The notes beneath the pieces were generated by a model. The model searched no databases. It was not told the origin of the DNA and worked only from the letters and a program-made list of their open reading frames with translations. 64,000 nt of DNA from Cohnella sp. AR92 (GTDB lineage: Bacteria; Bacillota; Bacilli; Paenibacillales; Paenibacillaceae), in NCBI RefSeq assembly GCF_003990975.1, contig NZ_RZJR01000008.1:292929-356928 (forward strand), given 5' to 3'. A program made the translations under genes and the position numbers. The stretch's first letter is position 1. Each line of letters begins with the position of its first letter. Below are positions 1 to 64,000 of this stretch, piece by piece.

Positions 1-1614
1 CGCCGTCTCCAGATGGGCCGGCACTCCGATCAGCTCGGCGACGGCTCCGTGAACGCCGTGAAGCTGTCCGCGCTTCGACGCCTTCAGCACTTCTCTTACC
101 CCGTGCTGGAAGCCGTCGTAATCGTTCTGAAGCTCCTTGATCGTATCCCGCCTTGAGACGAGAGCTTCGCGTCTCTGCTCGGCTTTTCTCGCTTCCGCTT
201 GCGCTTCCTCCAGGCTCCGCTGAACGTCCGCGGATCTGGCCCCTTCCGCCACGTAGCGGTCCCGCGATTCGCCGACCGCCGCCGTGCATTCGGCCAGCTT
301 CGCTTCCAGCTCGGCCCTGCGAGCGGCAAGCGCTTCGCGCTGCTCCGCCCACTTCTCCCGCTCTTCGGCGGTTCGGCTCATCCGCTTCTCGAGCACTTCC
401 TTCTGCTGGACGCAGTAGCGGATATCGTTGCGAGCCTGCGCCATCGCGTTCATCGCGTCGAATAGCTCCGCCTTCAGCTTCTCCTCCGCGTCGCTGCTGC
501 CGTCGACGAAGCCCAGCTTCGTCTCCTCCAGCTCGTGCTTCTTCGTCAGCTCGGCGAGCTCGCTCTCCGTCTGCTCCTTGCGGGCCGCCAACTCCTGGCC
601 CTCCGCCGCAAGCTCCGCCAACCGCTGCTCCGCCTGGGACAAGCTCTCGGTCAACCCCTCGCGCGTACGCTCCAGGTTGGTCCGGCGCTCGCCCAACAGC
701 TCGGCGTAGCCTTCGCTTTTCTCCGTCTCTTCGGAAGTGTGCAACAGCTCGTCCTGCAGCTTCTCGAGCGTCTCCTCCAACCGATGGAGCGCCCCCCGGT
801 CCTCTTCCAGCATCGCGTCGTGGCGGCTGACCTCGGCAGACAGCGCCAGCTCTTCTTCCTTCAGCTTCGCGAGCTTCTCGTTCGTCTCGTTCCAGGTAGC
901 GTGCACCGTCTCGATCTGATGGACGTAAAGCGCGATTTCCTTGGCTTTGAGCTCTTCCTTGAGCGTCTTGAACTTCTCCGCCTTCTCGGATTGCTCGCGG
1001 AGAGGCTCGACCTGCCCTTCCAGCTCCGTCACCAGGTCGTTGATCCGCAGCAGATTCGCTTCGGTGTCCTCAAGCTTCTTCTGCGCTTCCTTCTTGCGGG
1101 ACTTGTACTTGACGATTCCCGACGCTTCCTCGAAGATGCCGCGACGATCCTCGGAACGGGTACTCAGAATCTCTTCGATTCGGCCCTGTCCGATGATCGA
1201 GTAGGCTTCCTTGCCGATACCCGTATCCATGAAGAGCTCGGTGATATCCTTCAGGCGGCATGGCTGTTTATTGATCAGGTATTCGCTGTCCCCGCTGCGA
1301 TGCACCCGGCGGGTGACCGTCACTTCGGTAAAGTCGAGCGGAAGCGTCTTGTCCTGATTATCGAAAGTAATCGATACTTCGCCGAAGTTGACCGCCTTGC
1401 GCGCGTCGCTCCCGGCGAAAATGACGTCCTGCATGTTGCCGCCGCGCAGGCTCTTCGCGCTCTGCTCGCCGAGCACCCAGCGGATCCCGTCGGAAATATT
1501 GCTCTTGCCGCTGCCGTTCGGTCCGACGACCGCGGTGATCCCCCGCCCGAATTCGAGCGCGGTGCGATCGGCGAACGATTTGAAGCCGGCGAGTTCTATC
1601 CCTTTGAGATACAT
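1..1614 (-). CDS. smc: Chromosome segregation ATPase SMC (N-terminal 538 residues, partial)
   Basis: SMC forms the ATP-dependent ring that, with ScpA and ScpB, compacts and segregates the chromosome. The visible part starts MYLKGIELAGFKSF and carries the Walker A motif GPNGSGKSN near residue 32, followed by a Q-loop region and a long Glu/Lys/Arg-rich coiled coil. The reading frame stays open to base 1, so the hinge, second coil and C-terminal ATPase half lie outside the window. It follows rnc by 26 bases, the usual rnc-smc order in Firmicutes, and is probably the distal part of the fapR-fab operon. The start ATG at 1612-1614 is chosen because the SMC family begins exactly there. Confidence 0.96.
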   Translation of the reverse strand, partial: MYLKGIELAGFKSFADRTALEFGRGITAVVGPNGSGKSNISDGIRWVLGEQSAKSLRGGNMQDVIFAGSDARKAVNFGEVSITFDNQDKTLPLDFTEVTVTRRVHRSGDSEYLINKQPCRLKDITELFMDTGIGKEAYSIIGQGRIEEILSTRSEDRRGIFEEASGIVKYKSRKKEAQKKLEDTEANLLRINDLVTELEGQVEPLREQSEKAEKFKTLKEELKAKEIALYVHQIETVHATWNETNEKLAKLKEEELALSAEVSRHDAMLEEDRGALHRLEETLEKLQDELLHTSEETEKSEGYAELLGERRTNLERTREGLTESLSQAEQRLAELAAEGQELAARKEQTESELAELTKKHELEETKLGFVDGSSDAEEKLKAELFDAMNAMAQARNDIRYCVQQKEVLEKRMSRTAEEREKWAEQREALAARRAELEAKLAECTAAVGESRDRYVAEGARSADVQRSLEEAQAEARKAEQRREALVSRRDTIKELQNDYDGFQHGVREVLKASKRGQLHGVHGAVAELIGVPAHLETA

Positions 1615-1640
1615 CGATTAACCGTCACCTCTCCCGTCCC

Positions 1641-2354
1641 TTAGGATGTTCCGTTCTCCTTGGAGCCTTCCTGCAAGTGCAGCAAAGCTTTGGCTGCCGC
1701 CTTCTGCTCCGCTTCCTTCTTCGAGCGTCCGACCCCTTCGCCCAGCTTCTGGTCCCCGACCTGAACGATAACGACGAACTCCCGGTCGTGAGCCGGTCCT
1801 CGTTCCTCGACCGTCCGGTATTCCAGCGGTCCCAGGTTCCATTGCTGAACTTTCTCCTGGAGCTCCGTCTTGTGATCCTTAAGCGGCAGACGGCTGGCCT
1901 TCGGCAGATGAGGGAATAGATGGTCGTCCAGGAATGCGCGCACCACATCCAGGCCTTGATCGAGATAGAGAGCGCCGACGAACGCCTCGAACGCATCCGC
2001 CAGCAGCGAGGGCCGGGTTCTCCCTCCGGTTTGCTCCTCCCCTTTGCCCAGCAGCACGACTTGACCGAAATCGAGCGCCTCGGCAAAACGGACAAGCGAC
2101 GGTTCGCAAACGATACTGGCTCTTAGACGGGTGAGTTCTCCCTCGGGCCGATCCGGATACATGCGATATAGAGTTTCGGATACCGTCAATTGAAGGACCG
2201 CATCGCCGAGAAATTCCAGTCTTTCATTATGCTCGACACGAGCTCCTCGCTGTTCATTGACATAGGATGTATGGGTAAAAGCTTGCCTCAGCAGCGCCGA
2301 ATCGTGAAAATGCAGGTGAAGCCGGTCTTGCAGACGCTTGAGTGGTTCATTCAT
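1641..2354 (-). CDS. rnc: Ribonuclease III
   Basis: RNase III cleaves double-stranded RNA and processes rRNA precursors and some mRNAs. The 237-residue protein has the catalytic signature HNERLEFLGDAVL, the second acidic cluster in DAFEAFVGALYLD, and a C-terminal double-stranded-RNA-binding domain ending in KKEAEQKAAAKALL. The frame is open further upstream, but the start at 2354 is preferred: GGGAGGTG sits 9-12 bases before this ATG and the family begins there, whereas the extra 37 residues are Arg-rich and unlike RNase III. It lies between fabF and smc and is probably cotranscribed with both. Confidence 0.96.
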   Translation of the reverse strand: MNEPLKRLQDRLHLHFHDSALLRQAFTHTSYVNEQRGARVEHNERLEFLGDAVLQLTVSETLYRMYPDRPEGELTRLRASIVCEPSLVRFAEALDFGQVVLLGKGEEQTGGRTRPSLLADAFEAFVGALYLDQGLDVVRAFLDDHLFPHLPKASRLPLKDHKTELQEKVQQWNLGPLEYRTVEERGPAHDREFVVIVQVGDQKLGEGVGRSKKEAEQKAAAKALLHLQEGSKENGTS

Positions 2355-2467
2355 CTTAAGATGCACCTCCCGTACGGATGCCGGATATGGATTCAACTTG
2401 CCGACAGGCTGCAAACAGAGAAGACGCAGGGGCTCGCGCCGCCTGCGTCTCACGTTCGCGCCCATCC

Positions 2468-3709
2468 TTAGGCTTCGTATTTGCGCATAATAACGGTTGC
2501 GTTATGTCCGCCGAATCCGAACGAATTCGACAAAGCCACCTTCGTGTCCGTCGGTCTAGGCTTATTCGGAACATAATCCAGATCGCACTCGGGATCTTGC
2601 TCGTCGAGATTGATCGTCGGAGGAATGATGCCATTCTGCAGGGTCAAGCCCAGAATAACCGCTTCCACTCCGCCCGCTGCCCCCAGCATATGACCGGTCA
2701 TCGATTTGGTCGAGCTGACCGCAAGCTTGTAGGCATGATCGCCGAACGCGTTCTTGATGGCGGCCGTCTCCGACTTGTCGCCAACCGGCGTCGACGTTCC
2801 GTGAGCGTTGATATAGCCGACTTCGGAAGGATCGATTCCCGCGTCCTTCAGGGCGCGAGTCATGCACCTTGCCGCGCCTTCCGGATCCGGCTCGGTCATA
2901 TGGTGAGCGTCGCCGCTCATGCCGTAGCCGATGACTTCCGCGTAGATCTTCGCTCCGCGCGCCTTAGCGTGCTCCAGCGATTCCAGAATCAGAACGCCTG
3001 CGCCCTCGCCCATGACGAAGCCGTCACGGCCGATATCGAACGGGCGGCTCGCCTTCTCGGGCTCGTCGTTGCGGGTGCTCATCGCGCGCATGTTGCTGAA
3101 GCCGGCCATCGCGATCGGACGGATCGTCGCTTCCGCGCCGCCGCAGATCATCACGTCGGCATCGCCGCGTTGGATGAGCTTATAGGAATCGCCGATCGAA
3201 TGAGTGCCTGTCGCGCAGGCCGTCACGACGGTCGTATTCGGGCCTTTGGCGCCGGTGACGATGGACACTTGTCCGCTCGCCATATTCGCGATCATCATCG
3301 GAATAAAGAACGGGCTTACGCGGCGAGGACCCTTCTCCATCAAGATGGTGTGCTGATCCTCCCAAGTGCCGAGGCCTCCGATGCCAGAGCCCACGCTTAC
3401 GCCTACGCGGTCCGCTTCCGCATTCTCGCCGATCTTAAGATCGGCGTCCTTGATCGCCAGCAAGCTGGCCGCAAGGCCGAATTGCACGAAACGGTCCATT
3501 TTCCGCGAATCCTTCTTGTCGATGCCGAACGATTCGGGGTTAAAATCTTTGATTTCTGCCGCAATCTTCGTCGGGTATTCGCTCATGTCGAACGCTTCGA
3601 CCAGGCTTACGCCCGATTTGCCCTCGAGCAGATTGTTCCAGAAAGTATTCAGATCGCTACCGATGGCGCTAACGACGCCCATTCCGGTAACTACGACGCG
3701 CTGCTTCAA
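2468..3709 (-). CDS. fabF: Beta-ketoacyl-ACP synthase II
   Basis: FabF condenses malonyl-ACP with growing acyl-ACP in fatty acid elongation. The 413-residue protein has the thiolase-fold active-site Cys165 in TACATGTHS and the two His motifs [12 protein letters not shown] and [12 protein letters not shown], giving a complete Cys-His-His triad. The start is TTG, with AGAGGTG eight bases upstream; this gives the normal N-terminus [11 protein letters not shown]. In Bacillus subtilis fabF lies elsewhere, so its place here between acpP and rnc is the Paenibacillus-like arrangement. A hairpin separates it from acpP and may tune its expression relative to that gene. Confidence 0.96.
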
Positions 3710-3800
3710 AAGGCGTTCACCTCTTTACCTATCAATCGAGAGAGAAACCGGCATACGCCGGCTTCCTCGTTGGTTTGAATTTTTGAGTTAAATGTGGAGA

Positions 3801-3823
3801 AGTCCCGTCACACGAACGGGACT
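3801..3823 (-). promoter_or_regulatory. Intergenic hairpin between acpP and fabF
   Basis: An eight-base inverted repeat (AGTCCCGT/ACGGGACT) with a seven-base loop lies just after the acpP stop codon. On the minus strand it is followed by TTCTCC, not a run of T, so it is more likely an mRNA-stabilising or processing structure than a strong terminator. It could allow the high acpP transcript level commonly needed in fab operons. Confidence 0.5.
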
Positions 3824-3834
3824 CTTTAGATCAA

Positions 3835-4068
3835 TTAGGCATGAGATTGTATGTAATTTACGACTTCTCCCACCGTTGTGATCTTCTCTGCATCCTCATC
3901 GGAGATCTCCAAGTCGAATTCGTCTTCCAGCTCCATGACGAGTTCAACTACGTCGAGAGAGTCAGCGCCCAAGTCATCCTTGAAGTTCGCTTCATTGGTT
4001 ACTTCCGCCTCTTCTACACCCAGGCGTTCGACCACGATGCGTTTCACGCGATCATATACATCGGACAT
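3835..4068 (-). CDS. acpP: Acyl carrier protein
   Basis: ACP carries acyl intermediates on a 4'-phosphopantetheine arm through fatty acid synthesis. The 77-residue acidic protein has the attachment motif GADSLD with the modified Ser37, and the four-helix ACP layout. The frame allows a GTG nine bases upstream, but that GTG is inside the ribosome site GGGAGGTG; the ATG at 4066-4068 has correct spacing and gives the normal start MSDVYDRVK. It sits between fabG and fabF in the fap operon. Confidence 0.97.
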
Positions 4069-4154
4069 CCGGTTCACCTCCCTTAACGTATTATACGTGA
4101 ATCATTTACAAAAAGCCATAGTCTTAAAACTGTCCGCGAGAATCGCTAGACCGC

Positions 4155-4907
4155 TTACATGTACATGCCGCCGTCGATATGGATCGTCTGGCCTGTCATA
4201 TAGGCGGCTGCGTCCGAGGCCAGATACACCACGGCGCTTGCGATATCCTCGGGCTTGCCCATGCGGCCGAGCGGAACCTGGGACAGAATGCCGTCCTTCG
4301 CCTCTTGGGGAAGCTTGTCCGTCATATCGGTCTCGATGTAGCCCGGAGCGACCGCATTGACGGTAATTCCCCGGGATGCCAGCTCGCGGGCCGCCGACTT
4401 GGTCAGGCCGATGACGCCGGCCTTCGCGGCGACGTAATTCGCTTGGCCCGCGTTGCCAAGAACGCCTACGACGGAGGAGATGTTGATGATGCGGCCGGCA
4501 CGCTGCTTCATCATCGGACGAGTGACGGCCTTGATGCCGTTGAAGACGCCCTTCAGGTTCGTCTCGATAACGGCGTCGAATTCCTCTTCTTTCATCCGCA
4601 TGATTAGATTGTCACGGGTGATACCCGCATTATTCACGAGAATGTCGAGCTTGCCGAACGCTTCGATCGTGCGCTGCACCAGCGAGTCGAATTCGGCCGC
4701 CTTGCCTACGTTCCCTTGCAGGAGAACGGCCTTGCGTCCCAGCGCTTCGACGGCGGCCGCCGTCTCCGCGGCGGCCGCTTCGCTGCCTGCGTAGTTGATC
4801 GCCACGTCCGCTCCGGCTTCCGCAAGAGCGATGGCGATCGCACGGCCGATGCCGCGGGAAGCGCCCGTTACGAGAGCGGCCTTGCCTGTCAGATCAATCA
4901 ATGCCAT
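4155..4907 (-). CDS. fabG: 3-oxoacyl-ACP reductase
   Basis: FabG reduces beta-ketoacyl-ACP with NADPH in the elongation cycle. The 250-residue short-chain dehydrogenase has the nucleotide motif GASRGIG at residues 15-21, NNAG at 92-95, the catalytic Ser in ISS at about 144, and Tyr158/Lys162 in YVAAK. The C-terminal HIDGGMYM is typical of FabG. The start has AAGGAGAGG upstream. It follows fabD by 27 bases in the operon. Confidence 0.97.
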
Positions 4908-4934
4908 GGTTTATCCTCTCCTTGATTCAACTTG

Positions 4935-5864
4935 TTAGGCCAGCGACGCTTCCGCGATCGCCGCCGCGCTGTTGACCGAGATGACGGTTACCGACTTGTC
5001 GATCTTCTTGATGAGCCCGGCCAGAACCGTTCCCGAACCGATCTCGACGAACGTATCGACGCCTTCGCCGATCAGATAGCGGATCGAGTCCTCCCAGAGG
5101 ACGGGCGATACGACCTGTTCGACCAACAGGCGATTCAGCTCCGATCCTTCTTGGACCGGCTTGGCGCTCACGTTTACGACCACCGGGATCTTGGCGTCGC
5201 GGAATTCGACCTTCTTCAGCTCTTCCGCAAGCTGATCGGCTGCCGGACGCATGAGCGAGGAGTGGAAAGGTCCGCTCACTTCCAGCGGAATGACCCGCTT
5301 GGCTCCCGCTTCCTTGCCTCTCTCCGCGACGGCGGCGACGCCTTCGCTCGAGCCAGACACGACGATCTGGCCCGGACAGTTCACGTTGGCCAGCTCGACC
5401 GGTCCGACGGAAGCCGTCACGTCACGGCACAGAGCTTCAAGCGCGTCTCGGTCGGCGCCCAGCGTAGCGGCCATGGCGCCCTTGCCGCCCGGCACCGCTT
5501 GCTCCATGAACAAGCCGCGCGAGCGGACGAGACGCACCGCGTCCTCGAAATCAAGAACGTCGGCGGCCACGAGCGCGCTGTACTCGCCTAGGCTGTGTCC
5601 CGCTACGTAATCCGGCTGAATGCCGCGCGAGCGGAACGCTTCGAGCAGAGCGATGCTTGTCGCGAGCAACGCAGGCTGCGTGTAAGCCGTCTGCTTCAGC
5701 TGCTCGTCCGGACCCTCGAAGGCAAGCTGCGACAACGAGAAGCCGAGCGCCGCGTCTGCGCGGTCGAAGATGCTCTTCGAGGCTTCGAATTCGGCGTAAG
5801 CGTCCTTCCCCATTCCGACCGCTTGCGCGCCTTGCCCGGGGAAGACGAATGCGATTTTACCCAT
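4935..5864 (-). CDS. fabD: Malonyl-CoA:ACP transacylase
   Basis: FabD loads malonyl groups from CoA onto ACP, supplying the two-carbon donor. The 309-residue protein has the oxyanion motif GQGAQ at 10-14 and the nucleophile elbow GHSLGEYS with Ser91; the catalytic His lies in SGPFHSSLM. It has normal length for the family. It lies 71 bases after fabH and upstream of fabG. Confidence 0.97.
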   Translation of the reverse strand: MGKIAFVFPGQGAQAVGMGKDAYAEFEASKSIFDRADAALGFSLSQLAFEGPDEQLKQTAYTQPALLATSIALLEAFRSRGIQPDYVAGHSLGEYSALVAADVLDFEDAVRLVRSRGLFMEQAVPGGKGAMAATLGADRDALEALCRDVTASVGPVELANVNCPGQIVVSGSSEGVAAVAERGKEAGAKRVIPLEVSGPFHSSLMRPAADQLAEELKKVEFRDAKIPVVVNVSAKPVQEGSELNRLLVEQVVSPVLWEDSIRYLIGEGVDTFVEIGSGTVLAGLIKKIDKSVTVISVNSAAAIAEASLA

Positions 5865-5935
5865 GGCGAACCCTCCTGTTTATTGCCGTTGCGATTCTCA
5901 TTAAATGAAGGAGTAAAAAATAATAGCCGGCCTTT

Positions 5936-6928
5936 TTACCAGACGATCGTCGAAGCTCCCCAAGTAAGGCCGCCTCCGAAGCCGACAAGCACGAGCTTGT
6001 CCCCTTCCTTCACGCGCCCTTGCTCTACCGCTTCCGCCAGCGCCACCGGGATGGACGCCGCCGACATGTTGCCGTAGCGATCCACGTTGATCACGCATTT
6101 CTCCTCCGGAACCTCCAGCCGATCGAGCGCCGCCTGGATGATGCGGATGTTCGCCTGGTGCGGGATGAGCAGGTCGATGTCCTGCTTCGTCAGACCTGCC
6201 TGTTCAAGGACGTCCTCTGCCGCGCTTCCCATGACGCGGACGGCGAACTTGAACACGTCGCGCCCGTTCATGTACAGGAAGTGGTGCTTGGCTTCTACCG
6301 ATTCGGCCGTCGCCGGCATTCTCGAGCCGCCGCCGCGGATGCAGAGCAGGTTGCCGCCGGCGCCGTCCGCGCCCAGCTTGAACGACTTGAAGCCGCGGCC
6401 TTCCGGCACTTGGCCGAGCACGACGGCTCCCGCCCCGTCCCCGAACAGCACGCACGTGTTGCGGTCCGTGTAATCGGTGATACGCGAGAGCGTGTCGGCG
6501 CCGACCACGAGGACGTACTTGTACGTTCCCATCGCGATGAAGCCGGAAGCGTTCGCCAGGCCGTAGATAAAGCCGGAGCAGGCGGCGGACAGATCGAACG
6601 CCGCCGCGTTCTTCGCTCCGAGCCGTTCCTGCACCAAGCAGGCCGTCGAAGGGAAGAACATGTCCGGCGTGATCGTCGCCACGATGATAAGATCAAGCTG
6701 GTCGGCCGTAATGCCGGCAGCCTCAAGCGCCTTGACGGACGCCTCGTACGCCAGGTCGGACGTCGCCTCGTGCGGAGCGGCGATGCGCCGTTCGCGGATA
6801 CCGGTTCTCGATACGATCCATTCGTCGTTCGTGTCTACCATCGCTTCGAGGTCCTGATTGGTCAGACGGCGTTCGGGGCTGTACTTGCCGGTCCCGAGGA
6901 TGCCAACGGGAATACCATTCATTCGCAT
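5936..6928 (-). CDS. fabH: Beta-ketoacyl-ACP synthase III
   Basis: FabH starts fatty acid synthesis by condensing acetyl- or branched acyl-CoA with malonyl-ACP. The 330-residue form has active-site Cys117 in DLSAACSGF, the His motif HQANIRII and the Asn motif in DRYGNMSAAS. The frame is open upstream into plsX. The ATG at 6926-6928, four bases after the plsX stop, and another ATG at 6922 are the realistic starts; the ribosome site is weak (AAGTGAGAG) and inside plsX, which suggests translational coupling. FabH inside the fapR operon differs from B. subtilis. Confidence 0.95.
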   Translation of the reverse strand: MRMNGIPVGILGTGKYSPERRLTNQDLEAMVDTNDEWIVSRTGIRERRIAAPHEATSDLAYEASVKALEAAGITADQLDLIIVATITPDMFFPSTACLVQERLGAKNAAAFDLSAACSGFIYGLANASGFIAMGTYKYVLVVGADTLSRITDYTDRNTCVLFGDGAGAVVLGQVPEGRGFKSFKLGADGAGGNLLCIRGGGSRMPATAESVEAKHHFLYMNGRDVFKFAVRVMGSAAEDVLEQAGLTKQDIDLLIPHQANIRIIQAALDRLEVPEEKCVINVDRYGNMSAASIPVALAEAVEQGRVKEGDKLVLVGFGGGLTWGASTIVW

Positions 6929-6932
6929 TCTC

Positions 6933-7922
6933 TCACTTTCCGCCGAGATCATCGGCCAATGCAGAGATAAGTTTGTTGCTGATCGCCGTGCGCGCCTGCC
7001 GGATGGCATGCATGGTCGCTTCGGCGTTCGAAGAGCCGTGGCCTTTGACGACGAGGCCGTTCACGCCGAGCAGCGGAGCTCCATTGTAACGCTTGTAGTC
7101 CATCATCTTCCGGACGCGGCCGAAGTTCGGCCTTAGGACGGCGGCCGCAAGCTTCGACTTCCAATCCGAGGTCAATTCCTTCTTAAGCACGCCGAACATC
7201 GTCTCCGCCGCGCCCTCGATCGCTTTAAGCAGAATGTTGCCGGAGAAGCCGTCGCAGACCAGAACGTCGCAGTTGCGGTTCAGCACGTCCCGCGCTTCCA
7301 CGTTGCCGATGAAGTTGACCGGCGCGCCGCTCAGAAGCTCGTAAGCCGCCTTCGACTGTTCGTTCCCCTTGGCCGCTTCGGTCCCTACGTTCAGCAGACC
7401 GACGCGCGGCTTCGAGATGCCGTGCACCTTCTCGCGGTAACGGCTGCCCATGAGCGCATACTTCAGCAGGTGCTCCGGCTTCGCGTCCATGTTCGCGCCC
7501 AGATCGAGCGCGACGACGCCGACTCCGTCCACGGTAGGCAGAATGGCCGTCAAGCCGGGACGATCGATTCCTTCCATCCGGCCAAGCACGAGCAGGCCCA
7601 CCGTCATGAGCGCGCCCGTATTGCCCGCCGAGATCATCGCGTCGACTTCGCCTTCCTTGACCATCCGGCCGGCAACCACCATGGAAGAGTTCGCCTTGCG
7701 CCGGACCGCGCGAACGGGTTCGTCGTCCGCTTCGATCGTCTCTAGCGCTTCCACGATAGAGATATTGGAGGGCGGATTGCTGCCGAGGAAAGGCTTGATA
7801 GCCTCCGGCTTGCCGACGAGAAGGAGCTCGGTATCCGGCCACTCTCTCGCCGCGGCGACCGCTCCTTCTACCGGCGCCTGCGGAGCGAGATCGCCGCCCA
7901 TGGCGTCTATAGCGATTCTCAA
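6933..7922 (-). CDS. plsX: Phosphate acyltransferase PlsX
   Basis: PlsX makes acyl-phosphate from acyl-ACP, the donor for PlsY in phospholipid synthesis. The 329-residue protein begins [15 protein letters not shown] and contains the conserved blocks [10 protein letters not shown] and CDGFSGNI. The start codon is TTG, overlapping the fapR stop in a TTGA arrangement; AAGGAGGAG nine bases upstream supports it and translational coupling to FapR is likely. The fapR-plsX pairing is conserved in Firmicutes and links lipid synthesis to malonyl-CoA sensing. Confidence 0.96.
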
Positions 7923-8533
7923 AGGGTGTCTCCTCCTTCAGCTTCCATATCCCCCGCTATAGCTATATGAGAACGATAAATCACGAAATTTCCATGGAAT
8001 ACTTTCTCTTCGCCGACGTAGGTAATCACTTCGACCTTGGCTTTGCCCTTCTGCGAGCCGCTGGAGCGCACGTACGCCTTCGCGATGCACTTCTCCCCCA
8101 GCCGCACGGGCCTGATGAATCGAATATCCGCCAAAGCCGTCAGCGCGACTTCGTCATTGATAATAGCTACGGCGAGCGAATTCGCTTGAGCGAATACGTA
8201 ATGTCCCCGGGCGATGCCGCTGCGGGAGAAAACATGCTCCTCGCGAATCTCGAACAGGGAGATGCCGCTTTTGTCGAGCTGGAGATCGACGATCTCGCCG
8301 ATAATCTCATCGACCGGCAAGGAACGAACGGAATCGTATGTCCTCTCCGCCATCATCTTGATTCTCTCCCGCAGCTCCGGAATCGACAGCTCCAGGCGAT
8401 CCAGCCGAATGGTCTGGATGCTGACCTTGAGCAGACGAGTCAATTCGCGGTCGGTCAGGAACGGGTTCTCTTCGATAAGCTTATTCAACTGCTGATGCCT
8501 TTCACGCTTGGAGAGCCGCTCCACGTACCGCAC
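7919..8533 (-). CDS. fapR: Fatty acid biosynthesis repressor FapR
   Basis: FapR represses fatty acid and phospholipid genes and is released by malonyl-CoA. The 204-residue protein has an N-terminal helix-turn-helix including [20 protein letters not shown], a central linker, and a hotdog-fold domain with [14 protein letters not shown] and the C-terminal [17 protein letters not shown] block. The start is GTG at 8533 or possibly GTG at 8524; AAAGGCGG is very close to the first and better spaced for the second. A FapR-like operator lies 21 bases upstream, so self-repression is likely. Confidence 0.95.
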
Positions 8534-8553
8534 ACCGCCTTTGTAGGTTCCTA

Positions 8554-8581
8554 TTGATACCTGGTGCCAATTGTAAGTAAA
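8554..8581 (-). promoter_or_regulatory. Candidate FapR operator overlapping the fapR promoter
   Basis: Bases 8554-8570 read TTGATACCTGGTGCCAA, close to the FapR box as I recall it from Bacillus (TTAGTACCTGATACTAA). By eye 12 of 17 positions match and all mismatches are transitions. On the minus strand a weak promoter can be drawn with TTTACT (8576-8581) and TATCAA (8554-8559) separated by 16 bases, so the operator would cover the -10 region and spacer. This fits autoregulation of the fapR operon. Confidence 0.65.
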
Positions 8582-8582
8582 G

Positions 8583-8619
8583 AAAAACGCGCCAAGACGC
8601 AGGTGACGCCGGACGCGTT
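8583..8619 (-). terminator. Intrinsic terminator after rpmF
   Basis: On the minus strand AACGCGTCC and GGCGCGTT form a stem with one bulged base and a loop of about 17 bases, followed by five T. It begins eight bases after the rpmF stop codon and would separate the yceD-rpmF transcript from the fapR operon. Confidence 0.55.
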
Positions 8620-8626
8620 ATCTTCA

Positions 8627-8800
8627 TTATTGCTTGATAATTTCACGAGCCTTGTACGTACCGCAAACCGTGCACACGCGGTGCGAGATCTTCAGTTCGC
8701 CGCATTGATCGCACTTAACCATGCCTGGAACGACCAGTTTGAAATGCGTACGACGCTTGTTTTTGCGGGATTTAGATGTTTTTCCAAAAGGGACTGCCAT
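8627..8800 (-). CDS. rpmF: 50S ribosomal protein bL32
   Basis: This 57-residue basic protein of the large ribosomal subunit begins [20 protein letters not shown] and has an intact zinc ribbon: Cys30-x2-Cys33 and Cys43-x2-Cys46. The intact ribbon marks it as the zinc-dependent form. A strong ribosome site (GGAGGTGGG) precedes the ATG. It follows a YceD-family gene, the conserved yceD-rpmF pair, with 60 bases between. Confidence 0.96.
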
Positions 8801-8860
8801 GTTCCCACCTCCTTATCCAATCGAAAGCTGCCTGAATCGGCGTTCACATCGCGCACGAAA

Positions 8861-9379
8861 TTACTTCGAACCGAACCAATCTCGGAGAGCATCGAATCTC
8901 GGGTCGATCTTCTCTCGATGACAACCGCATTCCTGCTCGTTTCGGTTCTGTCCGCAATCGGGACATAAGCCTTTGCAATCGTCCTTGCAGATCGGAGCGA
9001 GCGGCATGCTGAGCATTAGTTCTTCCTCGATATAAGGAAGAAGCTCAAGCGGTTCGTCTTTTATCCGCAGGATATCTTCGTCTTCCGGCTCGTCCTGGTC
9101 CAGCTGTTCCTTCGCAACGACCTTGAAGGTCGCCTGAAACGGAATATGCCAGTCCTTCTCGATCGGATCGAGACAGCGCGAGCATTGGAATTGAAGCTTG
9201 CAATCGATCGTTCCCGATACGTCGATCAGTCCGTCGGCGTAAACGGCGGTCAATTCCGCGGTCAACGGCCCGAGCGGCTTGACGTCGCGTACGTTGCGGT
9301 ACGCTTCCGTCACATCGACAGTTTCCTTTAACGCGACCGGCTGCTTGCGAGCGGCCAGATCTTGAACGTTAAGCAGCAT
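8861..9379 (-). CDS. YceD family protein (DUF177), possible 23S rRNA accumulation factor
   Basis: Members of this family lie next to rpmF in most bacteria and are linked to 23S rRNA accumulation in E. coli and plants; the molecular role is not clear. The 172-residue protein has the family Cys block FQCSRCLDPIEKDW and a C-terminal Cys-rich block (CKGLCPDCGQN and ECGC) that may bind metal. The frame is open further upstream; the ATG at 9379 is chosen because GGAG lies eight bases before it and the family begins with MLLNVQDL-like sequence. A near-consensus promoter precedes it. Confidence 0.9.
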   Translation of the reverse strand: MLLNVQDLAARKQPVALKETVDVTEAYRNVRDVKPLGPLTAELTAVYADGLIDVSGTIDCKLQFQCSRCLDPIEKDWHIPFQATFKVVAKEQLDQDEPEDEDILRIKDEPLELLPYIEEELMLSMPLAPICKDDCKGLCPDCGQNRNEQECGCHREKIDPRFDALRDWFGSK

Positions 9380-9406
9380 GAGCATCACTCCAAACAAACA
9401 AAAATT

Positions 9407-9436
9407 ATTATATCTGCCGTGCCGCGCTTTTGTCAA
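9407..9436 (-). promoter_or_regulatory. Sigma-A promoter of yceD-rpmF
   Basis: On the minus strand a perfect TTGACA (9431-9436) and a perfect TATAAT (9407-9412) are separated by 18 bases, 27 bases upstream of the yceD start. Both hexamers match the vegetative consensus. Confidence 0.85.
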
Positions 9437-9517
9437 CAAGATCGGAGGAATCGTCTGCTTCTTCCGCTTCGTGTTATATTGAAAGTAATCCCAATCCGAA
9501 GGAGACTTTCATCGTCC

Positions 9518-10753
9518 ATGCGTACCGTCGGCATTGTCGTCGAATACAATCCGCTTCACAACGGTCATCTCTATCATATACAACAATCGCGGAAAATAAC
9601 GGGAGCCGACGCGGTTATCGCGGTCATGAGCGGCCATTTTCTGCAGCGGGGCGAGCCCGCCGTCGCGGACAAGTGGGCTCGCGCGGAGATGGCGCTGCGC
9701 GCCGGCTGCGATCTCGTCCTTGAGCTTCCCGCCGCCTACAGCTCCCAGCCGGCACAGTGGTTCGCTTACGGCTCGGTTGCCGTGCTCCAGGCGAGCGGCG
9801 TCGTCGACACGCTCTGCTTCGGCAGCGAGAGCGGCGATCTCGACACGCTGCTGCGCATCGCCGAGCTTCTGTCGGACGAGCCGGAGGAAGTCGGCGCCGA
9901 GCTGGGGCGCCAGCTCAAGGAAGGCTTGCCCTATCCTTCGGCCTACGCCGAAGCGGTCCGCCTTCATCTTCGCCGGACGGGACGCGAGCTCGACGCCGAG
10001 TTCCGCCTCGACCAGCCAAACCACACGCTCGGGCTCCATTATTTGATGGCGCTGCGGCAGTTGAACAGCCCGATCGTTCCTTATTCCATCAAGCGGGAAC
10101 GCTCGGACTACTCCCAGACGTCGATCACCGACGTCTCCATCGCGAGCGCGACCGCGCTTCGAGCGCTGTTGGCCCGCTCGGGGGATCTTGCGGAGCTCGC
10201 TCCGTTCGTGCCCGCCTCCACGCTCGACATCCTGCGCCGGGAGGCCGAGGCGGGCCGCTTCCCGATCACCTGGGAGAGTTTCTCGCGCCCTCTGTTCCAC
10301 CTGCTCAGCCAGCTGGAAGAAGACCGCCTGGCTGCGTTCGCCGAGGTGACCGAAGGGCTGGAGTTCCGCTTGCGCCGCAGCCTTCAAGAGCTGGAGACCG
10401 ACAGCGTCGAAGAGCTGCTGGTCCGGCTCAAGACCAAGCGCTATACCCGAACGAAGCTGCAGCGAATGCTGCTTCGGATTCTTCTCGGCCATTCGAAGGA
10501 GGACTTATCTCCGACCGCCCTCCAATCCGGCATCCAATACATACGCGTTCTCGGCTTCACCGAACGGGGACGCGAGCTGCTTCGCAGGATGAAGAAGACC
10601 GCCAGCGTGCCCGTCGTGCAATCCGCCGCCGGCGACGAATGGCCGTTCCTGCGCATGGATGCCCGGGCCGGCGCCGTCTATGCTCTCGCTTTCCGGAACG
10701 ATCGGCTCCGGGAAGGAAAGCGCGACTATACGAAGCCTCCGGTTCAAGTCTAA
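9518..10753 (+). CDS. tmcAL: tRNA(Met) cytidine acetate ligase TmcAL (YlbM)
   Basis: TmcAL activates acetate with ATP and forms N4-acetylcytidine at the wobble position of elongator tRNA-Met. The 411-residue protein begins MRTVGIVVEYNPLHNGHLYHI, with the nucleotidyltransferase HxGH-type motif HNGH, and continues with the family block SGHFLQRGEPAVADKWARAEMA. A longer frame exists, but family members start at this ATG; GGAG lies 13 bases upstream, a little far. It is followed by ylbJ on the same strand, as in Bacillus, where the ylb region also holds rsmD and coaD. Confidence 0.94.
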   Translation: MRTVGIVVEYNPLHNGHLYHIQQSRKITGADAVIAVMSGHFLQRGEPAVADKWARAEMALRAGCDLVLELPAAYSSQPAQWFAYGSVAVLQASGVVDTLCFGSESGDLDTLLRIAELLSDEPEEVGAELGRQLKEGLPYPSAYAEAVRLHLRRTGRELDAEFRLDQPNHTLGLHYLMALRQLNSPIVPYSIKRERSDYSQTSITDVSIASATALRALLARSGDLAELAPFVPASTLDILRREAEAGRFPITWESFSRPLFHLLSQLEEDRLAAFAEVTEGLEFRLRRSLQELETDSVEELLVRLKTKRYTRTKLQRMLLRILLGHSKEDLSPTALQSGIQYIRVLGFTERGRELLRRMKKTASVPVVQSAAGDEWPFLRMDARAGAVYALAFRNDRLREGKRDYTKPPVQV

Positions 10754-10878
10754 AAGCTGCGTCCCGGCTTCGAAAGGACGAGTTGGTCTAAGCTCTCGGA
10801 CAGGCGCGTACATTGGAATAGGACGCCGCCTTCCTCGGACGGTTCGGCGCTCCGATCCGACCGGGAGGAAGAGCCTTC

Positions 10879-12189
10879 ATGACCGATAAATCCGATAAAG
10901 CCCCTTCGCGCCGCCCGTCCGCCGCGCTGTCCTTGCTTGCGGGAGCCGGCGTCGTTCTGCTCGTGGTCGGCATCGTCAAGTCTCCGGGCGAAGCGTTCCG
11001 CGCTTCGCTCTCCGGCCTGCAGGTCTGGTGGCAGACCGTCTTCCCCGGCCTGCTGCCGCCGCTCATGCTCGCCGAGCTGCTCGCCGCGACCGGCTTGCTG
11101 CACGTGCTCGCCGCCCTTGCGGAGCCGCTCACCAGGCGCCTGTTCCGGCTTCCCGGGGCAGCGGGGTGGGCGATCGCCTTCGGCTGGTCCGCCGGAATGC
11201 CCGCGGGAGCGCGCGAAGCGCAGCGGCTCCGGGAACGGGGACTTGTCCGCGATTCCGATATGGACACGCTGCTGCTCGTCTCCCATCTGCCGAACCCTTT
11301 TGTCCTGGTGCTCGTCATCGGAACCGGCTTCCTTCATTCGCCCGCTTACGGCTGGGCGCTCGCGCTGGGCCTCTGGGTATCCGTCGTCGTCGCCGGAGTC
11401 GTCTGGGCGCGGATCGCGAAGCCCCCCGCTCCCGCCACGCCGCCTCCGCTCGCTCAGACGGAGCCTAAGGCTTTGCTGCACCGGCTAAGCCGAATTATCC
11501 GGGAAGCGAAGGAGGAGGACGGCCGCCCTTTCGGCAAGCAGATCGCCGATGCCGTCAGCCACGCCGTCTCCGTTCTCTTCGCCATCGGCGGCCTCATGAT
11601 GATGAGCTCCGTCCTGCTTCGCATGCTGCAGCTGGCGTGGCCGGAAGCCGACGTCTGGCTCGCCGTCCCCGGCCTGTACGAGCTACACCTCGGCGCCTTC
11701 GAGACCGGGCGTTCCGCCTTGTTCTCGCAAACGCCGGTTCCCGCCGTCACCCTGCTGGCAGCCGTGCTCGCCTGGACGGGCTGGAGCGGCTTGCTGCAAG
11801 CCCGCGCCGTCATTCGCTCCGACGACGGATTCCCTTGGTTCCGTTTCCTCGCCGGACGCCTGCTGCACGCCGCTCTCGCCCTGATCTGCACGTACCCGTT
11901 CGCCATCGCCGCCGAGCGCGGCTGGCTGTCCGCGCTTGTCCCCTCCTGGGCCCAGCCGAGCGAACGGACTGTCTCCGGCTACGCGTCCTCCTCCAGCTTC
12001 CCGCTTCCGGACAGCTGGACGAGCCTGTCCGAGACGACTCTGACGACCCTAGCTTCCGTCGCCGTCTTCCTGCTCCTGGCTTTCTTGTCCGCCGTCATGC
12101 GGCCCAAGCGCCCTATCCCGCCCAAGCCGCCCAAGGGCAAGGGAAGCGGCGGCAGCCAAGGCGTTCCCCCATCGGATTCGGGCTTCTGA
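10879..12189 (+). CDS. ylbJ: Sporulation integral membrane protein YlbJ
   Basis: YlbJ is a multi-spanning membrane protein needed for spore cortex formation in B. subtilis; its transport role is not settled. The 436-residue protein shows about eight hydrophobic segments and the Gate/nucleoside-recognition style repeat with FGWSAGMPAGAREAQRL and FAIGGLMMMSS. GGGAGGAAGAG precedes the ATG. The C-terminal 30 residues are Pro/Lys/Gly-rich and cytoplasmic-looking. It lies between tmcAL and an intrinsic terminator. Confidence 0.9.
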   Translation: MTDKSDKAPSRRPSAALSLLAGAGVVLLVVGIVKSPGEAFRASLSGLQVWWQTVFPGLLPPLMLAELLAATGLLHVLAALAEPLTRRLFRLPGAAGWAIAFGWSAGMPAGAREAQRLRERGLVRDSDMDTLLLVSHLPNPFVLVLVIGTGFLHSPAYGWALALGLWVSVVVAGVVWARIAKPPAPATPPPLAQTEPKALLHRLSRIIREAKEEDGRPFGKQIADAVSHAVSVLFAIGGLMMMSSVLLRMLQLAWPEADVWLAVPGLYELHLGAFETGRSALFSQTPVPAVTLLAAVLAWTGWSGLLQARAVIRSDDGFPWFRFLAGRLLHAALALICTYPFAIAAERGWLSALVPSWAQPSERTVSGYASSSSFPLPDSWTSLSETTLTTLASVAVFLLLAFLSAVMRPKRPIPPKPPKGKGSGGSQGVPPSDSGF

Positions 12190-12218
12190 TTATAGTTGAT
12201 ATTCCTCCCCTTCGCCGA

Positions 12219-12258
12219 CAAAAGAGAGGCTGCCCGCGGATGGGCAGCCTCCTTTTGT
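12219..12258 (+). terminator. Intrinsic terminator after ylbJ
   Basis: The arms AAAAGAGAGGCTGCCC and GGGCAGCCTCCTTTT pair around a short loop and end in TTTTGTT. The A and T tracts on both sides would let it work in both directions between the convergent ylbJ and coaD. Confidence 0.85.
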
Positions 12259-12324
12259 TGCACACGTAACTGCACAGACTGTTGAGAAACGGCAACCCCA
12301 TTTTGTCGGGGCCAGGTTAGCGAA

Positions 12325-12500
12325 TATATTCGATTTTTCGAATACAATTCGATAGAAATCGGCTAGTTGGCTTATTGTATATGAAATTTCGTATATAATC
12401 ATGGACTTTTGGGAAAAGCGATCCATTTATATATGATTTTTCGAATACAATCTGTGGTTTTTGTTATCTTGCGGCAATTAAACGCGAAAAATCACATCTA
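12325..12500. repeat. AT-rich array of four 24-base units in alternating orientation
   Basis: Units at 12325-12348 and 12428-12451 (plus) share 22 of 24 bases, including GATTTTTCGAATACAAT. Units at 12374-12397 and 12477-12500 match the reverse complement at about 19 and 17 of 24 bases. Centre spacing is 49, 54 and 49 bases. CGAATATATTCG at 12321-12332 is a perfect palindrome. The tract is far more AT-rich than its neighbours and fills most of the 400-base gap between the convergent ylbJ and coaD. No gene is seen in it. Confidence 0.7.
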
Positions 12501-12592
12501 TTGGAAAAAGGACTCGGGTCGGCGGATGCTTCGCAAAAGAACCGACGGAATTATGGACCTATTTTCCCCCTCGGGATGCCTTATGTATCTCC

Positions 12593-13677
<1,085 letters not shown>

Positions 13678-14125
13678 GTTGTCATCTCCTGCACTTTAGC
13701 CGCCGTTTTCTGCCCGTACGGCTTCATTCGGTGCTATGTTACCATATTCGCGAAAGCTTCAAAAGCACAAACTCCGGCATCGCTTTCGAATTTCAGCAAT
13801 TTTCTCCCTTCGCCTGCGTATATTTCTTGCCGATTCGGTCACACTGGTACTACCGGCGCCTCAGAAACGCCGGGGACAACCGCGGAGAAGACTTACGTTT
13901 CCCCATAAGCTCTTCGTCCGGTTTCTCCTCTCCCATGTAAGAGCCTTGCAGCGATGCGAGGCTCGATTTTTTTGTCTTAACCCTTATATATCAGGGATTT
14001 TCGATGTTTGGGAATTCGTGCTAATCAGTGGTTTTGGCGACTTGGTAGCAGATTGGCAGTCAATTGACGGTTAATTCGTTTCGATAATAATCCTTTCAAT
14101 AGCGTGGACATAGAGAGAGCGTGAA
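13678..14125. other. Long intergenic region with an orphan terminator and AT-rich tract
   Basis: About 450 bases without a convincing gene. Close to 13735 the rsmD promoter may lie (TATGGT with a weak -35). From about 13974 the DNA becomes AT-rich, with the palindrome GTCAATTGAC near 14059. A 28-codon minus-strand frame starting near 13937 has no ribosome site and is not called. Confidence 0.5.
13941..13973 (+). terminator. Orphan intrinsic terminator
   Basis: GAGCCT and AGGCTC pair around a 12-base loop containing a possible inner GCA/TGC pair, followed by GATTTTTTT. No plus-strand gene precedes it within 250 bases, so it may end a small RNA or stop antisense transcription. Confidence 0.6.
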
Positions 14126-14151
14126 TATAAAAAACCCGCAAATCTGCGGGT
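14126..14151 (-). terminator. Intrinsic terminator after the YjfB gene
   Basis: On the minus strand ACCCGCA and TTGCGGGT pair around a short loop and are followed by TTTTTTAT, 36 bases after the stop codon. Confidence 0.85.
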
Positions 14152-14186
14152 CCGGGTTGGTTTGGTTTGAATTTTGTTTGGTGAAT

Positions 14187-14363
14187 TTAGACGCGAATAT
14201 CAAGCTTGTTGCCTAAGTTGGGATCAAGGCTCGAAGCCATCAGCTGCGCCAGATCTTGTCCCTGCTGCTCCGATTGTCCCATCGCCATGTCCAGTACCTT
14301 AATGCCGAATGATTGCGATAAAGTCGATTGACTCATTACTGCAGATAGAGCTGCGATATCCAA
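14187..14363 (-). CDS. YjfB family putative motility protein
   Basis: This 58-residue protein begins (M)DIAALSAVMSQSTLSQSFG and continues with an amphipathic helix ending in AEQ-like SEQQGQDLAQLM. It matches my recollection of the small YjfB family, annotated as putative motility proteins; the function is not known. The start is TTG, five bases after AAGGAGGTG, a very strong site. It has its own terminator and looks monocistronic. A palindrome array lies upstream of it. Confidence 0.8.
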   Translation of the reverse strand: MDIAALSAVMSQSTLSQSFGIKVLDMAMGQSEQQGQDLAQLMASSLDPNLGNKLDIRV

Positions 14364-14488
14364 GCTAACACCTCCTTGCTTGTACTATCGGCAACCTCCT
14401 ATAGAGAATGAATCCAACCGAATACCCATTCGCTCCAGCGGGCCACAAGGTGATGGGCGAAGCGGCCTGTTCGGGCCGTTCCGCTGAT
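14364..14488. other. Leader region of the YjfB gene
   Basis: A 125-base spacer between the YjfB ribosome site and the palindrome array. It has a second GGAGG-like stretch near 14396 on the minus strand; no gene or clear promoter is seen. Confidence 0.4.
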
Positions 14489-14815
14489 TTAGTCTCACTG
14501 GAGACTATCTCGCCACAATGCCGACCTCGTCCCCGCCAATTTAGTCTCACTGGAGACTATCTCGCCCCGCGGCCGACCAACTTCCGCCGATTTAGTCTCA
14601 TTGGAGACTATTTCGCCCCATCGCCGACCTTGTACCGCCGATTTAGTCTCACTGGAGACTATCTCGCCCCGCGGCCGACCAACTTCCGCCGATTTAGTCT
14701 CACTGGAGACTATCTCGCCTCACCGCAGGCCTCGTCCCGCCGATTTAGTCTCACTTGAGACTATCTCCCCCCGCTACAGCCCCCGTTCCGTCGATTTCGT
14801 CTCGCCGGAGACGAT
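14489..14815. repeat. Seven-unit palindrome array with 51-base period
   Basis: Seven copies of a 20-base hairpin core, TTAGTCTCACTGGAGACTAT or a close variant, occur at steps of 52, 51, 51, 51, 51 and 51 bases. Arms TAGTCTC/GAGACTA flank a four-base loop. The stretches between cores are C-rich and only partly conserved; units two and four are nearly identical over the whole 51 bases, while the seventh is the most divergent. Because 51 is divisible by three, long repetitive open frames appear on both strands, but their codon pattern is an artefact of the repeat. No cas genes are present. Confidence 0.85.
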
Positions 14816-14897
14816 CTCCGCGCAACCATAAAACCCGAAGCCTGCGCCCGGGTTCTCCCACGATATCCTTCTCCCCCTCTATCCCTCTGTCCATTTA

Positions 14898-14925
14898 CCC
14901 CTCTAGCCCTCTAGCCCTCTATCCC
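14898..14925 (-). repeat. G-quadruplex-type tract
   Basis: The minus strand holds four runs of at least three G separated by loops of exactly five bases (ATAGA, CTAGA, CTAGA). It lies about 25 bases downstream of the stop codon of the next gene on the same strand and is part of a longer CCCTCTA-type pyrimidine repeat from about 14870. Confidence 0.6.
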
Positions 14926-14949
14926 TTCCGGACCAGGCCCCCGCCGGCC

Positions 14950-15402
14950 TCAATCGCAATACAGCGATGCGCTGAAGCTCTCCGGCCCGACCCTCACCAT
15001 GCCGGTGGCGTTCCCGCTCACGTAAACGGTGTATTTAACCGCGCTGTTCTCCTCCGCGGGGATGTCGTAATCGTTGCCCGAGACGGTGAACACCCTTACC
15101 GAGGCATCCACTAGCGTCGGCTCGCTCAAGGTGGCCGTATAGACCAGGACGGTTCCGCTAAGCGCGGCGTTGCCCCTGACCAGCTGCCGATAGACCGATA
15201 TCGTGACGTCCCTGAGGCCGCCAGGCTCGTACTGGATCGAGACGGAGGCGGTGAACTCGGCTCTCACGATGCCGGAAGGATCCAAGCAATTCAACCCGAC
15301 GACGGCGAAGAGCGCCTCCTGGCTCGGGGGAAGCAGCGGAATGGCCAAGCTTCTGGCGAAGCTGCTGTTCTGGCTCGTTCTGGCATCCAATAATCGGGTC
15401 AT
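14950..15402 (-). CDS. Hypothetical beta-rich protein, putative surface or spore protein (paralogue A)
   Basis: I do not recognise a named family. The 150-residue protein begins MTRLLDARTSQNSSF, lacks a signal peptide and membrane segments, and is rich in Val, Thr and Ser in alternating patterns that suggest a beta-sandwich or jelly roll. It is clearly related to the protein at 45099-45536: both begin with an R-S/T-x-N-S-S block followed by a PL-rich turn and ALF-V-GL, share YTATL in the middle, and end with RxGPE-F. GGAGAGGAGGGGGAG precedes the ATG. A CATAAAAT element 5' of the gene resembles mother-cell sigma -10 boxes. A spore-surface role is inferred only. Confidence 0.6.
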   Translation of the reverse strand: MTRLLDARTSQNSSFARSLAIPLLPPSQEALFAVVGLNCLDPSGIVRAEFTASVSIQYEPGGLRDVTISVYRQLVRGNAALSGTVLVYTATLSEPTLVDASVRVFTVSGNDYDIPAEENSAVKYTVYVSGNATGMVRVGPESFSASLYCD

Positions 15403-15570
15403 CGCTCCCCCTCCTCTCCCCCTATTTTATGATCGTTTTCCACCCCTTGCTTGTTTGCTTGTACTTCCCGCGGCCAAGCTCGCACAAAGTCGTGACAATT
15501 GCCGAGTTTCTTTGCAATGCCCGCTGCAAACGCGGTATCATACTTGCAAACAAAGGTGGTGCAATAGCGA

Positions 15571-15675
15571 ATGAACGGCAAAAAAGGCGTCGCTCTCTTG
15601 GGACTGTACTGTCTCGGCATTTTCCTCATCGTGGTCGTTTCTTATTTCATGATCCGTCATTATATGGCCGAGTAA
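15571..15675 (+). CDS. Small single-pass membrane protein (34 residues)
   Basis: The protein reads MNGKKGVALLGLYCLGIFL then a Val-rich stretch and ends RHYMAE. A short basic head is followed by one hydrophobic helix of about 20 residues. AAAGGTGGTG lies eight bases before the ATG, which supports translation. I cannot assign a family. It lies just upstream of a YjcZ-type gene, a context where tiny sporulation membrane proteins are common. Confidence 0.6.
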   Translation: MNGKKGVALLGLYCLGIFLIVVVSYFMIRHYMAE

Positions 15676-15853
15676 AATACGCCGCCGTCAGCGGCAACGA
15701 ATGACGATCCCGTCCGCTATCCGCCGGTTGCCTCGTCCTCTAGGTTGTTGCGGAATTATAGGTTCCTGTGCTTTTGCCCTGTCCGTTTACCCATCCGCTT
15801 ACATACGATGATTGGGTGATGAGGAATCACAATAACCTATGGCGGTGATCATT

Positions 15854-15976
15854 ATGAGTTATCCAGTAGCTGGCGCAGGTGTTGGCTCCTGTTACGGCGG
15901 CGGGCTCGGCACGGCCGCGTTTGCTCTCGTTCTCTTCGTCCTCTTGGTCATCATTCTGCGCGCTGGCATTTTCTGA
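15854..15976 (+). CDS. YjcZ family small sporulation protein
   Basis: The 40-residue protein has a Gly/Ala-rich head (SYPVAGAGVGSCYGGGLG) and a hydrophobic helix ending in RAGIF, the layout of the YjcZ/YhbB-type sporulation proteins. GGCGGTGAT precedes the ATG. CATACGAT about 50 bases upstream fits a mother-cell sigma (E or K) -10 box, but no convincing -35 was found. A perfect hairpin terminator follows. Confidence 0.8.
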   Translation: MSYPVAGAGVGSCYGGGLGTAAFALVLFVLLVIILRAGIF

Positions 15977-16004
15977 GTGTTGCCGTACTAGCATGAGCGA
16001 GAAC

Positions 16005-16039
16005 AAGAACGCCGCGCCGGACTCCGGCGCGGCGTTCTT
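16005..16039 (+). terminator. Perfect 16-bp hairpin after the YjcZ gene
   Basis: AAGAACGCCGCGCCGG and its exact reverse complement are separated by ACT. It is 28 bases after the stop codon and ends in TTCTTCT. The flanking AAGAA/TTCTT would allow use in both directions. Confidence 0.75.
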
Positions 16040-16062
16040 CTATCCGAGAGGGGGAGACTTCC

Positions 16063-16401
16063 GTGGCCGATTACCGCATAATCGTCGATCTGTCCGATCG
16101 GCAGCTGTATCTGCTGGACGCCAATGTCGTCGTTCGAGGCTATCCCGTCGGCATCGGGCGGATGGTGACGCAGACTCCGACCGGCGAATACGAGATTATC
16201 AACAAGCAGCCGAATCCCGGCGGCCCGTTCGGCGCCTTCTGGATGGGACTGTCCAAGCCCCATTACGGCATTCACGGGACCAACGATCCTTCATCGATCG
16301 GGCATCTCGTCTCGCACGGCTGCATTCGGATGTATAACGCGGACGTGCTGCAACTGGCGGCGACCGTCCCCCTCTATACCCGCGTTACGATTCGCCCTTG
16401 A
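16063..16401 (+). CDS. Minimal L,D-transpeptidase (YkuD domain only)
   Basis: YkuD-domain enzymes form 3-3 cross-links in peptidoglycan or attach proteins to it. The 112-residue protein is nearly only the catalytic domain: it begins [18 protein letters not shown] and carries the active-site stretch [17 protein letters not shown] with IRM after the catalytic Cys. There is no signal peptide, LysM or membrane segment. The start is GTG behind GAGAGGGGGAG. Absence of an export signal is odd for a wall enzyme; it may act in the mother cell, be exported in another way, or be released at spore lysis. Confidence 0.88.
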
Positions 16402-16543
16402 ATTCGGCTGCGGCGTTACTGAGAAGTGAGCGGCCCGTCAGCGTCGGAAGGTTTCCATTCGGGTCGGTTTGGGTTACGATGAATGGTGGAGACCTTTTTC
16501 CACAACGGCAGATCCCTGCCATCGCCACTAGGAGGGAACGACA

Positions 16544-17230
16544 TTGGAAAGCTTCGCATGCCTATACGTCATTCGCGGCGAGCCCTACCCATCGGGCACC
16601 TGCGTGAACCTGACCGCGGACAAGACGTTGGTGGGCCGGGTGTCCGATTCGTTTTCTCCCGACTTGGCTTTTACGAACGCTTTTATCTCCCGCCGGCACT
16701 TCGTTATTCGCAACGAGCTGGGCAAGGCGGTGCTCTACGATCTGGGCAGCCGCCACGGAACGGAGCTTAACGGGGTTCGGCTCAAGCCGAATCACCCTTA
16801 TCCCCTTAACACCTTCGATATCATCAAGCTGGCGAAGGGGATGGCCGTCATCCACTTCTCGTATACGTTCGCCGAACAGACCTTGGATCTGGAGCCTCTA
16901 AGCGTCACCGGAAGGGTGGCGGTCGCGGAACCGCCGATCGCGATTCATTGGGAGAAAAGAGAGTGCGTCGTCGAAGGCAAGCGGATCCCGATGTCCGAGA
17001 AGGAATATATGCTGCTCCACCTGCTTCACGAGAATGCGAACCGCCTCGTTCCGCTCGAGGAGATTAAAGCCTCGGTATGGCCGGAACGGCCGCCCGGAGC
17101 CGATGGCGTTCCGGACGTGACGCTCGACGAACTAAACGCCCTGATCTATCGGATACGCAAGAAATACGGCAAAGACACCTTTCTCATCAGCGCGGTTCGC
17201 GGCAGCGGCTACGTGCTGGAATCGGACTGA
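16544..17230 (+). CDS. FHA domain protein with C-terminal OmpR-type winged helix
   Basis: FHA domains bind phosphothreonine; here the N-terminal half has the FHA landmarks TLVGR (about 28-32), ISRRH (about 48-52) and GSRHGTELNG (about 68-77). Residues 130-228 form an OmpR/PhoB-type winged helix with SEKEYMLLHLLHEN, a Trp-containing recognition region and the C-terminal VRGSGYVLE. It is thus a one-component regulator likely tuned by Ser/Thr kinases such as the PrkC encoded in this window (inference). The start is TTG, seven bases after AGGAGGG. It precedes the murA paralogue by 30 bases and may regulate it. Confidence 0.85.
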   Translation: MESFACLYVIRGEPYPSGTCVNLTADKTLVGRVSDSFSPDLAFTNAFISRRHFVIRNELGKAVLYDLGSRHGTELNGVRLKPNHPYPLNTFDIIKLAKGMAVIHFSYTFAEQTLDLEPLSVTGRVAVAEPPIAIHWEKRECVVEGKRIPMSEKEYMLLHLLHENANRLVPLEEIKASVWPERPPGADGVPDVTLDELNALIYRIRKKYGKDTFLISAVRGSGYVLESD

Positions 17231-17260
17231 CATCGTCCTAGCGAAAGAAGGATTATTCCC

Positions 17261-18553
17261 ATGAAATATATCGAGACCGAGTACTCCGGACCGCTCCATG
17301 GAACGGTACATATCCCGGGAGCGAAGAACAGCTCCCTCGCCCTGCTGGCCGCCGCTTGCCTGGCGGACGACGTCGTTACGCTCGAGGGAATCCCTCGCAT
17401 AGACGATGTCCGCATCCTTGCGAGCATCGGCCGAGACATCGGCATGAAGCTGCAGCAGGAGGGCGGGCGAGTCGTCATCGACCCGCGCTCCATTCACAGC
17501 GCCGTGATCGACCCCGGCAAGGCTTCCAGCTACCGGGCGTCTTATTATTTCGCGGGCGCGCTGCTGTCCAAGTTCGGCAGGGTCACGATCGGGCTCCCGG
17601 GAGGGGACGATTTCGTGGCTCGGCCGATCGATCAGCATATCAAAGCCTTCGAAGCGCTCGGAGCCCGGGTCCAGATCTTCAACGATTATTATGTCGTCGA
17701 AGCCTCCGATCTGACGGGGGCCGACATCTACTTCGATACGCTGACCTCCGGCGCGACGATCAACGCGATGCTGGCGGCCGTGCGGGCCAAAGGGCAAACG
17801 CGGCTGTATAACGCGGCCGTGGATCCGGAGGTGGTCGATACGGCCGTCTTCCTGAACAGGCTCGGGGCCAAGATTTACGGGGCGGGAACGGACTGCATCC
17901 GCATTGAAGGCGTCTCCTACTTAAACGGAGGGACGCATGCGGTCATTCCGGACCGGCTGATCGCCGGGGCTTTCCTGATGGCGGCGGGACTTCGCGGGGG
18001 CCAGGTTACCGTGACGGACGTCATTCCCACCCATCTCGGCTCCTGCCTTGCCAAGCTGGAGGAGATCGGCATGCACGTGGATTGCAGCGAGAATCACGTC
18101 ACGGCTTCCGGCACGGGCATTCTCAAGGCAACCCGGGTTCGCGCAGGCATGTACCCGGGCTTCGCAACCGATCTGCAGCAGCCGATGACCGCGCTTCTGC
18201 TGCAAGCCAGAGGCAAGAGCATCGTAACGGACCGCGTCTATCCGAAGCGGTTCGCCCATGTGCCGCAGCTGCGGCGGCTCGGCGCGGAGATCGAGCTGCG
18301 GCAGGAAAGCGCCTTTATCCGCGGCGGGCTTCCGCTGCGGGGAGGCTGGGTGCACGCGACGGACGTGCGTGCCGGCACCTGCCTCCTGCTGGCGGGGCTG
18401 ACGGCCGAAGGACGCACTCGCATAACCGGCGTCGAGCACATCGAGCGCGGCTACGAGGACGTCATCGGCAGCTTCCGCTCCATCGGCGCCAAGCTCTCCA
18501 TGCGCGAGCTGGACTCGCGGGAGCTTCCCGGCCTCGCGCATCTTCAAGGGTGA
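17261..18553 (+). CDS. murA: UDP-N-acetylglucosamine 1-carboxyvinyltransferase (MurA) paralogue with Cys-to-Asp substitution
   Basis: MurA transfers enolpyruvate from PEP to UDP-GlcNAc, the first committed step of peptidoglycan synthesis. The 430-residue protein has normal length and keeps Lys22-Asn23 (GAKNS), Arg92, Arg121, the base Asp in FATDLQQP and HIERGYE. The loop that normally reads LPGGC-x-I-G-x-RP reads LPGGDDFVARP, with Asp116 at the place of the fosfomycin-target Cys (Cys115 in E. coli). In other MurA proteins Asp at this site keeps activity and prevents fosfomycin adduct formation. It follows the FHA regulator and is followed by a strong hairpin terminator. Confidence 0.9.
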   Translation: MKYIETEYSGPLHGTVHIPGAKNSSLALLAAACLADDVVTLEGIPRIDDVRILASIGRDIGMKLQQEGGRVVIDPRSIHSAVIDPGKASSYRASYYFAGALLSKFGRVTIGLPGGDDFVARPIDQHIKAFEALGARVQIFNDYYVVEASDLTGADIYFDTLTSGATINAMLAAVRAKGQTRLYNAAVDPEVVDTAVFLNRLGAKIYGAGTDCIRIEGVSYLNGGTHAVIPDRLIAGAFLMAAGLRGGQVTVTDVIPTHLGSCLAKLEEIGMHVDCSENHVTASGTGILKATRVRAGMYPGFATDLQQPMTALLLQARGKSIVTDRVYPKRFAHVPQLRRLGAEIELRQESAFIRGGLPLRGGWVHATDVRAGTCLLLAGLTAEGRTRITGVEHIERGYEDVIGSFRSIGAKLSMRELDSRELPGLAHLQG

Positions 18554-18564
18554 TTAGACAAAAC

Positions 18565-18614
18565 AAGAGCTGCTCTTCCGGCAAGCGCCGACGCTTGCTG
18601 GAAGAGCAGCTCTT
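18565..18614 (+). terminator. Intrinsic terminator after murA
   Basis: A long stem (AAGAGCTGCTCTTCC paired with GGAAGAGCAGCTCTT, extended by GCAAGC/GCTTGC) closes a short loop and ends in TCTTT. It lies between convergent murA and the minus-strand gene that ends at 18633, so it may serve both. Confidence 0.8.
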
Positions 18615-18632
18615 TGCATAGGAGAGGCCTCG

Positions 18633-19148
18633 TTATCGGCGTCCTTCGACCGGGGCCTCTTCCTTCTCCGCCGCCGGGCGGTTGTACTGGCCCAGCCATT
18701 GGTTGATCTCGCCGAAATACTTCGCGAAGCGCACGCTGATCTCCGCCCGCATGACCTCGCGGACTATCCCCAGCCGATCCTCGTACCCCCTGCAGATATA
18801 GCGGTGGTAGACGACCAGATCGACCTGCTCGTCGCCGACCACGCGAATCCTCCTTCGGCTCAGCTCCCGCCTCAGCTCATACATATCGCGATTGATCTGG
18901 TTCATGACCACCTGCGTCGCCGACAAATACAGCCGCTTCAGCAGGCTGGAGGAGTTCTGCATCTCCTCCATGTGCTTCTGCACCATGGTCAGCATATGAG
19001 GCAGGAGCACGTAATCCCGGATCATCTTCAATTCCTCCGGAGTCGTCTGTCCGGACGTTCTCGGCTCCTTCCGCGATTCGTATTGCTCCTGATGCTCGGT
19101 CAGCAGCATCTTGGACTTCCAGCGCTCGTTGCCGTCGAGTTTGCTCAT
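18633..19148 (-). CDS. Hypothetical protein downstream of the Y-family polymerase
   Basis: The 171-residue hydrophilic protein is rich in charged helices (a Met-rich segment MLTMVQKHMEEMQ, then YELRRELSRRRIRV) and has no signal peptide or membrane span. It overlaps the polymerase stop by one base, so it is the third gene of the SOS operon. I do not recognise its family. By position it could be an accessory factor of the polymerase, but nothing in the sequence proves that. Confidence 0.7.
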   Translation of the reverse strand: MSKLDGNERWKSKMLLTEHQEQYESRKEPRTSGQTTPEELKMIRDYVLLPHMLTMVQKHMEEMQNSSSLLKRLYLSATQVVMNQINRDMYELRRELSRRRIRVVGDEQVDLVVYHRYICRGYEDRLGIVREVMRAEISVRFAKYFGEINQWLGQYNRPAAEKEEAPVEGRR

Positions 19149-20407
19149 TATTTATAATGTCCTCCGATCTGTTCCGCCCGCTCTCTGGCGACACCGGACT
19201 CCAGCAGCGAAGAGGCGCGCATGATCGCGCCGCTTCCGTAACGGTCCTTGATCGCATCCGTCGCCCTCTCTCGCCGATAAACGGCGGATCGATCCTCGAA
19301 TAAGGTCAGCTGGAAAACGCTGTCGTCGGTCAGTTCGGTCAACGCTATGCTCAAATTGCTAAGCGGCAGGCCGCCCCAGTGCTGAACGAACAGCCTGCGG
19401 GCCGCATCCGCGATCTCGTGGGTCAGGGAGCTCGGCTGCGGAAGCGTCGTCTGGCGGCTGAACCAGGCGGTCCGCTCCCCGTCCGTCTCGGCGGCCGCCA
19501 CCGACACGACGCGCCCCATATAGCCGTGGCGCCGGCTTCGCCGGCATACCTCCACGACCAGCTCCAGCAGCACGACCTCGATGTCCTCCAGCTTCCGGTA
19601 CAGGCTGCTGCGAAGCGCCTTGCCGTGGCTGATCGATTGAAGCTTGCCCCGGATGCCCGTCACCACCGGGCTCGGGTCGATGCCCCTGGCCGTCTGCCAA
19701 TAATATTCGGCCTGGATGTCGCTCTGCTTCTTCATCTCCCTTCGCATCTTCTGCTTGAAGACGCCAAGCTCCAGCTTCGCGATGTCGCCGATCCGGTTCA
19801 GCCCCATCCGGATAAAGTGCTTGGTCATCCGGGAGCCGACCATGAACATCTGGTTCACCGGCAGCGGCCACAGCTCCGTCTCCAGCTTGTCGTAAGGCAG
19901 CGCGAAAATGCCGTCGGGGCGTTTCTTCGCGAAGTTATCCGTTGCCATTTTGGCAAGTATCTTGGTCGGCCCGATGCCCACGCGCGACCACACCCCGGTG
20001 GACATCATGATATGAGTCTGGATGCGATGGGCGATCTCCTCCGGAGAGCCGTAATGCGAGAGCGAGCCCGTAATGTCCAGGAACTGTTCGTCGATGCTGT
20101 ACGGCTCCACCTGGTCCGTCACCGATTCGAAGATCTCGGTAATGAGCAGCGAGATGGCGATATAGGTCTGCATCCTCGGACGGACCACGACCAGATCGGG
20201 ACACTTGGCCAGCGCCTCGCCGACCCGCTCCGCCGTCGTCACTCCCCGGGACTTCGCGATCGGGCAGGCGGCCAGGATGATGCCCGACTTGCGGGCGGGA
20301 TCCCCCACGGCGACCGGCTTGTCGCGCAGCTCCGGGCGGGCGGCTTTCTCGACGGAAGCGTAGAACGATTGCCCGTCGACCAAGAAGATCGTGCGTTCAG
20401 GAGGCAT
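19148..20407 (-). CDS. Y-family DNA polymerase (UvrX/YqjW type)
   Basis: This is a translesion polymerase of the UmuC/DinB superfamily, of the kind called UvrX or YqjW in Bacillus. The 419-residue protein has the catalytic Asp block FLVDGQSFYASVEKA and the second carboxylate motif SIDEQFLDITGS, then helix-hairpin-helix and little-finger regions. It overlaps the upstream small gene by 11 bases. A LexA box and sigma-A promoter lie upstream of the operon, so induction by DNA damage is expected. Confidence 0.92.
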   Translation of the reverse strand: MPPERTIFLVDGQSFYASVEKAARPELRDKPVAVGDPARKSGIILAACPIAKSRGVTTAERVGEALAKCPDLVVVRPRMQTYIAISLLITEIFESVTDQVEPYSIDEQFLDITGSLSHYGSPEEIAHRIQTHIMMSTGVWSRVGIGPTKILAKMATDNFAKKRPDGIFALPYDKLETELWPLPVNQMFMVGSRMTKHFIRMGLNRIGDIAKLELGVFKQKMRREMKKQSDIQAEYYWQTARGIDPSPVVTGIRGKLQSISHGKALRSSLYRKLEDIEVVLLELVVEVCRRSRRHGYMGRVVSVAAAETDGERTAWFSRQTTLPQPSSLTHEIADAARRLFVQHWGGLPLSNLSIALTELTDDSVFQLTLFEDRSAVYRRERATDAIKDRYGSGAIMRASSLLESGVARERAEQIGGHYK

Positions 20408-20597
20408 GGCCGGTCACCGGCTCGAGAGCCAGAATCCGTTCGGTGCGGAAGCGCCGCGGCTGCTGCCGGGCCACGTCCAGCGCGAGGATCGTCCCCGATT
20501 CGATATGGCGAATCAGGATCGTTCGCTTGCTGAACTGCCCCTTCCTGTCTTGATAGACGATCACGACCACCCGCCCGATATACTTGTCGATGGACAT
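20397..20597 (-). CDS. Small protein preceding the Y-family polymerase (YolD-position, WYL-like C-terminus)
   Basis: A 66-residue protein starting MSIDKYIGRVVVIVYQD. Small genes such as yolD and yqzH occupy this place before uvrX/yqjW-type polymerases. The C-terminal half (ARQQPRRFRTERILALEPV) resembles the end of WYL ligand domains. AAGGAGGG precedes the ATG at 20597; the longer open frame is not used. Its function is unknown; translational coupling to the polymerase is clear from the 11-base overlap. Confidence 0.75.
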   Translation of the reverse strand: MSIDKYIGRVVVIVYQDRKGQFSKRTILIRHIESGTILALDVARQQPRRFRTERILALEPVTGHAS

Positions 20598-20681
20598 CGC
20601 CTTTCCCTCCTTGATTGTTCGGCATGGCGCCCCCCGTTCCCGAAGAGAAACCATGCGCGCTCAAAAGTAAGAACAAATTAA

Positions 20682-20727
20682 GAACACCTGTTCCTATATT
20701 ATAACCAGAATGCATGTTCGTATTCAA
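20682..20727 (-). promoter_or_regulatory. SOS promoter with LexA box for the polymerase operon
   Basis: On the minus strand TTGAAT (20722-20727) and a perfect TATAAT (20698-20703) are separated by 18 bases. GAACACCTGTTC at 20682-20693 fits the Gram-positive LexA half-site pattern GAAC-N4-GTTC just downstream of the -10. A weaker copy (CGAACATGCATTC on the minus strand) lies inside the spacer. Confidence 0.8.
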
Positions 20728-20732
20728 TGGGC

Positions 20733-20771
20733 AAAAAAAGGACGCTCGGAAGCCCTATGCTTCTCGCGTCC
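20733..20771 (-). terminator. Minus-strand intrinsic terminator upstream of the SOS operon
   Basis: On the minus strand GGACGC/GCGTCC plus an inner GAAGC/GCTTC pair form a hairpin followed by seven T. It ends just before the polymerase promoter and would block read-through from the penicillin-binding protein gene. Confidence 0.75.
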
Positions 20772-20862
20772 ATGAATGATTCCTCAAAAAGCCATGTACG
20801 GGATCCCAAGTTCACGCTATAATAATCCCAAGTAAAATGCTATGAAATAGGAGGAATAGGTG

Positions 20863-21042
20863 ATGATAAAATCTCTGCTCGCTAAATTATTCAAGGATAC
20901 CTGCCCGGCCTGCGGCGAGGCGCTGATCTCTTCCCGCAACTCGATCGGCTGGACGAAAACCTGCCCCCAGAACCATTACAAAGAAGAAAGCTATGGCGTT
21001 CTGGGCGTCTATATTGTAACCAAGGGGAGCCCTCGTCATTGA
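20863..21042 (+). CDS. Small zinc-ribbon-like hypothetical protein
   Basis: The 59-residue protein has a CPACGE motif near residue 14 and a CPQNH motif near residue 34, which could together bind one zinc ion. AGGAGG lies eight bases before the ATG; a GTG three bases earlier is also possible. It is the only plus-strand gene between two minus-strand operons. I cannot name its family. Confidence 0.65.
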   Translation: MIKSLLAKLFKDTCPACGEALISSRNSIGWTKTCPQNHYKEESYGVLGVYIVTKGSPRH

Positions 21043-21138
21043 TCATTCTCCCCCTAGTCTTGCGCACATCCACCGAAACATCCATTCCCATTGCATGGCA
21101 TAATTCAGAAAACGATAGTATCGGTTTATAACTTTATT

Positions 21139-23283
21139 TTATTGCTGCTTGGTTTGCTCGAAAATTCGTTTTACTTTTGGCGCCACATAGCCGCTCCCCC
21201 CGCGACCCTGTACGTTCTCGATCATCATGGAGATCAACAGTTGGGGGTTATCCGCGTCAAATCCGACGAACCAGCCGTTCTCCTGGCCTTGTGCGCCCTT
21301 GCTCGCTTTCAGCTCCGCGGTGCCCGTCTTGCCGGCGATCGAAGCTCCGGCAATATAAGCGCCATGCCCGACGCCTTCCGGACTTGTCACCGCCTTCACG
21401 AGATCGGCCTTGATGAGTTTCGCCGTTTCCGCCGACATCGCTTGCTCCTTCCACCGCTTTCCCGCATTAGCCGAATCCGCTTCCGACAGCTGCGGATAGG
21501 CGATATTACCGCCATTAACAAGCGCGGAGTAGGCGAAGGCGACATGCAGCGTCGTCATCTCCACCTGCCCTTGCCCGTAGCCGGAGTCGGCAAGCTGAAT
21601 ATCGCCGGAAGGCTCGCCTCCGCCGCCGGCAAGCTGCGAAGCGCTAAGCGGGTAGGCGAGCGGGAACGATTCGCCTATCCCGAATCGCGCCGCGCCTGCG
21701 ACGAATTGCTTCTTGCCGATTGCCAGCGCCGTCTGGGCAAAGTAAATATTGTCAGAGTAGGTCAACGCCTTCGTTAGATCGACCGAATTCACGTCGTGCA
21801 CCCGCTTCACGTAGTACTTCCCCCAGGAACTGTCTTTCTTCCATGTCAATCCGGAAATTTCCTTCGCTCCGTCCGGATCAAGCGCGCCGCTATCGAGTCC
21901 GATCGCTGCCGTTATGACCTTAAAGGACGAGCCCGGCGCATACGTCCGGGAGAAACGGTTCAGGAACGGATGCCGCGGATCTTCATTCCATTGTCGGTAT
22001 TGTTCCTTGGACACGCCCTGTACGAAAGCGTTCGGATCGTATGACGGGCTGCTGAGCAGCGCCAGCACTTCGCCGGTCGCGGGCTGGATCGCCGCAACGG
22101 AAGCCGCATCGGCCTTTACTTCCTCATAGATCGCTTGCTGCAGCGCCGTATCGATCGTCAACTTGTACGTCACGCCGTTCCTGGCAACCTGCCCTGCGAC
22201 CACGGATTTTCGTATGCCTGATCGATCAACGATAACGGCTTCTTTGCCTTGCGTGCCGCGCAATTGCGCCTCCAGCGTAAGCTCCAGTCCCGTCTTGCCG
22301 ATCATATCGCCTGCCTTATAGCCTTGAGCTTCGTGCATCTTCAGCTCATCGGCGTTGATCTCCCCGATATATCCGATCAGATGAGCGGCCGCTTCGCCGA
22401 GTGGATAGCGCCGCACCATGACCTTCTGAGCCGCAACCCCCGGAAGCGCAACGAGTTCATCCCTCACCGCGTCATCGACCACTACGGCGATCGGAACGAA
22501 CAGATCCGGCTTCACCCACGACGCCCCAAGCTTACGGTCGATATCCTGTACGGACATTCCCAGCTTCTTTGCCATCGATGCTTTGATCGTATCGGCCGAA
22601 TCCCCAAGCTTGCTCGGTACGATGCCGAGCTGCGCCGCCTCGACGTTGACCGCAAGCGGATTGCCGTTGCGATCGACGATCTCGCCGCGTACCGCCGGGG
22701 TTTTCTCGACTCGCACCGTATCCCCTTCTTCCATGCCGGGGAAAATAAACGAAGGGTTCCAATCGATTAACCAGGACGTTACGCCGTCCTCTACCGTCTT
22801 TCTAACCCGGCCCTGATTGTCGAAAGAGATGGGACCTTCCGCCGTATCCATAGAAACGTGATACGAGAACCCCTTGACAGCGGTCCCCGTCCCCGTCAAC
22901 GCCGTACCCTCCGAATCCGATCCGTCATCCGTCTGATGTCCGGTCGGAAGCGCCGTTACGACCAGATTGGACACCTCAAGCGCTTTGTAGATCGTCTGAT
23001 AACGCTTGACGAACTGCTCTTCCGTCAGACTCTTCTTCACGAAAGGCGAAAGAAGCGCGTACATCCCCGCATAATCAAGCCGTTCCCACGCTGACAAATA
23101 CGCGGTTACTCCCCCCGACGAATCCGTCACGGTCGAAGGATCCGAAGAAGGAACGCTAGTGGACGTTTCCGAAGCTGAAGGATCCGGGGACGATTTACCG
23201 AACAAATCGGAACAGCCTCCTAGCAGGAATGGGAGCAGCAGAACAATAATCGCCGCCAAGCGAACGCCGGATTGTCCTTTCAA
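21139..23283 (-). CDS. Class B penicillin-binding protein, lipoprotein with MecA-type N-terminal domain
   Basis: This is a D,D-transpeptidase of the PBP3/PbpC (MecA-like) group that cross-links peptidoglycan outside the membrane. The 714 residues start with a signal peptide ending in the lipobox LLGGC, then a Ser/Thr-rich linker, an NTF2-like MecA N-terminal domain (about 55-170), a PBP dimerisation domain (about 185-350) and a transpeptidase domain with SSFK, SDN and KTGTAE motifs in the right order. All active-site motifs are intact. Relatives in Bacillus have low beta-lactam affinity. It is monocistronic by spacing. Confidence 0.92.
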   Translation of the reverse strand: MKGQSGVRLAAIIVLLLPFLLGGCSDLFGKSSPDPSASETSTSVPSSDPSTVTDSSGGVTAYLSAWERLDYAGMYALLSPFVKKSLTEEQFVKRYQTIYKALEVSNLVVTALPTGHQTDDGSDSEGTALTGTGTAVKGFSYHVSMDTAEGPISFDNQGRVRKTVEDGVTSWLIDWNPSFIFPGMEEGDTVRVEKTPAVRGEIVDRNGNPLAVNVEAAQLGIVPSKLGDSADTIKASMAKKLGMSVQDIDRKLGASWVKPDLFVPIAVVVDDAVRDELVALPGVAAQKVMVRRYPLGEAAAHLIGYIGEINADELKMHEAQGYKAGDMIGKTGLELTLEAQLRGTQGKEAVIVDRSGIRKSVVAGQVARNGVTYKLTIDTALQQAIYEEVKADAASVAAIQPATGEVLALLSSPSYDPNAFVQGVSKEQYRQWNEDPRHPFLNRFSRTYAPGSSFKVITAAIGLDSGALDPDGAKEISGLTWKKDSSWGKYYVKRVHDVNSVDLTKALTYSDNIYFAQTALAIGKKQFVAGAARFGIGESFPLAYPLSASQLAGGGGEPSGDIQLADSGYGQGQVEMTTLHVAFAYSALVNGGNIAYPQLSEADSANAGKRWKEQAMSAETAKLIKADLVKAVTSPEGVGHGAYIAGASIAGKTGTAELKASKGAQGQENGWFVGFDADNPQLLISMMIENVQGRGGSGYVAPKVKRIFEQTKQQ

Positions 23284-23695
23284 CTGGAACGCCCTCCTCG
23301 ATATTTCAAAGTCGCAACTTATAAACGCTGCTTCTTGTTTATACCGCGATCAGGGGGCGATGTTTCTGATAACTGAAAATTTTGTTTGTTCATGAATAAG
23401 GCCTCTATTCCATTGTTGGAATTCATCCGAGGTCCGTCATTGATGAGCGAAAGATTGATGGGGGTATTTTCGCTTGCCTAATATGTAAGGATTTTCCTTT
23501 CGATCCCTTCTTTGAAGGGGAGATGATCACCAAATGACCGAACATATCTGTAACGGCAAGTTTGAGAGCCATCCTTAGCGGGATGGCTCTTTTGCAGAAT
23601 ACATGACTCGTTGGAATCACAGCCCTCGTTCATCCTGCCTGCCCCTCGGCGCTAAATCAAGAAACTGTTAGCCTATCCATGCCGCGGCCGAACCG
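23284..23695. other. Intergenic region with a candidate small RNA
   Basis: A 412-base gap with no convincing gene. On the plus strand TTGATG (about 23455) and TAATAT with an 18-base spacer could form a weak promoter; CCCTTCTTTGAAGGG forms a small hairpin near 23510; and GAGCCATCC/GGATGGCTC at 23565-23589 followed by TTTT is a good terminator. Together they would give a transcript of about 105-110 bases. Confidence 0.4.
23565..23593 (+). terminator. Orphan intrinsic terminator
   Basis: GAGCCATCC and GGATGGCTC pair around a short loop and are followed by TTTT. No plus-strand gene precedes it; it could end a small RNA, or act as a weak minus-strand stop for the SDR gene. Confidence 0.65.
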
Positions 23696-24496
23696 CTATA
23701 AGTGCCTTTTTGGGTTTGACATGCGTTCCATAATCAAGGCCACCCTGCGCCTGCTAAAAAATCGGAGCATTCTAACTATAAAGTAATCGGTACGGCGATC
23801 GAGGATATAGCTGCGTCTCTGGTCAATCCCGCGAAATCCGGCCTGTACAACCTTTTCCGGGGTCGTGAACTTACGGCCCGCAGCCATGTCTTTACTGCCG
23901 ACCGCATCGAAAAACCCTGTATCGGTTACACCCGGGCACAGCGCGAGCACACGAATGCCTCGCCCGCGCGTTTCCGCCCATAGCGCTTCAGAGAAGGACA
24001 ATACAAATGCTTTGGTAGCCCCATAAACAGCCGTATAAGCACAAGGCATAAACGCGCCCAACGAAGCCACGTTGACGACGATTCCGTCCCCACGCCTCAG
24101 CATATCGGGCAAAAAACGATGCGTAAGATCGACAAGCGCAGCCGTGTTCAGCATAATCTCTTCCTGCTCGCGCTCCAGGTCTATTTCCTCGAAACGGCCG
24201 TAAGTACCGAAGCCTGCGTTGTTGATAAGAATATCGACCGACAAGCCAAGTTTGGAAATTTGTTCGGCCAGTTGACGCGAGGCGTCCGCTTTGGACAAAT
24301 CGCAAGCCAGCGCATAAGCCTGCACGCCGTACTGGCGGTTGATTTCCCCAGACAATGCATCAAGTTTGTCCTTGGAGCGCGCTGCCAGCACGACATGGCA
24401 GCCTCGTGCCGCCAGTTCTTTGGCATACGCTTTCCCGATTCCGGATGAAGCGCCGGTGACTACAGCCAGCTTGTTTCTATAGGCATACTTGTTCAA
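23696..24496 (-). CDS. Short-chain dehydrogenase/reductase
   Basis: An NAD(P)-dependent oxidoreductase with unknown substrate. The 266-residue protein has the cofactor motif TGASSGIG near residue 15, NNAG near residue 94, and the catalytic Tyr-x3-Lys in YGATK. The C-terminal basic segment RFFSRRRVALIMER is typical of membrane-associated SDRs such as the YqjQ/DltE-like group. The gene is clearly lower in GC than its neighbours and is divergent from a regulator gene of similar composition, which suggests they arrived together. Confidence 0.9.
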   Translation of the reverse strand: MNKYAYRNKLAVVTGASSGIGKAYAKELAARGCHVVLAARSKDKLDALSGEINRQYGVQAYALACDLSKADASRQLAEQISKLGLSVDILINNAGFGTYGRFEEIDLEREQEEIMLNTAALVDLTHRFLPDMLRRGDGIVVNVASLGAFMPCAYTAVYGATKAFVLSFSEALWAETRGRGIRVLALCPGVTDTGFFDAVGSKDMAAGRKFTTPEKVVQAGFRGIDQRRSYILDRRTDYFIVRMLRFFSRRRVALIMERMSNPKRHL

Positions 24497-24743
24497 GAAA
24501 CAAAACCTCCTATCGACAGCACTTCTCTGTCGTGAATATCTTAATCGTACAGTCGGTAGAGGTTGTTAACCACATCATGTCTTTACTATTAGCGGGATTA
24601 ACAGGCATCCGTTCTCGGTGAGGGTTCTGTCCTGTGGCAACAGACACTTTACAGAGATATAATGTTCGTGTACGAGGAGATATTAGTTAATTTTGTAAGT
24701 TACAATGTGTATTCTCGAATAGGATTAATGGGAGGTCACACAT

Positions 24744-25598
24744 GTGAAAACGAATCATTCCTCATCCGCATTGGGTGAATTCATTAAATCACGCAGGGAA
24801 CGGTTGCAACCCTCAATAGCGGGGATAAAGCCGCTTCCCGGACGAAGACGCACCCCGGGGCTTCGAAGAGAAGAGGTCTCCTATCTCGCTAATTTAAGCG
24901 TGACTTACTATACTTGGCTGGAGCAAGGCAGAGAGGTTAATCCTTCGCCGGAAGTTTTGCTAAATATCAGTAACGCGCTGAAGTTGGATGAAGACGAGCA
25001 AAAGCATCTGTTTGATCTGGCAAATGTAGACCCGGCGAGCGCAGGTGCAGTGCTAAATAACGAAAGATCAGATACCGGATTTTTGCAAACGATCGTTAAT
25101 CAATTGCATTATCCTTCTTTCGTCACAGACGAAGGAACAGATGTTATCGCCTGGAATCGGGCAGCGGAACTGATTATAGCCGATTTCGGCAGTCTGCCGA
25201 TAAGCGAACGGAATATGATGAGCCTAATGTTCTTTAATTCGGATTACCGACAAAGACTGGTAAATTGGGAGGAGTTTGCCCGATACACCACGGCGACGGT
25301 GCGGGCAAACATAGATCGTTATAAGGATAATCCTTTGTATATGGAACGGTTCGAACGTTTGAGGCTGGAAAGCGAGGAGTTTGTGCATTTCTGGGAGCTC
25401 TATGAAATCAAGCAAAGGCGGGTCGCAACTGCTTTATTTCGTCTTCCAGACGCACAGGAGATGGAGTTCGTGATCCATTCCGCTTCTGTAGTCGATAACG
25501 ACCCTGGCCTGCACTGGTGTTTCTACGTACCGGTACCCGGGTCAGGCACCGAGGAAGGATTACTGCGTCTACTGGAGCGAGACATTAAGCGGTATTAG
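24744..25598 (+). CDS. XRE-family regulator with MmyB-like ligand-binding domain
   Basis: A transcription factor: residues 10-80 form a helix-turn-helix (LGEFIKSRRERL, then TPGLRREEVSYLANLSVTYY), and residues 105-284 match the MmyB-like PAS-type domain with the ILANFG-like block IIADFGSLP and FRLPDAQEMEF. In actinobacterial relatives this type often controls a divergent short-chain dehydrogenase; here the SDR gene at 23696 is divergent across 247 bases. The start is GTG because the overlapping ATG runs straight into a stop; GGGAGGT precedes it. A TATAAT at 24658-24663 may be its -10 box. Confidence 0.88.
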   Translation: MKTNHSSSALGEFIKSRRERLQPSIAGIKPLPGRRRTPGLRREEVSYLANLSVTYYTWLEQGREVNPSPEVLLNISNALKLDEDEQKHLFDLANVDPASAGAVLNNERSDTGFLQTIVNQLHYPSFVTDEGTDVIAWNRAAELIIADFGSLPISERNMMSLMFFNSDYRQRLVNWEEFARYTTATVRANIDRYKDNPLYMERFERLRLESEEFVHFWELYEIKQRRVATALFRLPDAQEMEFVIHSASVVDNDPGLHWCFYVPVPGSGTEEGLLRLLERDIKRY

Positions 25599-25763
25599 TA
25601 TTACAGCAGGAACGAACGGGAAGCTGCGTTCCGTTCTCTGAAAACCTGGTTTCAGGACAGCCCCTGCCTTTGTTGGCTCTCCAAAAGCAATTGACGACTA
25701 AATCTCAACATCCACTTCAAAAAACTTGCCCTTATTTATGGTACGGTTCACCCATCCCCAACT

Positions 25764-26111
25764 TCAAGCTTTCAAATCCCCTACGTAATAAGCGAACACC
25801 GTATCCGCCGGCTTGAAATACAGGTACCCGTCATCCTCCCACGGCTGAAAATGCAGGTCCATGCGGGAGTCGTTCCAGTTCTCCGGCGTTCCCTTCGTGC
25901 GAAGGCGGCCCGGCACGACCGGCTCCTCGATCGTCTTCAGAAAAAGCTGATTGCGCCACTTGAACGCCGCGGCCGTCATCAGGTCGCCCTGCTCGACCAG
26001 CCGTCTCACAGACGCTCCTTCCGCCAGCGCAAGCAAGCCGGCCTCCTCCTGCCCGACAGCCCCGCCCTCTTCTATTGCATACGTTTTTTCGCCGCATGCT
26101 GCCCCCTCCAA
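25764..26111 (-). pseudogene. Truncated copy of the 32100-32762 gene
   Basis: The 115-residue frame matches the 220-residue protein at 32100-32762 over two blocks: its residues about 20-54 (GQEEAGLLALAEGAS to KWRNQLFL) and the C-terminal block from KTIEEPVVPGRL to the end. The 111 codons between these blocks are missing, a clean in-frame deletion equal to 32275-32607 of the intact copy, with the junction near 25938. The matching DNA is almost identical, with only a few differences by eye. The N-terminus is replaced by unrelated sequence without a good ribosome site. It is probably not functional. Confidence 0.8.
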
Positions 26112-26154
26112 CCTAACGAATCCTCTCGCGCTTGAACGCTGACCCGCAAGTCAA

Positions 26155-26197
26155 GGCCGCCCCCGCGGTTCTCGGCCGAGAACCGTAGGGGCGGCCT
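26155..26197 (-). terminator. Hairpin after the giant repeat protein gene
   Basis: GGCCGCCCC/GGGGCGGCC and CGGTTCTC/GAGAACCG form a long stem with a two-base internal mismatch, about 50 bases after the stop codon on the minus strand. The T tract is poor, so its strength is uncertain. Confidence 0.6.
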
Positions 26198-26246
26198 ATT
26201 CAGATATCAGCTGCAGCCGTCGATCAACCCTTGCAGGCAGATCCGC

Positions 26247-29200
26247 CTATTCCTCGCCTTCGTCCTCCAGGACGACGTCCAGAACGGTCGTTTGCCCCGC
26301 GATAATGATCGCAGTTCGATGCGCCGTCTGCTTCTCCGGGTAAGAGAAGGTCGCCGGAAGCTGTCCCGCAGGCAGATTGGATAAGGTATAACGTCCGCTC
26401 GCGTTGCTGACGGTAGAACGAAGGAACGTGAGCAGGGGCGCGGGAACCGGAGCCCCTCCTTGCCTTCTTCCGAAGCCGCTCCGGCTTCTGGATCTCGCCG
26501 CCAGCACGGCGGCCTTCTCCTCTTCCTGGAACAATTGAACGAGCGCGAGGTTAAGCGGCCGCCCGGACGTATCGCGAATCGTTCCCGTCAAGTTCCCGAA
26601 TTCGACGGGCAGAAGGAAGTTAACCACCGCCGACATCCCGCTCGTCAAGTCCGCGCGATGAGAAGCCGAAGCATACGTCGGAGCCGTCGCCGTCACGAAG
26701 TAGACCCCTGGAGATAAGGACCGGAACGCATACAGTCCGTCCCCGTCGCTCGCGACCGTCTCGATGACCACGAGGTTCTCGGTTAGAACGGAGATGACGA
26801 CGCCGGAGATCGGCGCTCCGGTCAGAGCGTTTCTCGTAATCCCGCTAATCGTTAGCGGGCTGGATCGAAGCTGCACGTTCAGGGAAGCTTGCTGACCGGG
26901 CGACAGGACAGAGGCCGCGTGGCCGAATTGATAATTCTGCGCGACGGCGATGATGTCCGTCTCGCTCTGCGAGCCGCTTCCGACGATGTAAAACCCCGAG
27001 CGGTCCGTCACTCCCTGCCCGACGATTATGCCATTGCGGTCAACGACGGACACGAGCGCATCAGGCAGAGGCTGGCCGGTCCGGATGTCCGTAACCATCC
27101 CCGATACGTTCGCGGTCGTTCGCCTCGCGCTGAGGTCGAGGCGGATCTGCTGCCCTCTGCCCGCGAAGAGGGACGACTGAACCGTATCGTAGCCGGTCGC
27201 CGACAGATTCAGCACGTAATTGCCTTCCAACAGCTCTTGGATGGAATAGAACCCGTTCTGATCCGACGTCGTTAAGCTCAGAGGCGCCGCGAAGCTGTTG
27301 AACGGGCGCAGGACAACGACCGCGTTCGCAAGCGGCTTGCCCGTGGAAGCGTCGGTGATGGTCCCGAACAGCGCGGCGGGAAGCGGCTGCAGCGCGAAGC
27401 TGTATTTGACGGAAGCGCCCGGGGTAATGGAGAAGCCTCCCTGACTGGCGGCGAAGCCCGACGCGATAGCGATGCACAGATAATCGCCGGGACGCAGCTC
27501 CGGATAGCTATACTGGCCGTTATTGTCCGTAAGAACGGTCGCGATCTGGACCTGGCTCCGGTTGAACAGCTTGACCTCGACGCCCGGAATCGCCGTTCCG
27601 TCGACCAGATTCGTCACAAAACCGAACACCTCGCCGGGATTCGGCTGCAGCGCGAAGTTCAAGACGATCGTCTCTCCCTCGGATGGATAAAGCGCCGCGG
27701 ACTCTGCGCCGAAGCCGACGGCGGAAGCGAACAGCGTTAAGCGGCCGGCAGCGGAGAAGCGGAACGCATAGTCTCCGTTCTGATCGGAGAATACCGTCTC
27801 GATCGGGAACCCGGTTCTGCCGTTCTCGGAGATCAAAGCTCCTTCGATCGGCGCGCCGGTCGAAGCGTTCGTCACCTTGCCGGTAATCGTCACGCCGCCC
27901 CGCGCAAGGACAACGGTCACTTCCACGGTTTTCTCCTCGTTCACGTATACCGTCTGAGAGTTCGTGATAAATCCGGCGGAAGAGACGCTTACCAGGTAAG
28001 TGTCCAGGGGCAAATCAGGAATAAAGAAGCTGCCGCTCTCGTCCGTGAATAAGGAAAGATAGAGTGTCCCGGCTATCGTGAACAGCTTGATGAAGGAGCG
28101 GTTGCTGGCGATAGCGGCGCCGTCCTCCGACACGACCCTGCCTAGGATGGAGCCGAGCCGCCTAGCCAGCGCAATTGAGGCGCTCGTGATCTGATCGCTA
28201 TCGACGGTTGCGCCGATCGCTCCGACGGCATAGCCTTCCGCGAACACCAGGATCGCATAAGAAGCCGGTCTTAGGTCGTTCACCAGAAATTCGCCGAATT
28301 CGTTCGTGGCTACGATGGCGACGACAAGCCCCGAAGCATCTGAGAGCCGGACGTTAATCTCGGCGCTGGCGATCGGCAAGCCTGTCGAAGCGTCCGTCAC
28401 CAGACCGCTGATCCCGCCGGGATTGGCCCTCAGCTCGAAGTCGACTCCGGTCAGCCGCTGCCCCGGAGCCAATTGGACCGCGCCGATCTCGCTCGCGAAG
28501 CCGACCGCCGAGACGATCAGGCTTAGCGTCCCCGTCGGCAGGTTGCTGACGACATAGCGGCCGGCGATTTCGGATTGACCGGAGCCGACAATGACCTCGG
28601 TGTTGTTGACGACCTCAATCGTGGCGTTCGGAATCGGGACTCCTTCCTCCGAAGTAATCGTCCCTTCGATAGAGCCCGGCAGGGGATGAAGCGTAATAAC
28701 CGCCTCCGAGCTGCCGCCCGCTTGAACGACGGCGCCGACCGGATCGGAGGAGAAGCCGTCCGCGCTGGCGACGACGACGTACGTTCCCGCCTTGAGGAAG
28801 GGGAACCGGAACCTCCCTCCTTGGAAGGTCGCAACCGATTGCAGAAGCACGTTATGAACGGAATAGAGCCGAATCTGAACGCCGTTCAGCGGAGGGACCA
28901 CGCTTCCCGTCAGCTCCCCGGTTACCTGCTGCAAGGCGATATTCGTCTGAGTGACCGTATCGGCCACCACGATAGCGCCCACGACAAAATTCTCGAAGAG
29001 CGGAGCCGCGGCGATAACCGTATAGCTTCCCGGACGCAGGCCGTCCAGCCGATAGAAGCCGGCGCTGTCGCTAAGGGCGGTGTCCAGCGAGATCCCGCTC
29101 TGGGTCAAGACGTTGATAGAGGTTCCCGCTATGGGCGCTCCCGTATCCCGATCGGTGACGACGCCTTGTATCGAGCCGGGCAGCGGCAGCAGCCGAACGT

Positions 29201-32006
29201 TCGCGACCGTCGTCTCGCCGGGGATAACCTCCCTCGTGACCTGGTCCGACCGGAAGCCCGGGGCGAAGATGAAGATCAGATAGAAGCCGGGCGCCAGTTC
29301 GTCGCTCGTATAGCTCCCGTCCTCGCCCGCGAATACCAGCGACACTTGCGCTCCGGTGGAGTTGCGAATCTCCACCGATACGGTCACCCCGGCGATCGGC
29401 TCCGACAGGTCGTTCAGTACGACCCCGGCGATCCTTCCCGGACTGCGCAGCAGCACGAAATCCAGCTGTTCCCGCGTTCCCGCCGCAATCTCGACGACGC
29501 CGGTCACCGTCTGGAACTGAGGGAAGGACACATTGAGAATATAGAGGCCCGGCGGCAGATCGTCGACGATATAAAGTCCCTTGTCGTCCGAGACCGTCTG
29601 CGTGAGAAGCAAGGTCGAGGAGAGCCGATTCTGGCTCACGCGGACGAACGCTCCTTGCAGCACGGCTCCGGCTTCATCCTTGACCGTTCCGAAGACGCTT
29701 CCCGTCAGCGGGCTTAGCCTAAATTCCAGTTCGGTATTCTCTAGAGGCTGAACCAGAGCCCCGAGCGATTCCGTGGCGAAGCCGTCGGCTTGAACGGTGA
29801 CAATGTAGAGCGATGGGTAAAGTCCTGTCACCGTGAAGACGCCGTCCTCCGCCGTCGCGCTCTGGACGATAACGACGTTGTTGTAGGACACCGTGACCAG
29901 CGCGTTGTCAATTGGAAGACCGGCTTCCGTGAAAACCGTTCCGCTGATGGAACCGGAGAGCGGCGTCAGGGAGAGGACGATGAAAGTATCCTGACCGGAG
30001 ACGATCTGAACGCTTAACGACCGATTCGCGAAGCCGGGTTCGTTCACGATAACCAGGTAAGGGCCGGGGCTAATCGAAGCGATGGCGAACTCGCCGTTCG
30101 CGTCCGTCGAAGCCTGGCTGAGGACGAACCCGCTAAGGTCCTGCAGGCTGACGGAGACGCCCGGAAGCGGATTTCCGTTCGCCTCCTGCAGCACCTGCCC
30201 GGATAAGCTTCCAGGCGCCGGCTTCAGGATAAAATTCACCGTGACCGCCTCTCCCGGACCGGCTCGAACGGACTTGACCGCTCCGCTAAAGCCGGGCGCC
30301 GACGCGCGAACGAGATAAGCGACTTGCGGGACGAGCTGATTCAACGAATAACGGCCGTTCGAATCGGTCTGCACCTCGAACTGCATGATGGCCTGCTCAT
30401 TCGTGAGCGTGACGACGGCTCCGGCGATCGGCTGGCCGCCCGCGGTCGTGACGAGGCCGTTCACTTCTCCGGGCTCGGGAACCAGCGCAATATTCAACTG
30501 CTCAGTCGATCCAGGCGCAAGGTCAAGGACGACCGAATGCTGCTGGAATCCTTCCGCGCCCGCCAGCACGCGGAGCAGCTCGGCGGACAGCCCGGCAATG
30601 GAATAAGAACCATTCGAATCCGTCGTTGCCTCCCCCGCCGGAAGGCCGACCGCATTCAGGAAACGTACCGTCGCCCCCGCGATCGGCAACCCGTCCAGCG
30701 CCGACAAGACGGTGCCGAACACGGACGCCGGTTCCGGTACGAGCAGGACGTTCACCTCAAGACTCTGATTCGCCCCAATAACGATGGGAATAAGCTGAGT
30801 CTGGAACAACGCATGGGTGAATTGCAGCGTATAGCTCCCGGGAGGGATGCCAGATAACCCGTAGCCGCCTTCGGACGTCGACACTCCTTGCGGGCTGCCG
30901 GGGGGAAGCAGCTCGACAAGCACGCCGCTCAGAGGAAGCCCGTTGTTCTTGTTCTGGATGAGGCCGGATACGCTCCCCACAGCCTGAACTTGAACCTGCT
31001 GCTGTCCTGTCAACTGAGGCAGCGAATTGCCGGTGAGTAGATCGATCCCGTTCACCGAATAGAAATAAAGAGTCCGGGAAAGGGATTCCGAGAAAATAAG
31101 AGTGATAGTCGCCTTAAGAGTCGCCATTGCGCCGTTCGGCAGGTTGCCGATATTCCAGCTTAACGTTCGGGAGGAGGCGTTATAATTAGCGTTCCCGACG
31201 GTCGCGCCGGAGATCGAGACGCTCTGGATTTGCCCTTCCGGAAAGGCAAGCGCAGCGGATACCGTCGAGGCTCCGCTGGAACCCATGTTGCTTACCTCAA
31301 AGCTAATCTGAAGCGCGGCGACTTCGCCGGTGAACAAAGCGGCCGGAGGGTCGATAATCATTGCGGAGGCTTGAAGCTCGGCCCGTGCGTTGGCTTGGTT
31401 TAAGGTAAGAACGTCGGAGAAGGGCAAAGAATCGCGGTCGAACCCGCGCGTCGTAGAGGAGGTGAAGAACAGAAACCGGAGAGGAGACCTCGCATTGATG
31501 GCGAGCTGACTGAACAGCGTTCCGGTATCGATGGAAAAATCAAGAAAATAGTTCGGTGTCCCTCCAAACGAGGAGCCGTCTTCCGTGAGACGAGCCCTCG
31601 CGAGGTCGAAGTTGTTGATCGGCCGGTGAAAATTCGGGAAGCCGTTGCCGTCCGAGCCTTCCGGCAGGTCGGCCAGCGGATTCGCGCCTTGAACGCTGTT
31701 GCGGATGAGCGCGATCCAGCTGCTGCCTCCGAGAACGGCCAGCATCCACTCGTAGGCGGACGAGTTGTTGTCGGTATCGATCAGCACTCCCCAAACATCG
31801 TTCTGGAAGCTCGTATTGGAGCGAGGATCTCCGCGAAGACGGATGCGAAAATAAGCATTTTTGCCGTCAAAAGCATAGTAGGCTGGCGGGAACTGCGGAT
31901 CTCCAACAATATCGGAATAGGCCGGCGAAACGTCGTTCGCCGGATCCGAAGGAATCGCCCCCGCCACGCGGATAGGAACAAACTGAACACTCGATGGAAC
32001 AGCCAC
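26247..32006 (-). CDS. Giant multi-repeat protein with carboxypeptidase-regulatory-like domains
   Basis: A 1,919-residue protein without catalytic motifs. Residues 1 to about 220 form an N-terminal domain (with FDGKNAYFRIRLRGDP and a VLIDTDNN segment); about 220-350 look like a DUF11-type beta-sandwich; then about 18 repeats of roughly 85 residues follow, each of the form G-x-ISG-x-V ... PIAGA-x-V ... D-x-NG-x-Y-x-I-x-L-x-PG-x-Y (CarboxypepD_reg fold), ending in an acidic tail. There is no signal peptide, membrane span, LPXTG or SLH motif. The GTG at 32006 is chosen because GGGAGGT lies six bases upstream, ahead of an earlier in-frame TTG. A spore-coat, exosporium or non-classically exported fibre is my inference. 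Confidence 0.82.
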   Translation of the reverse strand: MAVPSSVQFVPIRVAGAIPSDPANDVSPAYSDIVGDPQFPPAYYAFDGKNAYFRIRLRGDPRSNTSFQNDVWGVLIDTDNNSSAYEWMLAVLGGSSWIALIRNSVQGANPLADLPEGSDGNGFPNFHRPINNFDLARARLTEDGSSFGGTPNYFLDFSIDTGTLFSQLAINARSPLRFLFFTSSTTRGFDRDSLPFSDVLTLNQANARAELQASAMIIDPPAALFTGEVAALQISFEVSNMGSSGASTVSAALAFPEGQIQSVSISGATVGNANYNASSRTLSWNIGNLPNGAMATLKATITLIFSESLSRTLYFYSVNGIDLLTGNSLPQLTGQQQVQVQAVGSVSGLIQNKNNGLPLSGVLVELLPPGSPQGVSTSEGGYGLSGIPPGSYTLQFTHALFQTQLIPIVIGANQSLEVNVLLVPEPASVFGTVLSALDGLPIAGATVRFLNAVGLPAGEATTDSNGSYSIAGLSAELLRVLAGAEGFQQHSVVLDLAPGSTEQLNIALVPEPGEVNGLVTTAGGQPIAGAVVTLTNEQAIMQFEVQTDSNGRYSLNQLVPQVAYLVRASAPGFSGAVKSVRAGPGEAVTVNFILKPAPGSLSGQVLQEANGNPLPGVSVSLQDLSGFVLSQASTDANGEFAIASISPGPYLVIVNEPGFANRSLSVQIVSGQDTFIVLSLTPLSGSISGTVFTEAGLPIDNALVTVSYNNVVIVQSATAEDGVFTVTGLYPSLYIVTVQADGFATESLGALVQPLENTELEFRLSPLTGSVFGTVKDEAGAVLQGAFVRVSQNRLSSTLLLTQTVSDDKGLYIVDDLPPGLYILNVSFPQFQTVTGVVEIAAGTREQLDFVLLRSPGRIAGVVLNDLSEPIAGVTVSVEIRNSTGAQVSLVFAGEDGSYTSDELAPGFYLIFIFAPGFRSDQVTREVIPGETTVANVRLLPLPGSIQGVVTDRDTGAPIAGTSINVLTQSGISLDTALSDSAGFYRLDGLRPGSYTVIAAAPLFENFVVGAIVVADTVTQTNIALQQVTGELTGSVVPPLNGVQIRLYSVHNVLLQSVATFQGGRFRFPFLKAGTYVVVASADGFSSDPVGAVVQAGGSSEAVITLHPLPGSIEGTITSEEGVPIPNATIEVVNNTEVIVGSGQSEIAGRYVVSNLPTGTLSLIVSAVGFASEIGAVQLAPGQRLTGVDFELRANPGGISGLVTDASTGLPIASAEINVRLSDASGLVVAIVATNEFGEFLVNDLRPASYAILVFAEGYAVGAIGATVDSDQITSASIALARRLGSILGRVVSEDGAAIASNRSFIKLFTIAGTLYLSLFTDESGSFFIPDLPLDTYLVSVSSAGFITNSQTVYVNEEKTVEVTVVLARGGVTITGKVTNASTGAPIEGALISENGRTGFPIETVFSDQNGDYAFRFSAAGRLTLFASAVGFGAESAALYPSEGETIVLNFALQPNPGEVFGFVTNLVDGTAIPGVEVKLFNRSQVQIATVLTDNNGQYSYPELRPGDYLCIAIASGFAASQGGFSITPGASVKYSFALQPLPAALFGTITDASTGKPLANAVVVLRPFNSFAAPLSLTTSDQNGFYSIQELLEGNYVLNLSATGYDTVQSSLFAGRGQQIRLDLSARRTTANVSGMVTDIRTGQPLPDALVSVVDRNGIIVGQGVTDRSGFYIVGSGSQSETDIIAVAQNYQFGHAASVLSPGQQASLNVQLRSSPLTISGITRNALTGAPISGVVISVLTENLVVIETVASDGDGLYAFRSLSPGVYFVTATAPTYASASHRADLTSGMSAVVNFLLPVEFGNLTGTIRDTSGRPLNLALVQLFQEEEKAAVLAARSRSRSGFGRRQGGAPVPAPLLTFLRSTVSNASGRYTLSNLPAGQLPATFSYPEKQTAHRTAIIIAGQTTVLDVVLEDEGEE

Positions 32007-32099
32007 CGGATGACCTCCCTCAACAGCCGACTTTTTAAGCAACTATTAGGAAGGTATGACGTGCTCTGATCGCCTATGTACGTTGACTGCGAACGGCCG

Positions 32100-32762
32100 C
32101 TATCGCTCCAGATCCCCGATATAATAAGCGAACACCGTATCCGCCGGCTTGAAGTACAGGTACCCGTCATCCTCCCAAGGCTGAAAATGCAGGTCCATGC
32201 GGGAGTCGTTCCAGTTCTCCGGCGTTCCCTTCGTGCGAAGGCGACCCGGCACGACCGGCTCCTCGATCGTCTTCGGGAATTCCTGATAGCCGAACAGCAG
32301 GTTCTCGTGGATCGCGATGATCTCGTACTTGTCCCCGAAGAAAGCCCGTTCCTCTTGCAGCTGATAATGATAGTAGATGTAGCTGGCGATCATCTCCGGC
32401 TTCAGATGGGCGATCCGGCCGACCCGCTTCTCCACCGGCGCTTGGCGGAGCCAGTGCTCCTCGCTCGCCGGCTCGTTGAAGTGGAAGACGTCCGCCATCT
32501 CGACCCAGCGGCGCGGCTTCGCTTGCCCGGGCCAGTCCCGCAGATAAGGCTCCGCCTCTCCGGCGATCTCCTCCGGCAGGACGTCCCTCCCCATGCATTC
32601 ATAATACAGAAAAAGCTGATTGCGCCACTTGAACGCCGCGGCCGTCATCAGGTCGCCCTGCTCGACCAGCCGTCTCGCCGACGCTCCTTCCGCCAGCGCA
32701 AGCAAGCCGGCCTCCTCCTGCCCCTTCTCCCACTCCGCCCGGTAAAACTTCCGCTTGATCAT
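32100..32762 (-). CDS. Hypothetical protein (intact copy of a duplicated gene)
   Basis: The 220-residue soluble protein begins MIKRKFYRAEWEKGQEEAGLL and is rich in aromatic and charged residues, with YIYYHYQLQEERAFFGDKYEI in the middle and WEDDGYLYFKPADTVFAYYIGD near the end. No signal peptide or membrane segment is visible and I do not recognise the family. GGGGAGAGG precedes the ATG. It lies directly upstream of the giant repeat gene on the same strand; a near-identical truncated copy lies on the other side of that gene. Confidence 0.75.
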   Translation of the reverse strand: MIKRKFYRAEWEKGQEEAGLLALAEGASARRLVEQGDLMTAAAFKWRNQLFLYYECMGRDVLPEEIAGEAEPYLRDWPGQAKPRRWVEMADVFHFNEPASEEHWLRQAPVEKRVGRIAHLKPEMIASYIYYHYQLQEERAFFGDKYEIIAIHENLLFGYQEFPKTIEEPVVPGRLRTKGTPENWNDSRMDLHFQPWEDDGYLYFKPADTVFAYYIGDLER

Positions 32763-32790
32763 CGATGTCCTCTCCCCTGTCCCGCTGACT

Positions 32791-32846
32791 TTCCTTCGCT
32801 ATTGTAAATTTCCTTCGCTGTTGTCCATATCCTTCGCTATTGTAAC
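32791..32846. repeat. Three 19-base direct repeats
   Basis: TTTCCTTCGCTATTGTAAA-type units occur three times at exact 19-base steps (CCTTCGCT at 32793, 32812 and 32831). They lie between the hypothetical gene and the histidine kinase remnant, in the presumed promoter region of the former. Confidence 0.75.
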
Positions 32847-32920
32847 CCCGGGCCGAGCGTCCGCTCAACCTCCGCTCCCGCCCGAATCTCCTTCCGCTCG
32901 GCTCTCCCCCAGGCACCTCT

Positions 32921-33363
32921 TCAGCCATCCGCGCACAGCGGCAGCCATCCGCTCAGCTCGGCCCCGCCGCCGGGAAGATTGCCCGCGGCCAGCTCGCCTC
33001 CGTGCGCCCGGAAGACGCGGCGGGCGATCGTCAGCCGGAACCGGAATCCCGAACGGCCACTCGAGCCTTGTCCCCCTCCGGCGAGCAGCCTGCGACGACG
33101 ACTCCTCCGCTTGGAGTATGGCGAACGGCGTTGTCCAGCAGATTGAGCAGGGCGCGCTCCAGGAAGTGGGCGTCCCCCCGCAGCCGGCAAGGAGCCGCGG
33201 GAAGCTCCGCCCGCAGATCGATTCCCTGCTGCCGCGCGGTCGGCTGCAGGCTGTCCACCGCTTGCCGCAGCAGCAAGACCAGGTCGGCGTTACTTAGAGA
33301 ATCGAAGGAGCAGCGGCGTTTGAAGGGCTCCGGGGTCGGAGTTACTTTGAAAATCGAAGCCAA
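32921..33363 (-). pseudogene. Remnant of a sensor histidine kinase (ATPase domain)
   Basis: Two frames together resemble the C-terminal ATPase domain of a histidine kinase. The first (33031-33363) has LRGDAHFLERALLNLLDNAVRHTPSGG (the N box) and ends VRDSGSG; the second (ending at 32921) continues LTIARRVFRAHGGELAAGNLPGGG. The F box and part of the G2 box between them are missing and a frameshift separates the pieces. There is no dimerisation domain or sensor region upstream. It is a decayed gene. Confidence 0.75.
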
Positions 33364-33378
33364 AACCGCCCAATCGGC

Positions 33379-33424
33379 AAAAGGATCGCTCCCTCTCGCG
33401 ACGGCGCGCAGGAACGATCCTTTT
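33379..33424 (-). terminator. Terminator of the thiamine-precursor operon
   Basis: AAAAGGATCG and CGATCCTTTT form the stem around a GC-rich loop with further pairing, 20 bases after the TatD stop codon. A and T tracts flank it on both sides. Confidence 0.75.
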
Positions 33425-33443
33425 AATCATGCAAACTTCAACT

Positions 33444-34268
33444 TTAGAGCCACCGATACAACCGCCGGGTGTTCTCGGCCAGCTTGCGGCCGAGCTCTTG
33501 CTCGCCGAGCCCCCGCAGCAAGGCGATCTCGCGGACGACATTCCGCGTCATCGAAGGCACCGTCTCGCGGCCGGCCAGCGGTCCCTCGAACGGCCAAGGC
33601 CCGTCCGTCTCCGCCATCATAAGCTCCAGCGGGTAGGCGCTCGCCAGCTCCCGGATATCCGGCTCGTAGAGCACGTCCGGCGTGAACGAGACGAAGCAGC
33701 CGTTGCGGATCATGCGTTCCACGGCAGGCGCCGCTCCCTTGAACCAGTGGAAGTGGGCGCGGCGAATCCGATACCGCTCCAGCAGGTCCAAGGCCTTATC
33801 GGCGTCTTCGTAGACGGCGTGCAGCACGATCGGACGATCGAGCTCGGCAGCCAGGGCGACGAAGCGCTCCAGTTGCAGCAGATAGGGAGTCTCGTCGAAC
33901 GGCTCCCCCTTGCCCTCCGTCTCGGCGCGCAGATAGTAAGGCAGCCCGACCTCTCCGATGGCGAACGATTCGCCGGAAGCCGCGCGGGCTCGAATCCAGT
34001 CGCACAGCCGAGCAAGCTCCGGACCGTCCGGGTCGAGCGCCGGCTGCTCCGGGTGGCGGCCGTACGCGGGAAGCACGAGCCGCGGATACCGCGCCGCGAG
34101 CCTCCGATTCTCCTCGCAGGAGACGAGATCCATCGAGACGGCAACGACGCCGGCGATGCCATCGGCCGCCGCTTCCGCCAGCAGCGAATCTCTTCGCTCC
34201 GCGGGATACGAGTCCAGGTGGATATGCGCGTCATACAGCGGATAAGGCTGCGGCTTATGCTTATCCAT
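33444..34268 (-). CDS. TatD-family metal-dependent hydrolase in the thiamine operon
   Basis: A TIM-barrel hydrolase with two-metal ligands: DAHIHLDSY at the N-terminus, GEVGL, LHAVYED, HFHWFKG, and the final metal Asp in AETDGPWPFEG. The 274 residues match the TatD family, whose members include DNases, but this one overlaps the ABC ATPase gene by eight bases in a TPP-riboswitch operon. In Bacillus halodurans the same transporter is linked to YlmB, which deformylates the imported pyrimidine; this enzyme could play such a salvage role (inference). Confidence 0.82.
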   Translation of the reverse strand: MDKHKPQPYPLYDAHIHLDSYPAERRDSLLAEAAADGIAGVVAVSMDLVSCEENRRLAARYPRLVLPAYGRHPEQPALDPDGPELARLCDWIRARAASGESFAIGEVGLPYYLRAETEGKGEPFDETPYLLQLERFVALAAELDRPIVLHAVYEDADKALDLLERYRIRRAHFHWFKGAAPAVERMIRNGCFVSFTPDVLYEPDIRELASAYPLELMMAETDGPWPFEGPLAGRETVPSMTRNVVREIALLRGLGEQELGRKLAENTRRLYRWL

Positions 34269-35046
34269 GGGCGGTCCCGGCCCCTTCTCCGAGCAGCTCC
34301 AGCACTTCTTCCTTCAAGGCGACGAAAGCCGGCTCCTTCCACACGTCCTCCCGCCGAGGGCGGGAGAACGGGATGCGGATCTCCTTCAGAATTCGCGCGG
34401 GAGCGCGGGACAGCACATAGATGCGGTCCGACAGCGTCAGCGCTTCCTCGATGCTGTGGGTGACGAACAGCACCGAGCGCCGCTCTGCCTCCCACAGGCG
34501 CAGCAGCCAGGCCTGCATCTCGGCTCGGGTCAACGCGTCGAGCGCGGCGAACGGCTCGTCGAGGCACATGACGGCGCGCGGCATCAGCAGCGCGCGCAGG
34601 AACGAGACTCGCTGCTGCATGCCTCCGGACAGCACGTGCGGGTACTCCTTGGCGACATCGCCAAGGCCGATGCGCGCGAGCCACTCCGCCGCGAGACGCT
34701 TCGCCTCATCCGCGGCGATGCCCGCCGTCGTCAGCGCCGAGCTGATGTTGGCGGCCACCGACATCCAGGGGAACAGAGACGCTTGCTGCGGCATATAGCT
34801 GATGCGGCCGCGATGCCCGGTCGTTTCTTGGCCATCGATGAGGATGCTCCCTTCGTCCGGCAGCTCCACGCCGCCGATCAGCCGGAACAAGGTCGACTTC
34901 CCGCTGCCGGACGGGCCGATCAGCGTTACGAATTCTCCCTCGTCGACGTGAATCGAGAGCTTCTCCAGCACCGGATGATGCTTGCGGTCTCTAAGGTAGC
35001 TTTTGGACACGCCTTCGATCTCCAGCTTCCTTGATGCTAAGCTCAT
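34261..35046 (-). CDS. thiZ: ABC transporter ATP-binding protein, thiamine precursor (ThiZ-like)
   Basis: Supplies ATP hydrolysis for uptake of a thiamine pyrimidine precursor. The 261-residue protein has Walker A GPSGSGKST, Q-loop PQQAS, signature LSGGMQQR, Walker B VMCLDEP and the H-loop THSIEEA, all intact. It belongs to the SsuB/TauB/ThiZ group that works with NMT1-like binding proteins. It overlaps the permease by four bases. Confidence 0.88.
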   Translation of the reverse strand: MSLASRKLEIEGVSKSYLRDRKHHPVLEKLSIHVDEGEFVTLIGPSGSGKSTLFRLIGGVELPDEGSILIDGQETTGHRGRISYMPQQASLFPWMSVAANISSALTTAGIAADEAKRLAAEWLARIGLGDVAKEYPHVLSGGMQQRVSFLRALLMPRAVMCLDEPFAALDALTRAEMQAWLLRLWEAERRSVLFVTHSIEEALTLSDRIYVLSRAPARILKEIRIPFSRPRREDVWKEPAFVALKEEVLELLGEGAGTAHG

Positions 35047-35825
35047 GCCGCTCTACCCCCTCTCCCGTTCGATGCGGCGGGCCTCCAGCGGATGACCAGC
35101 TTCTCCAGCAGAACGGCAAGCCCGTAGAAAGCGAGCGCCATCGCGACGATACAGACGATCGCGGCGAATACGCCGGTCGTGTCGTAACCCTTGGACTTCA
35201 GCACGATGTAGTGCCCGATGCCTTCGCTGGCGCCGAGCCATTCTGCCACGATAGCCGCCGTCACGCCGTAGGTGGCCGTCAGCTTCAGGCCCGTGAAGAA
35301 GGACGGCAGCGATGCGGGCAGCTCCAGCCGGCGAAGAATCTCCCAGCGGGATGCCCCGATCATCGAGAGGTATTCCCGAAGGTGAGGCGCCGCTTGGCCA
35401 AGCCCCGCGAGCATGGACCAGGCGACGGGGAAAAAGCACACGAGCGCGAGCAGAATGAGCTTAGGCAGGAGTCCGAATCCGAACCAGACGATAAGCAGCG
35501 GTCCCAACGCGATCGTCGGAATGTTCTGCGTGATGATGATAATGGGCGACAGCGCCGATCTCACTCCCGGAATCAGGTGGAACAGCAGCGCCGCCAGAAT
35601 GCCGATCGCCACGCCGAGCCCGATCCCCTTCAGGGCCAATCTCAGCGTGAACCAGAGCTGGTCCCACAGCCGCGCGGCGTTGTCCGCCATATACGAGGCA
35701 ATGGTCCAAGGAGACGGCAGCACGTACGCATCGATGCGGAACAGAGAGCAGCTCGCCTGCCAGACGAGCACCAGCGCGAGCAGCGTCCCTCCCGGAACGA
35801 GCGCCTTGCGAACGTTACCGGCCAT
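35043..35825 (-). CDS. thiX: ABC transporter permease, thiamine precursor (ThiX-like)
   Basis: The 260-residue membrane protein has about six hydrophobic helices and the EAA-type loop with LREYLSMIGASRWEILRRLELPASLP. It is of the SsuC/TauC/ThiX family. It overlaps the upstream MTH1187-type gene by 11 bases and the ATPase by four, so the transporter genes are tightly coupled. Confidence 0.88.
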   Translation of the reverse strand: MAGNVRKALVPGGTLLALVLVWQASCSLFRIDAYVLPSPWTIASYMADNAARLWDQLWFTLRLALKGIGLGVAIGILAALLFHLIPGVRSALSPIIIITQNIPTIALGPLLIVWFGFGLLPKLILLALVCFFPVAWSMLAGLGQAAPHLREYLSMIGASRWEILRRLELPASLPSFFTGLKLTATYGVTAAIVAEWLGASEGIGHYIVLKSKGYDTTGVFAAIVCIVAMALAFYGLAVLLEKLVIRWRPAASNGRGGRAA

Positions 35826-36120
35826 CGGGGTACTTCTGCAGAAGGCGGGCCATCGAGGCGTTGCCGCTTCCGTCTACCGACAACTTGATCTGGGACAGGA
35901 CGGACGGGCTGCCGAGCTCGAACATCTCCGCGTTCATTCGCTTGACGATGTCGAGCAGCGCGTCGAGATCGCCCTCCATCGTCGTCTCCAGCGGGCCGAC
36001 CCGGTAAGGGACGCCCGATTCCTTGATAATCTCGATCGCGCGATCCACATAAGGAATCACGTCGGTATCGCCTTGCTTCAGCTTAGGCAGAATTTGAATG
36101 CTTAGCAGCGCTTGAGCCAT
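35815..36120 (-). CDS. MTH1187 family thiamine-binding protein
   Basis: A 101-residue ferredoxin-like-fold protein of the UPF0045/MTH1187 family, related to YkoF, which binds thiamine or its hydroxymethylpyrimidine part. It begins MAQALLSIQILPKLKQGD and has the family core VGPLETTMEGDLDAL. GGGGGAGTG precedes the ATG. It sits between the binding protein and permease genes and may buffer or hand over the pyrimidine in the cytoplasm. Confidence 0.85.
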   Translation of the reverse strand: MAQALLSIQILPKLKQGDTDVIPYVDRAIEIIKESGVPYRVGPLETTMEGDLDALLDIVKRMNAEMFELGSPSVLSQIKLSVDGSGNASMARLLQKYPDGR

Positions 36121-36141
36121 AAGGACACTCCCCCTCTTCCA

Positions 36142-37182
36142 TTATTGCGGCAGAAAATCATTCGTGAACATCGCGTTGTAATCGAGGTCGGCGGTCAGCA
36201 GACCGTGCTCCTTCAGGAACTCGGAGTAGCCGGACCATACTTCCAGCTTCTGCTCGCCCCAGCGAGGAGCGTCGTCCTGGTACTTGTCCGCCAGCCATTC
36301 CTGGCTCGCCTTCACCAAGTCCGCGTTCAGGTCCGGCACCGCCTTCAGCAGGATGTCCGCGGATTCCGCCGGATGCTCGATCGCGTATTCATAGCCCTCG
36401 GAAGCCCCCTCGACGAAGGCGCGAACGAGATCCGGCTTGTCCGAGATCATCTTCTCGCTCGTCTCGAGAATCGGCGTGTAATAGTCGAGACGCTTGTCGA
36501 AGTCCGACAGGTAGACCATGTTCAGCTTGATGCCGCGCTGCTGCGCTTCGATTCCCGTCCACGCGTAGAAGATCCATTCGAAGTCGATGTCCTTCTTGAT
36601 CGCCGTGAAGAAGTCGGCCGTTCCCGCGTTGACGAACTTCACGTCCTTGGCGTCCGCTCCCTGAGTCTTCATCATGGAACCGATGACGGCTTCCTCCGCA
36701 GGGGAGCCCCAGCCTCCGTACGTATGCCCGGCGAAGTCCTTCGGCTCCTTGATTCCCTTCTCTTCCGGACTGGCGAAGCCCGACGTATTATGCTGGATGA
36801 TCGCCGCGAGAGAGACAAGAGGCATGTTCTGCTCGCGCGCCAGCGTCAGCCCTTCCTGGGCTCCTACGCCGAAGTCGGCCGCTCCGCTCGCCACCATCGC
36901 GTCCGCTCCGCTCTCCGGCGGCTGGACGATGTCGACCTTCAGCCCTCTTTTCTCCCAGAAGCCTTGGGCCGCCGCCACGTACAGCCCCGTGTGATTCGTA
37001 TTCGGCGTCCAGTCGAGCACGACCTTCACTTCCTGAAGCTTCTGCTTCCCTTCCGCCGACGCCGATGCCGCTCCCCCGTTCGAGTCGCCGCCGTTGTCGC
37101 CATTGCCGCAGCCCGCCAGAATAAACAGCGCCGTCAGCGACAGCAAGCCTGCTTTTCTCGCGTGAATGTACTTGATCTTCAT
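36142..37182 (-). CDS. thiY: ABC transporter substrate-binding lipoprotein, NMT1/THI5-like (ThiY-like)
   Basis: Binds the thiamine pyrimidine precursor (N-formyl-aminopyrimidine in studied ThiY) outside the cell. The 346-residue protein has a signal peptide ending in lipobox ILAGC, a Gly/Ser-rich linker, then the NMT1 domain with VVLDWTPNTNHTGLYVA and GFASPEEKGI. It is the first gene after a TPP riboswitch and terminator, so it and the whole operon should be off when thiamine pyrophosphate is abundant. Confidence 0.9.
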   Translation of the reverse strand: MKIKYIHARKAGLLSLTALFILAGCGNGDNGGDSNGGAASASAEGKQKLQEVKVVLDWTPNTNHTGLYVAAAQGFWEKRGLKVDIVQPPESGADAMVASGAADFGVGAQEGLTLAREQNMPLVSLAAIIQHNTSGFASPEEKGIKEPKDFAGHTYGGWGSPAEEAVIGSMMKTQGADAKDVKFVNAGTADFFTAIKKDIDFEWIFYAWTGIEAQQRGIKLNMVYLSDFDKRLDYYTPILETSEKMISDKPDLVRAFVEGASEGYEYAIEHPAESADILLKAVPDLNADLVKASQEWLADKYQDDAPRWGEQKLEVWSGYSEFLKEHGLLTADLDYNAMFTNDFLPQ

Positions 37183-37369
37183 GTTCTTCGTCCACTCCTG
37201 TCCCCTTTATCCGAGCAACCAACTTGTCCGGCGTCCGGGAGACTCCTCGGCGCCGGCCAGCCGCCTCTCGTCCCCGCAACCGCTCGGCCATCCGAACAGA
37301 CCCATGCAACCGTGCTTCTTCGTCCCTATTCTGCCGCTTCATCAGCCTGGTAACCCTGCCGGAAGCGAC

Positions 37370-37399
37370 AAAAAACGCCCCCCGGAAATCCGGAGGGCG
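37370..37399 (-). terminator. Riboswitch-linked intrinsic terminator
   Basis: On the minus strand CGCCCTCCGG/CCGGGGGGCG close an ATTT loop and are followed by TTTTTT. It lies between the TPP aptamer and the substrate-binding protein gene and is the likely expression platform. Confidence 0.85.
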
Positions 37400-37527
37400 C
37401 CCATGCATGCGAGGACGATACGGAGAACGCGCTCTGCCCGCTAAGGGCCGCGATTCTCTAATCACCTTCCGCGTCAAGCGCGGACAACTCGAAAGAATCG
37501 CTGATAGGAGATTCCTCTCGTAAAGGT

Positions 37528-37622
37528 GCAACTGCCTCCGCTGGAATTATCCAGATCAGGTCTGACGGTCGAAAGCGGATTAGCTTCCCTCTCAGCCAAG
37601 TTCCCTCAGCTCCCGCGTAAAT
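37528..37622 (-). ncRNA. TPP riboswitch (THI element)
   Basis: The minus strand has the conserved thi-box segments in order: GGCTGAGAGGGA, then GACCGT, then GACCTGATCTGGATAA followed by TTCCAGCGGAGG. These form the pyrimidine- and pyrophosphate-sensing helices of the TPP aptamer. It lies about 350 bases upstream of the transporter operon, with a terminator between, so binding of TPP should end transcription early. Confidence 0.93.
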
Positions 37623-37650
37623 GTTCGATATGTCGGTTGTCTCGTTGTTC

Positions 37651-37679
37651 ATCATACTTGTTTCTCGCCTATCGGTCAA
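37651..37679 (-). promoter_or_regulatory. Sigma-A promoter of the riboswitch-thi operon
   Basis: On the minus strand TTGACC (37674-37679) and TATGAT (37651-37656) are exactly 17 bases apart, about 30 bases upstream of the TPP aptamer. The -35 overlaps the stop codon of the preceding glycosyltransferase gene. Confidence 0.8.
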
Positions 37680-39214
37680 CCGTTTGCGTCGCGATCCGGC
37701 GATGCCGGCGGGGCTTCCCGGTCGCGGGAGTCTTCTAGTCTAGCAAGCGCATGGCGGACGTGCTTCCGCGCTTCCTCGAAATAAGGCTCGTCGCGGTAAT
37801 GCTCCTCGAAGATGTCCTCGAAGCCCGCGACATCCGTCCCCAGGCCTTCCTCCTCGCTCTGCTTAAGCCAGGGCAGCACCAGGTTCTGAACCAGAAGCAG
37901 CTTCTCCCGCGAGAGGGCCTCGGAGCCGAGACCGCGTCCGGCGAAGCTCCCCAGCACCTGCAGGTACCCGCGAATGAAGTAGTCGCCGAAGTTGTAACCC
38001 GCCGGTTCGTTATAGGCATGGGAGAACCGGTTGCCGCGAACGAGTCCGAAAAGGGGATTGCGCTCGAGCAGCCGATAGACCCAATGGACATGGTTAAAGC
38101 CGCTTCCGACGTGCCGGTCCAGCCCTTCCATGCCGAGGAGCGCCTCCCTATCGAGGATAAGGGAGGTGATAAAGCCCGCATTGAAGGAGGCCTCTCTCAG
38201 GAAATCGTCCATTCCCTCGCCCGCCTCCAGCCCTCCCTCTTCCCGCAGAATGTCCAGGAACAGCACCGAGCGGTTCCGCAGCTGGAGCACCGCGTGAAGC
38301 AGGGGCTGAACGGTCGTCGGCAGGAAAAAATCGTCGTCCCCGTGCAGCTTCAGGAACTTGCCCCGGGCGAACGGGATCAGTTCGAGAAAATTGCGCTCCG
38401 CACCCAGATTGGCCGCATTGCGGCGCACGCGCAGCCGGGGATGCTGCTCGACGAAGCCGGCCAGCACGCGCGGCGTCTCGTCCGTCGAAGCGTTGTCGGA
38501 GACGCAAACCTCGATGAGCCCGTTCTCGCCGATCTGCGGGAGCAGCGTCTCCAGGCACTTTTGAAGATCGGACGCCCGATTGTAAGTCGGAATCCCGATC
38601 GTCAGAAGCGGGCGCTCCCGCCTGGCCCGGAGCAGCTCCCGCAGCTGCTCTTCGTCCCGAATCCGCACCCAATCCCCGGCATCCGGATCGAACGCCTTCA
38701 CCACCTTGGCGGGAGAACCGATCGCCACGCAGTAATCCGGAACGTCCCGGGTGACGATGCTGTTCGCTCCGATGACGCAGCCCTTGCCGATCTTGATCGA
38801 GCCGGCGATCACGACGTTGGAGCCGACCCAGGTTCCTTCTCCGACGACGACGCTGCCGTCGGTTCTCGTGATGCCCTGATGGATGACGGGCAAGCCGACA
38901 TAGCGGTATTGATGATCCGTATCGGCGATATAGACGTTCGGGCCGAAGGCCGAATGAGGCTCCAGAACGATCGAGTTGGCGGCCGAGAGCCGCAGGCCGA
39001 AGTGGGTATGGACGCCGTCTCCGATGACGATCTTCGGCCGCTCGCCCGTTACCGGCGTGCAGACGTTCAGCCAATAGCCGTACCGGAGCACGACGCCGCT
39101 GCCGATCGAGATCTCCTCCGCGCCCATGACCTGCCCCGGCTGCTCGATCTGGTTATAGCGGCCGAACGAGAAGAAAGGAAGGTCCTCCGGACGGCTGCCT
39201 GCCGATTGGTTCAT
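37676..39214 (-). CDS. Fusion of hexapeptide-repeat acyltransferase and GT2 glycosyltransferase
   Basis: The 512-residue protein joins two enzymes. Residues about 20-190 are a left-handed beta-helix acyltransferase of the LbetaH type (IGDGVHTHFGLRLSA, GTWVGSNVVIAGSIKIGKGC, GSPAKVVKAF). Residues about 215-500 are a family 2 glycosyltransferase (LLTIGIPTYNRASDLQKCLETL, VSDNASTDET, and the metal site HGDDDF). The frame runs far upstream into another gene; the ATG at 39214 is chosen for AAGGAGGTG seven bases before it. It is the last gene of the glycosylation island and probably adds and acylates a sugar. Confidence 0.88.
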   Translation of the reverse strand: MNQSAGSRPEDLPFFSFGRYNQIEQPGQVMGAEEISIGSGVVLRYGYWLNVCTPVTGERPKIVIGDGVHTHFGLRLSAANSIVLEPHSAFGPNVYIADTDHQYRYVGLPVIHQGITRTDGSVVVGEGTWVGSNVVIAGSIKIGKGCVIGANSIVTRDVPDYCVAIGSPAKVVKAFDPDAGDWVRIRDEEQLRELLRARRERPLLTIGIPTYNRASDLQKCLETLLPQIGENGLIEVCVSDNASTDETPRVLAGFVEQHPRLRVRRNAANLGAERNFLELIPFARGKFLKLHGDDDFFLPTTVQPLLHAVLQLRNRSVLFLDILREEGGLEAGEGMDDFLREASFNAGFITSLILDREALLGMEGLDRHVGSGFNHVHWVYRLLERNPLFGLVRGNRFSHAYNEPAGYNFGDYFIRGYLQVLGSFAGRGLGSEALSREKLLLVQNLVLPWLKQSEEEGLGTDVAGFEDIFEEHYRDEPYFEEARKHVRHALARLEDSRDREAPPASPDRDANG

Positions 39215-39228
39215 GCTGCTGCACCTCC

Positions 39229-39990
39229 TTACAGCCGAGCATAAGAAATCCAAGGATCGAAGGGGAACCGGCGAAGCTCGGTCTCGCGGATCGGAAGCAT
39301 CTCCAGCATCGCCTGCGTCTCGCCCGGGAACGCTTCGCAGTTCAGCTCGTCGAAGCAGACGACGGCTCCCTTCGGCATCCGGGGCAGGAACAGCTCCAGC
39401 GCCTTCTTCGTCGGCTCGTAGAGATCGAAGTCGAGGTAGAGCATCGCGACGAGCAGGTGCGGATGCTTGCGCAGGTACGCCTCTCCCGTTCTCAGGAAGT
39501 CGCCCGGAACCAGCTCCAGGTTCGGAATATGGGCCAGGTCCCGCTCGGCGTCGTACTTGCGGGCGGATTCCCTCAGCGAATCGAGCGTGTCCCCCCGCAT
39601 GTCTCCGGGGGAGAATTCCTTCTCCGGCTCGTCGTCCTCCTCGGACAAGGAAGGGAAGCCTGCGAACGTGTCGAAGCCGATGATCTTGCGGGAATGGTTG
39701 GACGGCTCGAAAATATTGGCGAACTGGGCCCAAGCGAACAGCCCCGCCCCGTTGAAGACGCCGCATTCGATGATGCTGCCGTTCACCGCTTGAAGCTCGC
39801 GGTAGATCTCGTACCGCGCCAGAAACCTTGCGATGCTTCGCTTCGTGGCGAAACGCGGGAACGCCTCCAGCTTGTTGACCAGAGACGTCTCGGAGGAACG
39901 GAAGGCCGCTTCGGCCATCCGGCGGACCTTCCGGTCCCGGCCGGATTGATGGCGGGCGATCGCTGCCCACGAAGAGGGCTCCTTGCGCAT
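39229..39990 (-). CDS. TylF/MycF-family O-methyltransferase
   Basis: A SAM- and metal-dependent sugar O-methyltransferase of the macrocin O-methyltransferase family. The 253-residue protein has SIIECGVFNGAGLFAWA (SAM loop), IIGFDTFAGFP, and the metal-binding block LYLDFDLYEPTKKAL with a following FDEL. Relatives methylate deoxy sugars of antibiotics or surface glycans. It lies between the CDP-glucose dehydratase gene and the fusion glycosyltransferase, so a methylated deoxy sugar is a likely product. Confidence 0.87.
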   Translation of the reverse strand: MRKEPSSWAAIARHQSGRDRKVRRMAEAAFRSSETSLVNKLEAFPRFATKRSIARFLARYEIYRELQAVNGSIIECGVFNGAGLFAWAQFANIFEPSNHSRKIIGFDTFAGFPSLSEEDDEPEKEFSPGDMRGDTLDSLRESARKYDAERDLAHIPNLELVPGDFLRTGEAYLRKHPHLLVAMLYLDFDLYEPTKKALELFLPRMPKGAVVCFDELNCEAFPGETQAMLEMLPIRETELRRFPFDPWISYARL

Positions 39991-39993
39991 GGC

Positions 39994-41418
39994 TTACACG
40001 CTCCTTCCAGGTGTCTCGGCAGGCGCCGAAGCGTATTTGGCGAGCTGCCCCAGCGAGAAGCTCAGCAGCTCCTCCTCGTTCGCCCACGCCCGGTACCAGT
40101 CGGCCGTCTTGCGCACGGCTTCGAGGGCCGTCCAGCGGGGGCGCCAGTCTAATCTCGCTTCCGCTTTGGAGCTGTCGAGGCGCAGCGAGAGCGCCTCTAG
40201 GGCTCTTTCTCCGCCTTCCGCAGGCGCGGTCCGTCGAGGAGGGGCCTGCGGCGAGGATGGCGTTGGCGGTTGCGGCGATGGGGAATGCGGCGATGACGGT
40301 TGCGCGGAGGAAGGCGGCAACGGATGCGGCGAGGATGTCGGTTGCGGCGTTGGCGGTTGCGATGATAACGTTGACGGTTGCGTTGATGACGCTGGCGGTT
40401 GCCCGGATGACGATGGCGATTGAGCGGATGACGGTTGCAATGGCGATTGAGCGGAGGATGGTGCCGGCGCAGGCTCCGCGAGAGCCTCCGCCTCAGCCGC
40501 TGCAGCCGCCTCGCCCCGCAGCGCCGCCGTCAGCGCGGCGGCAAGCCAGCCCGCCGTCCGGCAATCCGCCGCCGACGGGCCGAAGTTCCAGGGCCCGGCG
40601 AACGCGTCGCCGCCGGCCCAGAGCGCTTCCGCCAGCCGGAGGTAGCCGGCCAGCGGCTCCAGCACGTGCTGCCACGGGCGAATCGCCCCGGGCAGCCGCA
40701 GCTGCGGTTCGCGCCCCGCCCGCCAGGCGCGAACCGCATCCGGCGCGAGCCTGCCTTCGGCGAAGTCCCCGCCGCCGATGACGTTGCCCGCGCGCGCCGT
40801 GGCGACGGAGGCCGGATGCCCGCGGCCCGGCCCGAAGAACGAGCGGCGGTACGCCGCCGTCACCAGCTCCGCGCACGCCTTGCTGGCGGAGTACGGGTCG
40901 GCGCCGCCGAGCGGGTCTTCTTCGGTCAGGCCTCTCGGCGCTTCCGGATTGTCGTAGCATTTGTCCGAGGTGACGACGACGACGGCGCGGACGGAATCGG
41001 TTCGCAGCACGGCGTCCAGCAGGCGGGCCGTTCCGATCGCGTTCACCTCGAACGTCTCCGCCGGGCTGCGGTAGCCGGCGAGCACGAGCGGCTGAGCCGC
41101 CAGATGAAGCACGATATCGGGAGAGAACGCCGCCATCGCGGCGGACAGCCTCGTCCCGTTCCGGATGTCTCCCGTCGCCGACGGAACCAAACGGTCGATC
41201 CCTGCCAGCTCATAGAGGGAAGGAGCCGGCAGCTTCCCCGCGCTGTAGCCGAACAGCTCCGCCCCCATGCTGCTCAGCCACAGGCTGAGCCAGGAGCCTT
41301 TGAACCCGGTATGCCCCGTGACGAGTACCCTCTTGCCCTTCCAGAAGGCCCGATCCGGCAAGCCTCCCTCTCCCGCTTCCGCTCTGCCGGCTGCGGCTTG
41401 GCGGGTTCCCTCCCGCAC
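39994..41418 (-). CDS. rfbG: CDP-glucose 4,6-dehydratase with low-complexity insert
   Basis: RfbG converts CDP-glucose to CDP-4-keto-6-deoxyglucose, the entry to CDP-linked deoxy sugars. The 474-residue protein has the NAD motif GHTGFKGSW, the catalytic YSASK, and the family block PWQHVLEPLAGYLRLAEAL. Residues about 300-395 hold a Pro/Ser/Gln/Ala-rich stretch absent from ordinary RfbG (about 360 residues); the DNA there is a degenerate repeat of GGCGATGG-like units. The start is GTG four bases after the upstream stop. No rfbF (cytidylyltransferase) is in this window. Confidence 0.88.
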   Translation of the reverse strand: MREGTRQAAAGRAEAGEGGLPDRAFWKGKRVLVTGHTGFKGSWLSLWLSSMGAELFGYSAGKLPAPSLYELAGIDRLVPSATGDIRNGTRLSAAMAAFSPDIVLHLAAQPLVLAGYRSPAETFEVNAIGTARLLDAVLRTDSVRAVVVVTSDKCYDNPEAPRGLTEEDPLGGADPYSASKACAELVTAAYRRSFFGPGRGHPASVATARAGNVIGGGDFAEGRLAPDAVRAWRAGREPQLRLPGAIRPWQHVLEPLAGYLRLAEALWAGGDAFAGPWNFGPSAADCRTAGWLAAALTAALRGEAAAAAEAEALAEPAPAPSSAQSPLQPSSAQSPSSSGQPPASSTQPSTLSSQPPTPQPTSSPHPLPPSSAQPSSPHSPSPQPPTPSSPQAPPRRTAPAEGGERALEALSLRLDSSKAEARLDWRPRWTALEAVRKTADWYRAWANEEELLSFSLGQLAKYASAPAETPGRSV

Positions 41419-41422
41419 CGCT

Positions 41423-43810
41423 TCAGCCCTTCTTGCGGCAGACCGCTACCGCATAGGTCGGCCTTGCGTTCTTGATACGCCCGAGCGAGGCCGGGGCGAA
41501 GTACTTGGCTTGCTCGGGGGGATAGCCCGGGAGATCGGACGGGCTTGCGCCGAGAGCTTCAGCGATGTCCGGCCAATCCGGAGCGACGTAGCGGTTCTGC
41601 CCGACGAACGTCTGTCCATAGATGCGCTCGATATCGTAGAGCGCCGACAGCTCGCCGACGAACTCTCCCAGGGAGTACTCGAAGCAATGGTAAGGATTGC
41701 TCATCGACTGCCCGAACTGGCGATTCGGGTTCGTCACCTCGCGGTTGGGAGTCGAGATAATCAGCCTTCCTCCGGGCTTCAGCACCCGGGCGGCTTCCTT
41801 CAGCCATTCGGAGCCGTCGGGAACATGCTCGATCGTCTCGAACGAGACGACGAGATCGAATACGCCGTTACGGAAAGGCAGAGCCAGAACGTTGCCTTCC
41901 TGGAAAACAACCCCAGTGCCCGAATAATCCCGATTGGCCAGTTGGATCGAAACGGGATCGATGTCGATCCCGGCAACCTCCAGCGCGCCCGCATCCTTCA
42001 GCATCCTCGTTCCGTAGCCCGCTCCGCAGGCGGCGTCCAGCACGAGCATGCCTTGGCAGTAGTTCTGAGCCAGCTTGTATCGGAACAGATGCTCCGCGTA
42101 AACATCGGGATGGCTGCCGAGCACGGCGTCATTCAGAATGAGACGCTCCCCCGTGAAGACGACGTCGTGCTGGGAGGCCGGAAGATTCCCGGAGATCGCG
42201 GCGGGAGGAACCGAGCTGGCTGAAGAGGGGGAAGCCGCAGGTTCCCGAGAAGGGGCAGGGGCCGGTGTAGACGCGGCAGGTCCCGGAACTTGCGGTACGT
42301 GTGCTTTCGATGCTTGTGCTTGCAGTGCTTGTGCTTGCAGTGCTTGTGCTTGCGGTGCTTGTGCTTGCGGTGCTTGTGCTTTCGATTCCTGCGCTTGAAG
42401 CAACGCCGTCTCCTTCCCGGAAGGCTTCGCCGCCGGGGCTTCCCGAACGAGCGGGATCGTCTTCGTCGCCGCTCCGCGAACCGCGCGAACCAAGTAGTAG
42501 AGCACCGAGAAGTCGTCTCTCCTCCCCCGGCCCATCAGCTTAAGAAGCGCTTCTACCGCATCCGGATCGATGACGTCCGCCGTTTTGGCGATGGCGACTC
42601 CCTCGTAGCCCGCTTCCTCGAACCGCCTTCTCGTCTCGGCTTCGGACAGCATGGTGTAAGGAATCAGCCGATTCTGCGGAGCCAGATACGCTTTGACGTG
42701 ATTGAAGTGCAGCCGGTTCGGCACGGTCGCGAGAAGCGCGCCTCCCTCCTTCAAGAGTCCTGCCGCGGTGCCGAGGGCTTCCGGCGATACGACGGTGGGG
42801 AAAATGTCATGAAGCAGAACGACATCATAGCCGTACTCCCCGTCCTCGCTCTCCCATTCCGACGGATCGGGGATCGACCATACCTTCTCCGCCAGCAGCG
42901 AGGCCGCTTCCGCCGCGGGCGCATGAGCCTCGAAGCCGAACAGCCGGGCATCCGGATAACGGTTCTTTAGCTCCAGAAGCGTTCCTCCGCAGCCGCAGCC
43001 GATCTCCAGCACCTTCAGCCCCTTTTTCCCCTTGAGATAGGGTTCCAGGGCATCCAGCGCGTCCGTCCGAATGTTCATGGCGAACGCCGGATGGAAGCCC
43101 CACTTCTTCTCGAACCGGACGGAATTCTCCCTCAGCAGCCTGCGCAGAAGCTCCTCGTCATGGCGAAAAGAAGCGCTGCCCTCGTGATGAATGAAGGTGT
43201 CCGAGCAGAGAAGCAGACGATAGCCCGCCCGGCGCGCCCGCCAGCTCCAATCGTCGTCCTCGAAGTTGCCGATGCCGAAGCTCTCGTCGAGCTCCCCGAC
43301 CTCCTCCCAGACCTTCCTCTTGATCAGCAGGCAGAAGCCGATCAGCTTGAGCCTCATCTTCCATGCGCTCGGCGTCGAGACGTTATAGGCTTCGGCGAAC
43401 CTCTCCAGCTCTTCGGGAGTTTTGTATTTGGTCGGAATAGACTGTCCGTATCCCGCAAGATTCGCTACCGGCCCGACCGCCGCGATATCGTCCGCGCTCT
43501 CCAGCGCGATCGTCAGCTGCTCCAGCCAACGGGGAGTTACGGCGGTGTCGTTGTTGAGCAGCAGCAGCCGGTCTCCTGTCGCAGCCCTGGCGCCTTTGTT
43601 GACTCCCTTGGCGAAGCCTTCATTCTTCTCATTCTCAATCAGCTTCACGTCCGGCTGCTCCCTGAGCCAGTCCGCCGTTCCGTCGGTGGAACCGTTATCG
43701 ACGAAGATCAGCTCATAGCTGCCTTCCTGCGTATGCTTGCGGATGCTGGCGAGGCACCGGCGAGTCTCTTCGATCTGGTTGAACGTGACGATAACGATGC
43801 TAGTTCTCAT
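41423..43810 (-). CDS. Three-domain protein: GT2 glycosyltransferase plus two methyltransferase domains
   Basis: The 795-residue protein holds a GT2 domain (1 to about 250; MRTSIVIVTFNQIEETRRCL, VDNGSTDGT, and the NNDTAV metal site), a first SAM methyltransferase (about 265-440; KVLEIGCGCGG), a linker with repeated QAQAP/QAQAL units, and a second methyltransferase (about 560-790; VLDAACGAGYGTRML, VVSFETIEHV). Such chains are found in surface or spore glycan clusters. The ATG overlaps the stop of the upstream glycosyltransferase gene (ATGA), so the two are translationally coupled. Confidence 0.88.
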   Translation of the reverse strand: MRTSIVIVTFNQIEETRRCLASIRKHTQEGSYELIFVDNGSTDGTADWLREQPDVKLIENEKNEGFAKGVNKGARAATGDRLLLLNNDTAVTPRWLEQLTIALESADDIAAVGPVANLAGYGQSIPTKYKTPEELERFAEAYNVSTPSAWKMRLKLIGFCLLIKRKVWEEVGELDESFGIGNFEDDDWSWRARRAGYRLLLCSDTFIHHEGSASFRHDEELLRRLLRENSVRFEKKWGFHPAFAMNIRTDALDALEPYLKGKKGLKVLEIGCGCGGTLLELKNRYPDARLFGFEAHAPAAEAASLLAEKVWSIPDPSEWESEDGEYGYDVVLLHDIFPTVVSPEALGTAAGLLKEGGALLATVPNRLHFNHVKAYLAPQNRLIPYTMLSEAETRRRFEEAGYEGVAIAKTADVIDPDAVEALLKLMGRGRRDDFSVLYYLVRAVRGAATKTIPLVREAPAAKPSGKETALLQAQESKAQAPQAQAPQAQALQAQALQAQASKAHVPQVPGPAASTPAPAPSREPAASPSSASSVPPAAISGNLPASQHDVVFTGERLILNDAVLGSHPDVYAEHLFRYKLAQNYCQGMLVLDAACGAGYGTRMLKDAGALEVAGIDIDPVSIQLANRDYSGTGVVFQEGNVLALPFRNGVFDLVVSFETIEHVPDGSEWLKEAARVLKPGGRLIISTPNREVTNPNRQFGQSMSNPYHCFEYSLGEFVGELSALYDIERIYGQTFVGQNRYVAPDWPDIAEALGASPSDLPGYPPEQAKYFAPASLGRIKNARPTYAVAVCRKKG

Positions 43811-44895
43811 ACCGAATACCCCCCTTGCTCAAGCGCTTCCTTCAGCTTGGCGCGGTTGGAGAGCAGGTTCGGATCGTTCGGCATGTGATGGAGCGCCTTC
43901 TCGTTATGCTCGTATGCCTTCTCGAGCTCGCCCAGCAGTCCGTAGCAGATGCATAGCTGGAGATGGGGAAGCCAAGTCCAAGCGATCAGATTGACGACGC
44001 CGAAGTGGTGAACCGGCAGCTCTAATTGAAGCGCGAGCTCATACCAGAAAATCGCCTTCTTGATGTCGCCCTTATCCTGATAACAATAGCCGATCGCGCA
44101 GCAATGATCGGCTCTCGGCAGATCGTAGGCCATGATCCGGACGAGGGATTGCAGCTTGCGCTCCTTGTCTCCGAGGAAGTGCCAGCACTCCGCCAGCTTC
44201 GAGCAAGCGAGCACGTAATCCTCGTAATACTGGTCCGGCTGCGTCAAGAAGAGCTCGTAAGTCTCCGCCGCTTCCTTGAATTGCTGCGAATCGGCCAGCT
44301 CGTTCGCGTAATAGAGCACGTTGCGTCCCGAGAGCCCGCCCTCCCGCTCGATGATGCGCTTGAAGATATCCAGGTTGCGGGCCGAATGGCTTCCGCGGCG
44401 ATCGTGGGTGACGGCGATATCGGTCAAGTAGACGTTGCCGTCCACCTCCAGGTACTCGTGAATGGGATTGTGCCACTTGAAGCCGCAAGCTCTTCGGACG
44501 AGCCGGTTGCGCTTGGCCATCGCCGCGGGCTTGCCTTCCGCGTCGAATGCCAAGTGATATTCCATCGCGACCGAGTCAACCTCTGGATCCAGCGTAGCTT
44601 TCAGCTCCGCGAACAGCTTGCGATCCCGCTCCAGGAACCGGTCGTCCGCGTCCAGCCACAGAATGTACTCTTCGGTCGCGAGCGAGAAAGAATAATTGCG
44701 GGCGGCCGCGAAATCGAATATCCATTCGAAATCGTGGACGCGGGCGCCGTAACGGGCGGCAATCTCCTTCGTTCGATCCGTTGACCCCGTATCGACGATA
44801 ACGATCTCGTCGACCAGGTCGGCGACCGATCCGAGACACCTGTCCAGCACCTCTTCTTCATTCTTGACGATCATGCATAGGCTGACAGTAACCAC
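43807..44895 (-). CDS. GT2 glycosyltransferase with C-terminal TPR-like region (SunS-like)
   Basis: The 362-residue protein has an inverting family 2 domain (VSLCMIVKNEEEVLDRCLGS, VDTGSTDRT, ILWLDADDRF) and a C-terminal half of helical repeats with YYANELADSQQFKEAAETYELF, similar to SunS-type transferases that glycosylate peptides or proteins. The GTG at 44895 is chosen since AGGAGG lies six bases upstream inside an earlier TTG frame. It opens the glycosylation island and may be the transferase that attaches the first sugar. Confidence 0.86.
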   Translation of the reverse strand: MVTVSLCMIVKNEEEVLDRCLGSVADLVDEIVIVDTGSTDRTKEIAARYGARVHDFEWIFDFAAARNYSFSLATEEYILWLDADDRFLERDRKLFAELKATLDPEVDSVAMEYHLAFDAEGKPAAMAKRNRLVRRACGFKWHNPIHEYLEVDGNVYLTDIAVTHDRRGSHSARNLDIFKRIIEREGGLSGRNVLYYANELADSQQFKEAAETYELFLTQPDQYYEDYVLACSKLAECWHFLGDKERKLQSLVRIMAYDLPRADHCCAIGYCYQDKGDIKKAIFWYELALQLELPVHHFGVVNLIAWTWLPHLQLCICYGLLGELEKAYEHNEKALHHMPNDPNLLSNRAKLKEALEQGGYSV

Positions 44896-45000
44896 GCCGT
44901 TCCTCCTTCGGCCCAATGGCTGTGTACTCTGTCCCAGTCTATGCGGCGAATATCGGCTCCGCTTGGACAGGTGTGAACGCCTGAGCCATATTCAAACGAC

Positions 45001-45036
45001 AAAAGCCGCCGGATACCGTTAGGTACCCGCGCGGCT
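45001..45036 (-). terminator. Terminator after surface-protein paralogue B
   Basis: On the minus strand AGCCGCGCGGGTACC and GGTATCCGGCGGCT pair around TAAC and are followed by TTTTG, about 60 bases after the stop codon. Confidence 0.75.
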
Positions 45037-45098
45037 TCTTCGCGCTTATGCTTAAGCGTTGTGATTCTAACTCTGAGTATTGATTGGGAATCGAGCGA

Positions 45099-45536
45099 TC
45101 AGCCCGGTGCGCTATGAGACGCGATTCCCCAGAACACTTCGGGTCCCGAACGTACGCCGCTCAGGACGATGAGAGGGCCGCCGAAGATGAAGGCCGAGTA
45201 GATCGTTTCTGCCGCGGCCGGAGCGAGCAGGTCTTGCGCCGAGAAGGAATAGAGATCCCCGAACAAGGACACACGAACGCCAAGGGTAGCCGTATAAATG
45301 ACGTTAGCCGCATTGTAAGTCGTCGTGCCGCGAAGAACTTGAATGGTGAACGTGTTGCCAACGACCGGATCGCTAATGCCTACCGTACCGTTCAGCGTAA
45401 TGACCTTGTTCACAACGTTGCCGGTTTGCAAGCCAATAACGCCGAACAGAGCCGGGGTCGTCGTCAGCGGAACATTGGGGAACCCCGTTCTGCTCGAGTT
45501 CATCGAGCTTCTAAGATCAAGAAATGTTCCCACCAT
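45099..45536 (-). CDS. Hypothetical beta-rich protein, putative surface or spore protein (paralogue B)
   Basis: The 145-residue protein begins MVGTFLDLRSSMNSS and shows strong alternating hydrophobic/polar patterns with no signal peptide. It is a paralogue of 14950-15402: shared RSS/TSxNSS head, ALFGVIGL/ALFAVVGL, YTATL and RSGPEVF/RVGPESF. AAGGAGGTG precedes the ATG by five bases; the GTG within that site is not used. CATATCAT about 30 bases upstream of the ribosome site resembles a mother-cell sigma -10. It lies next to the glycosylation island, so it could be a target, by inference only. Confidence 0.62.
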   Translation of the reverse strand: MVGTFLDLRSSMNSSRTGFPNVPLTTTPALFGVIGLQTGNVVNKVITLNGTVGISDPVVGNTFTIQVLRGTTTYNAANVIYTATLGVRVSLFGDLYSFSAQDLLAPAAAETIYSAFIFGGPLIVLSGVRSGPEVFWGIASHSAPG

Positions 45537-45726
45537 GTTCACCTCCTTTATTGTGAAGATAGAACATGATATGTCATCTCTCGTCCTCCCGTTTGGACAA
45601 TCCTTTAAGGCAATGGCGTATTTATCTGGGAGTATGCCAGAGTTACGTTTGGTTCATAGCATAGGATGACGCTTATCCATCGACATATATTATTTTATTA
45701 GAAGAATAAGGAGCTGAGACGCAGGC

Positions 45727-46812
45727 GTGACACCCGAGCTGCACTTGTTTATCGTATGGGAGAGAGCCGCCCCCTTCGTTCAGCCGATCATGAACGATAT
45801 TCTAACCAAGTTTACCGTCAAGAAAGCTTTTCAGATCCATTGGACCCCATCCTACTTCCCTCATAACCTCTCTCGTTTCTACGGGCAGCAGCTTCCCCCG
45901 GGATCCGAGAAGGAGCTTCACTGCGGCAACGGTCCGTTCTTCTGCATCATCGTGGCGGATGAGCAGCCGGTATACGGACTGCGCCAGACTTCCAGAGGAC
46001 CCGCCATTGTCAACACGAACGTCTTCGATGCCAAGGCTCTTTATCGCCATTGGACCGGAGGCGGCCACCTGATCCACGCGACGAATACCCCCCAGGAAAG
46101 CGCGCATGATTTGAACTTGTTGATCGGATGGGATCCGAATATCTTTCTGAAGGCATTTCCGGGAGCATGGGATGGGCAATGCCCGGTACTAAAGCAGGAT
46201 CTTGCCGGAACGCTTGGCTGGCGAGACTTAAAGCAGGTCCTCGCCGTGCTCAACTCGACTTCGGACTACGTCATCTTGCGCAACTTCGAGCAGCTGCCGG
46301 ATCGCTTTATCTCGGAGCAGCACGGCGACATCGACTTGCTGGTGCGGAACCCAATCGATATCGCGTACCTCTTGAACGGGGATCTCGTGTTTCGAGAGCC
46401 TGAACGGGTTCACTATCGAATTCTGATAGGCGGGCAATTGGTTTATTTCGATTTCCGCTATGTCGGAGACGGTTATATGGATGAGGAATGGGAACGAAGC
46501 CTCTTAAGGAACAGAACCTTCTCGCCGAAAGGCTTCTATACGCCGAATCCGGAAGATTGCTTCTATAGCTTGCTGTACCATGCCGTCATTCACAAACGAT
46601 CCGTAGCGCCCGATTATTTCGCCCGCTTGTGCGAGATGGCGAAACGCCTGAAGCTGGCGGATTTCGATGCTTCCACCTTGCTGGACCCTGCGCGGTTGCA
46701 GCTTTTTATGAACCGTTATTTGAACGATCGGAGATATCGATATACCGTTCCCCGCGATCCGTCGGTCTATTTCAATCAGCGATTTATCGAACGTAAGCAG
46801 ACGGCATTATGA
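45727..46812 (+). CDS. NDK-like domain fused to a nucleotidyltransferase-fold domain
   Basis: The 361-residue protein is not a family I can name. Residues 1-135 resemble nucleoside diphosphate kinase: hydrophobic LHLFIVWE start, PFVQPIMNDILTKF helix, GPFFCIIV strand, and HLIHATNTPQES, which parallels the NDK active-site IIHGSDSVES with His117 at the phospho-His position. Residues about 165-361 look like a nucleotidyltransferase: LRNFEQLPDRF, the metal pair GDIDLLV (Asp201, Asp203) and a third acid in YFDFR (Asp242). The GTG start is weakly supported (AAGGAG 13 bases upstream). It overlaps the kinase-like gene by four bases. GC is lower than in neighbours. Confidence 0.7.
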   Translation: MTPELHLFIVWERAAPFVQPIMNDILTKFTVKKAFQIHWTPSYFPHNLSRFYGQQLPPGSEKELHCGNGPFFCIIVADEQPVYGLRQTSRGPAIVNTNVFDAKALYRHWTGGGHLIHATNTPQESAHDLNLLIGWDPNIFLKAFPGAWDGQCPVLKQDLAGTLGWRDLKQVLAVLNSTSDYVILRNFEQLPDRFISEQHGDIDLLVRNPIDIAYLLNGDLVFREPERVHYRILIGGQLVYFDFRYVGDGYMDEEWERSLLRNRTFSPKGFYTPNPEDCFYSLLYHAVIHKRSVAPDYFARLCEMAKRLKLADFDASTLLDPARLQLFMNRYLNDRRYRYTVPRDPSVYFNQRFIERKQTAL

Positions 46813-47525
46813 CGAGTATCAAGAAATTAAGCGCCCATCTGGAGCGAACCTATCCTTTCGCCAATCTCACTCCTTATTTAACCTCTTATTCGCACCATGG
46901 CTTTAGTTACTTGGAAGGAAATTCAACGAAGGACGGCAGAAGAATATTCATCAAAGTTGATGGCACCGGCGGGGACGCCGCTTGGCGCGAGGCAAACGCG
47001 CTCCGTCTACTCGACATCCCGAACGTCCCTCGAGTTATTGCTTATGAAGCGGGCGGACCGTTGTCCTTCGTCGCATTGGAATGGCTCGATGCCGTGTCTT
47101 TGGAAGCCTTATTGAAGCATCGCCCGCTGCTGCAGCCCGCCCGGAAGCTTCTTTTGCTAAATCAATTGTGTGCGGTACTGCAGGCGCTGCACGGCGCCAA
47201 GATCATCCATCGCGACATTCGCCCGGCGAACATCATGATCGAGATGAAGAACGAGAATTGGAAGCTTGTTCTTATCGATTTTGCTTTCTCCCTTCGGCTG
47301 GGCGGTGATCGTTGGCCGGAGCTCAGCTTCTTCGACCTTCAGCCGGAGTTGCTGGCCGTGCTTGGCGGAGAACGATACAAGCAGGATCGGTATGTATGGG
47401 ATGACGCTTACGCCGCCTGCCAAGTCGCGCTCGACATCGATCCGCAATGCCATCTGAATTACCCCGATATTTGGAATCGGCTGATTGCCATGATAGGCAA
47501 AATAAATTACGCCGCGATAATCTAG
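46809..47525 (+). CDS. Protein-kinase-fold protein partner of the NDK/nucleotidyltransferase gene
   Basis: The 238-residue protein has kinase landmarks: Lys49 in IFIKV, Glu61 in WREANAL, the catalytic loop HRDIRPANIMI (His134-Arg135-Asp136, Asn141), and DFA at 157-159 where most kinases have DFG. No membrane segment or sensor domain follows. The small size and HRDIRPAN loop recall RIO/KdkA-type kinases that phosphorylate sugars or small molecules as much as protein kinases. Its ATG overlaps the stop of the upstream gene (ATGA), showing a dedicated pair. The glycosylation island lies 2 kb away. Confidence 0.75.
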   Translation: MTSIKKLSAHLERTYPFANLTPYLTSYSHHGFSYLEGNSTKDGRRIFIKVDGTGGDAAWREANALRLLDIPNVPRVIAYEAGGPLSFVALEWLDAVSLEALLKHRPLLQPARKLLLLNQLCAVLQALHGAKIIHRDIRPANIMIEMKNENWKLVLIDFAFSLRLGGDRWPELSFFDLQPELLAVLGGERYKQDRYVWDDAYAACQVALDIDPQCHLNYPDIWNRLIAMIGKINYAAII

Positions 47526-47664
47526 CCGAAGCTGGCAAGAATTCATTAGAGTGGCTATCGTTCCCTTGTGGACGCGCTTGGCACCTTAAAGAATTTCATT
47601 CATAATGAGAGGGACACTCAAAGCGGCTTTTCTTCTATTCGCAAAAAAAAGGAGGAGACCCCCC

Positions 47665-48336
47665 ATGTGCGGCAGATACACGATCACGGTGACGCTCGAG
47701 GAGATGCTCGCCAGGTATTTCGCGGAGAACGTCATCAGCCCGTATCAGCCCCGTTACAACGTGGCTCCGGGACAGCTCGTCCCCGCGGTTATCAGCGGAG
47801 GCAGCGGCAACCGGATCGGCCTGCTCAAGTGGGGACTGGTTCCTCCTTGGGCGGAGGATCCGAAGGTCGCGAACAAGATGATCAACGCCCGCGCGGAGAC
47901 GATCGAAGAGCGCCCCGCGTATCGGAACGCTTACCGCAGCAAGCGCTGCATCCTGCCCGCCGACGGCTTCTATGAATGGCAGCGTTCGGCCGGCGGCAAG
48001 AAGCCGATGCGGATCACGTTGAAGAGAGGCGGTCTTTTCAGCTTGGCCGGCCTGTACGAGACTTGGACTTCCCCTTCGGGAGAGAAGCTCCATACGTGCA
48101 CGATTCTCACCACGGCGCCGAACCGTCTGATGGCCGAGATCCACGATCGGATGCCGGTCATCCTGAAGCCGGAGGACGAAGCCTTGTGGCTGGACCGCCA
48201 GGTGCGGGAACCCGCCGCGCTCAGGCAGCTGCTCGTCCCTTATCCCGAGGAAGAGATGGACGCCTACGAGGTCGGCTCCGCCGTCGGCAACGTCCAGAAC
48301 GACGCTCCGAGCCTCATCGAACGCGTGGCGAGATAG
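47665..48336 (+). CDS. SOS response-associated peptidase, YedK/HMCES family
   Basis: These proteins form a covalent thiazolidine link with abasic sites in single-stranded DNA and protect them. The 223-residue protein starts MCGRYT, so Cys2 is exposed after Met removal as needed; the other catalytic residues are visible in NARAET, FYEW and HDRMPV. The ATG at 47665 is preceded by AAGGAGGAG; the longer frame would bury Cys2 and is rejected. No LexA box was found near the start. Confidence 0.93.
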   Translation: MCGRYTITVTLEEMLARYFAENVISPYQPRYNVAPGQLVPAVISGGSGNRIGLLKWGLVPPWAEDPKVANKMINARAETIEERPAYRNAYRSKRCILPADGFYEWQRSAGGKKPMRITLKRGGLFSLAGLYETWTSPSGEKLHTCTILTTAPNRLMAEIHDRMPVILKPEDEALWLDRQVREPAALRQLLVPYPEEEMDAYEVGSAVGNVQNDAPSLIERVAR

Positions 48337-48375
48337 CGTTCGGCAGACAACCTTGAGAGCGGAGATAGAATGAAA

Positions 48376-48408
48376 AAGAGATCGCGTCGTCTTCGGACGC
48401 GATCTCTT
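48376..48408 (+). terminator. Intrinsic terminator after the YedK gene
   Basis: AAGAGATCGCGTC and GACGCGATCTCTT form a 13-bp stem around a seven-base loop, followed by CTTGTTT. Confidence 0.85.
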
Positions 48409-48527
48409 CTTGTTTACCTGGCACTTCCACGCTACCCGCTTTAAGCAGTACGGTAAGCGGCCGAGATGTTGCCGTACGACACTATCTCAGCCATCTTAGC
48501 CGCCGCATGCGCCCAAACTCGACCGAA

Positions 48528-48700
48528 TTAGTCTCAACTGAGACTAACTCCGCTTCTCAGTCTCCTCGTGCGCCCGAATTAGTCTCAACTAAGACTAACT
48601 CCTCCTCGCAGCCCCCACTCGCACCCAAATTAGTCTCCAATGAGACTAACTCCCACTCGCAGCCTCCGCGCGCGCCCGAATGAGTCTCCAATGAGACTAA
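48528..48700. repeat. Four-unit palindrome array with 51-base period (same family as 14489-14815)
   Basis: Four copies of TTAGTCTC-N4-GAGACTAA (one with TG for TT, one with AAGACTAA) lie exactly 51 bases apart. The first copy has perfect eight-base arms. Between cores are C-rich, partly conserved stretches containing CTCGCAG and GCGCCC. The array lies between the terminator of the YedK gene and the end of the SpoVIF-like gene, and has stops in its frames, so it is not coding. Confidence 0.85.
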
Positions 48701-48724
48701 CTCCGCCTCGAATCGCAGAGCCTC

Positions 48725-49012
48725 CTATCGAAACATGGCCCACAGCTTGATGAGATGCAGCGTGTTCTTCGGGTCTATTTTCTGCGCAAGCACGAAAGCG
48801 ACGATTTGTTCTTCCTGGATGTCGGTCAGCGGCTCGTTCAGGATCTTGGAGGCGGACTTCACATAATTGCGAACCTTCAGACGGTCCTGAAGATCGTACT
48901 TATTCGCTCCATCCATCAACTGCCGGATCCGCTCTTTGGTCGTCGGATTCTTCATCTTGAACTTCACGCGCTCCACCAAATCCGGCCGAATGCCGAATTT
49001 CTGCCAACTCAT
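48725..49012 (-). CDS. Stage VI sporulation protein F-like
   Basis: The 95-residue protein contains VKFKMKNPTTKERIRQLMDG and ends with NTLHLIKLWAMFR, a pattern I associate with Paenibacillus proteins annotated as SpoVIF, a spore-coat assembly factor in Bacillus. It is soluble and helical. The assignment relies on memory of the family and should be seen as probable. It lies alone on the minus strand between array 2 and recG. Confidence 0.65.
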   Translation of the reverse strand: MSWQKFGIRPDLVERVKFKMKNPTTKERIRQLMDGANKYDLQDRLKVRNYVKSASKILNEPLTDIQEEQIVAFVLAQKIDPKNTLHLIKLWAMFR

Positions 49013-49188
49013 CGGCTACTCACTTCCTCTCGGCGATGTCTTGACTATCCTATGCCGATTCTGGATGCGTGAGACCCTGGGCATTAGCCCGATCATCCGG
49101 CGAGTCGATGCCCAACCATGCTGCTCCAGCAAAAATCCGATGATGAGTCGTCTCCGTCATGCCGCGTTTCGTCTTCCATCCGACCGTT

Positions 49189-51240
49189 TTAATCCAGCGG
49201 TTCCGCCTGCAAGGAAGCTTCCCTGCGCAGAAATTCCCGCAGCGCGTCATAAGCGGGCGATGTCCAGAACTCCGGCAGCGCCGTCAGCTCTGCCGCGTCG
49301 TCCCTTGCCTGCTCCAGCACCGCGAAGTCTTCGATCAGGTTCGCCAGGCGGAACTCCGGAACGCCGCTCTGCTTCGTGCCGAAGAACTCGCCCGGTCCCC
49401 GCAATTCCAGGTCGCGCCTCGCGATCTCGAACCCGTCGTCCGTGTCCGTCATCGCCTTCATGCGCTCCTGTCCGTTCTCCGACTTCGGATTGGCGATGAG
49501 AACGCAATAGGACTGGAATTCGCTTCTGCCGACCCGTCCTCTAAGCTGATGAAGCTGCGACAGTCCGAAGCGGTCCGCGTCCATCACGATCATCAGCGTG
49601 GCGTTCGGAACGTCCACCCCGACCTCGACGACCGTCGTCGAGACGAGCACCGTCGTCTGCCCGGCGGCGAACTCGGCCATGGCTTGCTCCTTCTCGGCGG
49701 CGGACATTCGTCCGTGAAGCAGTCCGATCTTCAGGTCGGGCAGGGCGAGCCCCAGCTGAACGTGAAGATCGATGGCGTTCTGGACGTCCAGCTTCTCCGA
49801 TTCTTCGATCAATGGACAGATAAAGAACGCCTGATGGCCGAGCTCCGCTTCGCGGCGTATGAAGCCTAGCACCTGGTCCATTTTCTCTTGCTTTACCCAG
49901 TACGTCTTGATCGGCTTGCGCCCCTTCGGACGCTCCTTGATCGTGGAGACGTCCATGTCTCCGAATACGGTGATCGCGAGCGTGCGCGGAATCGGAGTCG
50001 CCGTCATGGAGAGTACGTCGGGATTCAAGCCCTTGCGACGCAGAACGCTTCTCTGGTTGACCCCGAAGCGGTGCTGTTCATCGGTGACGACAAGCCCAAG
50101 GTTGCGGAAAATAACGTCGTCCTGAATCAGCGCATGCGTGCCGATCACGATATCGATAAGTCCCATCTGGAGGCTGGCGAGAATGTCCCTGCGTTTGCGG
50201 TCCGTGAGGCTTCCCGTCAATAAGGCGACTTGAATGCCGTAAGGCTCGAACAGCTTGGACAAGGAACGATAATGCTGCTCCGCCAGAATCTCGGTCGGCA
50301 CCATCAAGGCGCCTTGATAGCCCGCGCGAATGGAAGAATACAGCGCAATTGCCGAGACGATCGTTTTGCCGGAGCCGACGTCGCCTTGAAGCAGCCGATT
50401 CATGGCGTAGGGCCGCTTCATGTCATACGTGATCTCATTAATGACTTGCTTCTGATCGTCGGTCAGCTCGAAAGGCAGAGCCATAGCGAACTTGCGAATC
50501 TCCTCGCCGCTGATCGGATGCGCGATTCCGTCCGGCTGCTTGCGGTTGGCTGCCCGGTACGCCTGCAGCTTCAGCTCGAACAGGAACAGCTCCTCGTAGA
50601 CCATGCGGCGGCGGGCTTCCTGTCCCTCATGCGTATTCTCCGGATGATGGATGCGTAGGATCGCCTCCCTTCGCGGAATCAGCTCATGCTTATGGACGAT
50701 GGCTGCCGGCAGGATCTCGGGAATCATCGCTCCGTATTGCGTCAACGCCTCGTCGATCTTCTTGCGCAGCCAGTTCTGAGTAATGTTACCTCCGACGGAA
50801 TACACCGGCTGCAGCGTGCCGGATTTCGCGGCTCCGCGGTCGGGGAATTCGGAATCGGCGACCGTGATCTGGCGTCTGCGCTGATCCCACTTGCCCGTCA
50901 CGATGATGTCCCGGCCGACCGTCAGCTGATCCTTCAAGAAAGCCCGGTTGAACCAGACCGCCGTGATCAGCAGGCCTTCGACGGTTATCCGGCACAACAG
51001 CCGCGCCGTTCGTCCGTATCTCTGAAGAGACGGAGGGGCGGCCACCGTTCCTTGCACGGTAATCTTCTCTCCGTCCTTCACTTCGCCAAACTCTCTTAAC
51101 CGATAGTCCTCATACCGGAACGGATAATACTCGAGCAGATCGCCGATCGATAAAACACCCAAGGCGTGAAGCTCCCCGGATTTCTGGGTGCTCACGCCTC
51201 GAAGCTTCTCGATGGGTATCGCGAATAAGTCCATGCTCAT
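49189..51240 (-). CDS. recG: ATP-dependent DNA helicase RecG
   Basis: RecG remodels stalled replication forks and branched DNA. The 683-residue protein has an N-terminal wedge/OB domain, helicase motifs I (GDVGSGKT), Ia (MVPTEILAEQH) and II (VTDEQHRFG), and motif VI (QLRGRVGRSE). The ATG at 51240 is taken because GAGGT lies about ten bases before it and RecG begins with DLF-x-IPIE-L-GV; MSMD allows a start two codons later. It follows degV by about 95 bases. Confidence 0.96.
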   Translation of the reverse strand: MSMDLFAIPIEKLRGVSTQKSGELHALGVLSIGDLLEYYPFRYEDYRLREFGEVKDGEKITVQGTVAAPPSLQRYGRTARLLCRITVEGLLITAVWFNRAFLKDQLTVGRDIIVTGKWDQRRRQITVADSEFPDRGAAKSGTLQPVYSVGGNITQNWLRKKIDEALTQYGAMIPEILPAAIVHKHELIPRREAILRIHHPENTHEGQEARRRMVYEELFLFELKLQAYRAANRKQPDGIAHPISGEEIRKFAMALPFELTDDQKQVINEITYDMKRPYAMNRLLQGDVGSGKTIVSAIALYSSIRAGYQGALMVPTEILAEQHYRSLSKLFEPYGIQVALLTGSLTDRKRRDILASLQMGLIDIVIGTHALIQDDVIFRNLGLVVTDEQHRFGVNQRSVLRRKGLNPDVLSMTATPIPRTLAITVFGDMDVSTIKERPKGRKPIKTYWVKQEKMDQVLGFIRREAELGHQAFFICPLIEESEKLDVQNAIDLHVQLGLALPDLKIGLLHGRMSAAEKEQAMAEFAAGQTTVLVSTTVVEVGVDVPNATLMIVMDADRFGLSQLHQLRGRVGRSEFQSYCVLIANPKSENGQERMKAMTDTDDGFEIARRDLELRGPGEFFGTKQSGVPEFRLANLIEDFAVLEQARDDAAELTALPEFWTSPAYDALREFLRREASLQAEPLD

Positions 51241-51335
51241 TGCAACCAACCTCATTCAAGCGACGCTTTCCGCATTCGATCCGGCATCGGCCGGGCCGAA
51301 TGCGGAAGGCATCGGTATACTTCCTGCGCTCCGAC

Positions 51336-52196
51336 TCATACGGCCGCTGCAGGGCTGATAAATAAACCGACCGTGCCCGGCCCGGCATGCGTGCCGATAA
51401 CGGGACCGATCTCCGATTCCATATAGTGACGGACATCGAATTTCTCTTTGAGCATGGGAACTAGCTCTTGCGCCAGCTCGGTTTTACCAGGCGTGATGAC
51501 CACGCTCAGATCGACGGGCTTGCCAGCGAAATCCGCCTCCAGCAGCTCGATGATCCGGGCGAACGCCCGCTTCTGCCCTCTTGCCTTGTCGAGCGCGTTC
51601 ACATAGCCTTCCTCGTCGATCGTCAGAATCGGCTTGATGTTCAGGAGGGAGCCGAACAGCGCGGAAGCTCGTCCGATCCGGCCTCCCTTATGAAGATATT
51701 CCAAGGTATCCACGAGAAAATAAAGCTTCGTGCTCTTCTTTAGGCTTTCGATGGCGGCCAGAATCTCTTCCTTGGAAGCGCCGTCCCTAGCCATCTCCGC
51801 CGCCCTTACGACCAGCATCCCATATCCGTAGGAAGCCGACTTCGAATCTACTACCGTAACCTTAGATTCGTCATCCAGCATGGACTTGGCTAGCAATGCC
51901 GACTGATAGGTTCCGCTTAACGCGGAAGACAGGTTAATCGAGATGACTTCTTTGCCTTCGGCAATCCGTTTCTCGAAAGCTTCCAGAAAATCCGCTGGCG
52001 AAGGCTGCGAAGACTTAGGCAAGCCTTGATAGGTCGTCAGCTTCTGATAGAATTCGGCGGGTTGAAGATCGATGTTATCCAGATAACCCTCTTCTCCGAA
52101 ATGAACGCGAAGCGGAACCATTCCGATCCCCAGTCGTTCCCGAACCTCAGCGGGTATATCCGCGGTGCTGTCTGTCACGATAGCAACCGATGTCAT
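51336..52196 (-). CDS. DegV family fatty-acid-binding protein (FakB-like)
   Basis: DegV/FakB proteins bind a fatty acid and present it to FakA for phosphorylation. The 286-residue protein begins SVAIVTDSTADIP and has the family blocks PSPADFLEAF, ISINLSSALSGTYQSA and the C-terminal IGTHAGPGTVGLF. It is followed by recG and preceded by the FakA gene, the expected partner. GGAGGAATGG precedes the ATG. Confidence 0.93.
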   Translation of the reverse strand: MTSVAIVTDSTADIPAEVRERLGIGMVPLRVHFGEEGYLDNIDLQPAEFYQKLTTYQGLPKSSQPSPADFLEAFEKRIAEGKEVISINLSSALSGTYQSALLAKSMLDDESKVTVVDSKSASYGYGMLVVRAAEMARDGASKEEILAAIESLKKSTKLYFLVDTLEYLHKGGRIGRASALFGSLLNIKPILTIDEEGYVNALDKARGQKRAFARIIELLEADFAGKPVDLSVVITPGKTELAQELVPMLKEKFDVRHYMESEIGPVIGTHAGPGTVGLFISPAAAV

Positions 52197-52250
52197 GGAT
52201 CCATTCCTCCGTATAATAACGTATTATTCCGCTAATGATTGCAAGAGCCC

Positions 52251-54107
52251 TTAAACGCTCTCCGCCATAAACCAATAAGGATACAGCGGCTGTCCGCCCT
52301 CGTGCACCTCGACTTCGGCATCCGGGTAATGCTGATCCAGCCAAGCGAGCAAGGCCCCCGTGTACTCGGGATCCGAGCCTTCGCCGGCAAGGATGGTCAC
52401 CACTTCGTCTCCGGACGTCAGCATTCGGCCGAGAAGCTGGCAGCCGGCCGCGATCAAGCTGGCGTCGGAGGTAACGATCGTCTTGTTCAGAATGCCGATG
52501 AATTGGCCCTCCTGAATGTCGACTCCGTCCATTCTCGTATCGCGAACGGCCTTCGTCACTTGACCGGTAGCCACCCTCTCGATCGCCTTCAGCATGCGAT
52601 CCGCATTCGATTCCAGCGAGTCCTCCTCGCGGAAAGCAAGCAGAGCCGCCATCCCCTGAGGAACGCTAGTCGTCGGAATGACCGTCACCGGCTTCTCGGC
52701 CAGCTCGGCCGCTTGCTTGGCCGCGAGCTGCACGTTCGAGTTGTTCGGAAGGATAAAGACATGCTCCACGGCCAAGGAGTTGATCGCTTGGACGAGATCC
52801 TCCGTGCTCGGGTTCATGCTCTGCCCGCCGGAGATGACGGAATCGACTCCAAGGCTGAGCAGCAGCTGTTCGTTGCCTTTGCCCATGCTGACCGCGACGA
52901 TTCCGAACGGCGCCATCTCGAAAGCAAGCGGATGAGGCGCGCCGACGTCAACCGCCACTTGGCCGGCGTTCGCCTCTTCGGCCGGATAGGCTGCAGCCGG
53001 AGGCAGCCCGGAAGCCGCTTCGAAGCCGATGGACTCGCTCTCGTAAGCATTCGGCAGCTTAGCGACCTCTTCGCTCTTGCGATCCTCCGTCTCGAGAAGC
53101 TCGCGATGCTGGTCTTGCATGTTCAAGATATGAATGGCCGACAGCTCTCCATGGAGCAGAGCCGCATTCAGCACGTCGCCCGGACGGCGGGAATGGACGT
53201 GTACCTTCACGATCTCCCCGTCGTCGATCAGGATGATCGAGTCCCCGTCCTTCTCCAGCGTTCTGCGGAAGTCGTCCTCCGGGAAAGAAGATTTCCTTGC
53301 GGCGGCATCCCTGACGATGAAGAACTCCATATCGTACGGGAATTGGATGGATTCCGTCTTCAGCCTCGACTGGGCGGATCCTGTCGCATGCTCCCGTTGA
53401 GGCTGAGAGACGGCGGCAGGCGCCGAGACGCGATCCTCATGGGAGGAAGGCTGCGCGTAGGAGGCCGCGACATCCAGTCCCGATGCCGATCGGCCTTCGA
53501 GAGACTCAAGGAATCCTTCGTATAAGTAGACGAGCCCTTGGCCCCCTGAATCCACGACGCCGACCTGCTTCAGGACCGGCAGCATATCCGGAGTGCGCGC
53601 GAGCGTCTCCGAAGCCTTCAGGACGACCTCTCTCATCCATTCCGTGAGATCCGCCGTACGGCGAGAGTAGGCAAGACCGTGCTTGGCTGCTTCGCGCGCA
53701 ACCGTCAGAATCGTCCCTTCAACCGGCTTCACGACCGATTTGTAAGCGGTATCAACTCCCTGTTGCAGGGCATTGGCGAAAGCGGGAACCCCGATCTCCT
53801 GCTGCCCGGCGACAGCGCGAGAGAAGCCGCGGAACAGCTGGGATAGAATAACGCCGGAATTGCCCCGGGCGCCCATCAGCAGTCCCTTGGCCAGCACTTC
53901 GGCCGCTCTGCCGACCTCGACGGAAGGCTTGCTGCGAAGCTCGTTCGCCCCGGCCGTCATCGTCATATTCATATTCGTCCCCGTGTCTCCGTCCGGAACG
54001 GGGAATACGTTCAATTCGTTCACTTTCTCCGCATGGGCGGCGAGCCTGTCGGCTCCGGCCAATACCATGGCAGCCCATTCCGCTCCGTTCAAACTGCGTT
54101 TGCTCAA
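52251..54107 (-). CDS. fakA: Fatty acid kinase catalytic subunit FakA (YloV, DAK domain)
   Basis: FakA phosphorylates fatty acids carried by FakB, feeding exogenous fatty acids to PlsX/PlsY. The 618-residue protein has an N-terminal DhaL ATP-binding domain with the metal motif PDGDTGTNMNMTM near residue 40, a middle domain, and a C-terminal DegV-like domain. The TTG at 54107 is chosen: GGGAGGAG lies nine bases upstream and the product (M)SKRSLNG matches the family; the longer frame adds 46 unrelated residues. It lies between asp23-like and degV, as in Bacillus (yloU-yloV). Confidence 0.94.
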   Translation of the reverse strand: MSKRSLNGAEWAAMVLAGADRLAAHAEKVNELNVFPVPDGDTGTNMNMTMTAGANELRSKPSVEVGRAAEVLAKGLLMGARGNSGVILSQLFRGFSRAVAGQQEIGVPAFANALQQGVDTAYKSVVKPVEGTILTVAREAAKHGLAYSRRTADLTEWMREVVLKASETLARTPDMLPVLKQVGVVDSGGQGLVYLYEGFLESLEGRSASGLDVAASYAQPSSHEDRVSAPAAVSQPQREHATGSAQSRLKTESIQFPYDMEFFIVRDAAARKSSFPEDDFRRTLEKDGDSIILIDDGEIVKVHVHSRRPGDVLNAALLHGELSAIHILNMQDQHRELLETEDRKSEEVAKLPNAYESESIGFEAASGLPPAAAYPAEEANAGQVAVDVGAPHPLAFEMAPFGIVAVSMGKGNEQLLLSLGVDSVISGGQSMNPSTEDLVQAINSLAVEHVFILPNNSNVQLAAKQAAELAEKPVTVIPTTSVPQGMAALLAFREEDSLESNADRMLKAIERVATGQVTKAVRDTRMDGVDIQEGQFIGILNKTIVTSDASLIAAGCQLLGRMLTSGDEVVTILAGEGSDPEYTGALLAWLDQHYPDAEVEVHEGGQPLYPYWFMAESV

Positions 54108-54174
54108 ATGCCTATTCTCCTCCCGAAGGTACGATCGGTTCTTCTTCTGCTGTCTTGCTGCATCCGGTCGTTGC

Positions 54175-54534
54175 CTATTGAGACACTCGTACGCCTTGAA
54201 CATAGACGTTAACGGAATCGACACGAAGCCCGACAATCTCATCAAGTACGTATTTAACTTTCGTCTGAATGTTATGCGCTACCTCGGAGATCTTCGTCCC
54301 ATAGCTTACGATAACGAATAGATCGAGATGAATCTGTTCCCCGGTGCGCCGTACTTCGACGCCTCGCGACAGGTTCTCTCTTCCGAGCAGCTCGGCGATC
54401 CCGTCCTTCAGTTGCTTGCGGGAGGCCATGCCGACCAGTCCAAAACAATCCATTGCAGCGGAACCCGCAACGACAGCGAGCACCTGATCCGCAATATCAA
54501 TCTTACCGTTCTCGGTAGCTATCTGCATGGTCAA
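54175..54534 (-). CDS. Asp23/Gls24 family envelope stress protein (YloU)
   Basis: Asp23/Gls24 proteins are small, abundant and often membrane-associated; YloU is always next to fakA. The 119-residue protein has SAAMDCFGLVGMASRKQLKDG and ends VGLRVDSVNVYVQGVRV. A TTG at 54534 sits at good spacing after AGGGGTGG; the ATG two codons later is the alternative. It is divergent from rpmB, and TACAAT near 54580 on the minus strand may be its -10 box. Confidence 0.92.
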   Translation of the reverse strand: MTMQIATENGKIDIADQVLAVVAGSAAMDCFGLVGMASRKQLKDGIAELLGRENLSRGVEVRRTGEQIHLDLFVIVSYGTKISEVAHNIQTKVKYVLDEIVGLRVDSVNVYVQGVRVSQ

Positions 54535-54618
54535 CGGAATCCACCCCTCTATGTTGGTATTATGGACCATAACCTATTGTACTATAAAAATTGTTGGAGA
54601 TGAAGCCAAAAACACAGA

Positions 54619-54647
54619 TTGCAACGCCCATAGCCGTATGTTATGAT
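54619..54647 (+). promoter_or_regulatory. Sigma-A promoter of rpmB
   Basis: TTGCAA (54619-54624) and TATGAT (54642-54647) are exactly 17 bases apart, about 40 bases before the rpmB start. Confidence 0.75.
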
Positions 54648-54688
54648 TATGAAAGTGTCTGCAAGGTCTTGGTAGGGAGGTGGATTTA

Positions 54689-54877
54689 ATGGCTCGCAAA
54701 TGTTACATCACGGGGAAGAAGCCCGGATCCGGAAACAACGTATCTCACGCTAACAACCATAACCGTCGTTCTTGGGGAGTCAATGTGCAGAAAGTGCGCA
54801 TTCTGGTGAATGGTAAACCGAAACGTGTTTACGTCAGCACCCGCGCCCTGAAGTCCGGTCAAGTGACTCGCGTTTAA
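54689..54877 (+). CDS. rpmB: 50S ribosomal protein bL28
   Basis: The 62-residue basic protein of the large ribosomal subunit begins [20 protein letters not shown] and has the family block [12 protein letters not shown]. It has Cys only at residue 5, so it lacks the zinc-binding CxxC pairs of some bL28 forms. GGGAGGTGG precedes the ATG. It is divergent from asp23/fakA and followed by a strong terminator. Confidence 0.96.
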
Positions 54878-54933
54878 TTCCACTTAACTGCGATTTTAAG
54901 CACAATGCTTCTGAATACGGATATGCACGACGT

Positions 54934-54975
54934 AATAACAAAGAGCACTTGGTCTCCCAAGTGCTCTTTGTTATT
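54934..54975 (+). terminator. Bidirectional terminator between rpmB and spoVM
   Basis: AATAACAAAGAGCACTTGG and its exact reverse complement form a 19-bp stem around TCTC. The AATAAC/GTTATT ends give T-rich tails on both strands, suited to the convergent rpmB and spoVM. Confidence 0.88.
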
Positions 54976-55044
54976 GCGCCTTATGCTTGCATGCGTCTCC
55001 CGGCTAAGCCGGAGCCTCCGGGAACCGCGGGTTCCACGGAGGCT

Positions 55045-55125
55045 TTAGTTTTTCTGGAACGTGTTGAGAATCGCTTTAACGAAACCGCCCAGAAACTTCG
55101 GCAGCTTGATGGTATAGAACTTCAT
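55045..55125 (-). CDS. spoVM: Stage V sporulation protein M
   Basis: SpoVM is a 26-residue amphipathic helix that recognises the curved forespore membrane and anchors SpoIVA to start coat assembly. This frame reads MKFYTIKLPKFLGGFVKAIL and ends NTFQKN, the full SpoVM sequence pattern including the key Pro9. GGTGGAGG precedes the ATG directly. CATATATT on the minus strand at 55207-55214 could be a sigma-E -10 box. Its position between rpmB and rpe is conserved. Confidence 0.95.
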   Translation of the reverse strand: MKFYTIKLPKFLGGFVKAILNTFQKN

Positions 55126-55256
55126 CCTCCACCCTCCTCCGGACCTAAAGCGTCCCCCGCAGCTGAACGCACGAACGCGCCAATCGCCTGCACGCGCTGT
55201 TAATCCAATATATGCAGGATGACGTTTGTCCTAGTCCGGACAGGAAAAGAGAATTT

Positions 55257-55913
55257 TCACGCCTTCGCGTTCTTCAAAGTCGAAATCGCGGATGACCGGT
55301 CGCCATTGCCGTAAATATAGTTGCCGGCGACCAGGGCGTCGGCCCCCGCTTGGACGACGAGACTCGCCGTCTCCCCGTTGATTCCGCCGTCCACCTCGAT
55401 GTGAACCCCGCTCAGGCCTCTCGCGTCCAGACGGCCGCGCAGGTCGCGGATCTTCGGCAGCATGGCCGGGATGAACGACTGGCCCCCAAAGCCGGGATTG
55501 ACCGTCATGATAAGCGCCAGGTCGATATCCTCCATCACGTGATCCAATACGGACAACGGAGTATGCGGGTTCAACGCTACTCCCGCTTTGATGCCCAGCT
55601 CGCGAATCGCATGGATCGTGCGGTGAAGATGAAGGCATGCCTCGGCATGGACCGTGATCCGATCCGCGCCCGCCGCCTTGAGATCGTCGAAAAGCTTCTC
55701 CGGCGTGTTCACCATCAGGTGGACGTCGAACGGAAGGCTCGTATAGGAACGGATGGCGCCGACAACCGGCGGTCCGAACGTCAGGTTCGGCACGAATTGG
55801 CCATCCATGATATCGATGTGAATCCAGTCCGCGCCGCAGCGTTCCGCATCGCGAACGTCCTCTCCCAGCCGAGCGAAGTCGGCCGACAGGATGGAAGGTG
55901 CTACGATCGTCAT
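55257..55913 (-). CDS. rpe: Ribulose-phosphate 3-epimerase
   Basis: Interconverts ribulose 5-phosphate and xylulose 5-phosphate in the pentose phosphate pathway. The 218-residue TIM barrel begins MTIVAPSILSADFARLG, has the metal ligands in HIDIMDGQFVPN and VNPGFGGQ, and EVDGGIN near the end. GGAGGTATTG precedes the ATG at 55913; a longer frame adds 11 residues. It follows rsgA by five bases. Confidence 0.96.
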   Translation of the reverse strand: MTIVAPSILSADFARLGEDVRDAERCGADWIHIDIMDGQFVPNLTFGPPVVGAIRSYTSLPFDVHLMVNTPEKLFDDLKAAGADRITVHAEACLHLHRTIHAIRELGIKAGVALNPHTPLSVLDHVMEDIDLALIMTVNPGFGGQSFIPAMLPKIRDLRGRLDARGLSGVHIEVDGGINGETASLVVQAGADALVAGNYIYGNGDRSSAISTLKNAKA

Positions 55914-55918
55914 ACTTT

Positions 55919-56821
55919 TCAATACCTCCGTCTGTTCTCTCTCCACTCCGTCATGAAGCCGGCGTAATGCTCGTAGCGGCTGGACGCCGCTTCGCCTCGT
56001 TCAACGGCTTCCTTGACCGCGCAATTCGGTTCGTGAATGTGCGTGCAGCCTCTGAACTTGCACCCGCCCGACAACTCGCGGAATTCCTTGAAGCACGAGC
56101 CGATCTCCTCGATGCCGAGCTCCGCGAAGTCCAGTTGGCTGAATCCCGGCGTATCCGCGACGAAGCCGCTTCCCTCGAGCCGAATGAGCTCGACGTGACG
56201 GGTCGTATGCTTGCCGCGTCCCAGCTTCTCGCTGATCTCGTTGGTCTCGAGCTCCAGACCCGGAACGAGCGCATTCACCAGCGAGGACTTGCCCACGCCG
56301 GATTGACCCGCGAAGACGCTGACGCGCCCGGCCAGCTTGGCTCTGAGCGGTTCGATTCCTTCGCCTTGCTTGGAGCTGACGAGCATGGTGTCGTAGCCGA
56401 TCGATTCGTAGAGGCTTCTGGCCGCTTCGACGTCCGCCCGGATACGCTCGCTGTCCTCCGAGGCTTCCATCGCGTCCAGCTTGGTGAAGACGATCAGCGT
56501 ATCCAGCCCCGTATGTTCGATATGAACGAGGAATTTGTCCAAGAGCTGCAGATTGAGCTCCGGTCGTATGACCGAGAATACGAGCACGGCCTGATCCACG
56601 TTCGATACCGGAGGGCGGATCAGCTCGGAGGCGCGGGGAAGAAGCTCTTCGATCGCTCCCTCCCCGTTCTCCGTATCGCTGAAGACGACGCGGTCCCCGA
56701 CCAGCGGGGATTGTCCGCGTTTCTTGAAAATGCCTCTCGCGCGGCACTGCACCGACTGGCCGTCTTCCGACTCGACGTAATAGTAGCCGCTAAGCGCTTT
56801 ATAGATGATCCCTTGGGGCAT
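55919..56821 (-). CDS. rsgA: Ribosome small subunit-dependent GTPase A
   Basis: RsgA is a circularly permuted GTPase that aids late 30S subunit maturation. The 300-residue protein has an N-terminal OB fold (residues about 1-65), the permuted motifs NKxD as FTKLDAM and then P-loop GQSGVGKSSL, DTPG in VADTPGFSQ, and the C-terminal zinc knuckle CKFRGCTHIHEPNCAV. GGGAG precedes the ATG. It is in the conserved prkC-rsgA-rpe order. Confidence 0.96.
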   Translation of the reverse strand: MPQGIIYKALSGYYYVESEDGQSVQCRARGIFKKRGQSPLVGDRVVFSDTENGEGAIEELLPRASELIRPPVSNVDQAVLVFSVIRPELNLQLLDKFLVHIEHTGLDTLIVFTKLDAMEASEDSERIRADVEAARSLYESIGYDTMLVSSKQGEGIEPLRAKLAGRVSVFAGQSGVGKSSLVNALVPGLELETNEISEKLGRGKHTTRHVELIRLEGSGFVADTPGFSQLDFAELGIEEIGSCFKEFRELSGGCKFRGCTHIHEPNCAVKEAVERGEAASSRYEHYAGFMTEWRENRRRY

Positions 56822-56832
56822 CGAAAAACTCC

Positions 56833-58917
56833 CTAATTCTGTGAATTGTCGGCGGGCGCATCGCTGCCGCCCGGATCCGTTACGCCGTCCGTCGTGCCCG
56901 TGCCGCCATCCGTGCCGCCGCTATCGACCGGCTTCGACGGCTCCGGCGGATTAATCTCGTGGGAAGCCGGAATGTCTTCGTACGGAATCGGCTCTTCATC
57001 GATCAGATCGCCGTTGCGGTAAATCGAGATTTTGCCGTTCGTGTTAGGCGCAAGCACCAGAGTAACCGGGTAGGTCTGCGACGTCTTGATCTTCTTCGTT
57101 CCCCACTCGATGTCGTCGCCGCGGGCGTCCGAAATCTTGATCACGATCGTGCTGGTCTCTCCCTCGAGCGCCGGAGATACGTAAACGTTGTACGTTCTCT
57201 GCTTCGAGTCTGCCGGATAGCCGCTGCTGATCCAGATCTGGATCTTATCGCCCGCCGTCACCATCTCTCCCTGCTCCGCCGGGTACTGCTTGAAGATTTT
57301 GCCTTTGGTCGTATAGTTAGCCTCATAATGAATATCCGCATCTTGCAGAACCAGATCGTTCTGCAGGATGGTAACCTTAGCTTCATCTAGCGTCGAGCCG
57401 ATCAAATTCGGCATAGGGAAAGGCGCCAGCCCTTCGCTCACCGTCAGAGTAACGGTTACCGTCTTCGGATCGAAGTTCTCGCCGGAGGCGGGCTCCTGCT
57501 TCAGAACGGTTCCCGCTTCGCTCTTGTCGTTCACCGGCTTCTTCGTGATCCGGTCCTCGGTGATTCCCAGATCGTTCAATTGAGCGACGGCGTCTTCGTA
57601 GGAGATGTCCGTCAGCGTCGGCATCGCCGACAGCTCCGGTCCCGTGCTTACGGTCAAGGTGATCGTCGCGCCTTCCTTCACTTTCATGTCCTGCTTGTCT
57701 TGCTTAATAACGTCGCCGGCAGGCACGTCGGGGCTAGGCTCCTCCGGATAAGGCTCCAGAACGTTAAGGCCCGCCGCGAGCAGCTCCGCTTTCGCATCTT
57801 CGTAGTGCTTGCCGACAACGAGAGGGATCTCTACGTCCTTCGGGCTCAACTGGCCCTTAAGCGCCATCACGGCCCAGATCAGGATGCCGATCAGCAGGAC
57901 GGCAACGACCGCGAATACGGTAGGAGCGACCCATCTTCGCTTGCGGTCTTCCGCTTCGTCCCACTTCTCGTCCTTCTTGACGATGGTCTCCTCGCCGGAC
58001 ATTCTCATGTCCGGCTTCAGCGCGGGAATGACGCGAGTCTGCTCGCCGTCGTCCTCGTCCGAATCGCTAGGGAACTGGATCGGCGGCTCGTGCAGGCGCT
58101 GCGGCAGGAGGCAGGTCTCCAGATCCTGAAGCATGAGCTTCGCGGTAGGATACCTCTCGTGCGGATTTTTGCGCATGGCTTTGAGAATAATGTTCTCGAC
58201 GCTCTGCGGAATATGAGGATTCACCTGCTTCGGCCGTTCGAACGGGTCCTGCAGATGCTTAAGCGCGACGCTGATCGGGCTCTCGCCGAGGAACGGCAGC
58301 CTGCCCGTCAGCATCTGGTACAGAACGATCCCGAGCGAGTAGATATCAGACTTCTCTCCGGTGCTGACGCCTTTGGCGTGTTCGGGAGAGAAATAATGCA
58401 CGGAGCCGAGCACCGAGCCCGTCTGGGTGATGGTCGAGGTCGTCACCGCGCGCGCGATGCCGAAGTCCGTAACCTTGACTCTTCCGTTCTTGCCGATCAG
58501 GATGTTATGCGGCTTGATGTCGCGATGGATAATTTGATTATGATGGGCGTGATCCAGCGCGTCGGCGATCTGCGCGGCGATGCGCACCGCTTCCTCGACC
58601 TGGAGCGGCGCCCTGTCGCGTATGATTTCGTTCAGGTTATTGCCGTCGATGAATTCCATGATGATGTAATGCGTGTCCGCCTCTTGGCCGACGTCATAGA
58701 TGCTGACGATATTCGGGTGAGACAAGGAAGCCGCCGCTTGAGCCTCGCGGCGAAACCGACGAACGAAATCCTCGTCGTGCATGAATTGCTGACGCAATAC
58801 TTTGACGGCTACGAAGCGGTTCAGCAGGATGTCCCGAGCCTTGTATACGAGGGCCATTCCGCCTCCGCCGACGCGGTCCAGCAGTTCATACCGTCCCCCG
58901 AGCGTATGTCCGATCAT
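56833..58917 (-). CDS. prkC: PASTA-domain Ser/Thr protein kinase PrkC
   Basis: PrkC senses peptidoglycan fragments and phosphorylates proteins in growth control and spore germination. The 694-residue protein has an N-terminal kinase (GGGGMALVYKA, HRDIKPHNILI, DFGIA, and the activation loop SPEH), a membrane helix near residue 350, three PASTA domains (about 370-575) and an extra C-terminal Ig-like domain ending in a Gly/Asp-rich tail. It overlaps prpC by four bases. The FHA protein at 16544 is a possible downstream reader. Confidence 0.96.
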   Translation of the reverse strand: MIGHTLGGRYELLDRVGGGGMALVYKARDILLNRFVAVKVLRQQFMHDEDFVRRFRREAQAAASLSHPNIVSIYDVGQEADTHYIIMEFIDGNNLNEIIRDRAPLQVEEAVRIAAQIADALDHAHHNQIIHRDIKPHNILIGKNGRVKVTDFGIARAVTTSTITQTGSVLGSVHYFSPEHAKGVSTGEKSDIYSLGIVLYQMLTGRLPFLGESPISVALKHLQDPFERPKQVNPHIPQSVENIILKAMRKNPHERYPTAKLMLQDLETCLLPQRLHEPPIQFPSDSDEDDGEQTRVIPALKPDMRMSGEETIVKKDEKWDEAEDRKRRWVAPTVFAVVAVLLIGILIWAVMALKGQLSPKDVEIPLVVGKHYEDAKAELLAAGLNVLEPYPEEPSPDVPAGDVIKQDKQDMKVKEGATITLTVSTGPELSAMPTLTDISYEDAVAQLNDLGITEDRITKKPVNDKSEAGTVLKQEPASGENFDPKTVTVTLTVSEGLAPFPMPNLIGSTLDEAKVTILQNDLVLQDADIHYEANYTTKGKIFKQYPAEQGEMVTAGDKIQIWISSGYPADSKQRTYNVYVSPALEGETSTIVIKISDARGDDIEWGTKKIKTSQTYPVTLVLAPNTNGKISIYRNGDLIDEEPIPYEDIPASHEINPPEPSKPVDSGGTDGGTGTTDGVTDPGGSDAPADNSQN

Positions 58918-59681
58918 GCCTTTCCTCCTCCACCGACGACATCGTCTATCTCGTAATCGACAAGCACTACCGTGACGTTGTCGTCTCCTCCGGCAATCAG
59001 CGCAAGCGCGATCAGCTTCTCCGCCTTCTGCTCCAGAGTGTCATTCGTTTCGCTTAACGTGTCTCGGATGAGCGCATCCTCGACCAGGGAGCTAAGCCCG
59101 TCGCTGCAGAGAAGCAACCGATCCCCGGGCAGCCAGTCGAAACGGCGAACGTCGACTTCGACGCTGCGATCCGTGCCTAGCGCGCGAAGGAGCACGTTGC
59201 GCCTCGGATGATTGGCCGCTTCCTCCGGGCTCAGCTGCCCCGACTTGGTCAGCTCCTGCACCAGCGTATGGTCTTCCGTCAGCTGTGCGAGCTCGCCGTC
59301 CCGCAGTAGGTAAGCCCGGCTGTCGCCGATATGGCCGATCAAGCCGGCGTTCCGGTTCAGAAGCGCCAGCACGATCGTCGTCCCCATATTGGAATATTGG
59401 TCGTTGCCCGAGGCTGTCTCGAAGACGACCGAATTCGCCTTGCGAATTAGCTCCTTCAGCCGATCCTCGGCATCCGCCGCCTCTACGTCCTCTTGCCAGG
59501 ACGACAAGGAAGCGACTACGCTCTCGACGGTCAAGCCGCTCGCGATCTCCCCGGCTTTGTGGCCGCCCATTCCGTCTGCCACGACCGCCGCGATCAGCCC
59601 GTGCTCGATCCGATCCACCCAAGCGTTATCCTCGTTCACTTGCCTTATTTTGCCAACATGACTCCGCATTGCCGTTTTCAC
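58914..59681 (-). CDS. prpC: Protein phosphatase PrpC (PP2C type)
   Basis: Dephosphorylates PrkC and its targets. The 255-residue protein has PP2C motifs VADGMGGHKAGEIAS, GDSRAYLLRDG, and GGDDNVTVVLVDYE with the metal Asp residues intact. The open frame extends far upstream, but the GTG at 59681 is chosen because GAGGTG lies six bases before it and PP2C begins just there; an ATG four codons later is possible. It lies five bases from rlmN and overlaps prkC. Confidence 0.95.
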   Translation of the reverse strand: MKTAMRSHVGKIRQVNEDNAWVDRIEHGLIAAVVADGMGGHKAGEIASGLTVESVVASLSSWQEDVEAADAEDRLKELIRKANSVVFETASGNDQYSNMGTTIVLALLNRNAGLIGHIGDSRAYLLRDGELAQLTEDHTLVQELTKSGQLSPEEAANHPRRNVLLRALGTDRSVEVDVRRFDWLPGDRLLLCSDGLSSLVEDALIRDTLSETNDTLEQKAEKLIALALIAGGDDNVTVVLVDYEIDDVVGGGGKA

Positions 59682-59686
59682 AACGA

Positions 59687-60814
59687 TCACCTCGCCTGAG
59701 CCTCTTTCTCCTTCTCCCGCTTCTCTTTCTCTTCCGTATGCTTCGCGCGAAGCTGGCCGCAGGCTGCCGCGATGTCGTGGCCTTGTTCCCGGCGGATGGT
59801 AGCGTTGATCTTCTTGCGCTCCAGAATGCGCTGGAACTCGAAGATGTCGTCGCGAGGAGTTCGCACGTAATTCCTCTCCGGAACATAGTTGACCGGGATC
59901 AGGTTTACGTGGCAGAGCATTCCTTGCAGCAGGTCGCCCAGCTCCTCCGCATGCTCGGGACGGTCGTTCACGCCTCCGATCAACGCGTACTCGAACGTCA
60001 GGCGGCGGCCTGTCTTCTCGATATAATATTTGCAAGCGTCCATCACTTCGTTGAAGCGGAAGCGGCGGTTGACCGGCATCAGCTTCGAGCGAAGCTCGTC
60101 GTTCGGCGCATGGATCGAGATCGCGAGGCTGATCTGCGTGTTCTCGTCCGCGAAGCGATAGATGTTGGGCACGATGCCGCTCGTGGACACCGTGATATGG
60201 CGCTGCCCGATATTGAGGCCCTTCGGATGCGTCATCAAACGCAGGAACGTCATCATGTTGTCGTAGTTCTCGAACGGCTCGCCCGAGCCCATGATCACGA
60301 TGCTCGATACCCGCTCGCCTTCCGCGTCGAGCAGGCGCTGCGACTGCACGACCTGGGCGACGATCTCTCCCGCCGTCAGGTTGCGCTTCAAGCCTCCCAA
60401 CGTGGACGCGCAGAACGTGCAGCCGATTCGGCAGCCGACCTGCGTCGTGACGCACACGCTGTTCCCGTAGTTGTGCCGCATGAGGACCGTCTCGATCGCA
60501 TGATCGTCATGCAGGCCGAACAGGAACTTGACCGTGCCGTCCTTGGATTGGAACTTCGTAATCTCGTTCAACGTCACGAAAGCGAACGCATCGGCCAGCT
60601 TGTCGCGGAACGCCTTCGGCAGGTTCGTCATCTCCTCGAAGGACGCCACCCGCTTCACATAAAGCCAATCGAATATCTGTCCGGCGCGGAACGCCGACTC
60701 GCCTTGCTCCTTGACCCAATCCTGGAGTTGTTCAAGCGAATAATCGTAAATAAATGGTTTGTCCGGCTTGTAATTTAATTTGCTGTCCAAACCCTTAAGT
60801 TCTTGTTTGTCCAT
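59687..60814 (-). CDS. rlmN: 23S rRNA/tRNA adenine-C2 methyltransferase RlmN
   Basis: A radical SAM enzyme that methylates A2503 of 23S rRNA and A37 of some tRNAs. The 375-residue protein has the iron-sulphur motif C-x3-C-x2-C (CRIGCTFC), [11 protein letters not shown], and the C-terminal Cys region near GQLR. The ATG at 60814 is preferred for GGTGGTGAC upstream; the longer frame adds 24 unrelated residues. About 220 bases separate it from rsmB, with no gene visible between. Confidence 0.95.
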
Positions 60815-61036
60815 ATGTGTCACCACCGTTCGATCTATTTTATCACAAACGCCCTTCCGGAAGAAGGGAGAGGCTCTGCGCCGCAAATCCCGGCCCGGCG
60901 CGGGTTCGGGCTCGACAATCCGGTTTCAGTTCGAAGTCCCGTTCGTCCTCCGGTTCGATGCCCGGCTTCCATTCCTATCGACCGTCCGGCTCGAAAAGTT
61001 CCGCGGCCTGAGCGGCCCGTTCCCGCCTGCTTCCTC

Positions 61037-62446
61037 CTACTCCAGCCTCTTCAGCTTGGCGATGAAGAAGCCGTCGCTCCCGAACTGATGCGGAAGCAGC
61101 TGGACCATTCCCGAGAACGGCTCCGGCAGCGCATGGCCTGCCTTAAGCGCCTCTACGATCTCGGAAGGCCAATCCGCATCCAGTATATAATTCGGATGCT
61201 TCTTCAGGAATCCGGCCACCGCGTCTTCATTTTCTTCCCGGGCGATCGTGCACGTGCTGTACACGAGCGTACCGCCCGGCTTCACCAGTCCGTGCACCTT
61301 CTCGAGAAGCTCCGCTTGCAGCTTGGCCAGGCTGCCGATGTCTTCCTCGTGCTTGTTCCACTTGATCTCGGGCTTGCGGCGGATGACGCCGAGGCCGGAG
61401 CAAGGGGCGTCGAGCAGCACGACGTCCATGGCATTCGCCGGAAGACGGTCGGGCAGCTCGGCTGCATCCCCCGTCATCGTCCGGACGCAGCTCAGGCCGA
61501 GACGCTCCGCCTGCTGCGCGATCAGCTGTTCCTTGTGCGGATGAATGTCGTTGGCCAGCACTTCGCCCGAGTTGCCCATCAGCTCCGCCAGATGGGTCGT
61601 CTTCCCGCCCGGCGCGGCGCAGCAATCCAGCACTTTCGCCCCCGGCTTCGGGTCGGCGACCGCCGCGACCAGCATCGAGCTCTCGTCCTGCACCGTCAGA
61701 AGCCCGTCGCGGTACCAATCCGTTGCCGCCAGGCTGCCGGCCCGCGAAGCCACGATGCCCGCCGGAGCGAGCTTGGAAGGCTTCGCATAGATCTCCTTCG
61801 CGTTCATCTGCTCGAGAATCGCCTCGCGCGTCGTTCTTGCGACGTTAACCCGGGCGGAGCCTTGCGGCGGCTCGTTGCCCGCTTCGCACAGCGCTTCCGC
61901 CGTCTCCTCCCCGTAGACGCCGATCCATCTCCGAACGAGCCATTCGGGATAGCTGTGCTCGAGAGAGATTCTCTCCGCGGCGCTTAATCCGGCGGGCAGC
62001 GCCGGAATCAATCCCTCCCGAAGGAGGCCGCGCAGCACGCCGTTCACCAGTCCAGCGATGCCCGCATGCCCTCTCTTCTTCGCGATTCGAACCGCTTCGT
62101 CCGTTACCGCGTGCGCGGGAACGCGATCCAGCCATCGCAGCTGGTAATAGCTAAGACGCAGCAAGCTTCGCACCCAAGGCTCCACTTTTCTCGGCCAGCC
62201 CTTGACTCGGCCCTTCAGAACGAAGTCGATCGTCTGAAGCCGCTGGATCGTCCCGTAGACGATCTCCGTCGCGAGCGCGGCATCCGGACGGGACAAGCGG
62301 GCGTCCGTCAGCACCCGGTTCAATTCCAAGCCGCTGTAGGCTCCCTCTTGATCGACCCGCTGAAGCACGGCCAGCGCCGCTTCGCGCGGTCCGACCGGCG
62401 TCTTGCGATGAAAGCCTTTGTTCTTCTTGTCTTCTGATTGACTCAT
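61037..62446 (-). CDS. rsmB: 16S rRNA (cytosine(967)-C(5))-methyltransferase RsmB
   Basis: Methylates C967 of 16S rRNA. The 469-residue protein has an N-terminal NusB-like RNA-binding domain (residues about 20-150) and a SAM domain with LDCCAAPGGKTTHLAE, the DAPCSGLG catalytic motif and STCTIAREEN with the second catalytic Cys. It lies between fmt and rlmN in the conserved def-fmt-rsmB cluster. Confidence 0.96.
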   Translation of the reverse strand: MSQSEDKKNKGFHRKTPVGPREAALAVLQRVDQEGAYSGLELNRVLTDARLSRPDAALATEIVYGTIQRLQTIDFVLKGRVKGWPRKVEPWVRSLLRLSYYQLRWLDRVPAHAVTDEAVRIAKKRGHAGIAGLVNGVLRGLLREGLIPALPAGLSAAERISLEHSYPEWLVRRWIGVYGEETAEALCEAGNEPPQGSARVNVARTTREAILEQMNAKEIYAKPSKLAPAGIVASRAGSLAATDWYRDGLLTVQDESSMLVAAVADPKPGAKVLDCCAAPGGKTTHLAELMGNSGEVLANDIHPHKEQLIAQQAERLGLSCVRTMTGDAAELPDRLPANAMDVVLLDAPCSGLGVIRRKPEIKWNKHEEDIGSLAKLQAELLEKVHGLVKPGGTLVYSTCTIAREENEDAVAGFLKKHPNYILDADWPSEIVEALKAGHALPEPFSGMVQLLPHQFGSDGFFIAKLKRLE

Positions 62447-62555
62447 CTCTTACACGCTCCGATTGCGGCAGGCGCACAGCCTGCCTCTTATCCTCGCTCT
62501 TCCTAGTATAGCCACAGCAAGAGCGAACCCCTCAAACGCAAAATACGGCGCTCGA

Positions 62556-63509
62556 CTAACCGAGCACCGTACCCGGGGCAAGCCTTGCCCCCCTCGCATA
62601 GTCCGCAGCGGGCAGCGCCTTCTTGCCTGCCGGCTGCACTTCCGTCAGTACCAGACTCCCGTCGCCGGTCCGGACGCGAATGCCGAACGGGCCGGTCTGC
62701 AGCACCGTACCCGGCGCTTCGGCTTCCCACTCGGCGGCCAGCTCCCGGTCCGCTTCCTCCGGCGCGCGGCAGCCCCATACCTTGAACACTTCTCCGTTTA
62801 AGTACGTGAAGCCTCCGGCCATCGGGTAGAGGCCTCTAACCCGGTTGAACAGCGACCGGGAATCCTGCTCCCAATGGAGCCGCTCATCGTCTCTCGTAAG
62901 GTTGGAGGCGAATGTCGCCAGCGACTCGTCCTGCACCTCCCGGGGAGCCGTGCCCGCTTCCAGGCTAGGCAGCCATTGCAGCAGCAGCTTCGAGCCCGCG
63001 AGGCTCAGCTTCTCGAACATCGTGCCGGACGTATCCCCGTCCTCGATCGGAACCTCGACGCGGTCGATCATATCCCCCGTGTCCAGCCCCGCGGCCATGA
63101 ACATGAGGGTAACGCCGGTCACGCTCTCGCCGTTGATGATCGAGCGCTGGATCGGAGCCCCTCCGCGGTACCGCGGCAACAGAGATCCGTGGACGTTCAC
63201 GCAGCCCAGCTTCGGCGCTTCCAACAGGGACTTCGGCAGAATCTGGCCGTAAGCGGCCGTCACGATCAGGTCCGGCCGCAGCGCCTTCACTTCTTCAACC
63301 GCCTCCGGCGCGCGAAGCCGTTCGGGCTGAAGCACCGGCAGGCCGCGCTCCAAGGCGACGACCTTGACCGGCGGAGGAGTCAGCTCCCGCTTCCGCCCCT
63401 TCGGGCGGTCCGGCTGGGTCACGACCCCGACCACGTCATACCCTCCGTCCAACAGAGCCTGAAGCGAAGGAACGGCGAATTCCGGCGTTCCCATAAATAC
63501 GATTCTCAT
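62556..63509 (-). CDS. fmt: Methionyl-tRNA formyltransferase
   Basis: Formylates initiator Met-tRNA. The 317-residue protein begins MRIVFMGTPEFAVPSL, has the folate/catalytic block SLLPRYRGGAPIQRSIINGE with the HGSLLP context and Asn/His/Asp residues, and a C-terminal OB-fold domain. Its ATG is immediately next to the def stop, so the pair is coupled. The C-terminal region carries typical family blocks. Confidence 0.96.
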   Translation of the reverse strand: MRIVFMGTPEFAVPSLQALLDGGYDVVGVVTQPDRPKGRKRELTPPPVKVVALERGLPVLQPERLRAPEAVEEVKALRPDLIVTAAYGQILPKSLLEAPKLGCVNVHGSLLPRYRGGAPIQRSIINGESVTGVTLMFMAAGLDTGDMIDRVEVPIEDGDTSGTMFEKLSLAGSKLLLQWLPSLEAGTAPREVQDESLATFASNLTRDDERLHWEQDSRSLFNRVRGLYPMAGGFTYLNGEVFKVWGCRAPEEADRELAAEWEAEAPGTVLQTGPFGIRVRTGDGSLVLTEVQPAGKKALPAADYARGARLAPGTVLG

Positions 63510-63510
63510 C

Positions 63511-63996
63511 TTATTCCCCGCCTTGCTCCGGAACCGCCTTCCGCTCGTAGACCGATTCCGCCAGGTCGATAAACAGGACGCCGTTCAAGTGATCGATCTC
63601 ATGCTGCAGCGCGCGCGCGAACAGATCGCTGCCCGAGTACTCGACGGGATTGCCGTTGCGATCCTGGCCTCGCACGGTTACCCGGAGAGCGCGGCGTACG
63701 TCGCCTTGCAGCCCGGGAATGCTGAGACAGCCCTCCGGTCCGAATTGCTCGCCTTCCTTGGAGACGAGCTCCGGGTTCACGAGCTCGACCAATCCATGCT
63801 CTTCGTCCGCATCCACGACGATGACCCGCTTCGAGATGCCGACCTGCGGAGCGGCGAGGCCGACGCCGTCTGCCTCGTACATCGTGTCCGCCATGTCGTC
63901 GAGCAGCTTGTGCAGGTTCGAGTTGAATTTGGTGACTTCCTTCGCCGGCTCGCGCAGGACGTCGTCCGGGTGCTTCACAATAAGGCGAATGGCCAT
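63511..63996 (-). CDS. def: Peptide deformylase
   Basis: Removes the formyl group from new proteins; a metalloenzyme. The 161-residue protein has all three motifs: [18 protein letters not shown] (metal Cys) and QHEIDHLNG (two metal His and the catalytic Glu). The start ATG at 63996 is only four bases from the window edge, so the ribosome site and the expected upstream priA are barely or not visible. Confidence 0.96.
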
Positions 63997-64000
63997 GCTA

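Follow-up and report, generated by a model that had tools for sequence, protein, structure and literature searches.

Introduction

According to the accessible part of the work on E. coli O9a, WbdD phosphorylates and methylates the end of the polysaccharide chain and Wzt reads the end so modified (PMC3482155). WbdD and ORF6 of K. pneumoniae O7 are alike in coupling a glycan kinase to a second transferase, in their association with ABC-transporter export and in yielding methyl or methyl-phosphate caps, and the accessible portions of both papers make no mention of an NDK-like or pol-beta nucleotidyltransferase (NTase) domain (PMC3482155, PMC11231755). A kinase that precedes an NTase homologue is also described for pseudomycoidin, where, in the part of the source available, PsmK and then PsmN act on one lasso-peptide acceptor, PsmN on its phosphorylated form, other readings of PsmN being left open (PMC9266682); the acceptor there is a peptide, and PsmN is putatively kin to the NTase considered here.

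Here we describe a gene pair within a 64,000-nucleotide stretch of the Cohnella sp. AR92 genome (the window), in which a protein with an NDK-like and an NTase domain (protein 1) is followed by a small kinase. Searches of the open PMC literature retrieved no description of such a combination, and the set, which recurs across many bacterial phyla, is apparently undescribed. As judged from sequence, it probably adds decorations or caps to sugars at the surface of the cell or spore.

Results

An overlapping gene pair in the window

Both genes lie where the initial annotation had placed them, and the four-base overlap that it reported, which reads ATGA, was confirmed (Table 1). The GC content of the pair is the lower of the two values compared (0.531 versus 0.595), which fits horizontal gain. 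The protein 1 family is represented by a single copy in the window's genome, occurs in 3 of 37 genomes of the genus (this one counted) and is absent from all 23 other genomes of the order that were searched; plasmid and phage records held no relatives of protein 1.

Table 1. Positions of the gene pair, its domains and associated features.
Feature	Position	Strand	Remarks
Protein 1 gene (NDK-like + NTase)	45727-46812	+	361 aa, GTG start
NDK-like N-terminal domain of protein 1, residues 1-147	45727..46167	+	His117 in HLIHATN
Pol-beta/MNT-like NTase domain of protein 1, residues 148-361	46168..46812	+	D201/D203, D242
Small HRD kinase, DFA variant	46809-47525	+	238 aa, ATG start; Pfam Pkinase; 4-base overlap with protein 1 gene
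CATATATTA, tentative sporulation-type -10 element	45684..45692	+	43 nt before protein 1 start codon
GT2-TPR glycosyltransferase (context)	43807..44916	-	Glycos_transf_2 1.3e-21; end of divergent glycan cluster 37676-44916
Viral-type NTase-kinase fusions	L077:9995-11032; L078:9476-10480		NDK domain absent

Protein 1 carries a predicted nucleotidyltransferase domain

Protein 1 falls within no family of Pfam, NCBIfam or PADLOC. Nothing in Pfam was significant, NTP_transf_5 (PF14907) being matched at E 0.21 and with 11.6 bits against a cut-off of 31.2. Comparison of profiles (E 2.4e-4, probability 43) suggests that protein 1 and NTP_transf_5 are distantly related, while a LicD profile built from four sequences only did not match the family, and ANT/MNT nucleotidyltransferases and FKRP/LicD share 5-15% identity with protein 1 among the matches listed. 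Searches of PDB sequences with protein 1 and with its profile returned nothing relevant, and those listed relatives that have a name at source are called hypothetical or uncharacterised proteins, save for one unreadable string.

The NTase core with a D-x-D motif and a third acid that the initial annotation had proposed is borne out by the predicted structure, in which the C-terminal domain adopts a pol-beta/MNT fold with all three aspartates; the fold match is modest, and Foldseek gave no hit for this domain with E below 0.001. Residues were counted in 59 sequences, namely the window and 58 of the 67 genome loci surveyed (nine, broken or divergent, were left out), the gene calls at these loci being our own ORF picks rather than annotation. 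D201 and D203 are invariant (59/59 each), as are H117, R107, E124 and W11, whichever gene is the partner; K62 and K103 are present in 58 each and D242 in 57. Six divergent alphaproteobacterial loci (L063-L066, L068, L069) have all lost the D-x-D motif, and five of them keep the NDK-like histidine.

Some members depart from this form. At three loci (L006:8442-9446, L048:9932-10906 and L067:9977-11777) the gene is apparently shortened or split across frames, and at four (L031:5041-7617, L043:9980-12646, L046:203-2911 and L071:7156-9819) the product is 858-902 aa long, with some 500 C-terminal residues that match nothing in Pfam at E≤0.01. Three giant-virus entries in BFVD (A0A5K0UAL1, A0A1V0SAX2 and A0A481Z0W0) were found by Foldseek with E values of 3e-6 to 4e-5 over 351-442 columns at an rmsd of 15-19 Å, and two of them are named glycosyltransferase.

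An NDK-like fold in which a tryptophan apparently takes the lysine position

Structure prediction likewise supports an NDK-like core in the N-terminal domain. HHalign places H117 on the NDK histidine, as had been claimed, with a match that is weak taken alone (E 0.01, probability 4; control comparisons gave 0.3-0.76). From the C-terminal motif of NDKs the catalytic histidine is present and the remainder is only partly kept, and Pfam shows no match to NDK (PF00334) at E≤1. NDKs have a catalytic, phosphate-binding lysine at the end of strand 1. The corresponding position, in the register that we infer, is position 11, the invariant tryptophan, and no lysine or arginine is among the conserved positions within residues 1-40 in an alignment of the listed relatives (16 of the 120 listed matches left out). 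Protein 1 differs from PF00334 proteins in having tryptophan at the inferred lysine position and in being fused to an NTase, and plain NDK activity is disfavoured because of this tryptophan. The initial annotation is supported as to the fold; NDK chemistry is doubtful in view of W11 and of two viral loci that lack the NDK domain but keep NTase and kinase (see below). Neither HHalign nor MAFFT gave a reliable global alignment to NDKs, and equivalences of residues outside the histidine motif are therefore offered tentatively.

The partner is an HRD kinase with an ordinary catalytic set

The second protein matches the Pfam models Pkinase (5.1e-14), APH (4.3e-7) and Kdo (5.2e-7), all above their cut-offs. 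It belongs to the HRD protein-kinase-like superfamily by its lysine, glutamate, HRD aspartate and DFG aspartate (K49, E61, D136 and D157), each present in 40 of 40 kinase relatives, and Asn141 is present in 35. The DFA motif, singled out in the initial annotation, proved not to be distinctive, since the residue after DF is glycine in 17 of the 40 and alanine in nine. The kinase also matches 36 PADLOC families, which we take to be general Ser/Thr kinase models; the best, the defence kinase model PD-T4-6 (6.3e-19), is stronger than the Pfam match. Of 2157 matches to PDB kinases, the 60 listed extend no further than position 199 of a profile 260 positions long, a short way past DFG, so the activation segment seems reduced. 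A strong match between the NTase and kinase profiles was set aside as circular, the kinase rows having been cut from fusions and containing NTase flanks.

A constant core with changing partners

That a kinase is a conserved neighbour, as the initial annotation had expected, holds for 24 of the 67 loci, where it is the next gene (16 loci) or fused to the family protein (8 loci). At the other 43 no kinase partner was recognised by profile, so the kinase step is dispensable at some loci. Scanning of 51 of 66 downstream proteins gave 15 Pkinase, eight GT2 and six methyltransferase matches, and precomputed fusions to a kinase (8) or a methyltransferase (6) were found among the 120 matches listed. 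Further fusions join the family to methyltransferase, GT2 or WbsX domains; one 2142-aa protein (L049:9989-16417) combines the family core with all three. In a tree of 59 rows (nine of the 67 loci left out) the kinase label stands on 22 and needs 10 changes, two of them forced by well-supported branches; the kinase partnership is therefore old or recurrent. Given the swaps between kinase, methyltransferase and glycosyltransferase, what usually stays the same is the NDK-NTase core, with a partner that can change.

Two of seven viral loci (L077 and L078) encode a fusion of NTase and kinase that has no NDK domain. With the L078 protein as query, 301 relatives were found among 1634 candidates; all 120 among the matches listed have the kinase domain, and at 316-358 aa they are too short for a third domain. 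At both loci the gene that follows the fusion encodes a glycosyltransferase. Named phage records contained no relatives of the viral fusion.

Surface-glycan genes surround the family

A surface-glycan context for the NDK-NTase family is well supported, and the link made in the initial annotation is upheld by the exporter and glycosyltransferase neighbours of relatives more than by the island in the window. Within two ORFs upstream, a Wzt-type ABC exporter gene is present at 21 of the 67 loci and a Wzx-type flippase at 12; these are our own motif and profile calls, the Wzx profile having been started from ten upstream proteins chosen by hand for their membrane spans. Pfam broadly agrees: among 99 upstream proteins, encoded by 59 of the 68 ORFs nearest upstream and by 40 of the 64 in second place, it recognised 22 Wzt_C, 12 ABC2_membrane, 18 GT2 and 11 Polysacc_synt. 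At the 24 kinase-coupled loci Wzx was found at nine and Wzt at two. Directly behind Wzt lie family-methyltransferase fusions at L013 and L016 and family-kinase fusions at L044 and L056. The window's own genome encodes no Wzt_C domain, and a scan of five other Bacillales loci detected neither Wzt nor Wzx.

In the window the divergent glycan cluster contains further GT2 genes together with methyltransferase and dehydratase genes; they lie on the strand opposite to the gene pair, which we count against a glycan-cassette reading. Between the pair and this cluster sits a short gene (45099-45542, minus strand) whose product weakly resembles that of another (14950-15402, minus strand; 28% identity, E 0.008), neither matching Pfam at E≤0.001, and a 1931-aa protein with 18 CarboxypepD_reg stretches is encoded at 26247-32042 on the minus strand.

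Leads to the spore in Bacillales

Upstream of the start codon, between -60 and -26, CATANNNT occurs at five of six Bacillales loci versus one of 54 others, with an AT-matched chance of 0.03-0.06 per locus. At the sixth, L007, it lies at -32 and is cut by the edge of the scan; where the L006 gene starts is uncertain. The full SigK consensus, applied here from the accessible part of PMC9562818, and a strict SigE box were each found at none of the six, so the evidence for a sporulation-type promoter is weak. Two Bacillaceae loci hint at a spore-surface glycan: L009 and L048 each encode a morphogenetic spore coat protein of the BMQ_0737 family (3.2e-62 and 4.3e-60), and L009 has an Rml-like sugar set in which B and D score above and A and C below their cut-offs. 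We treat as a lead only the notion that the target in Bacillales may be such a glycan.

Discussion

The explanation that we favour, tentatively, from the predicted folds, conserved residues, gene coupling and glycan gene context, is that the NDK-NTase protein and the kinase form a two-gene cassette whose action in the cytoplasm, before or upon export, would modify a surface polysaccharide or its lipid-linked precursor. The chemistry that we infer would have the kinase place a phosphate on a sugar hydroxyl of the glycan or precursor, after which the NTase would attach a group to this phosphate or to the sugar at its D-x-D metal site; the donor would be a nucleotide or nucleotide-activated, and the glycan would end up decorated or capped with a phosphate or phosphodiester. 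For its part, the NDK-like domain would bind a nucleotide or phosphate, and its H117 may form a phosphohistidine as an intermediate. Other relatives have a methyltransferase or glycosyltransferase in place of the kinase. The sequence of steps, kinase and then NTase, has a precedent in PsmK and PsmN, as given in the accessible part of PMC9266682. Against the cassette stand the 43 loci with no recognised kinase, the lack of Wzt_C in the window's genome and of Wzt and Wzx at the five other Bacillales loci scanned, the tryptophan at the NDK lysine position, the weak NDK and modest NTase matches, and the PD-T4-6 match of the kinase.

The rival readings rank, in our judgement, from chain termination through donor synthesis and regulation to a toxin-antitoxin or defence pair. 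A chain terminator like WbdD, whose modification of the non-reducing end would stop growth and be read by the C-terminal domain of the exporter's Wzt, with kinase, methyltransferase and glycosyltransferase partners giving different caps, would account for Wzt within two ORFs upstream at 21 of 67 loci, and the four fusions directly behind Wzt recall exporter-terminator layouts such as that of E. coli O9a. The partners also fit known caps (methyl phosphate, methyl, sugar) as described in the accessible parts of PMC11231755 and PMC3482155. We consider this reading unlikely, as only two of the 24 loci with a coupled kinase have Wzt just upstream, neither Wzt nor Wzx was seen at the five further Bacillales loci scanned, and 12 loci have instead a flippase of the Wzx type, a route that is not known to use such caps. 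WbdD and O7 ORF6 are not known to have an NDK-like or pol-beta NTase domain. Less likely still, the NTase would make an NDP-activated donor for neighbouring glycosyltransferases from a rare sugar or alcohol phosphorylated by the kinase; glycosyltransferases are indeed nearby, and kinase plus nucleotidyltransferase is the usual logic of salvage, but 43 of 67 loci have no recognised kinase, fusions of the core to methyltransferase and GT2 domains occur as well, and the usual substrate of pol-beta-fold NTases is an acceptor rather than a sugar-1-phosphate.

That the kinase is a regulator, phosphorylating protein 1 or some other glycan enzyme, would suit its Pkinase catalytic set and the overlap of the two genes; we hold it to be improbable, given that the Kdo and APH models of small-molecule kinases pass their cut-offs too and that the activation segment, judging from where the listed PDB matches end, seems reduced. 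Most improbable is that NTase and kinase work as a toxin-antitoxin or defence pair in the manner of TglT-TakA: both parts are fused in one chain at eight of 67 loci and in the viral family, a methyltransferase or GT2 replaces the kinase in other relatives, the context is one of exporters and glycans, and protein 1 has no PADLOC match, those of the kinase being presumably general.

The favoured cassette reading can be extended, speculatively and in a form that we think unlikely, to a new class of glycan capping machine in which a conserved NDK-NTase core, its swappable arm being a kinase, methyltransferase or glycosyltransferase, would use a phosphohistidine on the NDK-like domain and cap exported polysaccharide with a nucleotide-derived phosphodiester. 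Such a machine would serve for capsules and O-antigen-like polymers across many phyla and, in Bacillales, for a spore-surface glycan. More generally, a widespread set of domains that often sits directly behind polysaccharide exporters suggests a so far undescribed way in which surface glycans are marked or completed; chain length, export and recognition can all depend on such a step, and the NDK fold would gain a role outside nucleotide balance.
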